A DNA stretch of 64,000 nucleotides. Origin: Faecalibacterium sp. I4-1-79. Lineage in GTDB: Bacteria > Bacillota > Clostridia > Oscillospirales > Ruminococcaceae. The notes below the pieces were generated by a model, which saw nothing but the letters and a program-made list of their open reading frames with translations, was not told where the DNA came from and ran no database searches. Where the stretch lies: NCBI RefSeq assembly GCF_023347235.1, contig NZ_CP094467.1:3162001-3226000 (forward strand), in the 5' to 3' direction. The translations under genes and the position numbers were made by a program. Below, one piece after another: positions 1 through 64,000 of the stretch (position 1 is its first letter; each line of letters opens with the position of its first letter).

Positions 1-673
1 CAAATTCTGCGCTGGCAGATTCCAACACTTCCAATGCCTCTGGATGCAGGATTTGAGCAAGGACATCTGAACGATGCTCGACACTTGCCTGCACAAGCTT
101 GGACATTTCTTCGTTGGTGAACTTCACTTCACCGGAAAAGACTTTCTGCTTGATGCCGGGAGAGAGGTTGTCCGCGATGTCGATGCCTCGCGTGTAGTGG
201 CTGGCACGGAGAACGGAGGCACGGCTGACACCGTTTTCTTCTGCGATCCGGTCGCAGGTTTTCTTCCCGGAGTGGTGGTTATCACCGTGATCACCACCAC
301 TTTTCTTTGCTAAAGTGTACTGATTGCCCCGAAAGATTTTTGCAGCTTTCTTCTCGGCTTCGTACTGCTTCCCAAGCAGATAGCGTTTCTGTTCAGGACT
401 CAGGTTTCGCCGTCCCAACTGATTCCGGCAGATCCACGCAACGGCTTCTTCGCGGTTCTCAAATCGGAGCGGCATGGTGGAAAAATAAATCTCAGGATGC
501 TTCTGGAGGATGGCATAACGGTTGTGTCCATCAACAAGGGTATTACCCCAGACAATCAAAGGAGAAATCAGCTTGCCCTCTTTGAGGATATTTTCTTCAA
601 GCTGCTTAAATTCATCATCGGTCAGAGGGGAAATCTGGGACTGGAACTCCGGGTCGATTTTCAGATTGATCAT
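1..673 (-). CDS. ParB-like nuclease-domain protein, C-terminus cut by window edge
   Basis: Read on the minus strand from ATG 673-671; the frame stays open to position 1, giving 224 visible residues. The N-terminal part resembles the ParB/sulfiredoxin fold used by ParB-like proteins of plasmids and conjugative elements: DGHNRY at residues 48-53 sits where ParB proteins carry their nucleotide-binding loop. A helix-turn-helix-like stretch follows at about residues 138-163 (CDRIAEENGVSRASVL). The start overlaps the mobA stop as ATGA, with AAAGGAG just upstream, so translation is probably coupled to mobA. It is likely a DNA-binding or regulatory protein of the mobilizable element. Its own target is unknown, but a palindrome inside the gene recurs upstream of mobC (see 3163-3196). 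Confidence 0.8.
   Translation of the reverse strand, partial: MINLKIDPEFQSQISPLTDDEFKQLEENILKEGKLISPLIVWGNTLVDGHNRYAILQKHPEIYFSTMPLRFENREEAVAWICRNQLGRRNLSPEQKRYLLGKQYEAEKKAAKIFRGNQYTLAKKSGGDHGDNHHSGKKTCDRIAEENGVSRASVLRASHYTRGIDIADNLSPGIKQKVFSGEVKFTNEEMSKLVQASVEHRSDVLAQILHPEALEVLESASAEF
271..301. repeat. Palindrome inside the ParB-like gene, shared with 3163-3196
   Basis: Arms AGTGGTGGT and ACCACCACT flank a centre that shares the 15-mer TGGTTATCACCGTGA with the reverse complement of 3175-3189. It lies over codons for a GDHGDNHH stretch. It may be a binding site or only coding sequence; function is inferred. Confidence 0.4.
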
Positions 674-2220
674 ACGCACACTCCTTTATCTCTCCTGCTG
701 CGCCGGTTCTTCCTCCCGGAAAAGGACGCAACATTCTGCTTTGCGGTTTTCAGCTTGAGCAGTTCTTCCTTGGCTTCTTTGTACTGCTCATAGAACTTTG
801 CCTTTTCGGATGCCAGCTGTACATACTCGGCTTCCAGCTTTTTCGGGCTGGGCAGCTTTGTGATGTTGTTTGCCTTGAAATAGGCTGCTGCCGCCCGGTA
901 CGCTGTCAGCTCTGCACGATGCTGCTCCTCAAAGACTGCGGGTCGCTTGGCAGTATTGAACTGCTGTACGATACCCTTGGTGCTGGTATAGGCTGCGACC
1001 TGATAGCGCAGCTCTTTGTTGGTCTTCATGCGGCCTTCGAGGTCTTTCACCACCGCCAGTGTGTCGTGATACTTGGTTTCCAGTTCAGCGATGCGCTGGT
1101 TTAGGGCGTCCTCGTCGGTCAAGCCCTTTTCCTGCAGAAGCTTCACGGTCTGTGCCATAACTTTGAGATTGTGTTTCGTGAGCCAACGCTTATAGCCGAT
1201 GCCCTTGCCCTCGGTCATCCTCGACTGGATGTCGATCAGTTTCCCGATGGTATCCTGCTTGAACTGCGCCTTGGGTTTGCGTTCGGCGGTTGCCTGCAAC
1301 GTGGCAAGCACTGCCGCCTTATCGAACTTGTCCCCGAGATGTTTCGCGCGGATGAACTTTGTTCTGCCAGAGGGCAGATAGCTGAGCTGTCCACGGCTTT
1401 CCTTGACAGTGATGCCATACTGTTGCATGAGCCTGTCGGAAAATTCTTCAAAGCTCGTGGCACGGTACAATACAGACGAAATCTGTCTCCGTAAAGTATC
1501 CTTCACAGTTTCAAACTTCTTCTGCCGGGGCGGTTGTCCAGCTGCGGTGAGGGCTGCGTTCTCACGGTCAAGTTTCAACTGGCCACGCCTACGCGCCCAA
1601 TACTCAGCTTCGCTGACACGCTCTTTCGAGCCGTTGAGCAGGTCGATCTGGTACAGTCCGGCACCCTCACACAGCTCCATGACCTCAACACGCAAGTGCC
1701 GCATGGTCTGGGCGGTGCTGGAATGCTTCATGCCCTCGCGCCAGTCGCGGGGCTTCTGCATATAGGGTTTGCGCTCCACTTCTCGTGTTCGGATGCTGCC
1801 GATCACGATGTGGACGTGGATGTTTCCTGAATGGTTGTGCCCATCCGGGTGAGTGCAGACGATGGCAGGATGACCGGGAAAATTTTCAGAACAAAACTTC
1901 AGGCCAAGTGCCTGTGCCTTTTCCATGGTCAAGCTGTTGTCGGCTGCATCTCTGGGATCAAAGCTGATGATATATTGATGACTCTTAATATCACCATGCT
2001 GGGTGTTCTTGCCATACTTGCGGTTCGCCAGCAGACAGGCCGTTGCAAACGAGAAATCGCCGCACTCAAGGGTGTCGAGCAGGTAGGATTCCCGCAGCTT
2101 CGGCTTGCCCTGTTCATCCAGAAGTTGCTTCCCGGTGAACGCATCGTGCTGGTAAACAAGATACGCTTCAATCGCAGAGTAGTCCGAGTTTTTAGAGCTT
2201 ATATGCTTGAGCGTTGCCAT
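670..2220 (-). CDS. mobA: Relaxase/mobilization nuclease (MobA, MOBP-like)
   Basis: This protein of about 516 residues should nick oriT and lead the transferred strand during mobilization. The relaxase core is N-terminal: a Tyr-rich segment near residues 14-23 (candidate nucleophile) and a His-rich metal motif HNHSGNIHVHIV at about residues 128-139, typical of the three-His relaxase site. The C-terminal half is charged and helical, as in relaxases that contact DNA or a coupling protein. A GTG nine bases upstream is also in frame, but ATG 2220 gives the usual MATLKHISS start. The gene overlaps mobC by about 29 bases and ends ATGA-coupled to the ParB-like gene. No type IV secretion genes are visible, so transfer may depend on helper functions or on genes left of the window. 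Confidence 0.88.
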   Translation of the reverse strand: MATLKHISSKNSDYSAIEAYLVYQHDAFTGKQLLDEQGKPKLRESYLLDTLECGDFSFATACLLANRKYGKNTQHGDIKSHQYIISFDPRDAADNSLTMEKAQALGLKFCSENFPGHPAIVCTHPDGHNHSGNIHVHIVIGSIRTREVERKPYMQKPRDWREGMKHSSTAQTMRHLRVEVMELCEGAGLYQIDLLNGSKERVSEAEYWARRRGQLKLDRENAALTAAGQPPRQKKFETVKDTLRRQISSVLYRATSFEEFSDRLMQQYGITVKESRGQLSYLPSGRTKFIRAKHLGDKFDKAAVLATLQATAERKPKAQFKQDTIGKLIDIQSRMTEGKGIGYKRWLTKHNLKVMAQTVKLLQEKGLTDEDALNQRIAELETKYHDTLAVVKDLEGRMKTNKELRYQVAAYTSTKGIVQQFNTAKRPAVFEEQHRAELTAYRAAAAYFKANNITKLPSPKKLEAEYVQLASEKAKFYEQYKEAKEELLKLKTAKQNVASFSGRKNRRSRRDKGVCV

Positions 2221-2626
2221 ACAGTTCACCCAGAACTTTCTCGGCGTGCAGCCGAAATGCAGTCAGGTCTGCAAGTTCGTCAAGGATTTTCGCCCGGATC
2301 TGCTCGGTGTCCGCACCGCCGGAATTGAAGTGCCTTGCAAGCTGGTTGAGGTTGGTGCCCACCTTGCTGCACTGGGCAAGCAGAGTGGAAACGGCGGTCA
2401 GGGTTTCTTCGCCGCCGCCTGCAACGATGATTGTTTTCTCGATCTTGACGTTGTGGATGGCGCGGCGGATAAAAGTGGAGAGGGAGAGATTCAGGAGTTT
2501 GCAAGTGAGTTCCAGTGACGCTTTTTCCTCCGCTGTCACACGGAACTTGATGACGTGCGTTTTGTTGTTCGGCGTGTCGTGGTGCTGAGAATTGCTAGGA
2601 ATCGGTTGAACATTCGTTTTGGTCAT
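2192..2626 (-). CDS. mobC: MobC-family relaxosome accessory protein
   Basis: A 144-residue protein with a ribbon-helix-helix-like N-terminal part (VIKFRVTAEEKASLELTC) and the MobC signature VGTNLNQLARHFN at about residues 91-103. MobC proteins bind near oriT and help the relaxase reach the nic site. The start is preceded by a strong AGGAGGT. The gene overlaps the downstream relaxase gene, which fits one mob operon read leftwards from the oriT-like region at 2687-2790. Confidence 0.85.
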   Translation of the reverse strand: MTKTNVQPIPSNSQHHDTPNNKTHVIKFRVTAEEKASLELTCKLLNLSLSTFIRRAIHNVKIEKTIIVAGGGEETLTAVSTLLAQCSKVGTNLNQLARHFNSGGADTEQIRAKILDELADLTAFRLHAEKVLGELYGNAQAYKL

Positions 2627-2686
2627 TGTACCTCCTGTCTGTTCGATAACTCCTCGGTGAAGTTATGTAAGCACGACACGCCGTTC

Positions 2687-2790
2687 CATTCGTGCCGCTA
2701 GGCACGAATGATGAGCAGGGTTTGGGGCAGGCACGCCCCAACAAGATCACTTCGGAAATGCAGACGCATTGCAGAAGTGAAGTCCCGGAT
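2687..2790. other. Candidate oriT region with nested hairpins
   Basis: Directly upstream of mobC lie a perfect 10-bp inverted repeat (CATTCGTGCC, loop GCTA, 2687-2710), a 6-bp repeat TGGGGC/GCCCCA (2723-2740), and a longer imperfect hairpin with CACTTC/GAAGTG arms around AATGC-AGA-CGCATT. Relaxase recognition sites are typically such repeats beside mobC. I could not assign a nic site. The first hairpin could instead be a terminator or operator. Confidence 0.4.
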
Positions 2791-3484
2791 GGACAGAAAT
2801 TTTTCAAGAATTGAAAATTTGTGGCCACGGGACGGTTCTTGCCCTCTACCGCTGCGCTCAAAACGCATTTTCAACAAATGTTTCCGAATTGTTAAGACGC
2901 AAAAAATAAGTAGAGGGGGTTCTGCTCATGTAATGGGGTCACCGTTTGCTCCGAACGAAGTTCCTACCCCTGTTTGTGCAGCGGCGTTGACGGAAAGTCG
3001 GTATCACGTTCGGACGGCTCATGAGATTTTCAAGGTGCGTTTCCCGTAAAAGAAAAATACCGCCCATGCAGCATAGCGATGGATTTTGTCGGGTGAAACA
3101 GCGGCAAAATGAATCGGGTGTGTTGCAGGGCGGTAAATTCTTTTGCGGACTTTCCCTCACTGAAGTGGTGGGTCTCACGGTGATAACCAACCACTTTTGC
3201 AGAAGATTTGCAATCAATCTACAAGTTCAGTGGGATTTGTGATAGAGAATATCATGGTTCGTAAGGTACGTCAAGATGATTCCGAAGAAATTATTGATGA
3301 ATGGAGACAATAGTAAGACTTCTATTATGAATATGATACACTTTACATCATGAAAGAATTTAAGCTGCACAAAGATGATTCAAGCGGATGTGCAATATGC
3401 ACAATAAGTTTTCTACAGCAAAATACAGATGTGGTCATTTAGCTCTTTTACCAGACAACTTTTTTTGCAAAATAAAAAAATTTG
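2791..3484. other. Non-coding stretch between mob genes and cargo
   Basis: No convincing gene is seen in about 700 bases. It holds the palindrome at 3163-3196. From about 3240 it is AT-rich with two very short frames, one starting MVRKVRQDDSEEI and ending within 20 codons, the other starting MKEFKLHKDDSSGC and ending after about 31 codons at 3351-3441. These may be decayed gene ends at a module junction. The inference is weak. Confidence 0.4.
3163..3196. repeat. Second copy of the AGTGGT palindrome
   Basis: Arms AAGTGGT and ACCACTT enclose TCACGGTGATAACCA, the 15-mer also found inverted inside the ParB-like gene (276-290). Two inverted copies on one element could be sites for an element-encoded DNA-binding protein. 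Confidence 0.4.
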
Positions 3485-3514
3485 TTGACTTAAAATTGCT
3501 TGAAATGTTATCTT
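3485..3514 (+). promoter_or_regulatory. Promoter of the tctCBA-sulfatase operon
   Basis: TTGACT (3485-3490), a 17-base spacer, then TTATCT (3508-3513). It lies about 70 bases upstream of tctC and overlaps the operator-like palindrome at 3513-3525. Confidence 0.6.
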
Positions 3515-3525
3515 GTTGGTAACAA
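3513..3525. promoter_or_regulatory. Putative operator TTGTT-GGT-AACAA
   Basis: A perfect 5-bp inverted repeat overlaps the end of the -10 box. The TTGT-N5-ACAA layout resembles the AraR-type operators used by regulators with a GntR head and LacI-like body, which is the class encoded by the last gene of this operon (8067-9185). Repression by that protein, relieved by the transported compound, is inferred. Confidence 0.5.
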
Positions 3526-3582
3526 AAGCACGGTGAAGTGCTTGCTACCACACGAAAAGGCAAAACAAAAAAGGAGAGTAAA

Positions 3583-4551
3583 ATGATGAAAAAGCGTATT
3601 GCGGCGTTGGTCACCGCCGGTGTCCTTGCTTTGTCGATGCTTACCGGCTGCGGAAGCAAACAGGAGAGCTGGAAAGTTACCTGCCCGTGGGCACCGTCTG
3701 GTGTAGCAGCGATGGTCAGCCAAAAGGCTGCTGCCAAGTCCCCTGATTATTCTGATAATAAAATCACACTGGTTGCTGAAGCCGTCAAGGGCGATGCTGC
3801 TACTGTCAACACTTGGGTGTCCAGTACTAAGGCAAATGATAAGGAACTGGTCTTCGCCGGTGAGGGTCTGTTCGCCATTACCGAGACTCTGGATCCGGCC
3901 AAGCTGCAGTTCAGCTACGACGATTTCGAGTTCGTGGAGAACTTGTACTCCTCCGTCTTCGTCCTGTCCGCTGATTCTTCACTGAACCTCAAGAATCTGG
4001 ACGATCTGGAGGCCTATGTCAAGGCAGGCAACCCCGTATCCGTGGCCGTTAACGGCGCTACCGGCTCCGAGGCTTTCCTGGCAGCGGCTCTGTTCGGCTC
4101 TATGGGTGCCGGCGACCAGCTGAAACTGACTCCGTACCAGTCCGCTGCGGAGGCTGCACAGGCTGTAGCTAAGGGTGAAACGAACTTCGCGGTCTCTCAC
4201 CAGTCTCAGATTCTTGAGACCTACCAGCAGGGCGGCGTTGATGTGGTTTGCGCATTCGATGACAAGGCTATCGAAAACGGCCCCTTCGCTGGTGTTGAGG
4301 GCGTTGGCTCCAAGGGCTATCCTTACTTCCGCAACCGCTGCTTCGTGATGGCACGCAAGGGTACCGATGCTGCAAAGGTTGCAGAGCTGAAAGAGCTGTA
4401 CGATAAGATCCTTGCCGATCAGGAAATGGTCGAGTGGCTGAACGATACCATGCTGCTGGAAGTTGATACGATGAGCGAAGATGACGTCAAAGCTCATATT
4501 GAGAACGTCAAGAGCATCGTCGAGCAGTATAAGGACATCGTGGCAGGCTGA
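3583..4551 (+). CDS. tctC: TctC-like solute-binding lipoprotein of a tripartite tricarboxylate transporter
   Basis: A 322-residue lipoprotein: Lys/Arg N-terminus, hydrophobic segment and lipobox LTGC with Cys at residue 23. ATG 3583 has AAGGAG at 3571-3576; a longer frame upstream from 3538 lacks a good ribosome site. The body shows the TctC/Bug pattern, including VTCPWAPSG near the N-terminus and VNGATGSEAF in the middle. The family captures small carboxylates or related anions outside the membrane and delivers them to TctAB. It is the first gene of the operon and is followed by a partial terminator, as usual for a binding protein needed in excess. The substrate cannot be read from sequence; the neighbouring sulfatase suggests a sulfated organic anion. 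Confidence 0.85.
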   Translation: MMKKRIAALVTAGVLALSMLTGCGSKQESWKVTCPWAPSGVAAMVSQKAAAKSPDYSDNKITLVAEAVKGDAATVNTWVSSTKANDKELVFAGEGLFAITETLDPAKLQFSYDDFEFVENLYSSVFVLSADSSLNLKNLDDLEAYVKAGNPVSVAVNGATGSEAFLAAALFGSMGAGDQLKLTPYQSAAEAAQAVAKGETNFAVSHQSQILETYQQGGVDVVCAFDDKAIENGPFAGVEGVGSKGYPYFRNRCFVMARKGTDAAKVAELKELYDKILADQEMVEWLNDTMLLEVDTMSEDDVKAHIENVKSIVEQYKDIVAG

Positions 4552-4581
4552 TAAAAAGCCCTCATAGCGACAAAAAGCTGA

Positions 4582-4620
4582 AGCAGGGGGAACGGGGACA
4601 TCCCCTTCTCCCTGCTTTTA
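4582..4620 (+). terminator. Attenuator hairpin between tctC and tctB
   Basis: Outer stem AGCAGGG/CCCTGCT (4582-4588 with 4610-4616), inner stem GGGGA/TCCCC, then TTTTA. The short T-run suggests partial termination, giving more tctC than tctBA message. Confidence 0.6.
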
Positions 4621-4644
4621 TATTTCCAAAAGGAGTTGAAACAA

Positions 4645-5160
4645 GTGAAAAATCTGATAGAACGTGCCGAAGCAAAACTGGATGAATGGGGCGCAAAGCT
4701 CGAACAGAAGAACATCGAGTACCCGGTAGACCTGATTTGCGGCATTCTGTTTCTGGTCATTGGCATCGTGCTGCTGCTCATCATGCCGCAGCAGGTGCAG
4801 ATCTCGGAAAAAGACGTTGTGAATGGCCGCGCTTTCCCGACGATGCTGATTTGGCTCATGCTGGCCATGAGCGCCCTTCTGGTGGGCCGCGAGGCATACA
4901 ACATGGTGATGCACCGCCCGACCAAAACTAAAACGCTGAATCTTTTGGTGGAAACAAAAGCACTCGTCATCGTCCTCATTCTGGTGGTCACTTATCTGCT
5001 GGCAGAGGTCACGGATCTGTTTGTTGTGGGCGCTGTATTCTGCGCACTGGCATTTCTGGTCTTTTTCCGCTGCAAGAAACCCCTTTACTATGCCATCACA
5101 GTTTCAATGGCTGTGTTGATTTGGGTCGTATTCCACTTTGTGCTGAATGTTAGTTTCTGA
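4645..5160 (+). CDS. tctB: TctB-like small membrane subunit of a TTT transporter
   Basis: A 171-residue membrane protein with about four predicted membrane segments (near residues 29-48, 65-85, 103-122 and 124-168). This is the layout and size of the small TctB subunit. An in-frame TTG lies at 4636 but abuts the AAGGAG (4630-4635); GTG 4645 has better spacing and is preferred. It sits between tctC and tctA with an 11-base gap to tctA, completing the three-part carrier. Confidence 0.8.
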   Translation: MKNLIERAEAKLDEWGAKLEQKNIEYPVDLICGILFLVIGIVLLLIMPQQVQISEKDVVNGRAFPTMLIWLMLAMSALLVGREAYNMVMHRPTKTKTLNLLVETKALVIVLILVVTYLLAEVTDLFVVGAVFCALAFLVFFRCKKPLYYAITVSMAVLIWVVFHFVLNVSF

Positions 5161-5171
5161 GGAGGCAGAAT

Positions 5172-6680
5172 ATGGGTTTGTTTGACTTTATCGGCCCGGC
5201 CTCCGGGCTGCTTTTCACCCTCGAAAATATCATCTGGATAAACCTCGGCGTCTTTATTGGCTGCGTGTTCGCGGCCATCCCGGGATTAAGTGTTATCCTC
5301 TGCATCATCCTATTCCTGCCTGTCACTTATACCATGCGTGCGATTCCCGGCATGATGTTCCTGTTGGGCATTTACTGCGCAGGTGGCTATGGTGGCTCGG
5401 TATCGGCTATCCTTATCAACACGCCGGGTACGCCCCACGCGGCGGCTACTATGCTGGACGGCTATCCGCTGTCCAAAATGGGCCGCACTAAGGCGGCGTT
5501 GAAAATTGCACTTTATGCATCTACCTTTGGCGGTATCTTCTCTGCGTTGGTGCTGCTCTTCCTCGGCCCTCAGGTCGCAAAAATTTCGGCACAGCTCGGC
5601 ACGGCGGAGTACTTTATGGTCTGCCTGTTCGGCATGACGATTATTGCAGGCGTTTCTGGTAAGAGCCTTGTCAAGGGCATCATCGCCGCCTGCCTTGGTT
5701 TGCTTATTTCCTGTGTGGGCGCAGACCCCATGACCAGCTATGACCGCTTTACATTTGGTATTCCCCGTCTGTATCTGGGTCTTGACCTTGCCGTTACCCT
5801 CATCGGTTTGTTCGCACTGGTGGAAATCATTGGCAAGGCAGAGCTGAAGCGGAATGAGTTGAACCTTCACGCCGGAAAAATCGGCAATGATGACGGCAAA
5901 ATCACAAAAGATGAATATAAGCGGATGTTCCGACCAGTGCTGATGGGTTCTATCATCGGTTCCTGTGTTGGTATCGTACCTGGCACGGGTGCGTCGGAGG
6001 CCTCGTGGTTCTCCTACAACACTGCGAAGAACCTGTCCAAGCATCCCGAGGAATTCGGCCACGGTTCTGTGGAGGGCGTTGCGGCTGCTGAGTCTGCCAA
6101 CAATGCCGTCTGTGGCGCGACCCTGATTCCCTTGCTGACGATGGGCATCCCCGGCGACGGCTGCGTGGCCATCATGTTGTCGGCCCTGATGATAAATGGC
6201 CTGAACCCCGGTCTCTCGCTGTTCACCACCGACGGCGCTATCATGTATGCCATCATGCTGGGCCTTATCCTCGTGAACATCTTCATGTTCCTGCAGGGCA
6301 AATACCTGACTAGCCTGTTTGCAAAGGTCGTCTCCATCCCTCAGCAGATCTTGACACCCATCATCGTGATTTTCTGTTTCGCCGGTGCTTACTCGGTGAA
6401 CAGCAGCTATTTTGATTTGAGCGTTGCGCTGGTGTTCGGCGTGATGGCGTGGTTCATGCGCAAGCTGGAGCTGCCCGCTGTCCCTGTGCTGTTGGGTATG
6501 GTGCTGGGCAACATGACGGAAACCAACTTCCGCCGTGCTTTGCTCATCTCGGATGGAAGCCCCAGAATTTTCGTCAGTAGTGTGTACTGCTGGATCTTCA
6601 TTGCGCTGATCGTGGTGGTCATTCTCGGCATTCTGCGCGGCAAGATGAAGGAAGCAAAGAACACCAAAGCAGAACAGTAA
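5172..6680 (+). CDS. tctA: TctA-like large membrane subunit of a TTT transporter
   Basis: A 502-residue polytopic protein with the conserved TctA signatures: GGYGGSVSAILINTPGTP near residues 75-92 and GIVPGTGASEASW followed by MGIPGDG in the second half. The family couples uptake of the TctC-bound anion to an ion gradient. Length is normal. GGAGG precedes the ATG. The sulfatase gene begins 14 bases after its stop, so import and desulfation are encoded by one message. Confidence 0.9.
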   Translation: MGLFDFIGPASGLLFTLENIIWINLGVFIGCVFAAIPGLSVILCIILFLPVTYTMRAIPGMMFLLGIYCAGGYGGSVSAILINTPGTPHAAATMLDGYPLSKMGRTKAALKIALYASTFGGIFSALVLLFLGPQVAKISAQLGTAEYFMVCLFGMTIIAGVSGKSLVKGIIAACLGLLISCVGADPMTSYDRFTFGIPRLYLGLDLAVTLIGLFALVEIIGKAELKRNELNLHAGKIGNDDGKITKDEYKRMFRPVLMGSIIGSCVGIVPGTGASEASWFSYNTAKNLSKHPEEFGHGSVEGVAAAESANNAVCGATLIPLLTMGIPGDGCVAIMLSALMINGLNPGLSLFTTDGAIMYAIMLGLILVNIFMFLQGKYLTSLFAKVVSIPQQILTPIIVIFCFAGAYSVNSSYFDLSVALVFGVMAWFMRKLELPAVPVLLGMVLGNMTETNFRRALLISDGSPRIFVSSVYCWIFIALIVVVILGILRGKMKEAKNTKAEQ

Positions 6681-6694
6681 AGGGAGGTAAAACC

Positions 6695-8050
6695 ATGGCA
6701 TATAATATCATTTTCTATTTCAGTGACCAGCAGCGCTGGGACACCTGCGGCTGCTTCGGCCAGCCACTGAATATCACGCCTAATCTGGACAAGCTGGCGG
6801 CAGAGGGTGTGAAGTTTGACAATGCCTTTTCGCCTCAGCCGGTGTGCGGCCCCTGCCGTGCTCTGTTCCAGACCGGAAAATACCCCACTGAGACAGGCTG
6901 TTTCCGCAATAACCTGATGCTGCCCTCGAATATCAAGACTCTGGGCGAGTATATGGAAAAAGATGCCGGCTACGAAACTGCCTATGTCGGCAAGTGGCAT
7001 CTGGCCTCGGATGGCGAGCTGGAAAAGAAGCCGACCATTGACCATACCATTACAGCCGTTCCGTTGGAGTTGCGCGGCGGCTACACCGGCTACTGGCGTG
7101 CAGCCGATGTGCTGGAATTTACCTCCCACGGCTACGACGGCTATGTGTTCGACGAGAACAACAACCGCATCGATTTTAAGGGCTACCGTGCTGACTGCAT
7201 CAACCAGTTCGCGCTGGACTACCTCGACCAGTACACCGGCGAAAAGCCCTTCTTCATGACCGTATCCCAAATTGAGCCGCACCATCAGAATGACCACAAC
7301 CACTACGAAGGCCCCAACGGCTCGAAGCAGCGATTTGCGGATTTTGTCCTCCCCGAAGACTTGAAGGCTCTGGGCGGCAATGCAGCAGAAGAGTATCCGG
7401 ATTATCTGGGACAGTGCGCAAGCCTCGACGAGAACCTCGGCAAGCTGGTGGAAAAACTGAAAGAAAAGGGTCTGTATGAGAATACTGTTATCCTTTACGC
7501 TTCCGACCATGGCTCTCATTTCAAGACCCGCAACCGCGACGCCCATCTGAACGGATACGATGACTATAAGCGCTCGTGCCACGACGGCTGCCTGCATGTG
7601 CCGCTGGTCATCTGCGGCGGCCCGTTCAAGGGCGGCAAGGAAGTCACCGAGCTGGTCAGCACCGAGAGCATCCCCAAGACTCTGTTGGCTTTGGCAGGCG
7701 TGGATGTCGGCGACAAGATGATCGGCGAAAATCTGCTTGACGTTGTGGAAAAGAAAAATCATAATAGAGCTAATGAGGTCTACGCCCAAATCTCGGAGAG
7801 CCGCTGCGGCCGCTGCATCCGCACGGCAGATTATATGTACTCTGTCTATGCCCCCGGTGTCAATGGCGGCGAGGCTGCGGCATCTGATGTGTATGCGGAC
7901 GACTTCCTCTATGATATGCAGAAAGACCCGTGGCAGCTGAACAATGTTGTCGCAGATCCTGCATACGCCGACGTCAAAGCGGAGCTTCGTGAGCGCTTGC
8001 TGAACTGGATACAGCACGCAGAAGGCACCCGCCCCACCATCACCGACTGA
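6695..8050 (+). CDS. Cys-type sulfatase, cytoplasmic
   Basis: A 451-residue sulfatase of the alkaline-phosphatase superfamily. The formylglycine motif is CGPCRALFQTG with the modified Cys at residue 51, so activation needs a radical SAM maturase, encoded nearby at 9227-10336. Metal-site residues are visible: DQQ at 11-13 and SDHGSH in the second half. There is no signal peptide (MAYNIIFYFSDQQRW starts directly with the catalytic core), so it should act in the cytoplasm, unlike many gut glycan sulfatases that are exported. This implies that the sulfated substrate is first imported, presumably by the TctCBA carrier in the same operon. The sulfatase subfamily and substrate are not recognised; a sulfated small molecule is more likely than a polymer. 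Confidence 0.9.
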   Translation: MAYNIIFYFSDQQRWDTCGCFGQPLNITPNLDKLAAEGVKFDNAFSPQPVCGPCRALFQTGKYPTETGCFRNNLMLPSNIKTLGEYMEKDAGYETAYVGKWHLASDGELEKKPTIDHTITAVPLELRGGYTGYWRAADVLEFTSHGYDGYVFDENNNRIDFKGYRADCINQFALDYLDQYTGEKPFFMTVSQIEPHHQNDHNHYEGPNGSKQRFADFVLPEDLKALGGNAAEEYPDYLGQCASLDENLGKLVEKLKEKGLYENTVILYASDHGSHFKTRNRDAHLNGYDDYKRSCHDGCLHVPLVICGGPFKGGKEVTELVSTESIPKTLLALAGVDVGDKMIGENLLDVVEKKNHNRANEVYAQISESRCGRCIRTADYMYSVYAPGVNGGEAAASDVYADDFLYDMQKDPWQLNNVVADPAYADVKAELRERLLNWIQHAEGTRPTITD

Positions 8051-8066
8051 AAAGGAGCGTTTGCCC

Positions 8067-9185
8067 ATGCTCTCGGCTGCTGAGAAAAAATCCGATCAGG
8101 TTTATCGCTGGCTTCTGGCTTATATTGACGAAAACAAATTTTCCGGGAACCAGCGTTTGCCTTCGGAAAATGCGCTCTGCCGGAAGCTGGGTGTCAGCCG
8201 AGAAACGATACGAGTGGCCATCGACCAGTTGGTAGCAGAAGGACTCGTGTACAAGCTCAAGGGAAGTGGGACTTATTTCCACCGGGAAAAAGTAATGACG
8301 CGGGATTTGAACACAGATGATGCCCTTTATAAAATCGGCCTTGTCCTGCAGGGACAGGATACAAGTGCCAATTCGGGATTAATCGAAGGGGTTCGCAGTG
8401 TTCTGACGCAGGAGCAGGTTGACCTCCATGTATTTCTGACCGATAACAAATTCTGCAACGAACGCCGCTGTCTGGAGACTGTGGTACATCAGAATTTTCA
8501 CGGTTTCATCGTGGATGGTGTCAAATCGAGCATCCTCAGCCCAAATCTTGACTGCTACAAGGAGCTTTACCGACGTAAGATCCCGGTGATATTCTACAAC
8601 AACTTCTATCGGAACTTGCGTTGCCCCCGCGTAACGATCAATGACATCGAATGTGCCCATCAGCTGATAGGACGCCTGATGGATGCCGGACACAGCCACA
8701 TTGCAGGCATCTTCGTGTACGACAACTACCAGAGCGTAGAAAAGTTTCAAGGCATGGCGGAAGCGATGCGAAATCGTGGTTTGGAACTGAACGATGATTA
8801 CATCAAGTGGTGTATTTCGGACGAAGCCCACAACGAAAGCTATGTCCGTTCCATTGAAAGATTTCTGAAGAGCATCCCTAAATGCACCGCTATCGTCTGC
8901 TGCAACTACATCATCTATCGGCTGGTCATGAAAACCCTGCAGAAAATGGGGAAGACTGTACCCGAAGATTATTCGCTGGTCTGTTTTGATTATTCCGAAG
9001 AAACTTATCGGCAGGAGGATGTTACCTGCTCCGTGGAGCAAGGCTTCGAGATGGGACGTCAGCTTGCGCTGCGGCTTATGGAGATGATTTCCACCGGCGA
9101 ATGCGATGACCGGAACTACACTTATGTCATGAAGCCCATCCTCTACGATGGCCATTCCATCCGGAAGATCAAAAAGGTAAAATAA
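8067..9185 (+). CDS. GntR-headed, LacI-bodied transcription regulator (AraR-like)
   Basis: A 372-residue regulator. Residues 7-70 form a GntR winged helix (RLPSENALCRKLGVSRETIRVAIDQL is split by the usual turn), and the rest is a LacI/periplasmic-binding-like sensor domain (IGLVLQGQDTS, VIFYNNFYRN, SLVCFDYSEE). AAAGGAG at 8051-8057 favours ATG 8067 over TTG 8061. It is the last gene of the transporter-sulfatase operon, so it probably controls its own operon through the TTGTT-GGT-AACAA site at 3513-3525. The effector would be the substrate or its desulfated product; this is inferred. Confidence 0.85.
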   Translation: MLSAAEKKSDQVYRWLLAYIDENKFSGNQRLPSENALCRKLGVSRETIRVAIDQLVAEGLVYKLKGSGTYFHREKVMTRDLNTDDALYKIGLVLQGQDTSANSGLIEGVRSVLTQEQVDLHVFLTDNKFCNERRCLETVVHQNFHGFIVDGVKSSILSPNLDCYKELYRRKIPVIFYNNFYRNLRCPRVTINDIECAHQLIGRLMDAGHSHIAGIFVYDNYQSVEKFQGMAEAMRNRGLELNDDYIKWCISDEAHNESYVRSIERFLKSIPKCTAIVCCNYIIYRLVMKTLQKMGKTVPEDYSLVCFDYSEETYRQEDVTCSVEQGFEMGRQLALRLMEMISTGECDDRNYTYVMKPILYDGHSIRKIKKVK

Positions 9186-9224
9186 AGATTCTCCCGGAGG
9201 CAGTACTGCTCTCCGGGAGAATCT
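9186..9224. terminator. Bidirectional terminator between the regulator and the maturase
   Basis: Perfect 14-bp arms AGATTCTCCCGGAG and CTCCGGGAGAATCT (9186-9199, 9211-9224), A-rich on one side and T-rich on the other. It separates two convergent genes. Confidence 0.9.
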
Positions 9225-9226
9225 CT

Positions 9227-10336
9227 TTATCGGTTTTGTTGTGCCAGAAAATGTGCAGCAGTATGCAGGCGCGGAAGCACATAGGCAAAGAACTGCTTAT
9301 ACGCTGCGCAAAAGCGGTTGCTTCCAGAGGCATCCCAATCTCGCTTGCATCCGCCCCGGCAGAGCAGCTGATAAGCACATGCTGCGCATTCCGCCGGGCG
9401 TTTGCGGCCCTGTGCCAGAAATGTCTGGCTTGTGGGAGAATCAAGCGCATCTTCAACGGTACAGTGGCTCAGATTTCCCAGCTTCCACTCATCCAGAACA
9501 TAAAAGTCACAGGGATAAAGGCTTCCGTCACCTTCTACGGTAAGATAATGTCCACAGGAACCGGAGGAAGCGCAGGAGGTAGGCGGCATTCCCAGCAGGA
9601 TACGCAGATAGTCCTCAAAATTGCGAACGCTGATATAATTGCCTCGTTGCAGCTGCTGATACCAAGTATCAAAGACGCCGCACAGAAAACGACCATAAAG
9701 TTCCGGCGTTAAAGAATATGCCTGCCCTCCAATCGTATCAAGTGGGTCAAGACATGGGATGAATTGCAGATTGTGCTGTCCCAACTCGCAGAGGCTTTTG
9801 AAGGCTCGCTGCGGCTTTCTGGCCAGCTGTCCGGTCACAACACAGAGCAGATTCGTTTCGACCCTGTAGGCATCCAGCAGCGCAAGCGCATGAGTTACTT
9901 TATCCCATGTGCCCTGCCCAGCTGCGTCCAGCCGATAGAGATCATGGTTCTCCTGTGTGCCGTCCAGAGAGAGGCCTACGAGGAAAGAGTTGGCTTTGAA
10001 AAAGGAAGCCCACTCTTCATCCAGACAAATGCCATTGGTCTGGATGCTGTGGAACACAGAGATATTGCGCTGCATGGAACGCTCCGTTTCCAGAAAGAAC
10101 CGGAAGAAATCCAACCCGGCAAGAGTCGGTTCGCCGCCCTGAAACAGAAAATGGACGCTGCCGCCTTCTTCTGTGGCTGCAAAAGCCTTTTCAACCAGTT
10201 CTCCTGCCATTTCATGGGAAAGCAGTCCCATATTTTTGCAGGCTCGGCTGTTGGAAACATCGTCATAAAAGCAGTACCGGCAACGCAGATTGCACAGGCT
10301 GGACGCTGGCTTGACGAGAAATGTATTATGTTTCAT
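9227..10336 (-). CDS. Anaerobic sulfatase-maturating enzyme (radical SAM, SPASM)
   Basis: A 369-residue radical SAM enzyme. The CxxxCxxC cluster motif is C15-NLR-C19-RY-C22, and a Cys-rich SPASM domain occupies the C-terminal third (CGHYLTVEGDGSLYPCDF, then CAACAYQLLCRGGC). These are the hallmarks of anSME, which oxidises the active-site Cys of sulfatases to formylglycine without oxygen. It converges on the sulfatase operon and most likely activates the product of 6695-8050. Length is normal. A promoter on the minus strand lies at 10372-10400. Confidence 0.93.
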   Translation of the reverse strand: MKHNTFLVKPASSLCNLRCRYCFYDDVSNSRACKNMGLLSHEMAGELVEKAFAATEEGGSVHFLFQGGEPTLAGLDFFRFFLETERSMQRNISVFHSIQTNGICLDEEWASFFKANSFLVGLSLDGTQENHDLYRLDAAGQGTWDKVTHALALLDAYRVETNLLCVVTGQLARKPQRAFKSLCELGQHNLQFIPCLDPLDTIGGQAYSLTPELYGRFLCGVFDTWYQQLQRGNYISVRNFEDYLRILLGMPPTSCASSGSCGHYLTVEGDGSLYPCDFYVLDEWKLGNLSHCTVEDALDSPTSQTFLAQGRKRPAECAACAYQLLCRGGCKRDWDASGSNRFCAAYKQFFAYVLPRLHTAAHFLAQQNR

Positions 10337-10371
10337 AGAGATTCCCTCCGTGCTTCGCAGTTCTTAAAACA

Positions 10372-10400
10372 AGGATACCGGAAAATACGGGCTTTCGCAA
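10372..10400 (-). promoter_or_regulatory. Promoter for the maturase gene
   Basis: On the minus strand, TTGCGA and TATCCT are separated by 17 bases, 36 bases before the start codon. No copy of the 3513-3525 operator is seen here, so control may differ from the sulfatase operon. Confidence 0.55.
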
Positions 10401-10483
10401 GCAGTAACAGTTAAAAGCTGTTTGAAATAGTAAGAAAACGAATATAGTTGTCCGAAAATCAAAAAAAGGAGAAGAAAACTTGT

Positions 10484-11071
10484 ATGGATGAAAATAAAAC
10501 ATACGGTACACGGTTAGCACGGCTTTGGAAGCTGTTTTTGAGTACGCTGTACATTAGCAGCTTTACCTTCGGCGGCGGCTTTGTCATCGTGACCTTTATG
10601 AAGAAAAAATTTGTAGATGAGCTGCACTGGATCGATGAACAGGAAATGCTGGATATGACAGCGTTGGCGCAGTCCTCTCCGGGCGCAATCGCGGTCAATG
10701 CTGCAATTCTGGTAGGCTGGCAGGTAGAAGGCTTGATTGGAATGATCGTGGCAGTGTTGGGCACCATCATCCCACCTATGGTCATACTTTCAGTCATTTC
10801 TGTGTTCTACAATGCTTTTGCCACCAATCGCTATATCGCGTTGTTACTCAAGGGAATGCAGGCTGGTGTGGCGGCGGTCATTCTGGATGTTGTATTCGAC
10901 CTCGGCGGCAAGGTGCTGAAGACCCGCTCATGGGTGTATATTGCCCTGATGGTCGCAGCGTTTGTCGCAAATACGGTGTTTGATGTCAATGTGGTGGTGG
11001 TCATCCTTGCCGCCGCAGTATTCGGCGTGGTGCTGGCTCTGGTCCAGTGGAAAAAAGGTGGTGCAAAATGA
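10484..11071 (+). CDS. CHR-family transporter half protein 1 (chromate/sulfate type)
   Basis: A 195-residue membrane protein with the CHR N-domain signatures FTFGGGFVIV and ALAQSSPGAIAVNAA. CHR proteins move chromate, a sulfate analogue, and in Firmicutes often occur as two half-size proteins that work as a pair. The frame opens upstream at a TTG, but AAAGGAG lies just before ATG 10484. The gene overlaps its partner as ATGA. It is divergent from the maturase gene. In this setting export of sulfate released by the sulfatase is a plausible role; chromate resistance is the alternative. Confidence 0.85.
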   Translation: MDENKTYGTRLARLWKLFLSTLYISSFTFGGGFVIVTFMKKKFVDELHWIDEQEMLDMTALAQSSPGAIAVNAAILVGWQVEGLIGMIVAVLGTIIPPMVILSVISVFYNAFATNRYIALLLKGMQAGVAAVILDVVFDLGGKVLKTRSWVYIALMVAAFVANTVFDVNVVVVILAAAVFGVVLALVQWKKGGAK

Positions 11072-11631
11072 TCTACTTACAGCTTTTTCTCAGCTTTTTG
11101 CAGGTGGGTATGTTCAGCGTAGGCGGCGGCTATGCGGCCATGCCGCTGATCCAGAGCCAAGTGGTGGAACAACATGGCTGGCTGACGATGCAGGAGTTTA
11201 CTGACCTCATCACGATTGCAGAAATGACCCCTGGTCCCATTGCGGTCAACTCGGCAACTTTTGTTGGTTTGCGTATCGCGCAGGTACCCGGAGCCATCAT
11301 TGCAACACTAGGTTGCATTGCACCGGCGCTGTTCTTTGTTTCACTTCTATCCTGCATCTATCGTAAATACAAGGATATTTCTCTGCTGCAAAGTGTTCTG
11401 GCCTGCCTGCGTCCGGTCATTGTAGCGCTTATCTTTGGTGCAGGTCTTTCTATACTGTCTATGGTGGTGTTCGGAGAGAGTGCAAAGACGCTCGCCAACG
11501 TAGACTGGATCGGCATCGGCAGTTTTGCATCGGCATTTTTTGTGCTACGGAAGCTCAAGTGGAATCCCATCCTGACCATGTGCCTGTGCGGCGTGGCCGG
11601 GCTTGGACTTCACATTTTGCTCGGAATATAA
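11068..11631 (+). CDS. CHR-family transporter half protein 2
   Basis: A 187-residue membrane protein, homologous to its upstream neighbour: FSVGGGYAAMPLI and EMTPGPIAVNSATFVG match the CHR motifs. ATG 11068 overlaps the previous stop (ATGA), so the two halves are translationally coupled and probably form a heterodimer. It is the last cargo gene before the recombinase. Confidence 0.85.
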   Translation: MIYLQLFLSFLQVGMFSVGGGYAAMPLIQSQVVEQHGWLTMQEFTDLITIAEMTPGPIAVNSATFVGLRIAQVPGAIIATLGCIAPALFFVSLLSCIYRKYKDISLLQSVLACLRPVIVALIFGAGLSILSMVVFGESAKTLANVDWIGIGSFASAFFVLRKLKWNPILTMCLCGVAGLGLHILLGI

Positions 11632-11775
11632 TCTTAAGACAATTTGTCTGTTGGAATCATGAAAATAAATCATTGGGCTTGCAATCAGGGCAAAACCGTG
11701 GTATATACATTATACGAAACATTGCTTTGATGAACGTATTACCGTTCAATGACGTATAAAATGGAGGTGCCCGCC

Positions 11776-13386
11776 ATGACCGCCGTGATCTATGCTCGCT
11801 ATTCCTCGGACAACCAGCGCGAAGAATCCATCGAAGGCCAGATCCGGGAATGCACGGCTTATGCCGAGAAAAACGGCATCACCATCGTCAAGCACTATAT
11901 TGACCGTGCTATCTCCGCCAAGACGGACAACCGCCCCGAGTTCCAGCAGATGATTAAGGACAGCGACAAAAAGCTGTTTGACATCGTGCTGGTCTGGAAG
12001 CTGGACCGCTTTGCCCGAAACCGCTACGATAGTGCCCGGTACAAGACTCAGTTAAAGAAGAACGGTGTCAAGCTCATGTCGGCTACCGAGATCATCTCCG
12101 AGGGGCCGGAAGGCATCATTCTGGAATCGGTGCTGGAAGGTTATGCGGAATACTACTCCGCCGACCTTGCCGAGAAGGTCGTGCGTGGACAGACTGAGAA
12201 CATCCTGAAAGGCCGCTGCAACGGTGGTCGTGGAACCTTTGGCTATACGCTGGATTCGGAGCGGAAGTTCCACATTGACCCTCTCACCTCGCCTTTTGTG
12301 CTGGGATCGTTCAAGAAGTACAATGAAGGCTCCACCATGAAGGAAATCCGGGACTGGATGAACGAAAACGGCATCAAGAACCCGGTGGGCGGTGCGTTTA
12401 CTTATAACAGCGTTGAACATATGCTCAAGAACCGGCGGTACATCGGAGAACTGAAATTCCGGGATGTGGTCGTGCCGGATGCCATCCCGCCCATTATTCC
12501 GCTGGAACTGTTTGAGGATGTGCAGGAGAAAATCGCCAAAAACAAAAAAGCCCCTGCCCGTAGAAAGGCAGAGGATGACTACCTGCTCACCACCAAGCTG
12601 TTCTGCGGCTACTGTGGGGCATTGATGTTTGGCGAAAGCGGCACGAGCCGGACGGGCGAAGTCCACCGCTATTATAAATGTGCTACTGCCAAAAAGCATA
12701 AAGGCTGCAAGAAAAAGACCGTCCGTAAACAGTGGCTGGAAGATCTGGTGGTCAACCAGACCATGCAGCTTGTGAAAGACGATGCCGCTATGGAGTCCAT
12801 CATCGCCAAGGTGATGGAACTGCAAAATAAGGAAAACGCCAACATTCCCCTTTATGAAAAGCAGCTTCGGGATGCGGAATCGGGTATCCAGAATATGCTC
12901 AATGCGATTCAGGCTGGAATCCTGACCAGTTCCACCAAGGAACGGTTGGAACAGCTCGAAGAAACCAAGCGTGAGCTTGAAGCCCGCATTGCGGAAGAAA
13001 AGCTGGCAAAGCCAAAAATCAAAGAGGAATTTATCCGTTTCTGGCTGATGCGCTTCCGTAAACTGGACATGAGCCTGAAAGACCAGAGGCAAGCGTTGGT
13101 GGATACGTTCATCAATTCGATTTATCTGTACGATGATAAGGTTTTGATAACCTTTAACTATAAAGAAGGTACACAGACCATCACGTTTGAGGAAGCGGCC
13201 CAAGCCGCATCAAAGGAAAATGGTTCGGATTTGGATTGCTTTACTGCACCAAGGACTGCTGCACAGGTTTTGTGCAGCAGTCCTTTTTATTTATTTTATC
13301 GAATCCATCTTGCAAAAGCGGCGCAGTGCCTTATAATAGAGGCTGTGCCCCGGTGTGCGCGGGTACGGTTAGGATGTATAGGATAA
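11776..13386 (+). CDS. Large serine recombinase; C-terminal tail runs into flanking DNA
   Basis: A serine integrase. The N-terminal resolvase domain has YARYSSDNQREESIEGQ with the catalytic Ser at residue 9 or 10. A recombinase domain follows, then a zinc ribbon (CGYCGALMFG, YYKCATAKKHKGC) and a long coiled coil in the C-terminal third. ATG 11776 is preceded by GGAGG; an earlier ATG at 11749 is less likely. It should catalyse integration and excision of the mobilizable element. Oddly, after ENGSDLDCFTAP (to about 13251) the frame continues through a strong terminator hairpin (13251-13285) and a consensus promoter (13310-13337). The last 45 or so residues are probably host flank read through the attachment site, so the tail is not native to the protein. 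Confidence 0.9.
   Translation: MTAVIYARYSSDNQREESIEGQIRECTAYAEKNGITIVKHYIDRAISAKTDNRPEFQQMIKDSDKKLFDIVLVWKLDRFARNRYDSARYKTQLKKNGVKLMSATEIISEGPEGIILESVLEGYAEYYSADLAEKVVRGQTENILKGRCNGGRGTFGYTLDSERKFHIDPLTSPFVLGSFKKYNEGSTMKEIRDWMNENGIKNPVGGAFTYNSVEHMLKNRRYIGELKFRDVVVPDAIPPIIPLELFEDVQEKIAKNKKAPARRKAEDDYLLTTKLFCGYCGALMFGESGTSRTGEVHRYYKCATAKKHKGCKKKTVRKQWLEDLVVNQTMQLVKDDAAMESIIAKVMELQNKENANIPLYEKQLRDAESGIQNMLNAIQAGILTSSTKERLEQLEETKRELEARIAEEKLAKPKIKEEFIRFWLMRFRKLDMSLKDQRQALVDTFINSIYLYDDKVLITFNYKEGTQTITFEEAAQAASKENGSDLDCFTAPRTAAQVLCSSPFYLFYRIHLAKAAQCLIIEAVPRCARVRLGCIG
13225..13300. other. Probable right attachment-site region of the mobile element
   Basis: The recombinase's conserved sequence ends here and host signals start. 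The exact crossover core cannot be fixed because the other end of the element is outside the window. Confidence 0.45.
13251..13285. terminator. Terminator hairpin inside the recombinase frame
   Basis: Arms AAGGACTGCTGCAC and GTGCAGCAGTCCTT with a 7-base loop, followed by TTTTTAT. It would stop transcription before the recombinase stop codon. Confidence 0.85.
13310..13337 (+). promoter_or_regulatory. Promoter of the MATE gene
   Basis: TTGCAA, a 16-base spacer, TATAAT, about 60 bases before the MATE start and inside the recombinase reading frame. Confidence 0.7.
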
Positions 13387-13399
13387 AGGAAAAAAGAGT

Positions 13400-14761
13400 A
13401 TGGCTTCTCAAACGAATACGCTGACGGAAGGCCCTCTGGCCAAGCAGATCTTTCTGGTCAGTCTGCCGCTGGCGCTTTCCAACCTGCTGCAGGTGCTGTT
13501 CAATATGTCGGACGTGGCGGTGGTGGGGCGCTTTGCCGGTTCTACGGCGCTGGGTGCTGTGGGCTCCACCAGCACGCTGGTGACCCTGTTCACCGGCTTT
13601 CTCATCGGTCTGAGCAACGGCATCAACGTGCTGGTGGCGCGTTTTTACGGCGCGCGCCATCCCAAGGACGTGGAAAAGACCGTCCACTCGGCGGCCATCA
13701 TCAGCGCCGTTGCCGGTGTGGCGTTGCTGCTCATCGGTCTGCTGGGCTCCCCCGCCATGCTGCGGCTGCTGAACACCAAAGAGGATCTGCTGCCCGGCGC
13801 GATTTTGTATCTGCGGGTGTATTTTCTGGGCATGCCGGCGCTGGCGCTGTACAACTTCGGCAACGCGGTGTTCAGCTCCATCGGCGACACCAAAAAGCCG
13901 CTGATGTATCTGTCCATTGCCGGTGCCCTGAACATTGCGCTGAACCTATTCTTTGTCATCGTGTGCGATCTGAGCGTGGTGGGTGTGGCGCTGGCCAGTG
14001 CCATCAGCCAGTGCGTTTCGGCATTTCTGATCCTGCGGGCGCTGACCCGGGTGCAGGACTGCTACGCGCTGGATCTGCACAAATTACAGCTGGACCCGGC
14101 GCAAGCCAAGAGCATCCTTGCGCTGGGCGTACCCGCCGGATTGCAGAATGCTATTTTTGCCATTGCCAACCTGTTCATTCAGGCGGGCGTCAACTCCTTT
14201 GACTCTTTGATGGTCAAGGGCAACAGTGCCGCCGCCAACGCGGACGGTCTGATTTATGATTGCATGGCGGCCTTCTATATGGCCTGCGCCAGCTTTATGA
14301 GCCAGAACTACGGCGCGGGACGGCCTGACCGGGTGAAGAAGAGCTACTTCATCAGTCTGGGCTACTCCTTCGGCGTGGGGCTTGTACTGGGCGCGGCGCT
14401 GTTCTTCTGCGGGCCGGCCTTCCTTGCGCTGTTCACCACCGAGGCGGCGGTCATCGACGCCGGCATGAAGCGCGTAACCGTGATGGCCTTTGCCTACGGC
14501 GTCTCCGCCTTTATGGACTGCACCATCGCCGCCTCCCGTGGGCTGGGCAAGACGGTGGTGCCCACCGTCATCGTGGTGCTGGGCTCCTGCGTATTCCGGG
14601 TGATCTGGGTGTACACCATCTTTGCCCACTTCCACACCATCCCGGCGCTGTACCTGCTGTACCCGTGCAGCTGGACACTGACCGCGCTGGCGGAGATCGC
14701 CTATTTCGCCAGCTGTTACAAGCGTGCAATGGCTATCTTCCGCAAGCCCGCGGCGGCGTAA
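13400..14761 (+). CDS. MATE-family efflux transporter
   Basis: A 453-residue polytopic protein with two homologous halves of about six membrane segments. LPLALSNLLQVLFNMSDVAVVGRF near the N-terminus is the typical MATE start (shown in two parts: LPLALSNLLQVLFN, MSDVAVVGRF). The family exports drugs or metabolites using proton or sodium gradients. AAAGGA precedes ATG 13400. It is the first host gene beside the element and keeps its own promoter. It is one of three MATE genes in the window. The substrate is unknown. Confidence 0.92.
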   Translation: MASQTNTLTEGPLAKQIFLVSLPLALSNLLQVLFNMSDVAVVGRFAGSTALGAVGSTSTLVTLFTGFLIGLSNGINVLVARFYGARHPKDVEKTVHSAAIISAVAGVALLLIGLLGSPAMLRLLNTKEDLLPGAILYLRVYFLGMPALALYNFGNAVFSSIGDTKKPLMYLSIAGALNIALNLFFVIVCDLSVVGVALASAISQCVSAFLILRALTRVQDCYALDLHKLQLDPAQAKSILALGVPAGLQNAIFAIANLFIQAGVNSFDSLMVKGNSAAANADGLIYDCMAAFYMACASFMSQNYGAGRPDRVKKSYFISLGYSFGVGLVLGAALFFCGPAFLALFTTEAAVIDAGMKRVTVMAFAYGVSAFMDCTIAASRGLGKTVVPTVIVVLGSCVFRVIWVYTIFAHFHTIPALYLLYPCSWTLTALAEIAYFASCYKRAMAIFRKPAAA

Positions 14762-14820
14762 GAGGACGATTTGGAATGTGCGCCGCGTGTGCCTTGCCGC
14801 CGCGATTTAAGGCACAGCCG

Positions 14821-15033
14821 CTACTGTTCAAAAGTCCCCTATGACCCATAGAGTTTTGAATAGTTACTTTTTCTGCGCCAAAACACGCAGAACACTGCGC
14901 TTTTTTCCCTACTGTTCAAAAGTAGCCAGAAGTTTTGAACAGTAGGGAGCAGTTGCAAATATAACGAAAGCACGATGCTTTTAAATACTATCCAATATTC
15001 AAAAGTGGTAATAATGAGCTACTGTTCAAAAGT
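14821..15033. repeat. Three copies of CTACTGTTCAAAAGT plus a 15-bp palindrome
   Basis: The 15-mer CTACTGTTCAAAAGT occurs at 14821-14835, 14909-14923 and 15019-15033. The middle copy is part of a perfect hairpin: CCCTACTGTTCAAAA (14907-14921) pairs with 14933-14947. The outer copies are both followed by TCCCCT and a CATAG-like string. The gap between the MATE gene and the next gene holds no reading frame of interest. Function unknown. Confidence 0.6.
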
Positions 15034-15094
15034 CCCCTTGTGTCATAGGGCTTCGCCGCCTGTTCTGAACAGCAGCTCCTGCCCTGTAAAAGCA

Positions 15095-15126
15095 AAAGCC
15101 GGACGGCCCGCGGGCCGTCCGGCTTT
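15095..15126. terminator. Bidirectional terminator
   Basis: A perfect 32-bp palindrome (half AAAGCCGGACGGCCCG) between the convergent MATE gene and the minus-strand gene at 15143. Confidence 0.8.
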
Positions 15127-15142
15127 GTGTTATCACAAGGTT

Positions 15143-16159
15143 TTACTGATAATCGTGGTTGAGGAACAGGGCCTTGATGACCACCACCTCGTCGTATTCC
15201 TCCTGCTCCACCTGCACGTCCGCGTTCAGGCTCTTCAGGCGCGCCTTGACTGCATCCAGTGCCTCGGGCACGGTGACGGCGCGGCCCTCCTCCACGGCGT
15301 CCATCATCTGCTTGAGCACGATGGGGTGGGCATACCAGCTTGCCACCGGGAAAGCCCCGTGGGGGTAGTGCTTCACATACTCTGCCATGGCTGCCTCGGC
15401 CTTTTCTGCACGCTTCATGATGGCGTTGTTGTTATTGTGGGCGGTAGGCAGCATATTGTAGCTGGAAAACAGGAAGATGGCGGCAAAGCCGAACAGCGCA
15501 AAGTACACGCCGTAGCTGCCGGTATGGCTGAACACGGAGTACAGACCGTAGACCGCAGCCGCAACGCCCAGCACAAAGATCGCCAGCGCCACATACCGGT
15601 ACACCGGCTTGCTTTGCAGCTGCGCACGCTTGCGGCGCTGGGCAGCGCTCAGCTCGGCGGAAAGCTCCGGCTTTGCGTCCAGATACTCCTTGGCGCGGCG
15701 CAGCACGGTAAGGCTGTGCTGTGCTTCCTCGGAAAGCTCCGGCAGCTTGCGGGCGGCCTTTTCGGCAGCCTTTTTCTCCAGCGCCTGCTCTCCGGCGGCG
15801 CTCAGCAGATGCAGCTGCGGCTGCTCCTTGGCAAGCACTTCCAGCAAAGCGTCCACATCCCGCTCGTCCTTGAAGTTGCACTGCTTCTGCTTGCCGTCGT
15901 CGTACTCTACCACCAGATAGGCCATGGAGGCAAACACGCCCTTGCCGGAAAAGCCGCCGGAGCTCATAGCCACCCGCTTGAACACCCGGGTGATGCTGCC
16001 ATAGGGCAGATAATAGCAGCGGTCGATGTAAAAGCTGTTCAGGTACAGCGCCTTTTTGCCTACGCCGCAGGGGCCGATCTTCCGGCAGGCTTTTTTGTCT
16101 GCCTCCAGCTCCTGCGGGTCAAGCTTTGCCATGCCCAGCTGTGCGGGTTTGAAAATCAT
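15143..16159 (-). CDS. Uncharacterised membrane protein with two membrane segments
   Basis: A 338-residue protein that I do not recognise. The N-terminal 110 residues are soluble and contain a compact region around YLPYGSITRVFKR and KGVFASMAYLVVEYDDG. A charged helical stretch with many Ala/Glu/Lys follows (about 110-185), then two adjacent hydrophobic segments (about 188-210 and 216-236), then a soluble C-terminal region ending in an acidic helix. It is probably anchored by the hairpin of membrane segments, with both ends in the cytoplasm. It is a single gene with its own terminator. A role cannot be named. Confidence 0.75.
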   Translation of the reverse strand: MIFKPAQLGMAKLDPQELEADKKACRKIGPCGVGKKALYLNSFYIDRCYYLPYGSITRVFKRVAMSSGGFSGKGVFASMAYLVVEYDDGKQKQCNFKDERDVDALLEVLAKEQPQLHLLSAAGEQALEKKAAEKAARKLPELSEEAQHSLTVLRRAKEYLDAKPELSAELSAAQRRKRAQLQSKPVYRYVALAIFVLGVAAAVYGLYSVFSHTGSYGVYFALFGFAAIFLFSSYNMLPTAHNNNNAIMKRAEKAEAAMAEYVKHYPHGAFPVASWYAHPIVLKQMMDAVEEGRAVTVPEALDAVKARLKSLNADVQVEQEEYDEVVVIKALFLNHDYQ

Positions 16160-16248
16160 GGGTAGTTCCCTTCTTTGCTTTAAATTCTACGCCCCTATTT
16201 TCCCACGGGACGGGGGCAATTGCAAGCCCTGATTTTTTTCAAAAAACA

Positions 16249-16284
16249 GCGCCCGCCGCTGTACGGTCAGGCAGCGGCGGGCGC
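16249..16284 (-). terminator. Terminator after cstA
   Basis: Arms GCGCCCGCCGCT and AGCGGCGGGCGC, followed on the minus strand by GTTTTTTG. Confidence 0.85.
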
Positions 16285-16318
16285 AGGTTACTTACGGAAA
16301 TATAGAGCCGTCAGTTCC

Positions 16319-17821
16319 TTATGCCTTGGAAGTAGAGCTCTTCTTGGTAGCATGGAGGAACAGAGCCAGCATTGCGATGGCAAAGACAATGCCGATGGGG
16401 TAAGCAACGGCGGTGTTGTAAGCCACCAGCTTGCCGTCCGCATAGGTGTTGATCATCTTGCCCAGGCACTCGGGAGCCAGCACGAAGTAGGTGCAGGACA
16501 CAGCGCTCATGAAGGTTGCAGGCACGGCGGTGATCCAGAAGTTCTTCTTCTCCTTGAACAGGTACATGGAAGCAGCCCACAGGACGATCATAGCCAGCGT
16601 CTGGTTGGTCCAGCTGAAGTAACGCCAGATGACGGTGTAGTTGATGAAGCCCAGTGCATTGCCGATGCCAAGGAAGGCACCAACGCCCAGCACGGGGATG
16701 CAGAGCTTCAGGCGGTTTGCGTAGCTGTCCTGATCGATCTTGAGCCAGTCGGCCAGGGTCAGACGAGCGGAACGGAAGGCGGTATCACCAGAGGTGATGG
16801 GGCAGATAACGACACCGATCATAGCCAGTGCCACGCCGACATTACCCATGGTCTTGAGGCAGACGTCGTAGATAGCGGCAGACTGACCGGCAGCCAGAGC
16901 CTCGGCCAGACCGACCATCTTGCCGTCGGTAATGGTGTACAGTGCGCAGCCAGCAGCAGCCCAGATCAGAGCGATGATGCCCTCGCTGACCATTGCACCG
17001 TAGAATACGAAGTGACCCTGCTTCTCACTCTTCATGCAGCGAGCCATCAGAGGCGACTGGGTGGAGTGGAAACCGGAGATAGCACCACAGGCAACGGTGA
17101 TGAACATGAAGCTCCAGATAGGAGTGTTAGAGGGGTGCATATTGCTGAAGTTTGCCCAGATCTCGGGGATGGTGTAGGCGGGGTTGGTGAAGATACCAAA
17201 GATAACGCCCACGGCCATGATGATCAGGCAGATGCCGAACAGGGGGTAGATCTTACCGATGATGGCATCAATGGAGATAAAGGTTGCGATGAAGTAGTAC
17301 ACCAGAATGATGATCAGCCAGAACAGAGTGGTGGTCATCAGACCGGACATACCGCCGTTCTTGCACAGGGTAACGATCAGGCCTGCGGGGCCGACTGCGA
17401 ACACGGTACCGACCATGATCAGCAGCACCACAGAGAACACACGCATGATGTTCTGCATCACGGGGCCCAGATAGCGGCCGGTGACCTCAGCGATGGAAGC
17501 GCCGTCGTTGCGCTCGCTCATCATGCCGGAGAAGTAGTCATGTACGCCGCCGGCAAAGATGGTGCCGAAGGTGATCCACAGGAACACCACGGGACCCCAC
17601 AGAGCACCCTGCAGTGCACCAAAGATGGGGCCCAGACCTGCAATGTTCAGCAGCTGGACGAGGAACAGCTTCCACTGGGGCATCACAACGTAGTCAACGC
17701 CATCGTTGATGCGCACAGCAGGAGTTTCGCGGTCGTCCGGTCCGAACGTGTTGTCCACGATCTTACCATAGACAAAGTAGCCTACGATCAGAAGCGCCAG
17801 ACACAGTAAGAAACTAATCAT
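16319..17821 (-). CDS. cstA: CstA-family carbon-starvation transporter
   Basis: A 500-residue polytopic protein with the CstA signatures NIAGLGPIFGALQGALWGP and GTIFAGGVHDYFSGMMSER at about residues 62-120 and GFHSTQSPLMARCMKSE in the centre. The family takes up peptides or pyruvate when preferred carbon is scarce. It is shorter than the roughly 700-residue enterobacterial CstA, as is common in Firmicutes. AAGGAGG precedes the ATG. It stands alone. The leader holds an inverted repeat TTAACAC/GTGTTAA (17899-17925) that may be a control site. Confidence 0.92.
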   Translation of the reverse strand: MISFLLCLALLIVGYFVYGKIVDNTFGPDDRETPAVRINDGVDYVVMPQWKLFLVQLLNIAGLGPIFGALQGALWGPVVFLWITFGTIFAGGVHDYFSGMMSERNDGASIAEVTGRYLGPVMQNIMRVFSVVLLIMVGTVFAVGPAGLIVTLCKNGGMSGLMTTTLFWLIIILVYYFIATFISIDAIIGKIYPLFGICLIIMAVGVIFGIFTNPAYTIPEIWANFSNMHPSNTPIWSFMFITVACGAISGFHSTQSPLMARCMKSEKQGHFVFYGAMVSEGIIALIWAAAGCALYTITDGKMVGLAEALAAGQSAAIYDVCLKTMGNVGVALAMIGVVICPITSGDTAFRSARLTLADWLKIDQDSYANRLKLCIPVLGVGAFLGIGNALGFINYTVIWRYFSWTNQTLAMIVLWAASMYLFKEKKNFWITAVPATFMSAVSCTYFVLAPECLGKMINTYADGKLVAYNTAVAYPIGIVFAIAMLALFLHATKKSSTSKA

Positions 17822-17898
17822 ACCAGAAACCTCCTTTTTGATTTCAGCCGCCGACAGCTTATGCCATACTGCGGCTATGACCGATCTCTGGCTTCATG

Positions 17899-17925
17899 TT
17901 AACACCTTTTTCATAATTGTGTTAA
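17899..17925. promoter_or_regulatory. Inverted repeat upstream of cstA
   Basis: TTAACAC and GTGTTAA are separated by 13 bases, about 80-100 bases before cstA and beside AT-rich DNA that could contain its promoter. The regulator is unknown. Confidence 0.4.
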
Positions 17926-18187
17926 TATTTTTTAGGTATAGTTCCCATATCAAAAAGTATATAGCCGCTTATTTTATTTGTTTATGCAAACTTTTATTTT
18001 GTGGCGATAACACGTTTTAATTCGTCGTTCTGTTTCTCAAAAACTTTCTCCCGGAAACGGTCAAGTCCGCCCCCGCCAAACTTTGCGCCGCCTTTTTGTG
18101 CATTTTGCTTAATCGTTTGCGATTTTCTCCCCAAAACGTGGAATTTGGGACGAAAAGAAGGGAAATCCGCCCTCTCAGGCGCTCCCG
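17926..18187. other. Non-coding DNA between cstA leader and repeat block
   Basis: AT-rich near 17930-18000, then GC-rich without a supported gene. A CCCTCTCAGGCGCTCCCGAG fragment of repeat family A lies at about 18171-18190. Confidence 0.5.
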
Positions 18188-18350
18188 AGGGAACTCCCCC
18201 AGTCGCCTACGGCGACAGCCCCCTCGGAGATGGGGCCTTTGGCATAACGGTACGGTTTCCGGCTAAAGTGCAACGTTTCCGGGTGCGCCAGAGGCTCCCT
18301 CTTAGAGGGAGCTGGCAAAGCCGTCAGGCTTTGACTGAGGGAGTTCGTTC
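18188..18350 (+). repeat. Long family-A intergenic repeat, copy 1
   Basis: About 160 bases closely matching the reverse complement of 30207-30373. Landmarks: AACTCCCCCAGTC, GATGGGGCCTTTGGCAT, TTTCCGGCTAAAGTGCAA, CGCCAGAGGCTCCCTC, CTGAGGGAGTTC. Each end contains short stems of the CTCCC/GGGAG type. Confidence 0.8.
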
Positions 18351-18352
18351 CA

Positions 18353-18455
18353 AACCACCCTCCGTGAAAAAAGGGTACAGAAACGCCCGCAGGCGTTTCT
18401 GTACCCCAAAATTTAAAATAATTCTTCCTCTGAATATGGCTAGAGTGCAACGACG
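18353..18455 (-). repeat. Family-B hairpin repeat, copy B3
   Basis: Read on the minus strand: conserved head (ACTCTAGCCATATTCAGAGG, then AAGAATTATTTTAAATTT), a perfect 15-bp stem GGGTACAGAAACGCC (pairing across 18373-18406), loop TGCG, then tail TTTTTTCACGGAGGG. See the finding on family B. Confidence 0.85.
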
Positions 18456-18578
18456 ACGACCGCCGCCAGTGGCGGAAACAGGGAGGAGTTGTTGGGGCAG
18501 CGGCCAGCAAGACGCGCGTGCCGCCCAAGGCACGATGCGGATGCTGGGTGCCGCAACCCGGAAGACGCGGCGTGCATT

Positions 18579-19514
18579 TCAAATCTTCTTCCACCCGCTG
18601 TCCTTGATGGTGGCATCTGCCTGCTTGTGCAGCAGCTGCACAAACAGCTGCTCCTCCGGCTGCAAAGGCTCCCGCTCCGGGTACACCAGCACGTCCCGCA
18701 TCTGCTGCTTCTGCGCCGGGCAGCTGTGCAGCGCCAGATGGTACTGCTCCAGCGCGCGCTGCGGCATGGGGGACGACCACATATAGGCCGTGGGCAGATT
18801 CTGCAAAATGGAGAACTGGCTGCACCGCTCGTACACATGGATGCGGCGGTTGGGGTTCACCTCCCAGCGGGAAGCGGTGCTCTCGTCCCCGGGCAGATGG
18901 GTGTCGCCGTGCAGCACCTCGATGTAATCGTTCAGTTCGTCAAGGTTCTGCACCTGACGCCGCGCCAGCGGGCTGTCCTGACTGGTGAGCAGCAGGTAGG
19001 AAAACTCCATGATAGGCTCCTGCCGCAGACCGTGGCGCTGGCAGTAGCGCAGGTAGTAGTCCTCATCCTCGGCGGCGTAGCGCAGCAGCGCCATGTGGTA
19101 GCCCTGCCGCAGCACAAAGTCCAAGGCTTCAATGGCACCGCTCTCCCGGATATGTGCCCGCAGCTGCTCGCTGCGGGCTGCCTGCTGCAAAAAATCCACC
19201 GCCGCATAGGAGGCGTAGGTGGCATGGGTCAGCACCACCCGCAGCTCGGCGCAGCTGCGCTGCTGGTGCGCCTCCTGCTTCAGCTCGTCCACCTGCTGCA
19301 GCACCCGCTGCGCCTGCGCGATGAACCGCTTGCCCTGCTCGGTGGGGATCATGCCCGTGGAGGAGCGCTCGAAAATGCGCACCCCGTATTCCTCTTCCAG
19401 ATTCTTCAGCGCCTTGCTGACATTGGGCTGCGCCGCGTACAGCTGCTTTGCCGCCGCCGACACCGACCCCCATTTCATGATGGCTACCAGATACCGCAGT
19501 TCCGTAATATTCAT
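18579..19514 (-). CDS. LysR-family transcription regulator
   Basis: A 311-residue regulator with an N-terminal LysR winged helix (MNITELRYLVAIMKWGSVSA, AAKQLYAAQPNVSKALKNLE) and a substrate-binding C-domain. GGAGG lies before ATG 19514; the longer frame starting at 19577 lacks support. Target genes are not evident: cstA lies downstream beyond a repeat block, and the small gene at 19954 is divergent. The effector is unknown. Confidence 0.88.
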   Translation of the reverse strand: MNITELRYLVAIMKWGSVSAAAKQLYAAQPNVSKALKNLEEEYGVRIFERSSTGMIPTEQGKRFIAQAQRVLQQVDELKQEAHQQRSCAELRVVLTHATYASYAAVDFLQQAARSEQLRAHIRESGAIEALDFVLRQGYHMALLRYAAEDEDYYLRYCQRHGLRQEPIMEFSYLLLTSQDSPLARRQVQNLDELNDYIEVLHGDTHLPGDESTASRWEVNPNRRIHVYERCSQFSILQNLPTAYMWSSPMPQRALEQYHLALHSCPAQKQQMRDVLVYPEREPLQPEEQLFVQLLHKQADATIKDSGWKKI

Positions 19515-19623
19515 GAACCCCTCCGCATGGTTTGCAGTCGTAATCGTATTGTAACAATTTCTCCGCGCCGCTGTCAAGCGGGGGAGTTTTTTTGCCCTCA
19601 GCCGCCGGGCGGCGGGACGATTT

Positions 19624-19744
19624 GACGATTTAGAATGCGCTCCGCTTCGCTCTGCGCATAATCAGCGGAATTTGATTTTTATATTTGTGTTCCAGAAACG
19701 CCTGCGGGCGTTTCTGGAACACTTTTTCACCAGAGGGGTCGTAA
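19624..19744 (+). repeat. Family-B hairpin repeat, copy B5
   Basis: Head TAGAATGCGCTCCGCTTCGC and CATAATCAGCGGAA; perfect 16-bp stem GTGTTCCAGAAACGCC (19687-19702, pairing with 19707-19722), loop TGCG; tail TTTTTCACCAGAGGGGTCG. It faces copy B4 tail to tail. Confidence 0.85.
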
Positions 19745-19766
19745 AGATGAACGGCAGCTGCTTACC

Positions 19767-19889
19767 GTTACGACCCCTCCCGTGAAAAGGCAATTCTGGA
19801 AAATCCGCAGATTTTCCAGAATTGCGAATTAAAAATAATTTTTCCGCTGAACATGGCCAAAGCGCACGCGGCGGCCATTTCAAATCGTT
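19767..19889 (-). repeat. Family-B hairpin repeat, copy B4
   Basis: Read on the minus strand: head AAATGGCCGCC, GCCATGTTCAGCGGAAAAAT; perfect 16-bp stem GCAATTCTGGAAAATC (pairing across 19790-19825), loop TGCG; tail CTTTTCACGGGAGGGGTCG. The stem sequence is unrelated to that of B5, only 45 bases away. Confidence 0.85.
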
Positions 19890-19953
19890 CCCCCTTGCAC
19901 CAAAGCCCCCGGGTGCTATATAATAAGGAAAAACACAAAGGAGGGGCTGTACC

Positions 19954-20166
19954 ATGCCGGAATACCGCGTGCTGCGCATTGACGAGCAGCTGTACGGCTG
20001 CGAGGAGCTGCCCGCCGGGCAGCCGGTGCTGTGCGATGTGACCCTGACCGATGCCGCCGGGGCTGCCCGCATTCTGCCCTACCCGGACAGGGAGCTGACA
20101 TTTCTTGGCATCGACGAGGGAGACACCGTCTGTCTGCTGCCGGACGGCACCCTGCACAAGCTGTAA
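19954..20166 (+). CDS. Small hypothetical protein (70 residues)
   Basis: Starts MPEYRVLRIDEQLYGCEELP and ends GDTVCLLPDGTLHKL. It is an acidic soluble protein with beta-strand-like alternation and no signal peptide. GGAGG lies before the ATG and a TATATAATA -10-like box lies about 40 bases upstream. It is followed after 11 bases by the phosphatase gene, so the two are cotranscribed. I do not recognise a family. Confidence 0.7.
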   Translation: MPEYRVLRIDEQLYGCEELPAGQPVLCDVTLTDAAGAARILPYPDRELTFLGIDEGDTVCLLPDGTLHKL

Positions 20167-20177
20167 GGAGTATTTTT

Positions 20178-20717
20178 ATGCATAATATCTATTTCACCCG
20201 TCACGGCGAGACGGTATGGAACGTGGAAAATAAGATCTGCGGCATGACCGACAGCCCGCTGACCGCCCACGGGCAGGAGCAGGCGCGGCAGCTGGGCGCG
20301 CTTGTCCGGGACAGCGGCCTGCACATCGACGAGATCTTGTACTCTCCCCTCTCCCGCGCCGCCGACACCGCAAAAGCCATTGCCGCCGCTACCGGTCTGC
20401 CCGCCCGCTGCGAGCCCCGCCTGCGGGAGCAGTGCTTCGGCAAATACGAGGGCACGCCCCGGGACGGTGCGGAGTTCCGCATCTCCAAGACCCACTTTGC
20501 CGACCGCTATGTGGGCGGCGAAAGCATGATGCAGCTGGCGCAGCGCATCTACAACCTGCTGGACGAGTTGAAGGCGGACACCGGCAAGACTTACCTGCTG
20601 GTGGCACACAACGGCATTGCCCGGGTGGTGCACTCCTATTTTTACGATATGACCAACGAGGAGTACGCCGCTGCGGGCATCAAAAACTGCCAGCTGGTGG
20701 AATATACCTTTGAATAA
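20178..20717 (+). CDS. Histidine phosphatase (phosphoglycerate-mutase superfamily)
   Basis: A 179-residue enzyme with the RHGETVWN motif at residues 8-15 (catalytic His 9), SPLSRAADTA and a second His in VAHNGIARVV. AAGGAG precedes ATG 20178. The size suits a broad-specificity phosphatase (GpmB/CobC-like) rather than glycolytic mutase. It is paired with the 70-residue protein gene upstream. The substrate is unknown. Confidence 0.9.
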   Translation: MHNIYFTRHGETVWNVENKICGMTDSPLTAHGQEQARQLGALVRDSGLHIDEILYSPLSRAADTAKAIAAATGLPARCEPRLREQCFGKYEGTPRDGAEFRISKTHFADRYVGGESMMQLAQRIYNLLDELKADTGKTYLLVAHNGIARVVHSYFYDMTNEEYAAAGIKNCQLVEYTFE

Positions 20718-20718
20718 C

Positions 20719-20752
20719 AGGAAAGCCGCCGGGGCCCCGGCGGCTTTCCTGT
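20719..20752. terminator. Bidirectional terminator
   Basis: A nearly perfect palindrome (half AACAGGAAAGCCGCCGGGG) between the phosphatase and the convergent MATE gene. Confidence 0.85.
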
Positions 20753-20761
20753 TATGACGCG

Positions 20762-22111
20762 TCAAGCATGACGGTAATGGAATTTCTGGTCTTTTGTCAC
20801 AAACATATACACGGTCACCGCCAGCGTGGCCAGTTCGGCGGCGGTGACAGCCAGCCACACGCCGTCAATGCCCCACAGGGCGGGCAGGACGAGCAGCGCG
20901 GCCATCTGGAACAGAAACGTGCGCAGAAAGGAGATGAGAGCGCTGGTCACGCCGTCGCCCAGTGCAGTGAAGAAGGAGGATGCATAGATGTTGAAGCCCT
21001 TGATGAGGAAGCACAGCGCATACAGCCGGAACGCGCGGCTGGTCAGCGCCAGCAGCTGGACATCGTAGCCCACAAAGATGTGCGCCACATGGGGGATGAT
21101 GACCATAGACGCCGCCGTCATGGTCACAGACACCACGGCGATGAGGCGCAGGCTCTTTTGGTAGAGGTTATGCACCTCGGCGTGGTTGCGCGCGCCGTAA
21201 TGGAAGCTGACGATGGGCGCGCTGCCCACGGCATAGCCCACGAACACCGCCACAAACAGGAAGGCAGCGTACATGATGACGCCGTAAGCCGCCACGCCGT
21301 TTTCCCCGACCAGCCGCAGCAGCTGGAAGTTATACAGGATATTGACCAGCGACATGGAAAGGCTGGTCATCAGTTCGGAAGAGCCGTTGATGCAGGCATC
21401 CCACAGCACGCGGCCGTAAAACTGCGTTCTGCACAGGTGCAGGCAGCTGGTGTTGCTGCGTTCGATAAAATAAAACGCCGGCAGCACGCCGCCCACCAGC
21501 TGGCTGATGAGGGTGGCAAGGGCAGCGCCCTCCACGCCCCAGTGCAGCATACCCACCATCACCACGTCCAGCACCATATTGGTGCAGCCTGCACCAACGG
21601 TGAACCAGAAGCCCAGATGCGGCTTTTCGGCGGTGACGAAAAAGCTTTGGAACAGATTCTGCAAAGCGAAGCCCGGCAGCGCCAGCATCAGGATGCGCCC
21701 GTAACGCACGGCATAGTCCAGCAGCTCGCCCTTTGCGCCCAGCAGCACGGCGGTCGGCCGCAGAAACACAATGCCCAGCACGGACAGCACACCGGCCGAG
21801 ACGAGCGCTGCCCACATAAACATGGAAAAATAGCGGTCGGCTTTTTTCTGGTCGCCCTCGCCCAGCGTGATGCCTACGATGGCGCTGCCGCCGGTGCCCA
21901 GCATAAAACCGACAGTGCCCAGCATCTGCGGCAGCGGCATGATGAGGTTGATCGCTGCAAAGGCCGTCTTGCCCACAAAGTTGGAGACACACAGGCCGTC
22001 CACGATGCCGTAGATGGAGGTGAACAGCATGGTGCCGATGCAGGGCAGCACGAACCGCAGCAGGCGGGAATAGTTGAAATGATCGGACAATTGGATGGTT
22101 TCCTTTGGCAT
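20762..22111 (-). CDS. MATE-family transporter with structured leader
   Basis: A 449-residue, 12-segment MATE protein (LPCIGTMLFTSIYGIVDGL near the start). ATG 22111 follows AAAGGAGGAGCT; the frame continuing upstream to 22252 is leader, not protein. Upstream is a long RNA hairpin ending in a T-run (22146-22246), suggesting attenuation. The substrate is unknown. Of the three MATE genes here this is the only one with such a leader. Confidence 0.9.
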   Translation of the reverse strand: MPKETIQLSDHFNYSRLLRFVLPCIGTMLFTSIYGIVDGLCVSNFVGKTAFAAINLIMPLPQMLGTVGFMLGTGGSAIVGITLGEGDQKKADRYFSMFMWAALVSAGVLSVLGIVFLRPTAVLLGAKGELLDYAVRYGRILMLALPGFALQNLFQSFFVTAEKPHLGFWFTVGAGCTNMVLDVVMVGMLHWGVEGAALATLISQLVGGVLPAFYFIERSNTSCLHLCRTQFYGRVLWDACINGSSELMTSLSMSLVNILYNFQLLRLVGENGVAAYGVIMYAAFLFVAVFVGYAVGSAPIVSFHYGARNHAEVHNLYQKSLRLIAVVSVTMTAASMVIIPHVAHIFVGYDVQLLALTSRAFRLYALCFLIKGFNIYASSFFTALGDGVTSALISFLRTFLFQMAALLVLPALWGIDGVWLAVTAAELATLAVTVYMFVTKDQKFHYRHA

Positions 22112-22140
22112 AGCTCCTCCTTTTTGAACTTCACATATGC

Positions 22141-22250
22141 AAAAAGGTCGGATAAGAACCATCGCTCCGGTGCGTTCCCTCTTCTGCTGCGGCACTACGG
22201 TGCCCACAGCCTCCGGGAAGCACGAACGATGACATCTTATCCGGCCTTTC
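22141..22250 (-). ncRNA. Structured leader/attenuator upstream of the MATE gene
   Basis: On the minus strand GGCCGGATAAGA (22246-22235) pairs with TCTTATCCGACC (22157-22146), which is followed by TTTTT. Inside are further nested helices: CATCG/CGATG, GTGC/GCAC, TTCCC/GGGAA, and an apical GGCAC-CGTA-GTGCC. A closing stem plus U-run directly before an ABC-free drug exporter gene suggests regulated termination. It does not match a riboswitch class I can recall. Confidence 0.55.
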
Positions 22251-22328
22251 AATTACGTTGAAACAGCCCTCCGATGAGCGAAAAACAGTATAGCAAAGTT
22301 TATTTTTTATGTCAAGCCCTGCTTTGCA

Positions 22329-25300
22329 TTATTCCGCTGCAAGGCGGACAAAGGGCGCGATGGCGTTGGCGTCGCCGTGGCGGACGATGGAGTAGGTGAT
22401 ATCGCAGTAGGGCTGGATGGCGGTGCTCTTTTCCACGGTGGAGATGAGCAGCACCTGCAATTGCAGGCGGCGGAACAGTTCCATCATGGGGCGGATGCGG
22501 TCGCTGGTCATCTTGCTGAAGGCCTCGTCCAGCAACACCAGACGAATGCTGTTCTCGCTCTTCTGGTAAATTTGCAGAAGGCTTGCGCAGATGGCCACAT
22601 AGAAGGGTGCCTGATTCTCGCCGCCGGAGGAATCGCGGCTGACGCGGGAAAGATACGCCTGCTGCCCGGTGACCTGATTGGTCACCTTGATATCGTAGTC
22701 CAGATAGGTGCGGTAGTCCACATAATCCGAAAGGGTGGCACCGGCGGCGGTGCGTCCCTCCTGCCGGGCGCGGGTGTTCTCGTCCACGTCCGCCATGATC
22801 TTTTCCATCAGTTCGTCCACCTGACGCTCATAGGCGGGGTCGGCGGTGGCGGCAAGGTTGTCCAGAGAGTCGCCCTCGGTCATCTGCTGGTTGCCTTTAT
22901 CCACGATGACCTGATAGAACGCCGCCAGCTGCGGGTCGCGGCTGGGTTCCAGCTCAAAGCGGTAGACTTCCTCGCCGTAGGTCAGCTGCTCCATGACCTT
23001 GTTCAGCTCCCGGAACTGCCGCCGGGCGTTGAAGATATCGTCCTTCATGCGGAACAGGATATCCTTGCGGAAGCGGTCCTTGCAGTCCCGCTGCGCCTGC
23101 TCCAGGCGGGCGGCGTAGCGCTCCAAATCGATGCGCACAAGGCTCTCATGCTGGGCGCGGTACTGTTCCAGCCCGGCAAGACCCAGAGGATAATCGCAGA
23201 CGTAGCGCCGGTTGTATTCCCGCTGCGCCGGTTCCAGCGTGCTGTTCAGGTAGACGGTCAGGGCATCGTCCAGCTTGGCCTGTGCCTTTTCGGCGGCCTG
23301 CGCGGCGGCGCGGGGGGACTTATCCGGCCCGGTCAGCGCCTGCTGACGGCTGCGGGAGAGCGGCTCCACCAGCGGATGAGCGGCAAAAAAGCTTTCTGCA
23401 GCCTGTGCGCTCTTTTCGGTGGTGTCCACCGCCTTCTGCTGCTCTGCCTCACAGGAGGAGATCTGTTTTTCGCACACGCGCAGATCGCCGCCGGTCTGCT
23501 CCACGGCGGTGCGGGCGGCTTCCCATGCGGCCTCGCGCACCTCTTCCTCTTTATACAGCTGCTGCAAAAGCGGGTTCTCGCGGCACTCGGCCAGCTTTGC
23601 CGCCTGCTCGTCCACCGCCGCGCGGGCGGCGGTCAGGGCGGCGCGGGCGTCCCACAAAGCGGCAAGCTCTTCCAGCGTGGTGCCGCGCAAAAGGGTCTGG
23701 TACTGGCTGTATGCGGCTTTCAGGTTCTGCTCTGCCTGTGCGGCGGCGCGTACCTCTTCAGCAAGGGCGTTCATCTCCCCTGCCAGTGCCCCGGCGCGGG
23801 CGCGGCGGGCTTCCAGACCGATATAGCGCTGCGGGGTGCGCAGACGCTCCAACCGGAAGGGGTGGTGGCGCAGAAGGTCACGGGTGGCGCTGTCGGGGTA
23901 GTTTTCCAGCGTGTCGGGGGTGTCGCAGCAGACGATGCGGCGCAGGATGGTGTCGGCGTACTGCGCCGCCAGCGGGTTTTCGCTGGTGACCTGTGCCGCC
24001 AGACTGTCGGCGGGGGCGGTGTCGGCGCGGCGGTTGGCCTTGCGCAGACCCGGGGTGTCCAGCAGGCTGATGGGGCCGACTTTCTCTTTCAGCGCCACAA
24101 AGGCGCTCTTTGCGGCGGCGTAGTGGGCGGGCGGCACAAGGATATCGAACCGGCGGTCGCCCAGACAGGCTTCCACGCAGTCCTGCCAGCTTTCGTCCTC
24201 CACGTTCAGCAGCTCGCAGAAGATGCGGGCGTCCGGCTCCATGCCCCGGCTTTTCAGCTCCGCGTTCACGGCGTCCCGCACCCGGGTGGCGGCGTCGCCG
24301 TGGGGGTACACCCACTTGCCGCCGGATACGGCATCCAGCTCGGCGCGTTTTTCGGTCTGCTGCCGCTGCAGGGCGGCGGTGTGCTGCCGGGCGGCAAAAT
24401 AGGCTTCTTCCAGCGGCTTTTCCTGTGCGGTCAGCCAGTCGGTCAGGGCGGGCAGGGTGTCGGGGGTCAGGTCTGCCATCTTCTGTCCGGCGGCAAAGCC
24501 GCTGCGGCGCAGCACCGCCAGCAGGTTGCCGGTCTTTTCGGCGGCTTTTTCGGCGGTATCGGCGCGGCGGGCGGCGGCATCCAGTGCGGTCTGCCGGTGC
24601 GCCAGCTCCTCGCTGAGGGCGTCCAGTGCGCGGCCCTCGCCGCTGGCACCGGCGGCGCTGTGGGCGGTCAGGTAGGCGCGGCGAGCTTCCGCTTCGGCGG
24701 TCTTGGCCTCGGCGTAGCGGGTGCGCAGCGTTTCCTGCTGGCGGCGTCCGGCGTCCACCCGCTCCTGCCAGACGGCCTTTTCCCCGGCATCGGCAGCGGC
24801 GCGCGCCAGCAGGGCGGCGCCCCGGTTCACAAGGGCTTCGGTCTGTTTTTCGGTGGCTTCGCGGCCATAGCGCACGATCTCGTCCAGCGCATCGGCGCGG
24901 GTCTGGGCTTCCGCCAGAACAGCGTGCAGGTTTTCCAGCTCCAAGCGGTCACCCTGCAAGGCTTCCAAGTCCAGTTCCGGCTGGGGCAGGATATACTGGT
25001 ACAGAAACTCCCGGAAATTCGGGATCTCGTCCATGCTGGTGCCCATCTGGAACACCTCGTTGAACTTTTTACCCAGCGGGCTGGCTGCGCGTCCGATGCC
25101 CAGTGCGCGGCAGATGCGGTCCCGCGCTTCACTGGGGCTGCGGGTGTAGGAAAGCCGCCCCTCGGCGGGCTTGAAGTCCTCCTTGGCGCTGGGCGCACCG
25201 GTGCGCGGGTCGATGAAGGGCAGCTGTTCCAGCGTGATGCCGTCCTCCGAGATATACCATGTCTGGTCGCCGGGGTGCAGCTCCTGCATGGGCCCTTCGG

Positions 25301-25628
25301 ACTCCACCCGCACCGCGATGACAAAGCTGGTGTGCTTTACGCTGTCCCAGAACTCCGCCCCGATATACGCCACGGTATGCCCCGGGCGGCGGTAGGCGTT
25401 TTCGCCGCGCTGCTTGGCGTGGACAGAGCCTTGCAGGGTGCGTCCGCTTTTCTTATTGCCCAGCGCATTGAAGTTGCGGTTGGTGGTCAGGCAGTAGCGG
25501 ATGGCGTCCAGAATGGTGGTCTTGCCCACGGCGTTCACGCCGATCATATAGGTCAGGCGGGCGCAGTCGAAGGTGGTATTTTCAAAGTTGTGCCAGTTGA
25601 TAAGCTTCAGGCGCTTGAGTTCGATCAT
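22329..25628 (-). CDS. jetC: JetC/MksB-like SMC ATPase
   Basis: A 1099-residue condensin-type ATPase. Walker A is GVNAVGKTT at residues 30-38. A very long Ala/Glu/Arg-rich coiled coil spans about 230-880, with a hinge-like globular part around 440-600. The C-terminal head has SSGGENQ (signature) and IRLVLLDEAF (Walker B). Size and N-terminus (MIELKRLKLINWHNFENTTF) fit the MukB-like subunit of Wadjet or MksBEF systems. It overlaps jetB by ATGA. In Wadjet the complex extrudes DNA loops and JetD then cleaves small circles; no jetD follows here. The stop lies about 220 bases before the MATE leader region. Confidence 0.85.
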   Translation of the reverse strand: MIELKRLKLINWHNFENTTFDCARLTYMIGVNAVGKTTILDAIRYCLTTNRNFNALGNKKSGRTLQGSVHAKQRGENAYRRPGHTVAYIGAEFWDSVKHTSFVIAVRVESEGPMQELHPGDQTWYISEDGITLEQLPFIDPRTGAPSAKEDFKPAEGRLSYTRSPSEARDRICRALGIGRAASPLGKKFNEVFQMGTSMDEIPNFREFLYQYILPQPELDLEALQGDRLELENLHAVLAEAQTRADALDEIVRYGREATEKQTEALVNRGAALLARAAADAGEKAVWQERVDAGRRQQETLRTRYAEAKTAEAEARRAYLTAHSAAGASGEGRALDALSEELAHRQTALDAAARRADTAEKAAEKTGNLLAVLRRSGFAAGQKMADLTPDTLPALTDWLTAQEKPLEEAYFAARQHTAALQRQQTEKRAELDAVSGGKWVYPHGDAATRVRDAVNAELKSRGMEPDARIFCELLNVEDESWQDCVEACLGDRRFDILVPPAHYAAAKSAFVALKEKVGPISLLDTPGLRKANRRADTAPADSLAAQVTSENPLAAQYADTILRRIVCCDTPDTLENYPDSATRDLLRHHPFRLERLRTPQRYIGLEARRARAGALAGEMNALAEEVRAAAQAEQNLKAAYSQYQTLLRGTTLEELAALWDARAALTAARAAVDEQAAKLAECRENPLLQQLYKEEEVREAAWEAARTAVEQTGGDLRVCEKQISSCEAEQQKAVDTTEKSAQAAESFFAAHPLVEPLSRSRQQALTGPDKSPRAAAQAAEKAQAKLDDALTVYLNSTLEPAQREYNRRYVCDYPLGLAGLEQYRAQHESLVRIDLERYAARLEQAQRDCKDRFRKDILFRMKDDIFNARRQFRELNKVMEQLTYGEEVYRFELEPSRDPQLAAFYQVIVDKGNQQMTEGDSLDNLAATADPAYERQVDELMEKIMADVDENTRARQEGRTAAGATLSDYVDYRTYLDYDIKVTNQVTGQQAYLSRVSRDSSGGENQAPFYVAICASLLQIYQKSENSIRLVLLDEAFSKMTSDRIRPMMELFRRLQLQVLLISTVEKSTAIQPYCDITYSIVRHGDANAIAPFVRLAAE

Positions 25629-26233
25629 GCTTCACCCTCCCCTGCTTCGGTGTCTGCGCCCTCCGGGCGCTCGTACAGACCAAGCTCGGTGCGGGTGCGG
25701 GCGCTCTCGGCGGCGGCATCCGCAAGGTCGGCATCCGGCAGCGCCAGCAGCACCGTGGGGAACACCTCAATGCGGCTGTCCAGCCCGGAGAGCCGTCCCA
25801 CCGGACGCGCCAGATTGTACCGGCGCAGGGTGCGCATGAGCTTTTCCAGCGTTTGCTGGTCCAGCTTGCGGGGCAGGTTCATCTTTTGCAGCTCTGCCTG
25901 CACCTCTTCCACCGTGACCAGCACCTCGTCCGCGCTGGCGGCAAGGCTTTCCCGCTTTTGCAGGTACAAAAGCCGCAGCACCAGCAGCAGGATGCTTTCG
26001 TACTTGAGCAGCCGTGCCTGACTGCCCTCGTGCTCGTTGACCAGCGCCGCCGCCTGCATGGGCGCGGGATACAAAAGCACCGCGTAGCCCAGCGGTTTGA
26101 ACACTGCCCGCACCTCGTTGAGGTGATCCTGAATATACAGATATTTTGCCCGCTGTTCCTCTACACCGCCCAGCACGAAGCAGTGGTTGAGCAGATAGTT
26201 TGCGGTCTCTTCCAGCAGATCAATGGTTGCCAT
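25625..26233 (-). CDS. jetB: JetB/MksE-like accessory subunit
   Basis: A 202-residue protein (MATIDLLEETANYLLNHCFV), matching in size and position the DUF4194/MukE-like KITE subunit that binds the kleisin and regulates the SMC heads. It overlaps jetA by 14 bases and jetC by 4, so the three are made together. The final 40 residues are acidic and low in complexity. Confidence 0.8.
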   Translation of the reverse strand: MATIDLLEETANYLLNHCFVLGGVEEQRAKYLYIQDHLNEVRAVFKPLGYAVLLYPAPMQAAALVNEHEGSQARLLKYESILLLVLRLLYLQKRESLAASADEVLVTVEEVQAELQKMNLPRKLDQQTLEKLMRTLRRYNLARPVGRLSGLDSRIEVFPTVLLALPDADLADAAAESARTRTELGLYERPEGADTEAGEGEA

Positions 26234-27650
26234 CCGTGTTTACCTCCTTGCGGCGGGTCAGGACAAAATCCTGAAACCGGAAGCCGCCGCGCTCCACCCA
26301 GTTTCCGGTCATGGTGATATCATACTCCCGGTGCGGCGACTGGGAATAGGTGTGCAGGCCGATGATGCCTGTAAAATCGTTCGGGTATTCCTCCACAAGG
26401 GTGGAGGCGTTCACCTGCCCGCGGGCAGCCAATGCCTGCCGCGCCAGCAGCGCCACGTTTTCCTCGGTGACAGCAAGGCGGGCGTAATCCAGCAGAAGCT
26501 GCTGTTCCTGCCGCAGCCGGTCGGGGTCAAGAGGTTCGGTGCGCACCGGGGCAAGAGGTGCTTCAGTGCGGGGCGCGGCGGGGGGATACAGCGGCTTTGC
26601 GCCGAACACTGCCGCCGGGTACAGGTGCAGCCGCGCCGCCACCGGGCCATCGTCCGGCTCAAACAGCTGTTCCGGGCTGCGGATGTCCTCCGCATAGCGG
26701 CGCAGCAGGGCGGTGACGCTGCCCTGCGCCGAGCGGTCGCTCAGCAGCAAAAACTGTGCCCGCTGCACCGCCCGCTTGCGGTAGCGGATGTGGCTGGCGT
26801 CGATCTCCTTCATCAGGGTGCTCATCTCCTCCAGCGCGTCCCGCTGCTGCTGGATGAGGGCACGCACCCGGGGTGCAGCCTCGCCGGGGGCGCAGCGCTC
26901 CACCCGGGCGTAATCCAGCGCTAAGCGCGGCAGCTGGTTCTGCTCGCAGTCGTCCAGTTCTTCTTCCAGATAGGCGCGGTAATTGAACAGGTTATCGCTG
27001 GTTTTAAAGCGATGGTAGGCCGCCGCCACCACCTTTTCCTCGTACTGGTCGAACAGTTCCAGCACCTCCTGCGGGGTGCGGTTATGGGTCAGGCGGTCGA
27101 TATAATGCCCGATGGAAGCGTTGAGGGCGCGCAGAGACTTGTTCAAAGTCTCAAGGTCTGCCGCCACCTCCCGCAGCACGTTTTCGTAGGGGCTTTTTTC
27201 CTGCCCGATGCTGCCCAGCAGCTGCCACGCCTTATACAGCTTGCCGGTATAGGTGACCACCCGGGGGTTCAGGATCTCTTCCAGCGCATCCAACAGCGGG
27301 GTGACCTCCGGCATAAAGGCAAAGGTGGGCTCGCTTTCGTAGCTGCCGGGCTGCTCCTCCAGCCAGCCGGTGCGGCGCAGACGCAGCAAAAAGCCCACCG
27401 CCAGCGTGTGGGGGTCGCGGGTGGGCTGCTCGTCCTCATCGCCCGCGCCGTCGGCGTCCAGCGCCAGCGGCTTTGCCAGCGCGGCAAAATAATCCTCGGC
27501 GCGGGAGACGGCTTCGGCGCGGGAAATGCTGTAATCTGCCGTATGGCGGCACTCCTCCCAGAGCAGCAGCAAAAGCTCTGCATAAAACGCCCGGTTGGGC
27601 CCCGCCAGCGGGCGGAACAGCCGCGGGCTGACCAGTTCAAACAGCTGCAT
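26220..27650 (-). CDS. jetA: JetA/MksF-like kleisin subunit
   Basis: A 476-residue mostly helical protein starting MQLFELVSPRLFRPLAGPNR, the typical start of the JetA family (MukF-like kleisin of Wadjet). Helical segments with many Arg and Leu run through the middle, and the C-terminus carries a winged-helix-like part (GGFRFQDFVLTRR). First gene of the operon; AAAGGA precedes ATG 27650. Its promoter must lie in 27651-27760, beside family-B copy B1. Confidence 0.8.
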   Translation of the reverse strand: MQLFELVSPRLFRPLAGPNRAFYAELLLLLWEECRHTADYSISRAEAVSRAEDYFAALAKPLALDADGAGDEDEQPTRDPHTLAVGFLLRLRRTGWLEEQPGSYESEPTFAFMPEVTPLLDALEEILNPRVVTYTGKLYKAWQLLGSIGQEKSPYENVLREVAADLETLNKSLRALNASIGHYIDRLTHNRTPQEVLELFDQYEEKVVAAAYHRFKTSDNLFNYRAYLEEELDDCEQNQLPRLALDYARVERCAPGEAAPRVRALIQQQRDALEEMSTLMKEIDASHIRYRKRAVQRAQFLLLSDRSAQGSVTALLRRYAEDIRSPEQLFEPDDGPVAARLHLYPAAVFGAKPLYPPAAPRTEAPLAPVRTEPLDPDRLRQEQQLLLDYARLAVTEENVALLARQALAARGQVNASTLVEEYPNDFTGIIGLHTYSQSPHREYDITMTGNWVERGGFRFQDFVLTRRKEVNTDGNH

Positions 27651-27747
27651 GGAAACGTCCTTTCTGTCTTGGTTCGATACCCTTTTATTGTACCACAGCG
27701 GGCGGGGTTTGTCACAAAAAGGCGCAAAAAAGCCCGCCGGGCAAGGC

Positions 27748-27868
27748 GAGACGATTGAAAATGGCTTCCGCTTGCGCTCTAGCCATGTTCAGCGGAAAAA
27801 TTGTTTTTATTTTCGGGATAGCGGAGCGTCTGCGGACGCTCCGCTATCCCATTTTCACGGGAGGGGTT
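27748..27868 (+). repeat. Family-B hairpin repeat, copy B1
   Basis: Head AAATGGCTTCCGCTTGCGCT, then AGCCATGTTCAGCGGAAAAA; perfect 16-bp stem GGGATAGCGGAGCGTC (27815-27830 with 27835-27850), loop TGCG; tail ATTTTCACGGGAGGGG. It is antisense to both neighbouring genes. Confidence 0.85.
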
Positions 27869-27877
27869 CACGCAAAA

Positions 27878-27912
27878 AGCCCCGGGGAGCGGGGTGCTCC
27901 TCGGGGCGGGGT
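27878..27912 (-). terminator. Terminator of lipoprotein gene 1
   Basis: GCCCCGGGGAGCGGGG with CCTCGGGGC-type pairing, and a run of T on the minus strand. Near-identical copies follow the other two lipoprotein genes. Confidence 0.7.
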
Positions 27913-27923
27913 GGGGTTCAGTT

Positions 27924-28460
27924 CTACGGGGTGGTGTTGGTCAGCTCAAAGCCGATGGCAACATAGGTCTTGCCGCCGATGGTCCGTGCGCCGACGCCCA
28001 GCGCGGTGAGTTCCAGCGTTCTACCGTTTTCGTCTGCGCCGCCATTGTTCACAGTGCTGAGCAGAGCTTGGACATTGGTATTGTTGGCTTTGATGGCTTC
28101 GGTTTTTGCAGCCTCGTAGAAAAGCGGCACAAAGGCATCCGGCTTGCTGCTTTTTGTATCATAGCAGAGCTGCACCTGCCGCACCACGGTCGTTTCGTCA
28201 CCGTCTGTTTTGCAGCGTGCCCTGCCGGTCAGGCTGTCCGCGCCGCTTTTCTCGGTGATGTGGGTGACAGCCAGCGCCCGGATGGCGTCATCGTTTTCAA
28301 AGCTCGTCCCGAACGCCTTATTCAGCGCGTCAAGATAGGCGCTTTCCACCTCGGCGTCAAACTCGGGGTTGTCGGAGCCGCTGCCGCCGCAGGCGGTAAG
28401 CAGCGCCAGTGCCATGATACCGGCCAGCAGAACAGCCGCAAAACGCTTGATCTTTTTCAT
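27924..28460 (-). CDS. Tandem lipoprotein 1
   Basis: A 178-residue lipoprotein with lipobox LLTAC (Cys 23). The body has DAEVESAYLDALNKAFGTSF and a C-terminal LELTALGVGARTIGGKTYVA. The same pattern recurs in the gene to the right, so the two are paralogues. Residues after the Cys are Gly/Ser-rich, a linker to an outer-leaflet domain. Function unknown. Confidence 0.8.
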   Translation of the reverse strand: MKKIKRFAAVLLAGIMALALLTACGGSGSDNPEFDAEVESAYLDALNKAFGTSFENDDAIRALAVTHITEKSGADSLTGRARCKTDGDETTVVRQVQLCYDTKSSKPDAFVPLFYEAAKTEAIKANNTNVQALLSTVNNGGADENGRTLELTALGVGARTIGGKTYVAIGFELTNTTP

Positions 28461-28597
28461 GCAATGCTCCTTTTATAAAATGCAGGGCGTTCCCGTGCGG
28501 ATGCGCGGGGTATTCTGCTTTCATTTTACAGCAGCGCGGCGGCGTTCGTCAATGGCAAGTGTGCCTGTTTTTTGCCGGGATCTTTGGGCAGGGCGCA

Positions 28598-28640
28598 AAA
28601 AAGCCCCGGAGGGCGGGTGCTCTCCGGGGCGGGATGATTC
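28598..28640 (-). terminator. Terminator of lipoprotein gene 2
   Basis: GCCCCGGAGG paired with CTCCGGGGC and a T-run on the minus strand; a duplicate of the terminator at 27878. Confidence 0.7.
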
Positions 28641-28642
28641 AA

Positions 28643-29188
28643 TTACTGTGCAGCTTTAATTCCAAAGCCGATGGCAACATAGGTCTTGTCACCGATGGTC
28701 TTTGCGCCGACGCCCAGCGCAGTAAGCTCGACTTCCTTATTTTGAGAAGCTGCTGCGGCCTTAACAACATCCCAAGTGGCTTTCAGAACGTCAAGGTTCA
28801 TTTTATCCGGCGTAATAGTCTCTGCCTTGTCCGCTTCATAGTAGAACTTCACATACTTTTCGTTGGTGGACTGCGCCGTGTCGAAGCAGACCATAACCTC
28901 ATTCACGGTATTTGCACTCAGCTTTTCTGCTTTCCAAAGTGTATCCTTATTCAGAGTCTCTGTACCGCTTACCTCCTGAAGGTAATCGACAGCCAGCTTC
29001 TTGATGGCGTCATCGTTATCGAAATTCACACCAAAAGTCTCATTCAGTTTTGCCATATAGGCCTGCTCAACCTTCTTCTCGAACTCCGAGCTGCCGGGGG
29101 TGCCGGGGGTACCGCCGCAAGCGGTGAGCATTGCCAGTGCCATGATACCGGCCAGAAGAACAGCCACAAGACGTTTCATCTTTTTCAT
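28643..29188 (-). CDS. Tandem lipoprotein 2
   Basis: A 181-residue lipoprotein, paralogue of the previous gene: MKKMKRLVAVLLAGIMALAM with lipobox LTAC, FEKKVEQAYMAKLNETFGVN, and VELTALGVGAKTIGDKTYVA near the end. ATG 29188 is preceded by GGAGG; a longer frame upstream is not supported. Function unknown. Confidence 0.8.
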   Translation of the reverse strand: MKKMKRLVAVLLAGIMALAMLTACGGTPGTPGSSEFEKKVEQAYMAKLNETFGVNFDNDDAIKKLAVDYLQEVSGTETLNKDTLWKAEKLSANTVNEVMVCFDTAQSTNEKYVKFYYEADKAETITPDKMNLDVLKATWDVVKAAAASQNKEVELTALGVGAKTIGDKTYVAIGFGIKAAQ

Positions 29189-29346
29189 GTTAGATTCCTC
29201 CAAATAAAAAAATTTACATAAGCGATCCGTGCCCCAAAAGCCCGGATAGCTTATGTTTATTTTACAGCATCTCCCTCCCCCGGTCAATGTACAGACTGCC
29301 TAGATTTTCCAGTTGTTTTTGAGCAGATACGCCAGCCTGTTGGATA

Positions 29347-29390
29347 CAAAAAAGCCCCGGGGAGCGGGGCGCTCTCCGGGGAAGAAAGGA
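29347..29390 (-). terminator. Terminator of lipoprotein gene 3
   Basis: GCCCCGGGGAGCGGGGC with CTCTCCGGGG and a T-run on the minus strand; third near-identical copy. Confidence 0.7.
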
Positions 29391-29405
29391 CTGATGATTC
29401 TTTAC

Positions 29406-29903
29406 TTATTTAAGGTTGGGGTTCTTGATCTTGAACGCAATTGCCATGTAGCTCTGCTTGCTGTCGCCTTTGACAACAACGCCAATGTCTGTCAAAGCGC
29501 CATTCTGGTTAATATTGACATTCGTATCGGTATTAACCTTCTTCGAGATTTCGTTCAGAATGTAACCCAGCAATGTGTCATTATAGGAGAAGTTCGCCGC
29601 CACAAGAACCGTCAGATACTCTTCTTTCCGACCCTCTACATCACAGCCAAGAACGAACTTATAGCCCAGAATGCTGCCAGAAGCATGGATTTTCTCATCC
29701 AAGAATCTTTCTGCTTTATCTTTCAATACTTTGTTATTATCTACGCTTGTTGTGCTGGTGCTGTACTTGCCCAGAACCTTAGTCTCGGCATCTGTATCCT
29801 CTTTCAGATTGCTACCAGCGCCGCCACCGGAACAGGCGGTGAGCATCACCATAGCCATCACACCTGCCAGCAGCAGGGCTACGAATTTTTTCAAGTTCTT
29901 CAT
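29406..29903 (-). CDS. Tandem lipoprotein 3 (more divergent)
   Basis: A 165-residue lipoprotein (MKNLKKFVALLLAGVMAMVM, lipobox LTAC). The mature part is shorter than in its two neighbours, but the end GALTDIGVVVKGDSKQSYMA echoes their TALGVGA..G.KTYVA motif. The gene probably arose by duplication and has diverged most. AGGGAT lies before the ATG. Confidence 0.78.
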   Translation of the reverse strand: MKNLKKFVALLLAGVMAMVMLTACSGGGAGSNLKEDTDAETKVLGKYSTSTTSVDNNKVLKDKAERFLDEKIHASGSILGYKFVLGCDVEGRKEEYLTVLVAANFSYNDTLLGYILNEISKKVNTDTNVNINQNGALTDIGVVVKGDSKQSYMAIAFKIKNPNLK

Positions 29904-30206
29904 AAGGGTATCCCTCCAATCAGCTTGTTTGTGGTTATGTTTCTTTTTTCTTGAAAGGCTTTCGCAACCATCGTTGCCTTTCTGCCCTGATTATATCCGA
30001 CAGGTGACGGTTTTGTCAATCGGGAATATCGCTAAACTTCCTGAAGCGTTTTCGTCAAAAAGGATGAAAACAAGCGGGATTTGTTGCAGTTTTGGTATAT
30101 TCTGGAATCAATTCTGTCGACAGTCTACGGAATCTCCGTTTCTCTGCCCCGGCGGCGCGGTTTTGCCGGGTGCGGGGTTACTTAAATTTGGATATATGTT
30201 GTGTTG
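29904..30206. other. Intergenic DNA without a supported gene
   Basis: Upstream of the lipoprotein array. It should hold the promoter of the third lipoprotein gene (minus strand), but I see no clear box. Confidence 0.4.
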
Positions 30207-30373
30207 CCGGCGTGAACTCCCTCAGACGCGGCTTGCGCCGCGCCAGCTCCCTCTGGGAGGGAGCCTCTGGCGCGCCCGGAAGCTTTGCACTTTAGCCGGA
30301 AACTTTGCCGCCATGCCAAAGGCCCCATCCCAGAGGGGGCTGGCATCGAGCGCAGCGAGATGACTGGGGGAGT
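30207..30373 (-). repeat. Long family-A intergenic repeat, copy 2
   Basis: Reverse complement of the copy at 18188-18350, sharing GATGGGGCCTTTGGCAT, TTTCCGGCTAAAGTGCAA, CGCCAGAGGCTCCCTC and CTGAGGGAGTTC. Confidence 0.8.
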
Positions 30374-30466
30374 TCTTTTCCCCATTATTTTGCCTTTTTA
30401 CACATTTTCACCACGTTTTGGTGGTAAAATCATGTCCGAATTGAAACGAACTTGGAGGAAGTACCC

Positions 30467-31138
30467 ATGCAACACTGTCCCGCCCGCGCGGCACAGCGGC
30501 TGGCGGCGGCAGTTCTGGCGCTGGTCTTGCTGCTGTGCGCCTTTTTGCCCCATGCCCACGCCGCTGCGCTGAAAGAGAAAAACGGCATCCGGCTGCTCAG
30601 CTTCGACACCAGCCACATCCTTTCCATCGGCAACCAGACCTCCGGCAAGTGCAGCCTGTACGCGCTGCGCTACGCCCGCACCATTCTGGACAGCAAGGTG
30701 TGCTCCGGCAGCGGGATGTGGTCGAACGGGGCGGTGTGGTCGGCAGCGGGCTACACCGGGTACTCCGGCACCCGCGCCGAGTGCCTGAAAAAGCTGTACA
30801 GCGAGCTTTCCGCCGGGCATCCGGTGATCGTGCACCTGAAAAACACCACGGTGAGCGGGGTCAAAAGGCACACGAACCGCACCTCTACTTATGAATACCA
30901 CCTGACTTCCTCCGGCTGGAGCGAGGTGAACTACCCCCACATTGCCACCAGCAGCACCTACGGGCACTGGGTATGCGTGGCGGGCATCTCCCCCACCGCC
31001 GATCCGGAAAACCTGACCGAGAGCGACTTCTACGCCCTCGACCCCGCCCGGGTAACGGCAAATGGACGGCTTGCCGTCACCCGCCTGCTGGATCATACCC
31101 TGTGGGTGGAAAACTCCCCCCTCAAGGTGCTGGGGTAA
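30467..31138 (+). CDS. Secreted C39-like/papain-fold protein
   Basis: A 223-residue exported protein with a signal peptide (cleavage probably after AHAA near residue 34). The mature part carries SGKCSLYALRYART with a likely catalytic Cys, GHPVIVHL, then GHWVCVAGI with a likely His and YALDPA with a likely Asp, in the order found in C39-like cysteine peptidases. AGGAAG precedes ATG 30467; TTG 30452 is also in frame but less likely. The target is unknown; bacteriocin-type or wall-peptide cleavage are possible. Confidence 0.7.
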   Translation: MQHCPARAAQRLAAAVLALVLLLCAFLPHAHAAALKEKNGIRLLSFDTSHILSIGNQTSGKCSLYALRYARTILDSKVCSGSGMWSNGAVWSAAGYTGYSGTRAECLKKLYSELSAGHPVIVHLKNTTVSGVKRHTNRTSTYEYHLTSSGWSEVNYPHIATSSTYGHWVCVAGISPTADPENLTESDFYALDPARVTANGRLAVTRLLDHTLWVENSPLKVLG

Positions 31139-31150
31139 AAGTATAATATG

Positions 31151-31198
31151 ATAGAAACAGAGCGCCTGACACTGCGGTGTCAGGCGCTCTGTTTCTAT
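31151..31198. terminator. Bidirectional terminator with TGCG loop
   Basis: A perfect 22-bp stem closed by TGCG (inner part GCCTGACAC-TGCG-GTGTCAGGC), between convergent genes. Confidence 0.88.
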
Positions 31199-31206
31199 TC
31201 AGTTCC

Positions 31207-31533
31207 TTAATACCCCTTTACCGAGAAGCCGCGCTCCCACGGGTCGGGCGGGATATTTTTGCTGCGGATGCCGGTGATCTGGATATAGTCGCTTTTCTGG
31301 ATCATGGCGAACAGGGAGATGAACTTGTCCGGGTCGCCCTGCACTTCCAGCGTCACGCTGCCATCGTCCTCGTTCTGCACCCAGCCGGTCAGGTCAAGGG
31401 TCTGCGCGGCGTACCGCGCACGGTAGCGGAAACCCACCCCCTGCACCTGCCCGGTGATGATGTAGCGCCGCCGCTCCGTGCCTTCCGGCAGTGCGGGCGG
31501 GGTGCGATCTTTTTTGGAAAGAAAATCAAACAC
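31207..31533 (-). CDS. acyP: Acylphosphatase
   Basis: A 108-residue protein with the acylphosphatase signature GQVQGVGFRYRARYAAQ (catalytic Arg) and GWVQNEDDGSVTLEVQG (catalytic Asn). It hydrolyses acyl phosphates. A roughly 20-residue N-terminal extension precedes the domain. The start is GTG 31533 with AAAGGGA eight bases upstream. It lies 12 bases after the pyrophosphatase gene, so the pair forms an operon. Confidence 0.9.
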   Translation of the reverse strand: MFDFLSKKDRTPPALPEGTERRRYIITGQVQGVGFRYRARYAAQTLDLTGWVQNEDDGSVTLEVQGDPDKFISLFAMIQKSDYIQITGIRSKNIPPDPWERGFSVKGY

Positions 31534-31545
31534 AGCGGTGTCCCT

Positions 31546-33201
31546 TTACAGCTCCTGATAAGCGGTCATCAGGGCGGGGATGAACTGCTTTTTGCGGCTC
31601 ACCACGCCCGGCAGCGTCCAGCTGCCATCGGCGGCGGGCTGGATCTCGAAGCCATCCGTCAGCACCCCGGCGGCGTAGCGTCCATCGCATATAACCACGC
31701 TCTCTTCCTTGGGCACATCGGTCAGCAGCATGTAGATGTCCTCCACGTTCTGCTTGTTGCGTGCCTCTTCCAGATACGGCTTCAACAGCGCTTCGGCGGC
31801 GGTCAGGTTCTTGCGGGTCATATAGCTGCCCTGCGCCACGCCAAAGCGGATATCGCCGCACATAAACACCTTGAAGTCCTGCAAGAACACTTCCTCAGCG
31901 GTCTTGCCGTCCAGCTTTTCGCCGGCTTCAAACATTTCGTTGGCAAACTCGTTGATGTCTACCCCCGCGATCTTTGCCAGACGGTTGGCGGCGTTCACGT
32001 CGATGGGGGTGCAGGTGGGGCTGCGGAACACCAGCGTATCCGAAAGGATGGCAGCCAGCAGCAGACCGGCGGTCTTTTGCGGGATGGTCACGCCGTTTTC
32101 ATCGTACATCTGGGTGACGATGGTGGCGGTGCAGCCCACCGGCTGGTTGCGGAAGTACACCGGGCCGCTGGTCTCCAGACTGCCGATGCGGTGGTGGTCG
32201 ATGATCTCCAGAATCTCGGCCTGATCAAAGCCCTCTACCGCCTGTGTGGCTTCGTTGTGGTCCACCAGAATGATGCGGCGCTTGCGCAGGTTGATGATGT
32301 TGCGGCGGCTGATCATACCGCAGTACTTGCCGTCTGCATCCAGAATGGGAAAATACCGGTGGCGCACCTTTGCCATCACGCGGGTGACGTCTGCCACCGG
32401 GGTGACGAGGGTGAATTTCATGATATCGTCCCGGGTCATGTAATAGGAGATGGGCGCGCACTGGCTGATGAGCTTTGCCGCCGCGTAGGTATCGCAGGGG
32501 GCGCTCATGATGGCTACGCCGGTCTCGGCGGCGATATGCTGGATGGTGCGGCCCACCTTTGCGCCGTTGCAGATGATGATGAGAGAAGCTTCCTTCTCGA
32601 TGGCGCAGAGCTGGCTTTCGTAGCGGTTGGTCAGGATGACGATATCGCCCTTTTCCATGCTGCTTTCCAGCATTTCCGGAGTGGCGGTGCCGATGCGGAT
32701 GTGGCCGGTGGTGCACTCTGCGTCCTCACTGCCCACCACCATGGTAGCGCCCAGCGTTTCCAGAATATTGCGGTAGCTGGTGCGGCTCTTGGCAAGGATG
32801 CTGGTGTCGAACAGGTCCATGTTGGCGGTGGCGATATCCTTCACCGTGATGACGCCCTGCAGTTCGTTGTCCTCGCTGGTCACAGGAAGGGTGTCGATCT
32901 TCTGGTCGCGCATGATCTCCCACGCCTTGCGCAGACTGGTGGAGCCGGAGATGCCGGGGATCTGGCGGTAATCCACGTCCCGGATCTTAGGGTTGACGTC
33001 GGTGCACATCCGGGGCGGCGTGACCCCGAACTTTTTCAGCACAAATTCCGTTTCCTGATTCATCTTGCCCGCACGCCGGGCCTCGCAGACCAGATCACTG
33101 GTCTTATTTTTCAGCTCTGCATAGGCAATGGCAGAGCAGATGGAGTCGGTGTCCGGGTTGCGATGCCCGATGACCACGACCTTATGCGCAGTTTGCTGCA
33201 T
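31546..33201 (-). CDS. Family II (Mn-dependent) inorganic pyrophosphatase with CBS-DRTGG insert
   Basis: A 551-residue enzyme. The DHH catalytic part is split: GHRNPDTDSICSAIAYAEL at residues 12-30, then two CBS domains with a DRTGG domain between them (about 70-300), then VDHNEA, IIDHHRIG and the DHHA2 domain. It cleaves pyrophosphate and is expected to be controlled by adenine nucleotides bound to the CBS pair. Length is normal for this class. Acylphosphatase follows in the same operon. Confidence 0.92.
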   Translation of the reverse strand: MQQTAHKVVVIGHRNPDTDSICSAIAYAELKNKTSDLVCEARRAGKMNQETEFVLKKFGVTPPRMCTDVNPKIRDVDYRQIPGISGSTSLRKAWEIMRDQKIDTLPVTSEDNELQGVITVKDIATANMDLFDTSILAKSRTSYRNILETLGATMVVGSEDAECTTGHIRIGTATPEMLESSMEKGDIVILTNRYESQLCAIEKEASLIIICNGAKVGRTIQHIAAETGVAIMSAPCDTYAAAKLISQCAPISYYMTRDDIMKFTLVTPVADVTRVMAKVRHRYFPILDADGKYCGMISRRNIINLRKRRIILVDHNEATQAVEGFDQAEILEIIDHHRIGSLETSGPVYFRNQPVGCTATIVTQMYDENGVTIPQKTAGLLLAAILSDTLVFRSPTCTPIDVNAANRLAKIAGVDINEFANEMFEAGEKLDGKTAEEVFLQDFKVFMCGDIRFGVAQGSYMTRKNLTAAEALLKPYLEEARNKQNVEDIYMLLTDVPKEESVVICDGRYAAGVLTDGFEIQPAADGSWTLPGVVSRKKQFIPALMTAYQEL

Positions 33202-33450
33202 ACTTTACCCCCTTATGGGTCTTTACCTTCTTATCATATATCTTATCATTTACCAAACAGCGCCCCTCTCCTGCACAGCGGGGCGGGCTGCAACCTTATT
33301 TTAACACAACTGTGCCCATGGGTAAAGGGCACTGCACACGGCAGACTGTTGCTTTTTGATGCTTTCTTGTATACAACCCCTTGCATTTCGACAGCATCCG
33401 CTGTATGATAGAGGTATTCGAGCTTTTTGTCATTTGCAACGGAGGACAGC

Positions 33451-34809
33451 ATGAAATCGTCCAAATTCACATCCACTCCCCTGTTTCCACGGCAGGCGCT
33501 GGTGGCGCTGCTGCTGCCGCTGATCGCGGAGCAGGCGCTCAGCGTGACCATCGGTCTGGCGGATACTTTGATGGTATCCTCGGTGGGCGAAGCTGCCGTG
33601 TCCGGCGTGAGCCTTGTGGACAGCTTCAACACCCTGATGATCCAGATCATGAGCGCACTGGCCACCGGCGGCGCGGTGGTCACCAGCCAGTACATCGGCC
33701 ATCAGGAGCCAAAAAACGCCAAGGCTGCGGCTGCGCAGATCCTGTTCGTGCTGTCCAGCTTCAGTGTGCTGGTGGCGGCGGTGGTCATCGGCGGGCGGCA
33801 CGCCATTCTGCGGGGAATCTTCGGCTCTATTGATGCGGACGTGATGCACTACGCCGAGACCTACTTTCTGCTTTCGGCGCTGAGCTACCCCTTCATCGGC
33901 CTGTACAACGCCGGTGCGGCGCTGTTCCGGGCGCAGGGCAACAGCAAGATCAGCATGCTGTCCAGTCTGGTGATGAACGTGGTGAACATCGGCGGCAACG
34001 CGGTGCTGATCTACGGCTTTGGCATGGGGGTCATGGGTGCGGCGCTGGCAAGCCTTGTGTCCCGCGCCATTGCCTGCGCAGTAGTGCTGTACCTGCTGCA
34101 AAAGCCGGACTGCGCGCTGCGGGTGGACAGCCTGCGGGCGATGGCGCCGAACGGCGGGCTGATCCGGCGCATCCTGCGGGTGGGCATCCCCGCCGGCATC
34201 GAGAACGGCATGTTCCAGATCGGCAAGCTGTCGGTCTCCAGCCTGACCTCCACCCTTGGCACGGCAGCCATTGCCGCCAACGCAGTGGCCAATACCACCA
34301 CCACTTTCCTGAACATCCCCGCCAACGCCGTGGGCATGGCTGCCCTGACCGTGGTGGGCCAGTGTCTGGGCGCGGGCGAAAAGGAGCAGGCAGTGTACTA
34401 CTCCCGCCGCCTGATGCTGACCGCCTACTGCGGCGCGTGGGTGATGAACCTGTCGGCCTTCTTCTTTGCCAACCGGTTCGCGGTGTCCCTGTTCAACCTT
34501 TCGCCGGAAGCACAGGCCATGGCGCTGGACATCATGGTGTGGTTCAACATCGTTTCCCTGTTCGTGTGGCCGTCCAGCTTTACCCTGCCCAACATCCTGC
34601 GCGCCGCCGGTGACGCCCGGTTTACCATGACCGTGAGCATCGTGTCCATGTGGGCGTTCCGGGTGGGCTTCTGCTATCTGGCCGTGCTCTGCTTCGGCGG
34701 CGGGCTGCTGAGCATCTGGATGGGGATGTATCTGGACTGGGTGTTCCGCTCGCTGTGCTTCTACCTGCGCTTCCGCCGGGGCAGCTGGCTGGAGCAGAGT
34801 GTGATCTGA
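33451..34809 (+). CDS. MATE-family transporter
   Basis: A 452-residue polytopic MATE protein (LLPLIAEQALSVTIGLADTL at the start). GGAGG at 33441 favours ATG 33451. A likely promoter (TTGCAT, then TATGAT) lies about 50 bases upstream. Third MATE gene in the window. The substrate is unknown. Confidence 0.92.
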   Translation: MKSSKFTSTPLFPRQALVALLLPLIAEQALSVTIGLADTLMVSSVGEAAVSGVSLVDSFNTLMIQIMSALATGGAVVTSQYIGHQEPKNAKAAAAQILFVLSSFSVLVAAVVIGGRHAILRGIFGSIDADVMHYAETYFLLSALSYPFIGLYNAGAALFRAQGNSKISMLSSLVMNVVNIGGNAVLIYGFGMGVMGAALASLVSRAIACAVVLYLLQKPDCALRVDSLRAMAPNGGLIRRILRVGIPAGIENGMFQIGKLSVSSLTSTLGTAAIAANAVANTTTTFLNIPANAVGMAALTVVGQCLGAGEKEQAVYYSRRLMLTAYCGAWVMNLSAFFFANRFAVSLFNLSPEAQAMALDIMVWFNIVSLFVWPSSFTLPNILRAAGDARFTMTVSIVSMWAFRVGFCYLAVLCFGGGLLSIWMGMYLDWVFRSLCFYLRFRRGSWLEQSVI

Positions 34810-34818
34810 ATTTTTGGT

Positions 34819-34868
34819 ATCCACCCCTTTCCCGGTCTGTAAAGACCGGCGAAAACGGGGTGGATTTT
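34819..34868 (+). terminator. Terminator after the MATE gene
   Basis: Outer stem ATCCACCCC/GGGGTGGAT, inner stem CCGGTCT/AGACCGG, then TTTTTTC. Confidence 0.85.
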
Positions 34869-34985
34869 TTCTTTTTGCAGGAAAGCACCGCTTTGATTCG
34901 TATTATCAACAGAAGAGCGATGGTATTTTTTACAGGTTCCACAAATTATTTTTTCAGCGCTTGACAAAGTTTTCACCTTTCGTTC

Positions 34986-35014
34986 TTGCAATCTTCATCG
35001 TTCGGGCGTATAAT
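34986..35014 (+). promoter_or_regulatory. Promoter of the PAP2 gene
   Basis: TTGCAA (34986-34991), 17-base spacer, TATAAT (35009-35014). Confidence 0.7.
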
Positions 35015-35061
35015 TTCTCAATGCTATCGAGTTCTGCTCTTCTGCAAAAGGAGGCTATTCT

Positions 35062-35718
35062 ATGAAACGCAGCTGGCTTGCGCGCCACCCGGTCGGGTTC
35101 ATGGCGCTGTATTCTATATTTTATCTTTCTGTTTTTCACTATCTGGAGGCAAACGTCCCCCTGCGCAGCATTCTGGTGCACTGCCGTCTGGACGATCTGA
35201 TCCCCTTCTGCAAATATGCGGTGATCCCCTATTTTGCATGGTTTGTGTGGATCCCCTTTACCCTGTTCTATCTGCTGTGGAAGGCCCCGCGCGAGGACTT
35301 CTGGCGGCTGTGCCTGCCGCTGTTCTCCGGCATGACCATTGCACTGGCGTGCTACGCCGTGCTGCCCACGGCGCTGGACCTACGCCCCTACTGGGTGCCG
35401 GGCAGCGATATCTTTGCACGGGTGGTGCGCTTTTTGTACCGCACCGACACCGCCACAAACGTCTGCCCCTCCATCCATGTGTTCAACTCGGTAACGCTGC
35501 TGCTGGCGTACTACCGCAGCCGCATCTTTGATGCGCCCCGCCGCCGCTGGATGCGTCCTGCCGCCACTGTGCTGTGCGTTTCCATCGTCTGCTCCACCGT
35601 GCTGCTCAAGCAGCACAGCTGCATTGATGTGGCGCTGGGTGCGCTGCTGGCACTGGCGCTGGACAGTGCCTTTACCGCCCTCGAGCGCAGCCAGCTGCCG
35701 CAGGTGCGGAGAGCCTAA
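35062..35718 (+). CDS. PAP2-superfamily membrane phosphatase
   Basis: A 218-residue protein with about six membrane segments. Two PAP2 motifs are visible: CPSIHV (residues about 134-139) and KQHSCIDV (about 183-190) with the catalytic His-Asp pair. The family removes phosphate from lipid phosphates such as phosphatidic acid or undecaprenyl pyrophosphate. AAAGGAGG precedes the ATG. Monocistronic. Confidence 0.85.
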   Translation: MKRSWLARHPVGFMALYSIFYLSVFHYLEANVPLRSILVHCRLDDLIPFCKYAVIPYFAWFVWIPFTLFYLLWKAPREDFWRLCLPLFSGMTIALACYAVLPTALDLRPYWVPGSDIFARVVRFLYRTDTATNVCPSIHVFNSVTLLLAYYRSRIFDAPRRRWMRPAATVLCVSIVCSTVLLKQHSCIDVALGALLALALDSAFTALERSQLPQVRRA

Positions 35719-35727
35719 GGAAGAAAG

Positions 35728-35776
35728 AAAAAGCGACTCCTGTCAGCGCCTTTGGCGCTGGCAGGAGTCGCTTTTT
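35728..35776. terminator. Bidirectional terminator
   Basis: Arms AAAAAGCGACTCCTG and CAGGAGTCGCTTTTT with an inner AGCGCC/GGCGCT stem, between convergent genes. Confidence 0.9.
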
Positions 35777-35787
35777 CATTTCCTTTT

Positions 35788-36759
35788 TCAAAACAGTCCC
35801 TCGGGCAGGCAGATATCCTGCTTGGGGACTTTTGTCCACGCAAAGTCCGGCACAAGGCTTTCCGGGGTGCGGGGCGCCGGCTCCGGCTGCAAGCCGTAGG
35901 CATACGCCAGTTTGCCGATGATCTCCGGGGCGGTGTATTTTGCCCGCAGGTTTTCAAGGCTCTGGTCGCCGTCCCGTTTGGACAGCCGCCGCCCGTCCGC
36001 TGCCAGCAGCAGCGGGCAGTGGGCAAAGCGGGGCGGCTGCAAGCCCAGCAGCCGGTACAGGTACAGCTGCCGCGCCGTGGAGGAAAGCAGGTCTGCCCCG
36101 CGCACCACCTCAGTAACGCCCATGCGGGCATCGTCCACCACCACCGCCAACTGATAGGCAAACACGCCATCTGCCCGGCGCAGATAGAAATCGCCGCAGT
36201 CCCGCAACAGGTTCTCGGTGTGGGTGCCCATGCAGCCGTCCGTAAAGGTGATTTCCTCATCCGGCACCATCAGGCGGTAGGCAGGGGCTTTCTTTTTGCG
36301 CTTTTCCGCGATCTCTTCCGGCGTCAGCCCCCGGCAGGTGCCCGGGTAGATGACGTTGCCGTCCGAGGTGTGGGGTGCGCTGGCGGCGTGCAGCTGGGAG
36401 CGGGAGCAAAAGCAGGGGTACACCAGTCCCCTCTGCTCCAGTTTGCGGTAGCTTTCGGTATAGATGTCCCCGCATTCGCTCTGGTAATAGGGTACGTGTG
36501 CGCCGCCGGTGCTGCCGCCTTCGTCCCATGTAAGCCCCAGCCACGCAAGATCCTGCTCCAGCAGGTCGGCGTAGACGCGGGGACAGCGCTCGGCGTCCAG
36601 ATCCTCGATGCGCAGCACGATGCGCCCGCCCTGACTTTTTGCGCTGAGCCATGCCAGCAGGCTGCACGCCAGATTGCCCAGATGCAGCCGTCCGCTGGGG
36701 CTGGGCGCAAAGCGCCCGGTGACCGGGCGGCTGGTGGATACAGGGACTTGGTTTTGCAT
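35788..36759 (-). CDS. gluQ: Glutamyl-Q tRNA(Asp) synthetase
   Basis: A 323-residue class I synthetase-like enzyme: GRFAPSPSGRLHLGNL (HIGH-like motif) at residues 12-27, a Cys-rich zinc region around CFCSRSQL, and RLSKRDGD (KMSKS-like). It lacks the anticodon-binding domain of full GluRS, as expected for GluQ-RS, which attaches glutamate to queuosine in tRNA(Asp). ATG 36759 is preceded by AAAGGAA; a longer frame to 36831 is unsupported. Confidence 0.92.
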   Translation of the reverse strand: MQNQVPVSTSRPVTGRFAPSPSGRLHLGNLACSLLAWLSAKSQGGRIVLRIEDLDAERCPRVYADLLEQDLAWLGLTWDEGGSTGGAHVPYYQSECGDIYTESYRKLEQRGLVYPCFCSRSQLHAASAPHTSDGNVIYPGTCRGLTPEEIAEKRKKKAPAYRLMVPDEEITFTDGCMGTHTENLLRDCGDFYLRRADGVFAYQLAVVVDDARMGVTEVVRGADLLSSTARQLYLYRLLGLQPPRFAHCPLLLAADGRRLSKRDGDQSLENLRAKYTAPEIIGKLAYAYGLQPEPAPRTPESLVPDFAWTKVPKQDICLPEGLF

Positions 36760-36836
36760 GGGTGTGCTTCCTTTCGCTTTTACTGGTTTTTTCTCATTAT
36801 AAGCCCTTGCTGTGCAAAGGTCAATGCGCATAAAAA

Positions 36837-36868
36837 AGCCGCCGCAGGCGGCAATGCCTGCGGCGGCT
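36837..36868 (-). terminator. Terminator of the PTS-glucosidase operon
   Basis: Arms AGCCGCCGCAGGC and GCCTGCGGCGGCT, then TTTTTT on the minus strand. Confidence 0.88.
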
Positions 36869-36882
36869 GTAAGGTCGGCTGC

Positions 36883-38241
36883 TCAGTGCAGCTCCGGCCA
36901 GTAGCCCTTGTTGGCTTCGATCATATCGTCCAGAATGGCCTTTGCAACGCTCATGCTGGGCACAGTCTTGTTCAGGGTAAAGGCCTGCAATACCTTCTCG
37001 TAGCTGCCTTCCACGCAGCCCTCTACCAGCAGCTTTTCGCTGTTGAGCTGCTGCATCATCAGGCCCTGCTGGAACAGCGGGATGTTGTCCCGGGCAATGA
37101 CCTCCGGGCCGTTTTTGCCGATGTAGGCGGGCAGTTCCACCATTGCGTCATAGGGCATATTGGGGATCGCGCCGCGGTTCTCGGTGATGATGAGGAAGCG
37201 TGCCTTGGTGTCGTTCTTCAGCGCAGCGGAAAGATCTGCGATCCAGTCGCCGTGGCTGCCGGCATAGAAGGTGTTGGCGTCCACCTTGCCGGTCTTGAGG
37301 TAGTGGTCGATGCCGTCGAACAGGTTCTTTTCGCGGGTCTCCTCCACCTCGTTGGCGCGGGTGTGGTTCGGGTCCGAGTGCTCCACGAACTCCTTGGCCT
37401 GCAGATAGTAATTCAGGTAGGTGTTGGGCAGGTACTCCGGGAAGTTTTCCATGATCTCGTACTCGCCCTTCCACACATAGTACCAGCTGCCCTTGGTGTG
37501 GCGGTTCTGGCTGCTGGAGGAGGTCAGGGCGCCCATGCCCTTGAGGTAGCTTTCCGGCAGAAGGATCTGGTTCTCCTTGATGTAGGCGCGCAGCTTGGGC
37601 ATCAGATCCTCGCCGTGGTACTGGATGGAGGTGAACCAGCCGAAGTGGTTCAGGCCAAAGTAATCGTAAACGATCTCCTTCTTGTTCTGGATGCCCATGG
37701 CAGCTGCCACCACATCAATGATGGCGATGGGCATATCGCAGATGTTGATGATCCGTGCCTTCGGGCGCAGCTTGCGGCAGGCTTCGGATACGATGGCGGC
37801 GGGGTTGGAGTAGTTCAGGATCCAGTAGTCCTTCTTGGCATACTTTTCCACATCGTCGATCAGCTTGATCATGGGGAAGATGGTGCGCATTCCGTAGGCC
37901 ATGCCGCCGCAGCCGCAGGTCTCCTGTCCCACGCAGCCGTGGCGCAGAGGGATCTTTTCGTCCTGCTCCCGCATGGCGTAGCCGCCCACGCGCATCTGAG
38001 CAAACACAAAAGAGGCATCCGTGTAAGCCTGCTGCACATCGGTGGTGACCACCAGCTTGATGTCAGTATTCAGTTCCTTGTGCAGGACCCAGTCCACCAC
38101 AACGGCAACCTTGTCCTGCCGCTCCTTGTTGATGTCGAACAGACGGATCTCGTCCACTTCCAGTTCTTCCCGGCGCAGGGCGATGGATTTGACGATACCG
38201 GCGGTAAAAGTGCTACCGCCGCCAGCAATGGTAATGACCAT
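36883..38241 (-). CDS. 6-phospho-alpha-glucosidase (GH4)
   Basis: A 452-residue GH4 enzyme. N-terminal NAD fold GGGSTFTAGIVKSI, the substrate loop NICDMPIAI, LNYSNPAAIV and FGLNHFGWF are all present. The CDMP motif is the one associated with phospho-alpha-glucosidases (MalH/GlvA type) in this family, as opposed to the beta or galactosidase branches. It needs NAD and a divalent metal, and hydrolyses phosphorylated alpha-glucosides such as maltose-6-phosphate delivered by the PTS permease encoded just upstream. Gap to the PTS gene is 70 bases. Confidence 0.92.
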   Translation of the reverse strand: MVITIAGGGSTFTAGIVKSIALRREELEVDEIRLFDINKERQDKVAVVVDWVLHKELNTDIKLVVTTDVQQAYTDASFVFAQMRVGGYAMREQDEKIPLRHGCVGQETCGCGGMAYGMRTIFPMIKLIDDVEKYAKKDYWILNYSNPAAIVSEACRKLRPKARIINICDMPIAIIDVVAAAMGIQNKKEIVYDYFGLNHFGWFTSIQYHGEDLMPKLRAYIKENQILLPESYLKGMGALTSSSSQNRHTKGSWYYVWKGEYEIMENFPEYLPNTYLNYYLQAKEFVEHSDPNHTRANEVEETREKNLFDGIDHYLKTGKVDANTFYAGSHGDWIADLSAALKNDTKARFLIITENRGAIPNMPYDAMVELPAYIGKNGPEVIARDNIPLFQQGLMMQQLNSEKLLVEGCVEGSYEKVLQAFTLNKTVPSMSVAKAILDDMIEANKGYWPELH

Positions 38242-38311
38242 AGTATAAACGCTCCTTTTTTGTATTTTTCAGGTTAGCCCGGCGCAGTCCGCCGGGGCAC
38301 GGAAAAGCGGT

Positions 38312-39871
38312 TTACTGGTTTTCCAGCTGTGCTTCCACAGCACGCTTGATATCGGCTACCTGCAGACCGTAAACGATCTGGATATCGGTACCCTTTTTCA
38401 CGATGCCGCTGTTCGGCAGTTTGTTGATGGCAGCTTCGTCCAGCTTTGCGGGGTCCTTGATGTTTACCCGCAGACGGGTGAAGCAGTTGTCCACCGACAG
38501 GATGTTCTCCTTGCCGCCCAGACCATCGATGACGCACTGCACCTCGGCAGCGTTCTTCACGCTTGCCTTCTTGGCGGGTGCATCGCTCCCCGCGGTCTCG
38601 GTGCTCACCTCTTCCCGGCCGGGGGTGTGCAGGTTGAAGGCCTTGATCAGCAGGGTGAACACCACAAAGTACACTGCGATCTGGCACAGCGCCAGCAGGT
38701 ACAGGGTGGGATAGTTGGTCTTATCTGCACCGGCAGAAAGGTTCATCAGCACCGAGCCGAGGAGGTTGGTGGTAAAGCCGGTGACATGGAAGATGTGCAG
38801 CAGCACGATGAACAGGCCGGAGATGCAGGCGTGTGCCACCCACAGGATGGGGGCAGTGAAGCAGAACATGAAGTCCAGCGGCTCGGTGATGGAAGCCAGA
38901 GAGGCGGTAAAGGCCAGCGGCACCAGAACGGCAGCGGTCTTTTTGCGGTTCTCCTTGCGGGCGCAGAAGATGAAGGCCGCCACGATGCCAAAGTAGCCGA
39001 AGGTCTTGGTGAAGCCGGTGTACATCCACACGATGCCGTCCGAGAAGGGCAGACCCATGCTGTACTCCATCATCATGACGATGTAGGAGCCGGTGTAGGT
39101 GGCATCGCCCACGGTCAGGCTGTTGCCCAGCGCAGAGAACTGGAAGGGGGTGTAGATGAGGTGGTGCAGGCCGGTGGGGATGAGGAAGCGCTCCAAGAAG
39201 CCGTACAGGAACAGGCCGAAGTTGCCGGAGGTGGCGATCAGATCGGTCAGTGCGCTGATGACGTTCTGCACCGGCGGCCAGAAGAAGCAGGAGCCAAAGC
39301 CGAACAGGATGGAAAAGACCACCATGCAGGTAAAGGACCAGCGGTTGCCGGAGTAGATCTGGGTGATGATGCCCTTGAACTGCTTTTCACAGGTGCGGTT
39401 GTACACCCAGCCGCAGACAAGACCCAGCAGGATGCCGCCGAACACGCCCATGTCCACCGTCTGGATGCCGAACACGGTGGACTGACCGGTGCCGTACAGA
39501 CCCACCATCGGGTCAGCCTCGGCCAGCATGCCCAGCTGGGTCAGGGTGACGTTGCCGGCGGTCAGGTACATAAAATAGCTCATCAGGCCGATGATGGCAG
39601 CCTGCTGCTTGTTCTTTTTGGCCAGCGCCGCTGCAATGCCTACGCAGAACATCAGGCTGAGGTTGTTGATGATGACCATGATGCAGTTGTAGATCAGCTG
39701 ACCCAGCAGCTTGATGGGGGTCCACTGCAGAGCGGGGATCATCGCACTAAGGCTTGTGCTGGTAAGCAATGCGCCCAGCACAAGGATCAGGCCTGCTGCC
39801 GAGATATACGACAGCGGTGAGAGCATGGCTTTGGAGAACTTTTCCAAGCCATTCATGACTTTTTCTTTCAT
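38312..39871 (-). CDS. PTS EIICB permease, alpha-glucoside/maltose type
   Basis: A 519-residue PTS protein: an N-terminal EIIC domain with about ten membrane segments (to about 425), a linker, then an EIIB domain with the phosphorylated Cys in VDNCFTRLRV. There is no EIIA domain, so that part comes from another protein. Together with the CDMP-type GH4 enzyme it should import and phosphorylate maltose or another alpha-glucoside. GAGGAG precedes the ATG. Confidence 0.92.
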   Translation of the reverse strand: MKEKVMNGLEKFSKAMLSPLSYISAAGLILVLGALLTSTSLSAMIPALQWTPIKLLGQLIYNCIMVIINNLSLMFCVGIAAALAKKNKQQAAIIGLMSYFMYLTAGNVTLTQLGMLAEADPMVGLYGTGQSTVFGIQTVDMGVFGGILLGLVCGWVYNRTCEKQFKGIITQIYSGNRWSFTCMVVFSILFGFGSCFFWPPVQNVISALTDLIATSGNFGLFLYGFLERFLIPTGLHHLIYTPFQFSALGNSLTVGDATYTGSYIVMMMEYSMGLPFSDGIVWMYTGFTKTFGYFGIVAAFIFCARKENRKKTAAVLVPLAFTASLASITEPLDFMFCFTAPILWVAHACISGLFIVLLHIFHVTGFTTNLLGSVLMNLSAGADKTNYPTLYLLALCQIAVYFVVFTLLIKAFNLHTPGREEVSTETAGSDAPAKKASVKNAAEVQCVIDGLGGKENILSVDNCFTRLRVNIKDPAKLDEAAINKLPNSGIVKKGTDIQIVYGLQVADIKRAVEAQLENQ

Positions 39872-39957
39872 CGTGTAATACTCCTCACTTTTTGACTTGA
39901 CTGTTTTGGGGGATGATTTCTATTCCGCAGAGCTTCCGGACGCCCTGTTGAAACATT

Positions 39958-40776
39958 TTATCCAACGATCTTGGTCAGGTGGATGAGCAGATAGACCTGT
40001 TCCTGATGATCCAGCTCGTAATCAAATTCCTGCCGCAGATAGGCATTGATGCGCTGTAAGCACACCTCGTTGCGGCTGTCGCGCTGCAAAAGCACCGTAT
40101 ACATGGACTCCAGCCCGGCGTCCTGCCAAGGAGTGTGCCGCAGAATGCGCGCCGCCAGAAACTTGAGGTGTACGGTCAGGCGGGTGGTCTCAAGGCTTTC
40201 TTCCTCAAAGGTGCAGTGATAGGTATCGCAGATGATCTCCTTGACCGCCTTGACGAACTTTACGGTATCGTAAGCCAGCGCGCCGTCCGCCGCACCGGCT
40301 ACCAGATGCAGGGCAATGTAGCCCGCTTCGTCCTCCGGCAGCTGTACGCCGCAGAACTGCCGGACAAGTTCCAGCGCCCTTTGCCCCACTGCGTACTCCT
40401 TCGGGTACAGCATCCGGGTCTCCGAGAGCATGAGGTTGGGCAGAAAGGTGCCCTTTTCCACACGCTCCAGCGCAAAACTGATGTGGTCCACCAGCGAGAT
40501 GGTGCTTTTGCTGCTGAGCAGGATGCCCTGCTCCTCTGCCGCCAGCGAGATGCGCTCGGCGGCCTGCATCACCTGCGGGGTGACGTTATCCAGCATCTTG
40601 AGGAACTTGGTCTGCAGCTCGTTCTGCACATAGTACACCTTGGAAACGCGGCTTTTGTCGATCACGTCCCCCGGGCGGCGGCCAAACCCAAGCCCGTTGC
40701 CCACGAGAATGGCTTCCCTGCCGTCCGGCATGACCACCGACACCGCATTGTTATTGAATACCTTTACAGCCTGCAT
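39958..40776 (-). CDS. LicT/BglG-type transcription antiterminator
   Basis: A 272-residue regulator: an RNA-binding CAT domain (residues 1-55) and two PRD domains with His residues in LVDHISFALE, AGYIALHLVA, LTVHLKFLA and YLLIHLTKI, the sites phosphorylated by the PTS. It should bind the RAT site in its own leader (40866-40893) and allow read-through when sugar is present. It is the first gene of the operon. It starts ATG after GCGGAGGAG. Confidence 0.92.
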   Translation of the reverse strand: MQAVKVFNNNAVSVVMPDGREAILVGNGLGFGRRPGDVIDKSRVSKVYYVQNELQTKFLKMLDNVTPQVMQAAERISLAAEEQGILLSSKSTISLVDHISFALERVEKGTFLPNLMLSETRMLYPKEYAVGQRALELVRQFCGVQLPEDEAGYIALHLVAGAADGALAYDTVKFVKAVKEIICDTYHCTFEEESLETTRLTVHLKFLAARILRHTPWQDAGLESMYTVLLQRDSRNEVCLQRINAYLRQEFDYELDHQEQVYLLIHLTKIVG

Positions 40777-40865
40777 CGCCGCACTCCTCCGCTTCCATGC
40801 CGCAGCTCTTGTGAAAAAGAAAAGGGCACAAGAACCAAAGGGATGCCGTTGCCGCCTTCCCTCTG

Positions 40866-40893
40866 ATGCTCATGCCTGATCGAACAGTTACAC
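40866..40893 (-). promoter_or_regulatory. RAT-like antiterminator site in the licT leader
   Basis: On the minus strand GTGTAACTGTTCGATCAGGC followed by ATGAGC, resembling the LicT/SacY RAT pattern (GTTACTG...GCAGGC). A hairpin AGGGA/TCCCT and a T-rich run (CTTTTCTTTTT) follow before the start codon. Matching is partial. Confidence 0.55.
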
Positions 40894-40922
40894 GCACTGA
40901 TAAATTCACTTGTCTGCTTTTG

Positions 40923-40951
40923 ATTATACGAGCCAGCGCGGAGAATGTCAA
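40923..40951 (-). promoter_or_regulatory. Strong promoter of the licT-PTS-GH4 operon
   Basis: On the minus strand TTGACA and TATAAT separated by 17 bases, a full consensus. It fits an operon controlled mainly by antitermination. Confidence 0.88.
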
Positions 40952-41124
40952 TGCGTGGAACTGCCCGAAATTCAAGCTGCATTTTTGTATATCCTGCACA
41001 GGTCTGCTTGAAATTCGTCCTGCGCAGAACGATTGACAACGCCGTGCGCAGAACGTATACTTAGGGTGTAGATCCCGCTTTGCTCCGGCGGCTTGCCGGG
41101 GCACCAGTTACGGAGGTTTTTCTT

Positions 41125-41739
41125 ATGACATCGAAATATATCCGCTCCCTTGCGCTGCTGCTGTGCGCCGCTTTCCTGGGCTGTCTGCTGGCAGCCTGCG
41201 GCGGCTCTGCAAGCAGCCCCGCATCCAGCGCTGCGCCCGCCTCGGACAGCGCATCCGCTTCCGGCAGCAGCACGCTGCCCTCCTCCACCACAGAAGCCGA
41301 CACCGGAGAGCTGAACCCCGGCAACTTCGACGAGAACTCGGTGTTCTCCATCACCGGCACGGAAAACGCCTTTGCGCCCTGTCTGGGCTGGGGGCCCGGG
41401 GTATCCGGCTGCTCCTTGAAATCGGTCATCGCGGCGGCATCGCTGCTGCACTGGGCCGAGGACGCGCGGATGTCCAGCCGCTCCCCGGAGGCCATTCAGG
41501 ATGCCTTTTACAGCTGGTACGACGGTCTGACCGACAACCAGCAGGAAGGCTTTGCCGAGGCATGGCCGCTGGTCAAGGACGCCGCGCTGGACCTGCTCAG
41601 CGATAAGGACAGCATGACCGGCCGCATTGCGGACGCAGGGCTGGACGCTGACACCCTGCCCGGCTGCACCCTGAAAAACTGGCAGGCGCTGCAAAGCGTG
41701 CTGGACGATATCGTGCCGGAGACAAACGGCGAGGCTTAA
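41125..41739 (+). CDS. Hypothetical lipoprotein
   Basis: A 204-residue lipoprotein with lipobox LLAAC (Cys near residue 26), a long Ser/Ala-rich linker (about 27-60), then a helical domain containing CLGWGPGVSGCSLKS and LHWAEDARMSS. CGGAGG precedes ATG 41125. I do not recognise the domain. It stands alone with a bidirectional terminator behind it. Confidence 0.75.
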   Translation: MTSKYIRSLALLLCAAFLGCLLAACGGSASSPASSAAPASDSASASGSSTLPSSTTEADTGELNPGNFDENSVFSITGTENAFAPCLGWGPGVSGCSLKSVIAAASLLHWAEDARMSSRSPEAIQDAFYSWYDGLTDNQQEGFAEAWPLVKDAALDLLSDKDSMTGRIADAGLDADTLPGCTLKNWQALQSVLDDIVPETNGEA

Positions 41740-41763
41740 ACGCAGCCTTGAACTTTAAAGCGC

Positions 41764-41798
41764 AATGGGGCGCTGACCATGTGGTCAGCGCCCCATTT
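41764..41798. terminator. Bidirectional terminator
   Basis: Arms AATGGGGCGCTGACCA and TGGTCAGCGCCCCATT, then TTG, between convergent genes. Confidence 0.88.
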
Positions 41799-41803
41799 TG
41801 TCG

Positions 41804-42928
41804 TTATACCTTTTTCAGCACATACTGGCGGGTGCCCATGCCCACCTTCTCGGCCTGTTCAAGGGTGGCCTTCCACTCGATGTTGGGGTTGGAGTCCTTG
41901 AAGTTGTCGTGGTAGCAGTTCCAGCCCGGCTTTGCAAGGTTTGCGCCCAGCTGGCTGTTGGGCAGCGGGGCGGCGTTCAGGCAGGCATCCACGCAGGCCT
42001 GATCCAGCGCCACCGGGTCGAAGGACGCAAAGATGCCGATATCCGGCAGGATGGGTGCATCGTTCTCGCAGTGGCAGTCGCAGTTGGGGCTGATGTCCTG
42101 CACCAGAGAAACGTGGAAGCAGGGACGGTCGTGGCAGACTGCGGCGGCGTACTCTGCCATCTTGCGGTCCAGCAGTTCGTTGGCGCAGTCGTTGGGAGAA
42201 TAGATGGCGTCAAAGCTGCACGCACCGATGCAGCGGCCGCAGCCCTTGCACTTGTCGTAATCAATGACCGCCTTGTTTTCGGCATTGTAAGTAATGGCGT
42301 CCGAGCCGCACTCCTTGGCGCAGCGGTGGCAGCCGCGGCACAGCCCCTCCTGCACGGCGGGCTTGCCGGCAGCGTGCTGCTCCATCTTGCCCGCGCGGGA
42401 GCCGCAGCCCATGCCGATATTCTTGAGCGCACCGCCAAAGCCGGTGGACTCGTGACCCTTGAAGTGGGTCAGGCTGATGAACACGTCCGCATCCATGATG
42501 GCGCGGCCGATCTTGGCGGTCTTGCAGTATTCGCCGTTGGGCACCGGCACTTCCACCTCATCCGTGCCGCGCAGACCGTCACCAATGATCACCTGACAGC
42601 CGGTGGTCATGGGCCAGAAGCCGTTCAGCTGGGCGCAGTTCAAGTGCTCCAGCGCATTCTTGCGGCTGCCCGGGTACAGGGTGTTGCAGTCGGTCAGGAA
42701 GGGCATACCGCCCTGCTCCTTGCACAGGTCTGCCACCACCTTGGCGTAGTTGGGACGCAGAAAAGCCAGATTGCCCAGCTCGCCGAAGTGCATCTTGATG
42801 GCCACGAACCGACCGTCCATGTCGATGTCCTTAATGCCGGCGGCAATGCACACCCGGCGCAGCTTTTCCAGCAGGCTGGTGCCCACCGGACAGCGGAAAT
42901 CCGTATAGTAAACTTTGGATGCTTCCAT
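41804..42928 (-). CDS. DUF362 protein with two [4Fe-4S] ferredoxin clusters
   Basis: A 374-residue cytoplasmic protein. The DUF362 part surrounds GIKDIDMDGRFVAIKMHFGE and ALKNIGMGCGSRAGK; between about 187 and 245 lie two CxxCxxxC motifs (CRGCHRCAKEC, CKGCGRCIGAC) that bind [4Fe-4S] clusters. GGGAGG precedes ATG 42928. Family members are thought to act in anaerobic redox chemistry, but no reaction is assigned. The long palindrome at 42987-43160 lies just upstream. Confidence 0.85.
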   Translation of the reverse strand: MEASKVYYTDFRCPVGTSLLEKLRRVCIAAGIKDIDMDGRFVAIKMHFGELGNLAFLRPNYAKVVADLCKEQGGMPFLTDCNTLYPGSRKNALEHLNCAQLNGFWPMTTGCQVIIGDGLRGTDEVEVPVPNGEYCKTAKIGRAIMDADVFISLTHFKGHESTGFGGALKNIGMGCGSRAGKMEQHAAGKPAVQEGLCRGCHRCAKECGSDAITYNAENKAVIDYDKCKGCGRCIGACSFDAIYSPNDCANELLDRKMAEYAAAVCHDRPCFHVSLVQDISPNCDCHCENDAPILPDIGIFASFDPVALDQACVDACLNAAPLPNSQLGANLAKPGWNCYHDNFKDSNPNIEWKATLEQAEKVGMGTRQYVLKKV

Positions 42929-42986
42929 GGTGTTTTTCCTCCCATATCTTTCCGGCGGCGTCTGCCGCGCAGTCTCTCTTTTGTTC

Positions 42987-43160
42987 AGGCAGTACCGCAT
43001 GATTCCAAGTGCCGATACGGCGAGCGAGGTGCGGCAGATGCTAAGCCAAAAGCGCAGATAATACTTTGTGTATTATCGAGCATTTTGGCAACGCAGATGC
43101 CGTGCCGCAGCCGCCGGAACGGTGCTTGAGCCGTCAGGCGGGAATTGTGCGGTACTGCCT
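42987..43160. repeat. 174-bp imperfect palindrome with terminal inverted repeats
   Basis: The ends AGGCAGTACCGCATGATTCC (42987-43006) and its inverted partner (43141-43160) match at 18 of 20. Inside, GTGCGGCAGATGC is mirrored near 43094-43110, and the centre is a hairpin CCAAAA-GCGCA-GATAATAC with GTATTATC-GAGCA-TTTTGG. It looks like a MITE or folded RNA element. Confidence 0.7.
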
Positions 43161-43235
43161 TCAGTATAGCACACCCGGGCGAGCGGTGTAAACAGAAAAT
43201 GGAGCAGCGCCGCTTTTGCTCTGCCCATTTTGGGG

Positions 43236-43264
43236 TTGACAGCCCTGCCCTGCGGTGTTATTTT
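43236..43264 (+). promoter_or_regulatory. Promoter of the ClC gene
   Basis: TTGACA (43236-43241), 17-base spacer, TATTTT (43259-43264). A small inverted repeat GTTCCG-AAAAA-CGGAAC follows in the leader. Confidence 0.65.
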
Positions 43265-43314
43265 ATATCGGTTCCGAAAAACGGAACGGATGTCAAGATA
43301 CAGGAGTTATTTCT

Positions 43315-44592
43315 ATGAACGATTTTGATACATTCTGGCACGAAGCTAAAGCCGCCCTGCGGGTGGCGCTGCAATGGTTCTTTCTGGCGGTTCCCATGGG
43401 TCTGCTCTGTGGATTTCTGGGCACCTTGTTCCACCTTGCCGTCGAGCACGCCACCGAGCTGCGTGCCGCGCAGCCCTGGCTGCTGTTCCTTTTGCCTGTG
43501 GCGGGTCTGCTCATCACTGCCCTTTATAAGGTAACAAAGTGCGAGGGTGTGGGCACCAACAACGTTCTCCGCGCTGTGCAGAGCGGCGAGCCGGTCAGCA
43601 TTCTGCTGGTGCCCGCTATCTTTCTGGGTACGGTGCTCACCCATCTGTGCGGCGGCTCTGCCGGCCGCGAGGGCGCTGCGCTGCAGATGGGCGGCAGCAT
43701 CGGCTGGAACCTTGGCACCCTGCTGCGACTCAAGGACCACGACCGCCGCACCGCCACCATCAGCGGCATGGCTGCGTTCTTCTCTGCCCTGTTCGGCACC
43801 CCGCTGGCGGCGGCCTGCTTTGCCATGATGGTGGAGGATGTGGGCCTGACCTTTACCGCTGCCTTTGTCCCCGCCTTTACCTCTGCCCTCATCGCCTACG
43901 GCTGCTCGCTGGTCTTTGGCATCGTGCCCACCCACTTTGCCCTCACTGCACCGGAGCTGAATGTCCGCACCGCCCTGCTGGTCATCCTGCTGGGTGTGGC
44001 CTGCGCTGCCGTTTCCCGCTTGTTCTGCTATACGCTCCACTTCATGGAGCATATCGTGCCAAAGCTTCTCCCGAACCCGTGGGTGCGGGTCTTTGCGGGC
44101 GGCGTGCTGGTCATCGGCTTTTCCTATCTCTTCGGCGTAGGGCGGTATAACGGCGCGGGCATGAGCGTTATCGTTGCTGCCGTGGAGCAGGGACAGGCGC
44201 TGCCGTGGGATTTTCTGTGCAAGATCTTCCTCACCGCGCTGACCCTTGCCTGCGGGTTCAAGGGCGGCGAGGTGGTGCCCAGCTTTTTTGTGGGCGCTAC
44301 CTTCGGCTGCGTGGTCGGCCCGCTGCTGGGTCTACCCGCCGAATTTGCGGCGGCGGTGGGGCTGGTGTCCATCTTCTGCGGTGCCACCAACGTCCTGATC
44401 CCCTCCATCCTGCTGGGCTTTGAGCTGTTCAGCGGCGCCGGGCTGGAGCTCATCGCGCTGGGCTGCGGTATCTGCTTTATGCTCTCCGGCCACCACGGCC
44501 TGTACAGCAGCCAGACCTTTGTCACCAACAAACTGCGCTCGGAGTATATGTCCCACAAGTGGCGCGTAAAGGTGAAAAAAGAGGAAGAGTAA
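43315..44592 (+). CDS. ClC-family chloride/fluoride channel or antiporter
   Basis: A 425-residue polytopic ClC protein. The filter-region motif is GGSAGREGAALQMG, with the gating Glu kept; GREGA in place of the commoner GREGP is seen in branches that include fluoride-exporting ClCs. The C-terminus has no CBS domains. ATG 43315 follows AGGAG. No fluoride riboswitch pattern was seen in the leader, so chloride remains possible. Confidence 0.85.
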   Translation: MNDFDTFWHEAKAALRVALQWFFLAVPMGLLCGFLGTLFHLAVEHATELRAAQPWLLFLLPVAGLLITALYKVTKCEGVGTNNVLRAVQSGEPVSILLVPAIFLGTVLTHLCGGSAGREGAALQMGGSIGWNLGTLLRLKDHDRRTATISGMAAFFSALFGTPLAAACFAMMVEDVGLTFTAAFVPAFTSALIAYGCSLVFGIVPTHFALTAPELNVRTALLVILLGVACAAVSRLFCYTLHFMEHIVPKLLPNPWVRVFAGGVLVIGFSYLFGVGRYNGAGMSVIVAAVEQGQALPWDFLCKIFLTALTLACGFKGGEVVPSFFVGATFGCVVGPLLGLPAEFAAAVGLVSIFCGATNVLIPSILLGFELFSGAGLELIALGCGICFMLSGHHGLYSSQTFVTNKLRSEYMSHKWRVKVKKEEE

Positions 44593-44602
44593 GCGTTGCG
44601 TG

Positions 44603-44758
44603 CGCCCTCTCCGTCATCGCTCCGCGATGCCACCTCTCCCAAAGGGAGAGGCAAGAGCACGCCCGGAAGCTTCCTCATTGCACTTAAAACTTCAGTAACG
44701 AGCCTTAGACCTTGGCTCCCCCTTCGGGGGAGCTGGCGCGGGAGCGCCTGAGAGGGCG
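44603..44758 (+). repeat. Family-A intergenic repeat
   Basis: Starts CCCTCTCCGTCATCGC, centre GGAAGCTTCCTC and GAGCCTTAGACCTTGGCT, ends GGCGCGGGAGCGCCTGAGAG. Small stems CTCCC/GGGAG differ between copies but pair. A further partial unit runs to about 44802. Confidence 0.85.
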
Positions 44759-44837
44759 TGCTCCCTTTGGGAGAGGTGTCACCGCAGGTGTCGGAGAGGG
44801 TTCAGCCCGCCAAAGAAAAAGAACTATACCATAAAAC

Positions 44838-44868
44838 AGGGGCTGTTGCTTGCGCAACAGCCCCTGTT
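44838..44868 (-). terminator. Terminator of uppP
   Basis: Arms CAGGGGCTGTTG and CAACAGCCCCTG; on the minus strand followed by TTTTAT. Confidence 0.85.
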
Positions 44869-44888
44869 ATCATTATTAAGCTTTTCTC

Positions 44889-45764
44889 TTATGCCAGCGC
44901 GGTGATGGCTGCCACAGACAGCACGATGGCACCCAGTACGATGCGGTAGATGCCGAAGAACTTGAAGTCGTGGCGCTTGACGTAATCCATCAGGAAGCGG
45001 ATAGCTGCAAGGCTGACGGCAAAGGCCACAACGCAGCCCACCAGCAGCACAGCGATCTCGGTGCCGGTGATGGATACACCGGAAACTGCGAACTTGACCA
45101 CCTTGAGCAGGGATGCACCCGCCATGACCGGGATGGCCAGATAGAAGGTGAACTCCGCCACGCAGGCGCGGGAGAGACCCAGCAGCAGGCCGCCCACGAT
45201 GGTAGCACCGGAGCGGGAGGTACCGGGGATGATGGCAAGGCACTGCCACACGCCGATAAGCAGCGCGTCCCGGTAGCTGATCTGTTCCAGCTTTGTGACC
45301 CGGGGCGTGGTGCGGCGGTTCTCCACCACAAGGAAGAGCACGCCGTACAAGATCAGCATGGCGGCTACGGTGATGTAGTTATAGAAGTGCTCCTCCATCC
45401 AATCGTCCAGCGGGCTGATGACCAGCACCGGCAGGGTGGCGGCTACCACCTTGAACCACAGGTTCCACACGCTGGGCTTGGAGATGACCTTGCCCTGCCG
45501 CAGCCCGAAGGGCCACAGCTTATTCCAGAACAGCACCACCACAGCCAGAATGGCACCCAGCTGGATGACCACCCGGAACATGGACATAAATTCTTCACTG
45601 GCATTGAACTTGACGACCTGCTCCACAAGGATCATGTGCCCGGTGGAGGAGATGGGCAACCACTCGGTAATGCCCTCCACGATACCCATCAGGATCGCTT
45701 TGATGATCTCGAAAAACGTAATAAATCCCTCCTGCAGCACCCGTTGGGTGCGTAGTTTTTTCAA
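44889..45764 (-). CDS. uppP: Undecaprenyl-diphosphatase
   Basis: An integral membrane enzyme that recycles the cell-wall lipid carrier. Both family motifs are present: GIVEGITEWLPISSTGHM and PGTSRSGATIVGGLLLG. The longest frame starts at TTG 45764 with a poor ribosome site, giving 291 residues. A strong AGGAGG lies 15 codons further in, ahead of FITFFEIIKAILMG, the usual start of the protein. No ATG, GTG or TTG falls there, but an ATT codon is at proper spacing. The true start may therefore be AUU (about 45721). A hairpin GCACCC/GGGTGC precedes it. Confidence 0.92.
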   Translation of the reverse strand: MKKLRTQRVLQEGFITFFEIIKAILMGIVEGITEWLPISSTGHMILVEQVVKFNASEEFMSMFRVVIQLGAILAVVVLFWNKLWPFGLRQGKVISKPSVWNLWFKVVAATLPVLVISPLDDWMEEHFYNYITVAAMLILYGVLFLVVENRRTTPRVTKLEQISYRDALLIGVWQCLAIIPGTSRSGATIVGGLLLGLSRACVAEFTFYLAIPVMAGASLLKVVKFAVSGVSITGTEIAVLLVGCVVAFAVSLAAIRFLMDYVKRHDFKFFGIYRIVLGAIVLSVAAITALA

Positions 45765-45853
45765 AAGCAGTTCCAGTATACCATACTATGAGCCGCTGTG
45801 CATACAGATTATAGAAATTTTACCGGGGTGAGAGCAGTTTTCTGCAAGCGGGT

Positions 45854-46010
45854 GCGCCCTCTCCGTCATCGCTACGCGATGCCACCTCTCCCAAAGGGAG
45901 AGGCAAGAGCACTGCCGGAAACTTCCTCGTTATACCTAATACTTTAGCAATAAACCTTAGACCTTGGCTCCCCCTTTGGGGGAGCTGGCGCGGGAGCGCC
46001 TGAGAGGGCG
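45854..46010 (+). repeat. Family-A intergenic repeat
   Basis: Same plan as the copy at 44603-44758, about 155 bases; the right stem here is CTCCCCCTTTGGGGGAG. Confidence 0.85.
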
Positions 46011-46084
46011 CGGGCGCAAGCAGCCTGCGCATTTATTTCCGCGTTTCCGGCAGACGCTGTATTTATCTGCCCCGGGAAATGTGC

Positions 46085-46090
46085 TATACT
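46085..46090 (+). promoter_or_regulatory. -10 box for the trkA operon
   Basis: TATACT with TTATCT 16 bases upstream; about 70 bases before the first start codon. Confidence 0.45.
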
Positions 46091-46161
46091 ATAAAAATAA
46101 GAAGTCTGTCCGCTTTCTGCGCCCGACGCTGAAAGCACTGAGAACAACGAGGTGAACCTTC

Positions 46162-46575
46162 ATGAACATACTGGTGATCGGCTGCGATCAGGTGGGTGCG
46201 GCGCTGATCCGCGATCTGGAACGCATCGGCCATGATATCTCGGTGGTGGAAAAGGACCCTGAGCAGCTCAAGCGTCTGGATGCCTTTGACGATTATACCT
46301 TTCACGGCACTGCCCTTGTGGGCGACCCCACCGACCCGGACACCCTGCGCCGGGGCGGCGTGGAGAACTGCGACGCCGTGGCGGCGGTGACCGAGGAGGA
46401 CTCGGTGAACCTGATGGCGGCGCAGCTGGCAAAGAACATCTTCCGCCGGGATAAAGTCATCTGCCGGGTGTCCGACCCGCATCTGCAAATTTTGTACCAC
46501 AAGGCCTACGAGTTGGAGACCATCTGCCCCACCGTGCTGACCGAGCAGGCGGTGTTCCGGGCACTTTCCAAGTAA
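46162..46575 (+). CDS. TrkA/KtrA N-domain protein (RCK_N only)
   Basis: A 137-residue protein with a Rossmann nucleotide-binding fold (MNILVIGCDQVGAALIRDLE; the glycine loop is GCDQVG rather than GxGxxG). It lacks the usual C-terminal RCK_C domain. It is followed after 44 bases by a full TrkA protein, so it may form a hetero-oligomer gating ring for potassium uptake. No membrane TrkH/KtrB gene is next to it. Confidence 0.82.
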   Translation: MNILVIGCDQVGAALIRDLERIGHDISVVEKDPEQLKRLDAFDDYTFHGTALVGDPTDPDTLRRGGVENCDAVAAVTEEDSVNLMAAQLAKNIFRRDKVICRVSDPHLQILYHKAYELETICPTVLTEQAVFRALSK

Positions 46576-46619
46576 AACAGCCTGTTTTTGCTTTACAGAC
46601 CGTAGAATGAGGTAACGAT

Positions 46620-47288
46620 ATGAAAGTTTGTATTGCCGGCGGCGGCCGGGTGGGGATGTATCTTGCCCAAAGCCTGCTGTCCCACCACCATAAGGTGACT
46701 ATCATCGAGCCGCAGGAGGCGCTGTGCCGTACCCTTGCGGATACGCTGGATATCCCGGTCATCTGCGGCGACTCCTTGAGCTTTGACACCCTGCACACCG
46801 CCGATGTGGCCAGCTGCGACGCCTTTGTGGCGGTGACCAACACCGACGAGACCAATCTGGTGGCCTGCCAGATCGCCAAGCGGGAGTTTGGTGTAAACCG
46901 CACCGTGGCGCGCGCTTCCAACCCCAAAAACCGGGACATCCTGCACACGCTGGGCGTGGACACCGTGGTGTGCGGCACCGACAACCTGAGCCATATCCTG
47001 GAGCGGGAGATCGAGACCGACACCATCCGGCAGCTGCTTTCGCTGGGCGGCGGCACTGCCAGCCTGAATGAAATTTTGCTGCCGGAGGACTTTCAGTTCG
47101 CGGGCAAGGAGATCAAGGAGATCCCCATTCCCGGCGATGCCATTCTGGTCAGCATCACCCGGGATACCGAGTTCATCATCCCTCACGGCAGCACGGTGCT
47201 GCTGCCGTGGGACCGGCTGCTGTGCCTGACACAGGACGATACCCTGCATCTGCTGATGGATGCGTGGGGTCTTTCCTCCCACAAATGA
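46620..47288 (+). CDS. trkA: TrkA/KtrA potassium-uptake regulator
   Basis: A 222-residue protein: RCK_N (MKVCIAGGGRVGMYLAQSLL) and RCK_C (about 140-222, KEIKEIPIPGDAILVSITRD). It senses NAD(H), ATP or c-di-AMP and regulates a K+ channel or transporter. Its stop overlaps the next start as ATGA. Confidence 0.9.
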   Translation: MKVCIAGGGRVGMYLAQSLLSHHHKVTIIEPQEALCRTLADTLDIPVICGDSLSFDTLHTADVASCDAFVAVTNTDETNLVACQIAKREFGVNRTVARASNPKNRDILHTLGVDTVVCGTDNLSHILEREIETDTIRQLLSLGGGTASLNEILLPEDFQFAGKEIKEIPIPGDAILVSITRDTEFIIPHGSTVLLPWDRLLCLTQDDTLHLLMDAWGLSSHK

Positions 47289-47716
47289 GCGAGCAGGAGC
47301 TGCTGCGCACCGCGCTGGTGCTGCCGCCCCGCGCCCGCCGGGTGCTCTGCGTCTGGGCAGCTGTGCCCGGGCTGGTCTGCGCGCCCTTTGCCTTCTGGCA
47401 GAGCGTGTGGGCGGGCGCAGTCTTTTGCGCTGTATGGGCGGCGCTGGTGGCGCTTGTCCGGGCGCGCTGCTGCAGCTTTGTCGCCGCCCTGACGGCAGAC
47501 AGCGTCACGGTGCAGGCCGGGGTGGCTATCCCTGTGCTGCACCGCATCCCGCGCCGGGCGGTCACCGGGGTACAGCTGCTGCGCACCCCGCTGCTGTGGG
47601 CGGCAGGGTGCACCGTGCTCCTTGTGCGCAGCCCGGGTCTGCAATTGGTGCTGCCCGGCATCCCCGCCGCACAGGCTACCGCGCTGGCGGCTGTGCTGAT
47701 GGAGGGCAGTGTATGA
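47285..47716 (+). CDS. YdbS-like PH-domain membrane protein
   Basis: A 143-residue protein with two membrane segments near residues 20-58 and a bPH2-type domain (VTVQAGVAIPVLHRIPRRAV). The size, fold and pairing with a longer PH protein are typical of YdbS. ATGA overlaps join it to both neighbours. The function is not settled. Confidence 0.75.
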   Translation: MSEQELLRTALVLPPRARRVLCVWAAVPGLVCAPFAFWQSVWAGAVFCAVWAALVALVRARCCSFVAALTADSVTVQAGVAIPVLHRIPRRAVTGVQLLRTPLLWAAGCTVLLVRSPGLQLVLPGIPAAQATALAAVLMEGSV

Positions 47717-49068
47717 ACCGGGAAAAGCACTTCCACCCGCTGGCGGCGCTGCATCTGCTGCGCAAGACTTTGCTTGTGTACCTTCTGCCGCTGGTACAGG
47801 TGCTTTTTGACCGCAACTGGGACGCCCTGCGTGCGGCGCTGCGGCAGGAGCTTGTGCTGCTGGTGTTTATCAGCGCCGTGTGCTGGGCGGTGTACTATGC
47901 AAGCCGCTGGCAGGTGGATGCCGAGGGCACGGTGCACGTCAGCTGGCGGCTGGGCGTGCGGCTGGACCGCGCCCTGCGCGCCGAGGGTCTGGCGGCGCTG
48001 GTGCTGGAGCAGCCCCTGCTCTACCGGCTGACCGGTGCCTGCCGGGTGGTGCTGTACCCTGTGGGGCAGACCAAGACCATCACTTTGTATCTTACCCGGC
48101 AGCAAGCCGCAGAGCTTGCCGATGTGCTGCTGCCGGTGACGGACCCGCTGTGGCACGCGCCCAAGGGCGGCGAAAAGCTGGCCTTTACGGTGCTGGGTGC
48201 TAACGGCCTGTCCACCCTGTTTTTGTGGTGGCTGGCTATCCACCAGACCCAGAGCTACGCCCCGGATGCCCAGACCGCTGCCCTTGCGCAGCTGGGACAG
48301 CTGGCGGCGCTTGCCGCCCGCTGGCTGCCGCTGGGCATGGCGTGGCTGCTGGTGCTGGCGGGCACCCTGTTCTGCATCAGTCTGGTGCGCAGCGCTTTGC
48401 AGGCGGTGCATTACACCGTCTGGCGCACCGACACCCAGCTGGGCAGCCGGGGCGGATTTATCCGCCGGTACGAGATGCGGCTGCGGCTCTGCCAGCTGAA
48501 CTATGCCGACCTGCGCCGCTCCCCCGCCACGTGGGCGCTGCATTACTGCCCGGTGTTCGTCTCGGCAGGGGCGTGCCGCCCGGAGCTGCCTTTGTTCGTC
48601 TGGCGGGAGGGCACTCCGCTGCTGCGGGAGCTGCTGCCGGAGATGGCGCAGCTGCCCCCGGACACCCGCGCCGACACCACTGACCGCAGCATGGTATTTT
48701 TTCTGCCGGCGGGCATCCCGCTGGCGCTCTGCCTGCTGCTGACGGCGGTATCCCGCACCACTCTGCCTGCGCTCACCCTGCCGCTGCTCATCCCCACCGG
48801 GGTGTTTGCCGCCCTGCTGGGCGCAGCCGCCGTGGGCTGGCACCGGGAGGGCGTATGGCAGCAGCAGGGACAGCTGCTGCTCTGCCGACAGCACCAGTTC
48901 CATCTGCACCAGCTGTGCGTGTTCCACCCGGACACCGGCTTTACCGCGTTGCAATCTCCTTGGGCGGTGACGGTGCAGCGTGCCAACCTGACCCTTGTAT
49001 TTCCCGGCAAAGAAAAGGTCACGGTGCGCAGCGTGCCGCTGGCGGCTCTTGATTTTCTGGAGATATAG
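47713..49068 (+). CDS. YdbT-like large PH-domain membrane protein
   Basis: A 451-residue protein with repeated pairs of membrane segments and bPH2-like domains (DAEGTVHVSWRLGVRLDRAL, later QAVHYTVWRTDTQLGSRGGF). It is the usual partner of YdbS. It is the fourth gene of the operon and ATGA-coupled to the third. Confidence 0.75.
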   Translation: MNREKHFHPLAALHLLRKTLLVYLLPLVQVLFDRNWDALRAALRQELVLLVFISAVCWAVYYASRWQVDAEGTVHVSWRLGVRLDRALRAEGLAALVLEQPLLYRLTGACRVVLYPVGQTKTITLYLTRQQAAELADVLLPVTDPLWHAPKGGEKLAFTVLGANGLSTLFLWWLAIHQTQSYAPDAQTAALAQLGQLAALAARWLPLGMAWLLVLAGTLFCISLVRSALQAVHYTVWRTDTQLGSRGGFIRRYEMRLRLCQLNYADLRRSPATWALHYCPVFVSAGACRPELPLFVWREGTPLLRELLPEMAQLPPDTRADTTDRSMVFFLPAGIPLALCLLLTAVSRTTLPALTLPLLIPTGVFAALLGAAAVGWHREGVWQQQGQLLLCRQHQFHLHQLCVFHPDTGFTALQSPWAVTVQRANLTLVFPGKEKVTVRSVPLAALDFLEI

Positions 49069-49145
49069 AAGTATACTTGCGATGCCCCGCTGAACCTACG
49101 GTCGGCGGGGCATTTTTTGTATCACAGAGCAACGGAGACTATTTT

Positions 49146-49808
49146 ATGATAAAGACTGTATTATTTGATCTGGACGGCACCCTGCTGAACACCATCGACG
49201 ACCTTGCCGATGCCGGCAACTGGGTGTGTGCCCAAAACGGCTGGCCCACCTTTACGGTGGCGCAGTTCAAGATGATGGTGGGCAACGGCATCCCCAAGCT
49301 GGTGGAGCGATTCTCCCCCGCTGACGCCCGCACCCCGGCGCAGCTGGCGGCGACGCTGGCGCAGTTCACCGCCCGGTACGATGCCCACAAGGAGGACAAG
49401 ACCGCGCCCTACCCCGGCATTCCGGCACTGCTGGACGCACTGAAAGCCGAGGGCATCCAGTGCGCGGTATTCTCCAACAAGGCTGATGCCCTGTGCGGCG
49501 GCATCATTGCCCACTACTTTGGCACCGGCCGCTTTGACGCCGTGCGGGGCAACCGCCCGGGCGTACCTACCAAGCCCGACCCCACCGGGCTGTATGCCCT
49601 GATGGCTGAGCTGGGCGCAGACCCCGCCGCCACCCTTTTTGTGGGCGACAGCGATGTGGACATCCTCACCGGACACAACGCGCAGCTGCCCGCCATGGGC
49701 GCGCTGTGGGGCTTCCGCGGCCGCGCTGAGCTGACCGCCGCCGGTGCCGATGCACTGGCAGAGGTGCCGGAGGATATCCTGCGGTATGTGCAGGAGCAGA
49801 ACAAGTAA
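49146..49808 (+). CDS. HAD phosphatase, phosphoglycolate-phosphatase-like
   Basis: A 220-residue HAD hydrolase: DLDGTLLNT (motif I), FSNKAD (motif II), KPDPTGL and GDSDVDI (motifs III and IV). The Gph-like helical cap is present. It removes phosphate from small metabolites; phosphoglycolate is the family archetype. ATG 49146 follows a weak site in a short gap after the PH operon. Confidence 0.88.
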   Translation: MIKTVLFDLDGTLLNTIDDLADAGNWVCAQNGWPTFTVAQFKMMVGNGIPKLVERFSPADARTPAQLAATLAQFTARYDAHKEDKTAPYPGIPALLDALKAEGIQCAVFSNKADALCGGIIAHYFGTGRFDAVRGNRPGVPTKPDPTGLYALMAELGADPAATLFVGDSDVDILTGHNAQLPAMGALWGFRGRAELTAAGADALAEVPEDILRYVQEQNK

Positions 49809-49820
49809 AATCACAAAAGG

Positions 49821-49851
49821 AACACCGGGCAGATGCCATCTGCCCGGTGTT
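49821..49851 (+). terminator. Terminator of the HAD gene
   Basis: Arms AACACCGGGCAGAT and ATCTGCCCGGTGTT, then CTTCTTT. Confidence 0.88.
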
Positions 49852-49868
49852 CTTCTTTATACAAAGTA

Positions 49869-49902
49869 AAAACGCCCTTGCGCAATGCGCAAAGGCGTTT
49901 TT
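49869..49902 (-). terminator. Terminator of the tRNA operon
   Basis: AAAAACGCC and GGCGTTTTT with an inner TGCGCA repeat, right behind tRNA-Glu on the minus strand. Confidence 0.8.
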
Positions 49903-49903
49903 A

Positions 49904-49975
49904 TGACCCGTACGGGAATCGAACCCATGTTACAGCCGTGAAAGGGCCGTGTCTTAACCGCTTGACCAACGGGCC
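49904..49975 (-). tRNA. tRNA-Glu (UUC)
   Basis: The minus strand begins GGCCCGTTGGTCAAGCGGTT and ends in ACGGGTCA. Anticodon loop CTTTCAC gives UUC. The T arm GGGTTCGATTCCC is present. CCA is not encoded. 72 bases. Confidence 0.95.
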
Positions 49976-50066
49976 TTACAAATACAGAGCTTCGCTAAAA
50001 CCTCCGACTTTCATCGTCCACTACTGCGGACGACCGTCCCCCTTATCTTAGCGAAACTCTGTAACG
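49976..50066 (-). ncRNA. Structured spacer between tRNA-Met and tRNA-Glu
   Basis: A 15-bp near-perfect helix (ACAGAGTTTCGCTAA type; 49984-49998 with 50048-50062, one C/A mismatch) encloses a second hairpin TCGTCC/GGACGA (50014-50033). It would fold in the joint tRNA precursor. It is not a tRNA. Confidence 0.45.
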
Positions 50067-50143
50067 TGGTAGCGGTAACTGGATTTGAACCGGTGACACT
50101 TCGGGTATGAACCGAATGCTCTAGCCAACTGAGCTATACCGCC
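50067..50143 (-). tRNA. tRNA-Met (CAU), elongator type
   Basis: The minus strand begins GGCGGTATAGCTCAGTTGGC. Anticodon stem-loop TTCGG-TTCATAC-CCGAA gives CAU; the T arm and an encoded CCA are present. The stem lacks the initiator GGG pairs. A lysidine-modified Ile tRNA cannot be excluded, but elongator Met fits better. Confidence 0.92.
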
Positions 50144-50322
50144 ACATATTTAACTTGCACTCGAACGGTGCTTTATTATTATATCCATAGATGCCCCTTT
50201 TGTCAACACATATTTTCAAAAAAATTTGCAGTTTTTTGAGATTCTCAATTTATTTACATAGGTGCGTTGAAATATCGATTTTTTGTTGCTTTTGTAAGGG
50301 TTTTGCGGTAAAAAAAGACGAA

Positions 50323-50475
50323 CCCTCTCAGTCATCGCTGCGCGATGCCAGCTCCCCCGAAGGGGGAGCTTATAGCGCTACCGCAAGCTTCCCCATGATG
50401 CCTAATACTTTAGCAACGAGCCTTAGACCTTGGCTCTCCCTTCGGGAGAGCTGGCGCGGGAGCGCCTGAGAGGGT
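50323..50475 (+). repeat. Family-A intergenic repeat
   Basis: Starts CCCTCTCAGTCATCGCTGCG, centre CTTTAGCAACGAGCCTTAGA, ends GGCGCGGGAGCGCCTGAGAG; left stem CTCCCCCGAAGGGGGAG. An extra fragment with CCCCTTGGGGAAGG follows to about 50520. The stretch 50144-50322 has no gene. Confidence 0.85.
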
Positions 50476-50537
50476 CAGCCGTCCCCTTGGGGAAGGTGGC
50501 TTGACGCGAAGCGGCAAGACGGAAGGGGTACCCACAC

Positions 50538-50577
50538 AAAAAGCACCGCTTCCCTGTGCGGAAAGCGGTGCTTTTTT
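50538..50577 (-). terminator. Terminator of serS
   Basis: Arms AAAAAGCACCGCTT and AAGCGGTGCTTTTT, T-rich on the minus strand. Confidence 0.88.
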
Positions 50578-50617
50578 CAACCTTTTTCTGCCCGGTTGTG
50601 GAAAACCCGGTGCAGTT

Positions 50618-51949
50618 TTAGTTCTTCTTATTGGTGGGGACCATGACCTTCAGCCCGCCCATGTACGGCTGCAGCACTTCGGGGATGGTCACGCTGCCGT
50701 CGGCCTGCAGGTGGTTCTCCAGGAAGGCGATCAGCATACGCGGAGGTGCCACGCAGGTGTTGTTCAGGGTGTGGGCCAGATAGGTCTTGCCGTCCTTGCC
50801 CTTGATGCGGATGTGCAGGCGGCGTGCCTGTGCGTCACCCAGATTGGAGCAGGAGCAGACCTCGAAGTACTTCTGCTGGCGGGGGCTCCAAGCTTCGATG
50901 TCGCAGCTCTTGACCTTCAGGTCAGCCAGATCGCCGGAGCAGCAGTTCAGCTGACGCACGGGGATCTCCATGCTGCGGAACAGTTCCACGGACATCTTCC
51001 ACAGCTTCTCGTACCAGTCAGCGCTCTCCTCGGGACGGCAGACCACGATCATCTCCTGCTTCTCGAACTGGTGGATGCGGTAGATGCCGCGCTCCTCGAT
51101 GCCGTGTGCGCCCTTCTCCTTGCGGAAGCAGGGGCTGTAAGAGGTCAGGGTCAGGGGCATCTTGCTCTCGTCCAGCGTCTGGTCGATGAAGCGGCCGATC
51201 ATGGTGTGCTCGCTGGTGCCGATCAGGTACAGGTCCTCACCCTCGATCTTGTACATCATGGCGTCCATCTCGGGGAAGGACATGACACCCTGCACCACGT
51301 TGCCGTGCATCATGAAGGGCGGGATGACGTAGGTGAAGCCCTTGTTGATCATAAAGTCGCGGGCATAGGCCAGCACAGCCTCGTGCAGGCGTGCGATGTT
51401 GCCCAGCAGGTAGTAGAAGCCGTTACCGGCCACGCGGCCTGCGGCGTCCATATCAATGCCGTCAAAGCTCTCCATGATCTCGGTGTGGTACGGGATGGGG
51501 AAATCCGGCACGACAGGCTCGCCGAAGCGCTGAGCTTCCACGTTATAGGTATCGTCCGGGCCGATGGGCACGCTGGGGTCGATCATCTGGGGAATGGAGT
51601 ACATGATCTCCTGAATGCGGGCAGACAGTTCCTCCTCTTCCTTCTCCAGCTCTGCCATCTTGTCAGCATCTGCCTTGACGGCGGCGTTGTTGGCATCGAT
51701 CTGTGCCTGCAGCTCAGCCTTCTGTGCCTCGTCGGTGCACTTCTTCAGCTGACCGAACAGCGGGCCGTTGGCCTTGCTCAGCTTGTTGCGGGCGGCCTTC
51801 AGGGCCTCCACTTCCTTCAGGGCTGCACGGTACTTGGCATCCTTCTCGATGACCTCGTCCACCAGCGGCAGCTTTGCATCCTGAAATTTCTTTTTGATGT
51901 TTTCCTTAACGGCATCCGGGTTCTCGCGGACAAATTTGATATCCAGCAT
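50618..51949 (-). CDS. serS: Seryl-tRNA synthetase, divergent type
   Basis: A 443-residue class II synthetase that charges tRNA(Ser). An N-terminal coiled-coil arm spans residues 1-115; motif 2 is SPCFRKEKGAHGIEERGIYR and motif 3 is in APPRMLIAFLENH. Several places differ from common bacterial SerRS: GTSEHTMI replaces the usual TAEVPL segment, and LNNTCVAPPR replaces LNGSGLA-type sequence. This looks like a distinct SerRS lineage. It lies downstream of parB on the same strand, but a hairpin at 52014-52033 separates them. Confidence 0.92.
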   Translation of the reverse strand: MLDIKFVRENPDAVKENIKKKFQDAKLPLVDEVIEKDAKYRAALKEVEALKAARNKLSKANGPLFGQLKKCTDEAQKAELQAQIDANNAAVKADADKMAELEKEEEELSARIQEIMYSIPQMIDPSVPIGPDDTYNVEAQRFGEPVVPDFPIPYHTEIMESFDGIDMDAAGRVAGNGFYYLLGNIARLHEAVLAYARDFMINKGFTYVIPPFMMHGNVVQGVMSFPEMDAMMYKIEGEDLYLIGTSEHTMIGRFIDQTLDESKMPLTLTSYSPCFRKEKGAHGIEERGIYRIHQFEKQEMIVVCRPEESADWYEKLWKMSVELFRSMEIPVRQLNCCSGDLADLKVKSCDIEAWSPRQQKYFEVCSCSNLGDAQARRLHIRIKGKDGKTYLAHTLNNTCVAPPRMLIAFLENHLQADGSVTIPEVLQPYMGGLKVMVPTNKKN

Positions 51950-52013
51950 GATTGACTCTCCTTAACTCTATTGGGCTTGCAGCGGCGCACTTACGGCTTT
52001 CCGCTGCCGTTCA

Positions 52014-52033
52014 AAGGCGGCAGTTCCCGCCTT
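52014..52033 (-). terminator. Hairpin after parB
   Basis: AAGGCGG and CCGCCTT around a 6-base loop, then TTG; T-poor, so termination may be weak. Confidence 0.5.
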
Positions 52034-52044
52034 GGATCGCATGA

Positions 52045-52920
52045 TTATTCGGTTTCCATCTGGTACTGTCCCAGCAGATTTGCAAAGGCGCGCAGCTGCT
52101 CGTCGGAGTAAAAATGCACCGTCAGCTTGCCCTTGCCGCCGTGGTAGGCCACGTTCACCTCGCTGCCCAGCACCTGCTTCAGGCTCTCTTCCACCTCCAC
52201 CGGCAAAGTGCCGCGGGGTGCGGGTTCGCGGGGCTCCTTGGCGGGCTTTGCCATCTTTTTGCAAAGCGCCTCGGCCTGCCGGACGTTCAGCTGGTTATCC
52301 GCGATGATCTGCGCGGCTTCGGCCTGCAATTCCGGTGTGGGCAGACCCAGCACCACCTTGGCGTGGCCGGTATTGATAAAACCGCTTTTCAGCAGTTCCA
52401 GCACCGTTTCCGGTAAGTTGAGCAGACGCAGGCTGTTTGCCAGCGCGCTGCGGCTCTTGCCCAGCTTGCGGGCGGCCTGCTCCTGTGTCAGGTCGCAGCG
52501 GGTCATCAGCTCCCGGATGCCGGCAGCTTCTTCCACCGGGTCCAGATCCTCGCGCTGTAAGTTTTCCACCAGCGCCAGCTCCATGGCCTGCTCGTCGGAC
52601 ACATCCTTGATGACCACCGGCACCTCGGTAAGACCCGCCATGCGGGAGGCGCGCCAGCGGCGCTCGCCCGCCACGATGCTGTAACCGCCCATGGGTCTTG
52701 GCCGCACCGCGATGGGCTGCAATAAGCCGTGCTCGGCGATGCTGGCAGCCAGCTCACTGAGGGTCTCCTGTTCAAAGGTCTTGCGGGGCTGGTCGGGGTC
52801 CGGCTCGATCTCGCGCAGCGGCAGCGTTTCCACCGCTGCGTGCTCTGACTCAAAGACCGGTGCTGCGTCCTCAAACAGACTGTCCAGCCCGCGTCCGAGC
52901 CCTCCTTTTCCTCTTGCCAT
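52045..52920 (-). CDS. parB: Chromosome-partition protein ParB/Spo0J
   Basis: A 291-residue ParB. It has the start MARGKGGLGRGLDSLF, the CTP-binding motif GERRWRAS, a HTH that reads parS (TQEQAARKLGKSRSALANSL) and a C-terminal dimer domain. It slides from parS as a CTP clamp and loads SMC. It lies 22 bases behind soj. Confidence 0.95.
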   Translation of the reverse strand: MARGKGGLGRGLDSLFEDAAPVFESEHAAVETLPLREIEPDPDQPRKTFEQETLSELAASIAEHGLLQPIAVRPRPMGGYSIVAGERRWRASRMAGLTEVPVVIKDVSDEQAMELALVENLQREDLDPVEEAAGIRELMTRCDLTQEQAARKLGKSRSALANSLRLLNLPETVLELLKSGFINTGHAKVVLGLPTPELQAEAAQIIADNQLNVRQAEALCKKMAKPAKEPREPAPRGTLPVEVEESLKQVLGSEVNVAYHGGKGKLTVHFYSDEQLRAFANLLGQYQMETE

Positions 52921-52942
52921 TGTTTACCTTGTTCCCCCTGTT

Positions 52943-53776
52943 TTAATCTTCCAGAGCATTTTTCGCCGGCTCTGCGGCGGGTGCAGCCTTTGCGCGGGAC
53001 TTCTTAGGTTCCTGCGGGCGGTTGTGCTTGACGAATTCGATGGCCAAGTCCATGTAGGCCTCGCTGCCCTTGCCCTTTGGCTCGTAAAAATTGATGGGCT
53101 GGCCGTAGCTGGGCGCCTCCGAAATGCGGATGGAGCGCGGGATGGTGGTCTTGTACACCTTGGAGCCGAAGTACTTCTGCACCTGCTCCACCACCTGCAC
53201 GGTCAGGTTGTACCGCAGCGAGAACATGGTGAACACCACGCCCTCGATATCCAGATACGGGTTATACTTTTTGCGGATGGTCTTGAGGGTGCTGATGAGC
53301 TCCGACAGACCTTCCAGCGCATAGTATTCGCACTGCACCGGGATGAGCACACTGTCGCAGGCGCTCAGGCCGTTGAGGGTGAGCAGATCCAGACTGGGCG
53401 GGCAGTCGATAAAGATGAAGTCGTAGTCCTTCTGCACCTCGGCCAGCGCCTTGCGCAGACGCCCCTCGCGGCCGGGCAGGTCGATCATTTCCAAGCTGGC
53501 ACCGGCCAGACGGGTGTTGGAGCCGATGACATCGGTGCGGTACTCGGTGTGCCGGATGGCCTGCGCCGCCGATGCCCTGCCGATGAGCACCTCGTAGGTG
53601 CCCGCCTCCACGCTGCGCTTCGGGATGCCGTAGCCGGTGGTGGTGTTGCCCTGCGGGTCGAGATCTACGATAAGCACCTTTTTGCCCAGCGCCGCTACGC
53701 AGGACGAAAGGTTGACAGCGGTGGTGGTTTTGCCCACTCCGCCTTTCTGGTTTGCGATCGCTACAATTTTTGCCAC
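52943..53776 (-). CDS. soj: Chromosome-partition ATPase Soj/ParA
   Basis: A 277-residue deviant Walker ATPase: KGGVGKTTTAVNLSS at residues 11-25, DLDPQGN and IFIDCPPSLDLLT. The open frame extends to 53821, but that part is the parS site; GTG 53776 with GGGAGG upstream is the likely start. With ParB it segregates origins and regulates DnaA. Confidence 0.95.
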   Translation of the reverse strand: MAKIVAIANQKGGVGKTTTAVNLSSCVAALGKKVLIVDLDPQGNTTTGYGIPKRSVEAGTYEVLIGRASAAQAIRHTEYRTDVIGSNTRLAGASLEMIDLPGREGRLRKALAEVQKDYDFIFIDCPPSLDLLTLNGLSACDSVLIPVQCEYYALEGLSELISTLKTIRKKYNPYLDIEGVVFTMFSLRYNLTVQVVEQVQKYFGSKVYKTTIPRSIRISEAPSYGQPINFYEPKGKGSEAYMDLAIEFVKHNRPQEPKKSRAKAAPAAEPAKNALED

Positions 53777-53804
53777 GCGCTTTTCTTCCTCCCGGGGAAA
53801 GATT

Positions 53805-53820
53805 TGTTCCACGTGGAACA
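53805..53820. promoter_or_regulatory. parS site 1 (perfect palindrome)
   Basis: TGTTCCACGTGGAACA in the 5' leader of soj, fitting the Firmicute parS consensus TGTTNCACGTGNAACA at every defined position. Confidence 0.93.
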
Positions 53821-53868
53821 CGCAGTCGTGCCCGCTGGTTTCCCCGTCCGGCAGGCACCTCGGCTTCT

Positions 53869-53897
53869 AGTATAACACATCCAAATTGTTTTTTGAA
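53869..53897 (-). promoter_or_regulatory. Promoter of soj-parB
   Basis: On the minus strand TTCAAA, a 17-base spacer and TATACT. parS site 1 lies about 50 bases downstream. Confidence 0.65.
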
Positions 53898-54072
53898 CCA
53901 TCTGGAGCGTTTTTCAGCTGGATTTTTAACTTTTGAGGGTGGGAAAGTGGAAATTGCCCCTTCCGTCTGCTCCCGTTGGTCGCAGCCACCTTCCCCAAGG
54001 GGACGGCTTTTGGTGGTGGCGGGAAAGTTTCTCGTTGCCTTTGATACATTAGTGACAGCGCTAACGGCGTGC
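53898..54072. other. Non-coding stretch before the repeat cluster
   Basis: No gene; contains a CCACCTTCCCCAAGGGGACG hairpin near 53988, a fragment of the family-A type. Confidence 0.5.
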
Positions 54073-54221
54073 GCCCTCTCCGTCACCTACGGTGACACCT
54101 CTCCCAAAGGGAGAGGCAAGAGCATTGCCGGAAGCTTTCTCATTGTTCCTAACACTTTAGTGACGAACCTTACGGCTTGGCTCTCCCTTTGGGAGAGCTG
54201 GCGCGGGAGCGCCTGAGAGGG
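54073..54221 (+). repeat. Family-A intergenic repeat
   Basis: CCCTCTCCGTCACCTACGGT start, GGAAGCTTTCTCATTG centre, GGCGCGGGAGCGCCTGAGAG end; right stem CTCTCCCTTTGGGAGAG. Confidence 0.85.
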
Positions 54222-54240
54222 CTCGCTCCCCCTCGGGGGA

Positions 54241-54545
54241 GCTGTCGCGCAGCGACTGAGGGGCTACGAATGGAGAAGCGAAAAAAGCGTTAAAGCGATA
54301 GCGCCGACTGGCGCAGCGCTAGCTTTTTTGTGCTTCGACTTCTTCTTTAGGATTGTCAAGGGCGTGCAGCCCTTGACCTGTTGCGGGGTGGGTGGAGTCC
54401 AGAGGTAGGGAGGGGGGAGTCGGAACACCCCTCCCTGCCTCTGGCCCAGCGGAGCGTCTTTGCACGCTGCTGGCAGGCAGAAAGTTGCCCCGCAGAGCGC
54501 CACACTTTTCTGGTTCTCTTTTGCCACCAAAAGAGAACATCCCTC
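54241..54545. repeat. Family-C repeat, copy C1, ending in the noc terminator
   Basis: Begins GCTGTCGCGCAGCGACTGAG, then GCGAAAAAAGCGTTAAA, a variable hairpin closed by GCTTTTTT, about 180 bases without similarity to C2, and ends CACTTTTCTGGTTCTCTTTT with a perfect stem GTTCTCTTTT/AAAAGAGAAC. On the minus strand the last stem follows noc. Confidence 0.75.
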
Positions 54546-54571
54546 GGCTACCACCTCCTACCCCGCAGCGC

Positions 54572-54587
54572 TGTTCCACATGGAACA
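54572..54587. promoter_or_regulatory. parS-like site 2
   Basis: TGTTCCACATGGAACA, one central mismatch from a perfect parS palindrome, just behind the noc stop codon. Confidence 0.75.
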
Positions 54588-54589
54588 CT

Positions 54590-55384
54590 TCACTTCTCCG
54601 CGGCGGCGGTGGGGATGCGCACGGTGTACTCGATGTAGCCGTCCTTTTCTTCCCGGTGGGCGGTGGCGGGCACGCCGTTGTCGGTCATCAGCCGGATGGC
54701 GTGGTCGATGGTATTGACAAAGATGCGCACGTCCCGCACCATGGAGATGCGGTGCCCGGCCTTGGGCGGGCTGTTCAGCAGCTGCTCGATGTAGCTGTCG
54801 GTCTGACGTGCGTTCAGGCGGCGCTTGGCGATGGTGATGAGCGCCTCGCTGCGGCGGTTCTCCGGCAGACGCAGCACCGCGCGGGCGTGGCGTTCGGTGA
54901 GGTTATTGTCCAGCACGAACTGCCGCTGGTCTGCGGTCAGCTGCAACAGCCGCAGCTTGTTGGCAAAGGTGGGCTGCGCCATGCCCAGACGCTTGGCGGC
55001 TTCGGCTTGGGTGCAGTCCCACAGCACCATCACATCCCGCAGCCCCTGCGCCTGCTCAAAGGGGTTCAGGTCGGCGCGCTGGATGTTTTCCAGCAGACCC
55101 AGTGCGGCGGTGCGGTCATCGGCGTAGCTGCACAGGATGGCGGGGATGGTGGTCATCTTTGCCAGCTGACAGGCGCGCAGCCGCCGCTCCCCTGCCACCA
55201 GCTCGTAGCCCTCTGCCGCCCTGCGCACCGTGACCGGCTGGAGCAGACCGTTTTCCCGGATGCTCTGCGCCAGCGCCGTCAGCTCCTGCTCGTCAAAGCT
55301 TTTGCGCGCCTGAAAGGGCGATGGGTGGATCTGGTCGATGGGCAGAGAGAGTAATTTCCCGGAAGGTTTCTTGCGTTCAAACAT
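54590..55384 (-). CDS. noc: Noc/second ParB-family nucleoid protein
   Basis: A 264-residue ParB paralogue: VAGERRLRACQLAKM is the CTP motif, TQAEAAKRLGMAQPTFANKL the HTH. Its place between rsmG and soj is that of noc in Firmicutes, where Noc blocks division over the nucleoid. ATG 55384 has AAAGGGG upstream. Whether it reads Noc sites or parS cannot be told. Confidence 0.88.
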   Translation of the reverse strand: MFERKKPSGKLLSLPIDQIHPSPFQARKSFDEQELTALAQSIRENGLLQPVTVRRAAEGYELVAGERRLRACQLAKMTTIPAILCSYADDRTAALGLLENIQRADLNPFEQAQGLRDVMVLWDCTQAEAAKRLGMAQPTFANKLRLLQLTADQRQFVLDNNLTERHARAVLRLPENRRSEALITIAKRRLNARQTDSYIEQLLNSPPKAGHRISMVRDVRIFVNTIDHAIRLMTDNGVPATAHREEKDGYIEYTVRIPTAAAEK

Positions 55385-55480
55385 GATGCTGCCCCTTTCC
55401 TGTGAAATAAACCTTCGGTTTTTCCACATTTCTCCGGGAAATCGTGGAAAACCTGTTCAGCTTCAGTGTAGCACACAAAG

Positions 55481-55516
55481 AAAGACCCCGCCAGAAATTT
55501 CGTTCGGCAGGGTCTT
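55481..55516 (-). terminator. Terminator after rsmG
   Basis: AAGACCCTGCC paired with GGCGGGGTCTT, then TC; on the minus strand. Confidence 0.8.
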
Positions 55517-55538
55517 ACAGGTTGCGTCAAGTTATGCG

Positions 55539-56246
55539 TTATTTCAGCGGGCTTTTTGCAATTTTACCGCCGTTTCTGGGGTATGCTGTCGGAGTTTGCG
55601 AAATCTTTTTGCACAAAATCAGCGTGCGGGTGTCGCCGCCGGGCAGGTGCAAAGTGCGGGTCTCGCGGTACTCGCCGCCCAGCTTTTTGATAGCACCCCG
55701 GGCTGCGGTCAGCTCCTCTTCGCCGGAGGCTCCCTTCATGGCAAGGAAGTTGCCGCCCACCTTCACCAGCGGCAGGCAGTATTCTGCCAGCATGGGCAGG
55801 GCTGCCACGGCGCGGGCAGAGGCAAGGTCGAACTGCTCCCGCCACACCTTGCGGGCGGCTTCCTCGGCGCGCTCCTTGGCAAACTCCACCCCGGTCAGAC
55901 CCAGCTGGGCGCAGGCGTACTTCAAAAACTCCACCCGCTTGCCGGTGGGCTCCATGAGGGTCAGTTCCAATTCCGGCTTGAAGATCTTGGTCACGATGCC
56001 CGGAAAGCCTGCACCAGCGCCCACGTCTACCATGCGCCCGGCAACCTCCGGCTGGCTGGCAAACAGCAGGCTGTCGAGGAAATGCTTGTCCTCGATGCCC
56101 TCCGGGTCGGTAATGGCGGTCAGGTTGACCTTCTGGTTGTAGTCTACAAGGATCTGGGCAAAGGCATCCAGCTGATCCAGCTGGGTGCCGGTGAGGGCAA
56201 TGTTCCATGTGGAACACTTTTCCTCCAACCGCTGTTTGTCGATCAT
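55539..56246 (-). CDS. rsmG: 16S rRNA (guanine527-N7)-methyltransferase
   Basis: A 235-residue RsmG: SAM motif VDVGAGAGFPGIVTKI, then LTLMEPTGKRVEFLKY and ASARAVAALPMLAEYCLPLV. It methylates G527 in the 16S decoding region. AAAGGAA precedes ATG 56246. Codons 11-16 form parS-like site 3. Confidence 0.94.
   Translation of the reverse strand: MIDKQRLEEKCSTWNIALTGTQLDQLDAFAQILVDYNQKVNLTAITDPEGIEDKHFLDSLLFASQPEVAGRMVDVGAGAGFPGIVTKIFKPELELTLMEPTGKRVEFLKYACAQLGLTGVEFAKERAEEAARKVWREQFDLASARAVAALPMLAEYCLPLVKVGGNFLAMKGASGEEELTAARGAIKKLGGEYRETRTLHLPGGDTRTLILCKKISQTPTAYPRNGGKIAKSPLK
56201..56216. promoter_or_regulatory. parS-like site 3 inside rsmG
   Basis: TGTTCCATGTGGAACA, the mirror image of site 2, in the 5' coding part of rsmG. 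Confidence 0.75.
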
Positions 56247-56309
56247 AGTGTTTTCCTTTCTGTCGGGTGGTTGGGGTAGCGCAATCGTTTGTTTTATCGC
56301 AACTTCGTA

Positions 56310-58184
56310 TTATTTTTGTTGTTTTCCTGCCAGTGCGATGCTCAGCTGCGCCACATCGGAGGGCGAAACGCCGGGGATGCGCCCTGCCTGCCCCAGATTG
56401 CGGGGACGGATGCGGGCAAGCTTTTCCCGGGCTTCCAGCGTCAGGCCGGTCAGGGCGGCATACTCAAAATCCTCCGGGATGAGGGTCTTTTCGTGGCGTG
56501 CCACCTCCCGGATCATCCTGTCCTGTCGGGCGATGTAACCGGCGTACTTGATCTCCGTTTCCAGCCGCTCCGCCAGCATGGGGGTGATCTCCTCTCCCCA
56601 GCCGATGATGCCCGCCACCAGCGGGTAGCTGATCTCGGGACGGCGCAGCAGCTCCTCGGCAACGCCGCCCTCGGCGGCGGGGGCAAGACCGGCGGCTTCC
56701 ATGGCGGCACGCAGGTCTGCGGTGCGCAGATGCGTCTCGTGCAGGCGGCGGCGCTCGGCTTCCAAAATGTTCTGGGTGTGCTGGTACTTTGCCCAGCGGT
56801 CATCCTGCACAAGGCCGTATTCCCTGCCGATGGGGGTCAGGCGCTGGTCGGCGTTGTCCTGCCGCAGGGTCAGACGGTACTCGCTGCGGCTGGTCATCAT
56901 GCGGTAGGGGTCCATGACGCCCTTGGTCACAAGGTCGTCCACCAGTGTACCCAGATAGCTGGTGTGCCGGGGCAGCACCAGCTGCTCCTTGCCCAGTGCG
57001 TTGCGGGCGGCGTTCAGTCCCGCCAGCAGACCCTGCGCGGCGGCTTCCTCGTAGCCGGAGGTGCCGTTGAACTGCCCTGCCCCGTACAGACCCCGCACCA
57101 CCTTGCTTTCCAGCGTGGCTTCCAGACTGGTGGGGTCTACACAGTCGTACTCGATGGCGTAGGCGGGGCGCATGATCTCCAGATGCTCAAAGCCTTTGAT
57201 GCTGTGGTAAAAGGCGTTCTGCACATCCTCCGGCAGGCTGCTGGAGGCGCCCTGCAAATACATTTCCTCGGTGTTCTCGCCGCAGGGCTCTACGAAGAGC
57301 GGGTGACGATCCTTGCCGGAGAAGCGCACCACCTTGTCCTCAATGGAGGGGCAGTAGCGCGGGCCGACACCCTCGATCATGCCGCCGTACAGCGGGCTGC
57401 GCTGGATATTGTCCAGAATGATCTTGTGGGTCTCCGGGTTCGTGTAGGCGATCCAGCATTCCACCTTGTTGTGCATGGGTGCATCGGTCAAAAAGCTGAA
57501 GGGCTGCAATTCACTGTCCGGGTCGCCGGGCTGGCATTCCAGCTTGGAAAAATCAATGCTGCGGCGGTGCACCCGGGCAGGGGTGCCGGTCTTGAACCGG
57601 CGCAGCGGCAGACCGGCGGCTTTCAGGCTGTCGGTCAGGGCGTTGGCGGCGTGCATCCCATCCGGGCCGGACGCATACCACGCATCGCCCACAAAGATTT
57701 TGCCGCCGAGGTTCGTACCGGTGGCAAGCACCACGCACTTGGCGGTGTATTCGCCGTGCAGCTGGGTGATAACGCCCTTCACATGGCCGTTTTCCACTTC
57801 CAGCGCCACTACCTCAGCCTGATGGATGGCCAGCCCCGGGGTCTGTTCCAGCGCGTGCTTCATGTATTCGTTGTAGCGGCGGCGGTCGGTCTGCACCCGC
57901 AGTGCGTGCACGGCGGGGCCTTTGCCCTTGTTCAGCATCCGGCTTTGCAGGTAGGTGGCATCTGCCGCCAGACCCATCACGCCGCCCAGCGCGTCCACCT
58001 CCCGCACCAGCGTGCCCTTGGCAGTGCCGCCGATGCTGGGGTTGCAGGGCATATTGCCGATGGCGTCCAGACTCATGGTAAAGACGGCCGTTTTTGCGCC
58101 CAGCACAGCAGCTGCATGGGCGGCTTCGATGCCCGCATGGCCAGCGCCAATGACGATGACATCATATTCTCCTAAGTGGTTCAT
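56310..58184 (-). CDS. mnmG: tRNA uridine-34 carboxymethylaminomethyl enzyme, FAD subunit
   Basis: A 624-residue MnmG (GidA): FAD loop VIGAGHAGIEAAHAAAVLG, CNPSIGGTAKGTLVREVDAL, and GLYGAGQFNGTSGYEEAAAQ. With MnmE it modifies the wobble uridine of several tRNAs. ATG 58184 is chosen; the longer frame to 58301 runs into repeat B2. The gap to rsmG is 63 bases. Confidence 0.95.
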   Translation of the reverse strand: MNHLGEYDVIVIGAGHAGIEAAHAAAVLGAKTAVFTMSLDAIGNMPCNPSIGGTAKGTLVREVDALGGVMGLAADATYLQSRMLNKGKGPAVHALRVQTDRRRYNEYMKHALEQTPGLAIHQAEVVALEVENGHVKGVITQLHGEYTAKCVVLATGTNLGGKIFVGDAWYASGPDGMHAANALTDSLKAAGLPLRRFKTGTPARVHRRSIDFSKLECQPGDPDSELQPFSFLTDAPMHNKVECWIAYTNPETHKIILDNIQRSPLYGGMIEGVGPRYCPSIEDKVVRFSGKDRHPLFVEPCGENTEEMYLQGASSSLPEDVQNAFYHSIKGFEHLEIMRPAYAIEYDCVDPTSLEATLESKVVRGLYGAGQFNGTSGYEEAAAQGLLAGLNAARNALGKEQLVLPRHTSYLGTLVDDLVTKGVMDPYRMMTSRSEYRLTLRQDNADQRLTPIGREYGLVQDDRWAKYQHTQNILEAERRRLHETHLRTADLRAAMEAAGLAPAAEGGVAEELLRRPEISYPLVAGIIGWGEEITPMLAERLETEIKYAGYIARQDRMIREVARHEKTLIPEDFEYAALTGLTLEAREKLARIRPRNLGQAGRIPGVSPSDVAQLSIALAGKQQK

Positions 58185-58210
58185 ATACTTTCGGGTTTCC
58201 TCTAACAAAT

Positions 58211-58328
58211 GATTTAAAATGCCCTCCGTTTCACTCTGGGCATATTCAGCGGAAGAATTATTTTTAATTTCGCGTTTGTCGCGCTCTGCGGAGCGCTCCA
58301 AACGCTATTTTCACGGGAGGGGTCGTAA
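58211..58328 (+). repeat. Family-B hairpin repeat, copy B2
   Basis: Head TTAAAATGCCCTCCGTTTCA and CATATTCAGCGGAAGAATTA; stem GCGTTTGTCGCGCTC (58272-58286) pairs with 58291-58305 at 13 of 15; loop TGCG; tail ATTTTCACGGGAGGGGTCG. It is followed by a family-A fragment. Confidence 0.8.
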
Positions 58329-58368
58329 CGGGAAACGGCAGCAGCAGCGCTCGCTCCCCCGGGGGGAG

Positions 58369-58581
58369 CTGTCGCGCAGCGACTGAGGGGCTGCAAATCG
58401 GCGGAGCCGGAAAAAACGGTTAAAAGATCTTCACGCCGAACAGGCGTGAATCTTCAGTTTTTTCCGGTGCAGCCCTCCTCTTTGGGGTTAAAAGGGGCGA
58501 GCAGCCCCTTTTTCGTGGCTCCAGCGCGTCGAAATCGCTGGCACTTTTCTGGTTCTCTTTTGGTGTCAAAAGAGAACATCC
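58369..58581. repeat. Family-C repeat, copy C2, ending in the mnmE terminator
   Basis: Shares GCTGTCGCGCAGCGACTGAG, GGAAAAAACGGTTAAAA and the end ACTTTTCTGGTTCTCTTTT with C1. The inner hairpin (CTTCACGCC-GAACA-GGCGTGAA) differs in sequence from that of C1 but pairs. The final stem GTTCTCTTTT/AAAAGAGAAC follows mnmE on the minus strand. Confidence 0.75.
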
Positions 58582-58587
58582 CCGCCC

Positions 58588-59958
58588 TTATTTCCCCACA
58601 CAGAACCGCTCGAACACCTGTTCGATGACAGTTTCCGAGGCGTTTTCGCCGGTCAGGTCGCAGAGAGCATCCAGTGCGTCGTCCACGCAGACCGAAACGG
58701 CGTCCAGCCCAAAGCCGCCGGCGGCGGCATCCAGTGCACCGGCTACGGCGTCCCGGGCGCGGAGGGCGGCAGAAAGCTGCCGCTGCCCGGACAGGCTGGC
58801 GGCGTGGGGGTCGATGCTGCCGGTGCCCAGCAGCCGCGCCACCGCAGCGGCGATGACCTTGCGGCTCCCCTCTTCCCGGCAGCAGACCGGCAGCACCATG
58901 GCAAAATACGGGGCGATGAGCTCTGCATCAAACTGGGTGGGCTTGTCTTCCTTGTTCACAAGGGCGATGGCGGGGCGACCGGCGCAGCGCTGTGCCAGCG
59001 CCAAGTCCTCCCGGCTGGGCGGCTCAGAGCCGTCAAAGACGGCGAGAATCAGCCCGGCTTCTTCCAGTTTTTTCCAGCTACGGCGGATACCCTCGGCTTC
59101 AATGGCGTCCTCGGTCTCCCGCAGACCGGCGGTGTCAAAGAGGTTCAGCCGGATATCTCCCAGCTGCACCGCCTGCTCCACCACGTCGCGGGTAGTGCCC
59201 GCCACCGGGGTGACGATGGCACGGTCGAAGCCTGCCAGCAGGTTCAGCAAGGTAGACTTGCCCGCGTTGGGGCGTCCCACGATGGCGCAGTCCACGCCCT
59301 CGCGCAGCACCGCACCGGCATCGTAGCTGCGGATGAGGGCGTCCAGTTCCTCCCGTACTGCGCCCAGCACGGTGCGCAGGTGGGCGGGGTCCAGCTCCGG
59401 CACATCCTCCTCCGGGAAGTCCACCCAAGCAGCTAGATGCGCCTGCAGGGCGGTCAGCTGGGCTTTCTGAGCGTTGATCTTTTTCGCCAGCGCACCGCCC
59501 AGCGCAGCGTTTGCCAGCGCTGCCCCCTGCCGCCCGTCTGCCGAGATCAAGTCCATGACCGCTTCAGCCTGGGTCAGACCCAGCTTGCCGTTCAAAAAGG
59601 CACGGCGGGTGTACTCGCCGGGGGCGGCAGGCTGCGCACCGGCGGCAAGACAGGCTTCCACAAGACGGCGGGCCACCGCATTTCCGCCATGGCAGGAAAG
59701 CTCCACCACGTCCTCGCCGGTATAGCTGTGGGGCGCACGGAAAAACAGGGCAACGCCCTCGTCAAAGGATTCTTCCCTGTCCACGAAATGCCCGAACAGC
59801 GCGGTGTAGCCCTTAGCTTCTTCCACCTTTTTTGCCGGGTTTGCCGGGTGGAACACCCGGGCCGCCACCTGATAGCTCTCCGCACCGGAGAGCCGCACCA
59901 CGGCAATGCCGCCTGCGCCCGGTGCTGTTGCAATTGCTGCAATGGTCGCTTCCTGCAT
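58588..59958 (-). CDS. mnmE: tRNA modification GTPase MnmE
   Basis: A 456-residue GTPase: N-terminal tetrahydrofolate-binding domain, G domain with GRPNAGKSTLLNLL and TPVAGTTRDVVE, and the C-terminal FCVGK with the conserved Cys. It acts with MnmG. ATG 59958 is the start used; upstream residues lack support. Confidence 0.95.
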   Translation of the reverse strand: MQEATIAAIATAPGAGGIAVVRLSGAESYQVAARVFHPANPAKKVEEAKGYTALFGHFVDREESFDEGVALFFRAPHSYTGEDVVELSCHGGNAVARRLVEACLAAGAQPAAPGEYTRRAFLNGKLGLTQAEAVMDLISADGRQGAALANAALGGALAKKINAQKAQLTALQAHLAAWVDFPEEDVPELDPAHLRTVLGAVREELDALIRSYDAGAVLREGVDCAIVGRPNAGKSTLLNLLAGFDRAIVTPVAGTTRDVVEQAVQLGDIRLNLFDTAGLRETEDAIEAEGIRRSWKKLEEAGLILAVFDGSEPPSREDLALAQRCAGRPAIALVNKEDKPTQFDAELIAPYFAMVLPVCCREEGSRKVIAAAVARLLGTGSIDPHAASLSGQRQLSAALRARDAVAGALDAAAGGFGLDAVSVCVDDALDALCDLTGENASETVIEQVFERFCVGK

Positions 59959-60121
59959 GGTTTTTTCTTGCTTCCTTTCCGCGCCCGGTCTGGCCGCTTG
60001 CTCCCATCTGCCCACAGCAGCGAGACCAATACAGTTTCATTGTACCACGAAATGCTGCGGAATGGTACTGTTTTTTCAACCAATTCCCGGGAAACGGTTG
60101 AAAATCCGCCCGTTTCTCACA

Positions 60122-60163
60122 CAAAAAAGGGACTTTCCGTCCCAACACGGAAAGCCCCTTTTT
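60122..60163 (-). terminator. Terminator after the nucleotidase gene
   Basis: AAAAAGGGACTTTCCGT paired with ACGGAAAGCCCCTTTTT, one mismatch. Confidence 0.85.
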
Positions 60164-60178
60164 ACAGGAAACTGATTT

Positions 60179-61990
60179 TTAGAACTTGGCGATCTCTGCC
60201 GTGGTGATGGCCTTGCCGGGCAGCGTACGTGCATCGGCATTCTCATTCAGGGCCAGCTTGCCTTCGCGCAGCAGCTGCACAGCCTTCTGGTGATCGGCGG
60301 CCTTCCAGTTGTTGCCCACGATCTTCCAGTTGTTGTTCACGTGCGGCTCGATGGTGCCGCCCTTCACGGTGCGGATGTACTCGCCCAGCAGCTCGCGGAT
60401 GCCGCCCACATCGCCGCGCACATCGATCTCCAGCAGCTTGGGCAGATCTTCACCGGGCAGGAAGATGTCCGCAGCCGTCAGCAGCTGGGTGGTGGCACGG
60501 TAGTTGTTCACTGCCACAACAAAGGTGTCGGTGTCCTTCACGGCCTTGCCGTTCGGCCACTTGAGGTTCTTGATGCGGTGGCCCGGCTCCTTGGAGACGT
60601 CCAGCTCGTAGTTGACGCCCTCAAAAGCATCGTACAGGTAGTAGCGCACCGAGGGGTCAAAGGCGATGGTCACTTCATCCGGCTTCCATGTCTTGAAGAA
60701 GGCTGCGGACCACTCCATAAAGCGGCGCAGCTGCTCGCCGGTCATCTGCAGCTTGTACAGGGTGTTCTGGTAGGTGTAGATGCTGGCCATATCGCACTTG
60801 CGGATGGTGCCTGCGCGCATCTGGGAGGTCATGGAGGTCAGGGCCGTTGCAGAGACCTGCGCACCGGTGTAGTACATCTGCACTTCGTTGATGAAGTCCA
60901 GCAGAGCGGTGTCCTGCACCATGGCCTGCGGCAGGCAGTCAATCTCGTTTTCGGGGGCCAGATCGCCGCCCTTCAGCTCGCCGATGGGGGTGACAGCGTC
61001 TTCCTTGGCGCGGGTGTCGTAGGGAGCCAGCAGAGCGGTCAGCTCCGGATCGGGTTCGTACTCCTTGATCTGCAGGTTCTCCGAGGTGCGGTTCACGACC
61101 TTCCACTTGCCGTCCAGCTGGCGCTCCAGATAGACGTGGATCTCGGACAGGGTGGCACCGGCGTTCTTGTTCTCCACCACCAGCACGTTGTTGATCATCA
61201 TGTTGGGGATGCTCCTGTGGCCGTGGCCGCCCACGATGACGTCGAACTCGGGGCAGGCATTTGCCAGATCGGTGACGCCGGAGCCATAGACGCCGTACTC
61301 GTTCTCGGTATCCATGTGCATGACGCCGATCAGCACATCCACCTGATCCTTGATCTTATCGATGATTTTGCGGCTCTCGTCCACAGGGTTTGTGACCTTC
61401 CAGCCCTCCAGATTCTTGGCATCCCAGCGGATGATGTTGGGGGTGACCATGCCAATGACGCCGATCTTGACGGTGCCCTTTTTGATGATGGTGTAGCCGT
61501 CGGCCAGCGGGGTGCCGTCCGGTGCGTAAACGTTGCCGGTGAGCACCTTGGCCTTCTGCTGTCCCATGACCTTTTTCAGCACATCCATGCCGTAGTTGTA
61601 CTCATGGTTGCCGGTGGTCCAGATATCATAGCCGATGGCATTCATGGCAGCGATCATGGGATGCAGGTCATCGTTCAGGAACAGCTCTGCGGAGTTGGCC
61701 TGAATGGTATCGCCTGCATCCACCACCAGCGTGTTCCGGGTGCGGCACTGCTTGATGGCGGTCGCTTGCTGGGCCACGCTGCCGGAAGCATCTGCCTTGT
61801 TGGCGGCGTAATCCCAGGGGTCGAACTTGCCGTGGGTGTCGCTGGTGGCAAGGATCTGCAGATCCATGCTCCACAGGGACTTGATGTCACAGGCGGCTGC
61901 AGAGGGTGCCATGCAGCTGGCGGCTGCGATGGTCGCGGATGCCCCTACACCACGCAGGAAGCTGCGGCGGGAAATCTTGCTCTGAGACAT
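60179..61990 (-). CDS. Tat-exported bifunctional metallophosphoesterase/5'-nucleotidase
   Basis: A 603-residue enzyme. The N-terminus SRRSFLRGVGASATIAAAS is a twin-arginine signal, and a Cys after it could be lipidated. The metallophosphatase domain shows SDTHGKFDPWDY, VVDAGDTIQ, TTGNHEYNYG and GHGHRS; a 5'-nucleotidase C-domain follows (about 340-520). It hydrolyses nucleotides or cyclic nucleotides outside the membrane to salvage nucleosides and phosphate. It is not part of the usual jag-mnmE gene order and has its own promoter and terminator. Confidence 0.9.
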   Translation of the reverse strand: MSQSKISRRSFLRGVGASATIAAASCMAPSAAACDIKSLWSMDLQILATSDTHGKFDPWDYAANKADASGSVAQQATAIKQCRTRNTLVVDAGDTIQANSAELFLNDDLHPMIAAMNAIGYDIWTTGNHEYNYGMDVLKKVMGQQKAKVLTGNVYAPDGTPLADGYTIIKKGTVKIGVIGMVTPNIIRWDAKNLEGWKVTNPVDESRKIIDKIKDQVDVLIGVMHMDTENEYGVYGSGVTDLANACPEFDVIVGGHGHRSIPNMMINNVLVVENKNAGATLSEIHVYLERQLDGKWKVVNRTSENLQIKEYEPDPELTALLAPYDTRAKEDAVTPIGELKGGDLAPENEIDCLPQAMVQDTALLDFINEVQMYYTGAQVSATALTSMTSQMRAGTIRKCDMASIYTYQNTLYKLQMTGEQLRRFMEWSAAFFKTWKPDEVTIAFDPSVRYYLYDAFEGVNYELDVSKEPGHRIKNLKWPNGKAVKDTDTFVVAVNNYRATTQLLTAADIFLPGEDLPKLLEIDVRGDVGGIRELLGEYIRTVKGGTIEPHVNNNWKIVGNNWKAADHQKAVQLLREGKLALNENADARTLPGKAITTAEIAKF

Positions 61991-62052
61991 AGTTGATTAC
62001 CTCTCTTTTCATCATTCTGTCTGTTCTTCACGAACAGAACGCTCTTGACTAC

Positions 62053-62085
62053 AGTATAAATCCTTGGCCAATTGTTTTACAATTG
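62053..62085 (-). promoter_or_regulatory. Promoter and inverted repeat before the nucleotidase
   Basis: On the minus strand TTGTAA, 18 bases, TATACT. The -35 box overlaps a CAATTG-N5-CAATTG repeat (62069-62085), a possible operator. Confidence 0.5.
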
Positions 62086-62156
62086 CCATTTGAGAGAAAG
62101 ATTTCGGCAAAAAACAGGCAGTTTCTCCAAATTTTGAGAAGAATGACTTTAAAAAC

Positions 62157-62192
62157 ACAGGACCGGACAGCCTGCGGGCTGTCCGGTCCTGT
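62157..62192 (-). terminator. Terminator after jag
   Basis: Arms ACAGGACCGGACAGCC and GGCTGTCCGGTCCTGT around a 4-base loop. Confidence 0.85.
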
Positions 62193-62214
62193 TGCTTCAA
62201 AAATATTTTCGCTA

Positions 62215-63351
62215 TTACAGCTCGATCTTGCCGAAGCTGAAATCGGCAAAGTCGTCCACGCGCTCGGTGCGCTTGGGTGCTACGGGTGCTGCACTCTCGG
62301 CGTCGCGGGGGGCGTAGGTGCGCTCCGGCACACTGGACGGACGCGGGCCGCGGGGTGCACCGCTGCGGTTGCCGCGGTAGCCGCCATTGCTGCGGCGCTC
62401 GCCGCGATAACCGCCGTTGCGGTTGCCGCCGGGACGGCGGCCATTCCGGTTGCCGCCACGGCCACGGCGCTCGCCGTAGGTATTCTCGGTCTGAGCATCC
62501 GGTGCGGTGGAGTAGATGACCACACGGCGGTCACGGCCCTCGCCCTTGCTCTCGCTGCGCACACCCTCCATCTTGCTGATGGCAGAGTGGATGATGCGGC
62601 GCTCGTAGGGGTTCATGGGCTCCATGGCAAAGCTGCGGCCGGTCTTGCGCACCTTGGCACCAATGCGCTGTGCCAGTGCGGTCAGGTCGCTCTCGCGCTT
62701 GTCGCGGTAGCCGGCAACGTCCAGACCCAGCTTGATGTAATCGCCCTCCAGACGGTTTGCCACAAGGCTTGCCAGATAGGACAGGCTCTCCATGGTCTCG
62801 CCACGGCGGCCGATGAGGGCGCCCAGCTTTTCACCGTCCAGACGGATGATGGTGGCTTCGCCCTTCTGCACGGCGCTGAAGGTCACGTTCTCCACGCCCA
62901 TCAGGGTGATGACTTCCCGCAGATAGTCCACGGCGGCCTTCACCTTGGCGTTCTCCTCGATGACGATGGGCTCTTCCACCTCTTCTGCCTCCTCGGCAGC
63001 TTCGGCGGGCTGCTGGGCAGCAGATGCCTGCTCTGCGGCGGGAGCGGCAGGCTCTGCCATAGCAGCGGGCGTTTCCTCTGCCACAGGAGCAGTCTCCTGC
63101 ACGGGGGCGGCAGTCTCAACAGGCTGCTCTGCCACCGGCTTTGCGGGTGCAGCGGCGGGGGCATCCGGCAGTTCCACGCGCACGCGCACCTTGGCGGGGG
63201 TGGTCTTTAAGCCCAGAAAACCGGTCTTCTGGGGCATTTCCAGCACTTCATAGCTGACATTCAGATCGTCGGCCTGCACGCCCAGCAGGGCGCAGGCTTT
63301 GGCGCGGGCTTCGTCCACCGTCTTACCGGTGGATTCCTGTGTACGGATCAT
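62215..63351 (-). CDS. jag: Jag/SpoIIIJ-associated RNA-binding protein with RG-rich tail
   Basis: A 378-residue protein. Residues 1-55 are the Jag-N domain; an Ala/Pro/Glu-rich linker runs to about 135; the KH domain has GALIGRRGETMESL and the R3H domain MNPYERRIIHSAI. After R3H comes an unusual tail of about 75 residues rich in Arg, Gly and Asn (RRGRGGNRNGRRPGG, then GGYRGERRSNGGYRGN), before an acidic end. Jag proteins bind RNA and affect cell-wall synthesis and YidC function. The gene follows yidC by 18 bases. Confidence 0.93.
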   Translation of the reverse strand: MIRTQESTGKTVDEARAKACALLGVQADDLNVSYEVLEMPQKTGFLGLKTTPAKVRVRVELPDAPAAAPAKPVAEQPVETAAPVQETAPVAEETPAAMAEPAAPAAEQASAAQQPAEAAEEAEEVEEPIVIEENAKVKAAVDYLREVITLMGVENVTFSAVQKGEATIIRLDGEKLGALIGRRGETMESLSYLASLVANRLEGDYIKLGLDVAGYRDKRESDLTALAQRIGAKVRKTGRSFAMEPMNPYERRIIHSAISKMEGVRSESKGEGRDRRVVIYSTAPDAQTENTYGERRGRGGNRNGRRPGGNRNGGYRGERRSNGGYRGNRSGAPRGPRPSSVPERTYAPRDAESAAPVAPKRTERVDDFADFSFGKIEL

Positions 63352-63369
63352 AACCGTTTACCTCCCTTG

Positions 63370-64000
63370 TTACTGTTTATCCTGCTTGTCAAGCTCGCTC
63401 AGCGGCACGGTGCGCTCGTCCTTGTAGCGCTCGGCATCCAGCTGACGGGCATACTCCAGCCGGCGCTTGTTCATCTCGCTGGCGGAAAGGTTCTTTTCCA
63501 CGCTCTTGCCGGTCTTGGGGTCGGTCACCGTGATGGTGGTGTTCTTCACACCGCGCTTTTCCTGCTTGCGCTTGGCGGCGATCTCCGCTTCCACTTCCTT
63601 GCGCATCTTCTCGGGGTCGTAGAACTTGCGCATGACCTGGGTCTGTGCGGTCATGACGATGTTGGAAATGACGTAGTACAGAGAGAATGCCAGCGGGTAG
63701 GTAAAGCAGAAGAACAGGTACATCAGCGGCATCATATACATGGTCAGCTTCATGCTGCCCTGCATCTGCTGGCCAGAGGCCTTCATGCTGATATGGGTGG
63801 ACAGGAACATGGTGATGACCGACAGCAGCGGCAGCACGAGATCCAGAGAAAGCCCCAGCTTCGGGATGCGGGTCAGGTCGATGCCAAAGAAGTTCATGTG
63901 CTGGCTGAACTCGGTGATGGTAGCGATCTGCTGTGCGGTAAAGCAGCCCAGCACGCCGCTGTTGCCGGCAACCACCTCGGCGATGATGTTGGTATCGCGG
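63370..64000 (-). CDS. yidC: Membrane insertase YidC/Oxa1, N-terminus cut by window edge
   Basis: 210 C-terminal residues are visible; the frame is open to 64000. Membrane segments include LVLPLLSVITMFLSTHIS and MPLMYLFFCFTYPLAFSLYY, and a basic cytoplasmic tail follows (EIAAKRKQEKRGVKN). It inserts membrane proteins with or without Sec. The position before jag is the standard origin-region arrangement (rpmH-rnpA-yidC-jag). Confidence 0.93.
   Translation of the reverse strand, partial: RDTNIIAEVVAGNSGVLGCFTAQQIATITEFSQHMNFFGIDLTRIPKLGLSLDLVLPLLSVITMFLSTHISMKASGQQMQGSMKLTMYMMPLMYLFFCFTYPLAFSLYYVISNIVMTAQTQVMRKFYDPEKMRKEVEAEIAAKRKQEKRGVKNTTITVTDPKTGKSVEKNLSASEMNKRRLEYARQLDAERYKDERTVPLSELDKQDKQ

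Follow-up and report, generated by a model that had tools for sequence, protein, structure and literature searches.

Results

Family B copies in the window

The window, by which we mean the whole stretch of 64,000 nucleotides from Faecalibacterium sp. I4-1-79 analysed here, contains five copies of a dispersed repeat, family B, found where an earlier note on this DNA had placed them, with copies 1 and 3 on the minus strand and copies 2 and 3 forming a single tail-to-tail inverted pair (Table 1). The places given in that note were right, but its copy limits required revision, since the 5′ side of copy 1 is truncated and the TCGTAA end is missing from copy 4. Its description of the variable stem was confirmed: pairing is perfect over 15–16 bp in four copies and covers 13 of 15 pairs in the fifth (58272–58305), and the TGCG loop is closed by C-G and has the same orientation in all five. 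The internal mismatches of copy 5 are common to 13 parsed copies with an identical stem. RNA folding gave z-scores of −3.2 to −5.5 for the five copies. Rfam, searched at the gathering score, returned two tRNAs elsewhere in the window and no match to family B; at four loci, Rfam matches lay far below gathering, one of them over a unit (RsaF, 24 of 60 bits).

TGCG hairpins that resemble the family B stem and have no head or tail exist beyond these five copies. One, a perfect 16-bp hairpin at 62157–62192 (match of covariance model R1 at 62138–62192), is either an ordinary terminator-like hairpin or a relic of family B.

Table 1. Positions of family B copies and their parts in the window.
Feature	Position	Strand	Basis and remarks
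Copy 1	18358..18460	-	Covariance model R1 match, 73.4 bits; alignments; 5′ side cut; tail side joined to another repeat
Copy 1 variable stem-loop, TGCG loop	18372..18407	-	Terminator-like scan and sequence
Copy 2, left unit of tail-to-tail inverted pair	19625..19744	+	R1 match 19625-19760, 144.5 bits
Copy 2 hairpin 1 (ATGCGC/GCGCAT)	19635..19659	+	Sequence and covariation of helix
Copy 2 pseudoknot partners (probable)	19641..19669	+	TCCGC 19641-19645 with GCGGA 19665-19669
Copy 2 variable stem-loop, 16 bp	19687..19722	+	Sequence, terminator-like scan
Copy 3, right unit of inverted pair	19767..19888	-	R1 match 19752-19888, 141.6 bits
Copy 3 hairpin 1 (ATGGCC/GGCCAT)	19853..19878	-	Sequence and alignment
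Copy 3 variable stem-loop, 16 bp	19790..19825	-	Commonest stem type, 16/240 parsed
Copy 4	27748..27868	+	R1 match 27751-27885, 124.4 bits; without TCGTAA end
Copy 4 hairpin 1 (ATGGCT/AGCCAT)	27761..27786	+	Sequence
Copy 4 variable stem-loop, 16 bp	27815..27850	+	Sequence
Copy 5	58208..58328	+	R1 match 58209-58344, 129.8 bits
Copy 5 hairpin 1 (ATGCCC/GGGCAT)	58219..58243	+	Sequence
Copy 5 variable stem-loop, 13/15 pairs	58272..58305	+	Sequence

Anatomy of the unit

The unit spans about 120 bp, larger than previously described, and consists, from 5′ to 3′, of an outer end ACGATTT, a first hairpin (hairpin 1), CAGCGGAA, an AT run, the 16-bp stem with its TGCG loop, T4–T5 and CACGGGAGGGGTCGTAA. 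Some copies carry a further nGGnAAACGGCATTT and a third hairpin starting GCAGCGCC; the motif GCAGCRC is present in 41 of 240 units. We rejected this third hairpin as a UNCG hairpin and make no such claim for it, since the loop in its usual core, CTTTC-TGC-GAAAG, is three bases long.

What had been called the head of the repeat is conserved, as claimed, but is actually the 3′ part of hairpin 1, which has the form ATGNNN, a loop of about 12–16 bases and NNNCAT, and which also covaries. Parsing with ATG and CAT as anchors recovered hairpin 1 from 185 of 254 units, and all three of its variable pairs are Watson-Crick in 173 of these; the main versions are CGC/GCG (56), GCC/GGC (47), CCC/GGG (46), GCT/AGC (17) and TGC/GCA (6). 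The TCCGC of its loop is complementary to GCGGA within CAGCGGAA, and the two probably form a pseudoknot: the corresponding cells are 94.8% paired in 23 copies and an exact four-base complement occurs in 140 of the 185 parsed units, although the partners are largely invariant and are therefore weakly tested by covariation.

The first T run 3′ of the stem is short, with four or five bases in 227 of 240 units (T4 in 150, T5 in 77). The outer end could be located in 185 of 240 units, reads ACGATTT in 128 of these and follows a purine-rich flank. The ends of many copies are thus altered: of 240 units, 158 have an ACGATT-like head and 89 have TCGT within the tail.

Conservation and covariation

The flanks, which the earlier note had proposed to be conserved, exceed chance expectation in their motif counts and are conserved genome-wide. 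With up to two mismatches, TTTTCACGGGAGGGG matches the window four times against 0.21 expected, and the 21-base tail, with up to three, matches 38 places in the genome against none for a reversed control. From 33 distinct tail matches, we dropped 10 without a recognisable head and kept 23 copies, picked by head and tail and independently of loop or stem; all 23 contain CTGCGG. Testing covariation in these copies, with the structure drawn from one of them, we found standard pairs in 93.3% of 616 pair cells (shuffled mean 74.4%), changes on both sides in 111 pair cells (33.7 in shuffles) and a covariation score of 0.484, compared with 0.157 when shuffled and at most 0.125 when slid. Thus, the arms do change together around a fixed loop, with compensated pairs well above the shuffles, as had been proposed.

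For the wider set, a stem parser that accepts five loop types only read 254 of 322 units and left 68 unparsed; the TGCG loop in 249 of the 254 is partly by construction, because the parser admits only these types. No inversion of the loop was seen, a change that this parser would have overlooked. Ordinary terminators, too, have TGCG as their most frequent loop (11 of 259).

Copy number and distribution

The covariance-model search proposed in the earlier note revealed a large family. In G000, the genome to which the window belongs, at least 148 sequences match at E<=0.1 (148 of the best 150 candidates), and relatives have copies as well. Among the best 150 candidates of each genome, G006 has at least 150 matches and G003 has 145, both genomes being about 96–97% identical to that of the window, and the more distant G010 has 79. 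At E<=1e-6, eight of 31 genomes of the genus are copy-rich (72 to at least 106 matches), two have one or two matches and 21 have none; weak matches (E 1e-5 to 1e-3) occur singly in G001, G016, G019 and G030 and twice in G041. When 148 genomes drawn from the taxonomic family were scanned with stricter filters and the best 22 candidates per genome, G000 matched and the other 147, at least one of them in the same genus, did not. Within what was searched, family B therefore appears confined to part of one genus. A plasmid search returned nothing for family B. One strict pattern gave no match in viral contigs and, in genome contigs, two single matches in distant groups, near the chance number by our own estimate; near relatives were possibly excluded from both sets.

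Family B-like sequence is also held by 20 unannotated 'Bacteriophage sp.' records from human faeces (MT838344.1 and 19 others), which may be bacterial fragments labelled as phage.

Genomic placement and orientation

We next consider where the units lie, using gene context from a retrained gene caller with close genomes pooled. Of 240 units, 236 could be placed, as 192 elements, seven of which are at stretch ends. The other 185 are flanked by genes on both sides; not one of these has its centre within a called gene, and some overlap called gene ends. Tail-to-tail pairs account for 88 of the 236 placed units, that is, 44 pairs among the 192 elements. These pairs lie between convergent genes in 23 cases, codirectional genes in 20 and divergent genes in one; the 141 single units lie between convergent genes in 51, codirectional in 79 and divergent in 11, compared with 18% convergent, 54% codirectional and 27% divergent for background intergenic bases (p-values for this comparison with the background are too small, owing to the pooling). 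Family B avoids promoters and favours gene ends, and it is not oriented like a terminator: single units between codirectional genes show no orientation bias (37 sense, 42 antisense, p=0.65), and in the window copies 4 and 5 each run antisense to the gene on either side. Within positions 17800–20200, two of three copies pass a simple terminator scan, which finds five sites in all against 3.3 in shuffles. The suggestion that the unit is a terminator cassette thus agrees with the strong hairpin, the T4–T5 run and the enrichment between convergent genes, but not with the missing sense bias between codirectional genes, and a terminator role for family B is possible.

Stem diversity and exchange at orthologous loci

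The stem had been described as different in most copies. The window stems do differ; however, stems are related across the family (roughly GNAATTCCGGAANGTC) and several occur at many loci, with 150 distinct stems, 96 of them perfect, among the 254 parsed. As had been anticipated, close relatives share the element at orthologous loci yet differ in its stem. At the copy 1 locus, the stem is GGGTACAGAAACGCC in G000, GGGCTAGCGGAGCGTC in G006 and GGGCTAGCGGAGCGTC with one G-T defect in G003. At the locus of copies 2 and 3, G000 has the pair, G003 a different repeat and G006 a composite with the copy 3 stem unchanged. Copy 4 is absent from its place in G003 and G006, where another repeat lies. At the copy 5 locus, G010 has a unit in the same place with a wholly different stem, and G003 and G006 have only ATGATTTGAA, probably a deletion scar.

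Omitting six comparisons that involve G010 from a total of 73 left 67 ortholog comparisons among G000, G003 and G006, counts that again pool close genomes. The stems are identical over 16 pairs in 36 of these, differ at five or more in 19 and at fewer in 12; by a stricter two-arm rule, 38 have the same stem, 16 are replaced on both arms and 13 are otherwise. Median identity in the replaced loci (n=16), with that of the same-stem loci (n=38) in brackets, is 0.95 (0.94) for the outer flank, 0.84 (0.87) for hairpin 1, 0.79 (0.93) for the pseudoknot and AT run, 0.71 (0.93) for the tail and 0.48 (0.91) for the centre. Since the outer flank is kept and the tail and centre have diverged, breakpoints tend to fall inside the unit beside the stem. 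We infer that recombination between copies causes stem replacement, and replaced stems could also reflect the replacement of whole copies. Flank and stem identity are nearly uncorrelated within genomes (rho 0.09, 6322 pairs; 223 of 254 units usable). What occupies an orthologous slot is usually another hairpin or repeat, so exchange between repeats in one slot may be as important as insertion; the only repeat-free slot seen, in G006, gave no exact element ends.

A second repeat family (CTCCCTCAGTC...GGGAGTTCGT, with ends ACGAACTCCC) lies in the window at 18190–18350 and, in L087, L099 and L100, at the sites of copies 2/3 and copy 4. In relatives, it sits in the intergenic slots that family B also uses. 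The two have the ACGA/TCGT termini in common, and by eye the small hairpins of the second family vary on both arms too.

How stem pairing is kept

Pairing over the inner 15 pairs is perfect in 180 of the 254 parsed stems; a single defect occurs in 28, two defects in 30 and more than two in 16. The one-defect stems (pairs 1–14) comprise 23 distinct sequences, each in a single copy, with 11 G-T, nine A-C and three other defects. For comparison, we took 259 ordinary terminators from the same stretches, that is, hairpins downstream of genes found by a different search allowing at most one defect, in which convergent cases may count once per strand and some hairpins may be unit relics; 131 are perfect and 128 have one defect (90 G-T, 29 A-C, nine other). 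The one-defect share is clearly lower in family B (23/119 against 128/259, p=2e-8, a value made too small by the pooling of related genomes and obtained across different detection methods, with the 46 of 254 stems that have two or more defects lying outside the comparison). The G-T:A-C ratio of 11:9 in family B against 90:29 in terminators is not significant alone (Fisher p=0.063), and the loss of wobble bias in family B stem defects is suggestive.

Among perfect stems one pair apart, we counted 22 transversions and 21 transitions, as distinct neighbours rather than events, against a total of about 1.2 expected from shuffled columns. Standing defects, at 20 transitions to three transversions, differ from these paired steps (p=0.003). 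Paired changes can also be seen in place: GGACTGCC/GGACTACC, stems found nowhere else in the data, and a paired transversion, GAAATACAG/GAAATTCAG, again unique, where G000 and G006 have a truncated relic without hairpin 1. Two further candidates may be exchanges. The ortholog pairs with in-place paired changes have 94–98% flank identity.

Signs of mobility

Family B had also been suggested to be the scar of a hairpin-templated mobile element. Taken broadly, as meaning a REP- or MITE-like repeat, the mobile-element part of this suggestion holds, and movement may be hairpin-templated. The 26 intact pairs terminate near ACGATTT...AAATCGT; 23 of them lack any direct repeat and three have one of 1–3 bases. 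A limited search found no transposase linked to family B. Four regions between widely spaced facing units were considered as places for an autonomous element, and the ORFs in the two that were read look, by reading, like housekeeping genes. Y1 proteins are encoded in G000 and G010, with one carrying an internal stop in G003 and no match in G006. A RAYT/Y1 link was rejected: G006 is copy-rich without a Y1, G003 has only the interrupted gene, and G012 has an unbroken Y1 but no copies. Two Y1 (IS200-like) genes of G000, of equal score, lie at C1:2540218–2540574 and C1:2662364–2662720, one of them about 240 bases from a family B unit.

Discussion

ERIC and RUP are bacterial MITEs. EFAR is named among the bacterial MITEs in PMC3733652. 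Family B is like these in being short, non-coding and intergenic, with inverted ends and no transposase of its own, and unlike them in that no target duplication and no parent insertion sequence were found. PMC3733652 and PMC3116915 describe REP and REPIN sequences as intergenic palindromic units with up to hundreds of copies per genome, often inverted dimers, some with unlike stems, mostly between convergent or codirectional genes and with compensatory changes reported in REPIN hairpins; CGTC REPs lack a dedicated transposase, and neither Faecalibacterium nor Firmicutes appears in the text of the REP paper compared. Family B is likewise many-copied, intergenic, palindromic and often arranged as inverted dimers. 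However, according to the same papers, REP units measure 20–40 bp (20–60 bp as a class criterion), against about 120 bp here, and CGTC REPs have stems of 8–9 bp, against 16. Family B further has an extra hairpin, which covaries and probably takes part in a pseudoknot; stem defects without a clear G-T excess, G-T pairing being cited in the REP literature as a sign of transcription; no GTAG tag, its outer ACGATTT (in reverse AAATCGT, then C in 59%) being only loosely CGTC-like; and no consistently resident RAYT or Y1 of the kind that defines RAYT-type REPINs (Y1 genes in G000 and G010, none matched in G006, an internal stop in G003). BIMEs (bacterial interspersed mosaic elements; PMC3116915) similarly form modular palindromic-repeat arrays in one intergenic slot, with sequences, host group and module types unlike those of family B. 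Family B thus works like a REP/REPIN- or MITE-type repeat, and departs from tagged REPs and classical MITEs in tag, unit size, resident RAYT and target duplication. Searches of the open-licence PubMed Central literature showed, among the papers listed, no description of such a repeat for these gut bacteria, and family B is new as a family within this known broad class of small mobile repeats.

How, then, do its palindromes stay paired? Although the stem sequence changes between copies, its pairing is perfect in most of them, a combination that suggests DNA-level remaking or exchange. On balance, we favour the view that family B is a non-autonomous REP/REPIN- or MITE-like intergenic repeat, whose palindromes would be kept perfect by DNA-level arm copying and inter-copy exchange. 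The repeat would have multiplied by transposition to the roughly 80–150 copies counted in some species. New stems would form when a mutation in one arm is copied into the other; template switching or hairpin-primed synthesis as the DNA replicates would be the simplest route. Stem swaps, seen in close relatives as the frequent replacement of a stem with neighbouring element sequence while the outer flank is kept, would result from recombination between copies within the conserved sequence on either side of the stem. Once transcribed, the stem may also act in RNA termination or stabilisation, either incidentally or as a second function. Template switching can produce paired stem changes in one event, according to PMC8794818, and the hairpins described there resemble family B in their perfect stems, paired changes without visible intermediates and retained loop, but concern rRNA genes, with TNCG loops not enriched among instantaneous compensations. 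Against this preferred view stand the UNCG-type loop, special in RNA and not in DNA (PMC8794818), a frequent stem type that keeps two uncorrected mismatches, the defect contrast with terminators that falls short of significance alone (p=0.063), the lack of target duplication in 23 of 26 intact pairs, and the failure of a limited search to link a transposase to family B. Our confidences in this and the following readings are not mutually exclusive.

A rather unlikely, if serious, alternative is that the unit is a terminator or 3′-end stabiliser, selected as an RNA hairpin with its pairing kept by ordinary compensatory evolution. The strong RNA folds, the UNCG-type loop, the T4/T5 run (227/240) and the enrichment between convergent genes agree with it, as do the two of three copies in 17800–20200 that pass the terminator scan, some orthologous slots that by reading hold an ordinary terminator-like hairpin instead, and the truncated relic, whose stem is still perfect and lies shortly after the end of a gene. 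It accords poorly with the even split of 37 sense to 42 antisense units between codirectional genes, the antisense position of copies 4 and 5, and the equal frequency of transversion and transition steps. Compared with ordinary terminators, family B stems have fewer defects, and these show no clear wobble bias. On these grounds arm copying, which the earlier note raised as one arm being remade from its partner, may be a slightly better fit than the note's other proposal, simple selection of the fold.

It is unlikely that the stem is a transposon end read as a single-stranded hairpin by an HUH/Y1 transposase (IS200/IS605, RAYT-like), with movement requiring perfect pairing. Inverted pairs, palindromes and the lack of target duplication do resemble REPINs (PMC3116915 and PMC3733652), and G000 and G010 encode Y1 proteins; however, Y1 presence and copy richness disagree in G006, G003 and G012, a non-systematic look noticed no Y1 gene bracketed by units (one G000 gene lying about 240 bases from a unit), and the truncated relic keeps its perfect stem. 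A young repeat, with too little time for defects and a stem diversity that predates its expansion, seems quite improbable: many stems are shared and each one-defect stem occurs in a single parsed copy, but the 96 distinct perfect stems, the widely divergent heads and tails and the in-place paired changes at 94–98% flank identity argue against youth. That the stem is a locus-specific address or identity tag, as the five differing window stems had suggested, is already contradicted and hardly credible, because stems recur at many loci (one 16 times among 240 units in three genomes) and orthologous loci differ, with both arms replaced in 16 of 67 comparisons.

Returning to arm copying and exchange, a bolder form, which we consider a long shot, is a self-remaking palindrome: the TGCG hairpin would prime or redirect synthesis on single-stranded replication intermediates, so that arms are rewritten faster than by point mutation, and the same fold-back would drive copying to new intergenic sites without a dedicated transposase.

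For this group of gut bacteria, family B is a large and structured addition to the repeats described, limited to one genus. Its hundreds of copies in close relatives constitute a natural experiment on RNA selection versus DNA-level arm copying, in which both the G-T/A-C defect ratio and the kinds of paired change provide direct tests, and such strong intergenic exchange could mislead strain typing and terminator annotation.

Other hairpin-rich sequences were seen beside family B. In L011 (1486–1720) and L023 (1330–1527), one such sequence is seemingly inserted in or beside the TGCG loop of a variable stem. In the window, 3′ of copy 5, positions 58330–58560 hold a long composite hairpin array (including GTTCTCTTTTG...CAAAAGAGAAC); G010 has a similar array of changed sequence at the corresponding place, and G012 and G005 contain parts of the array.
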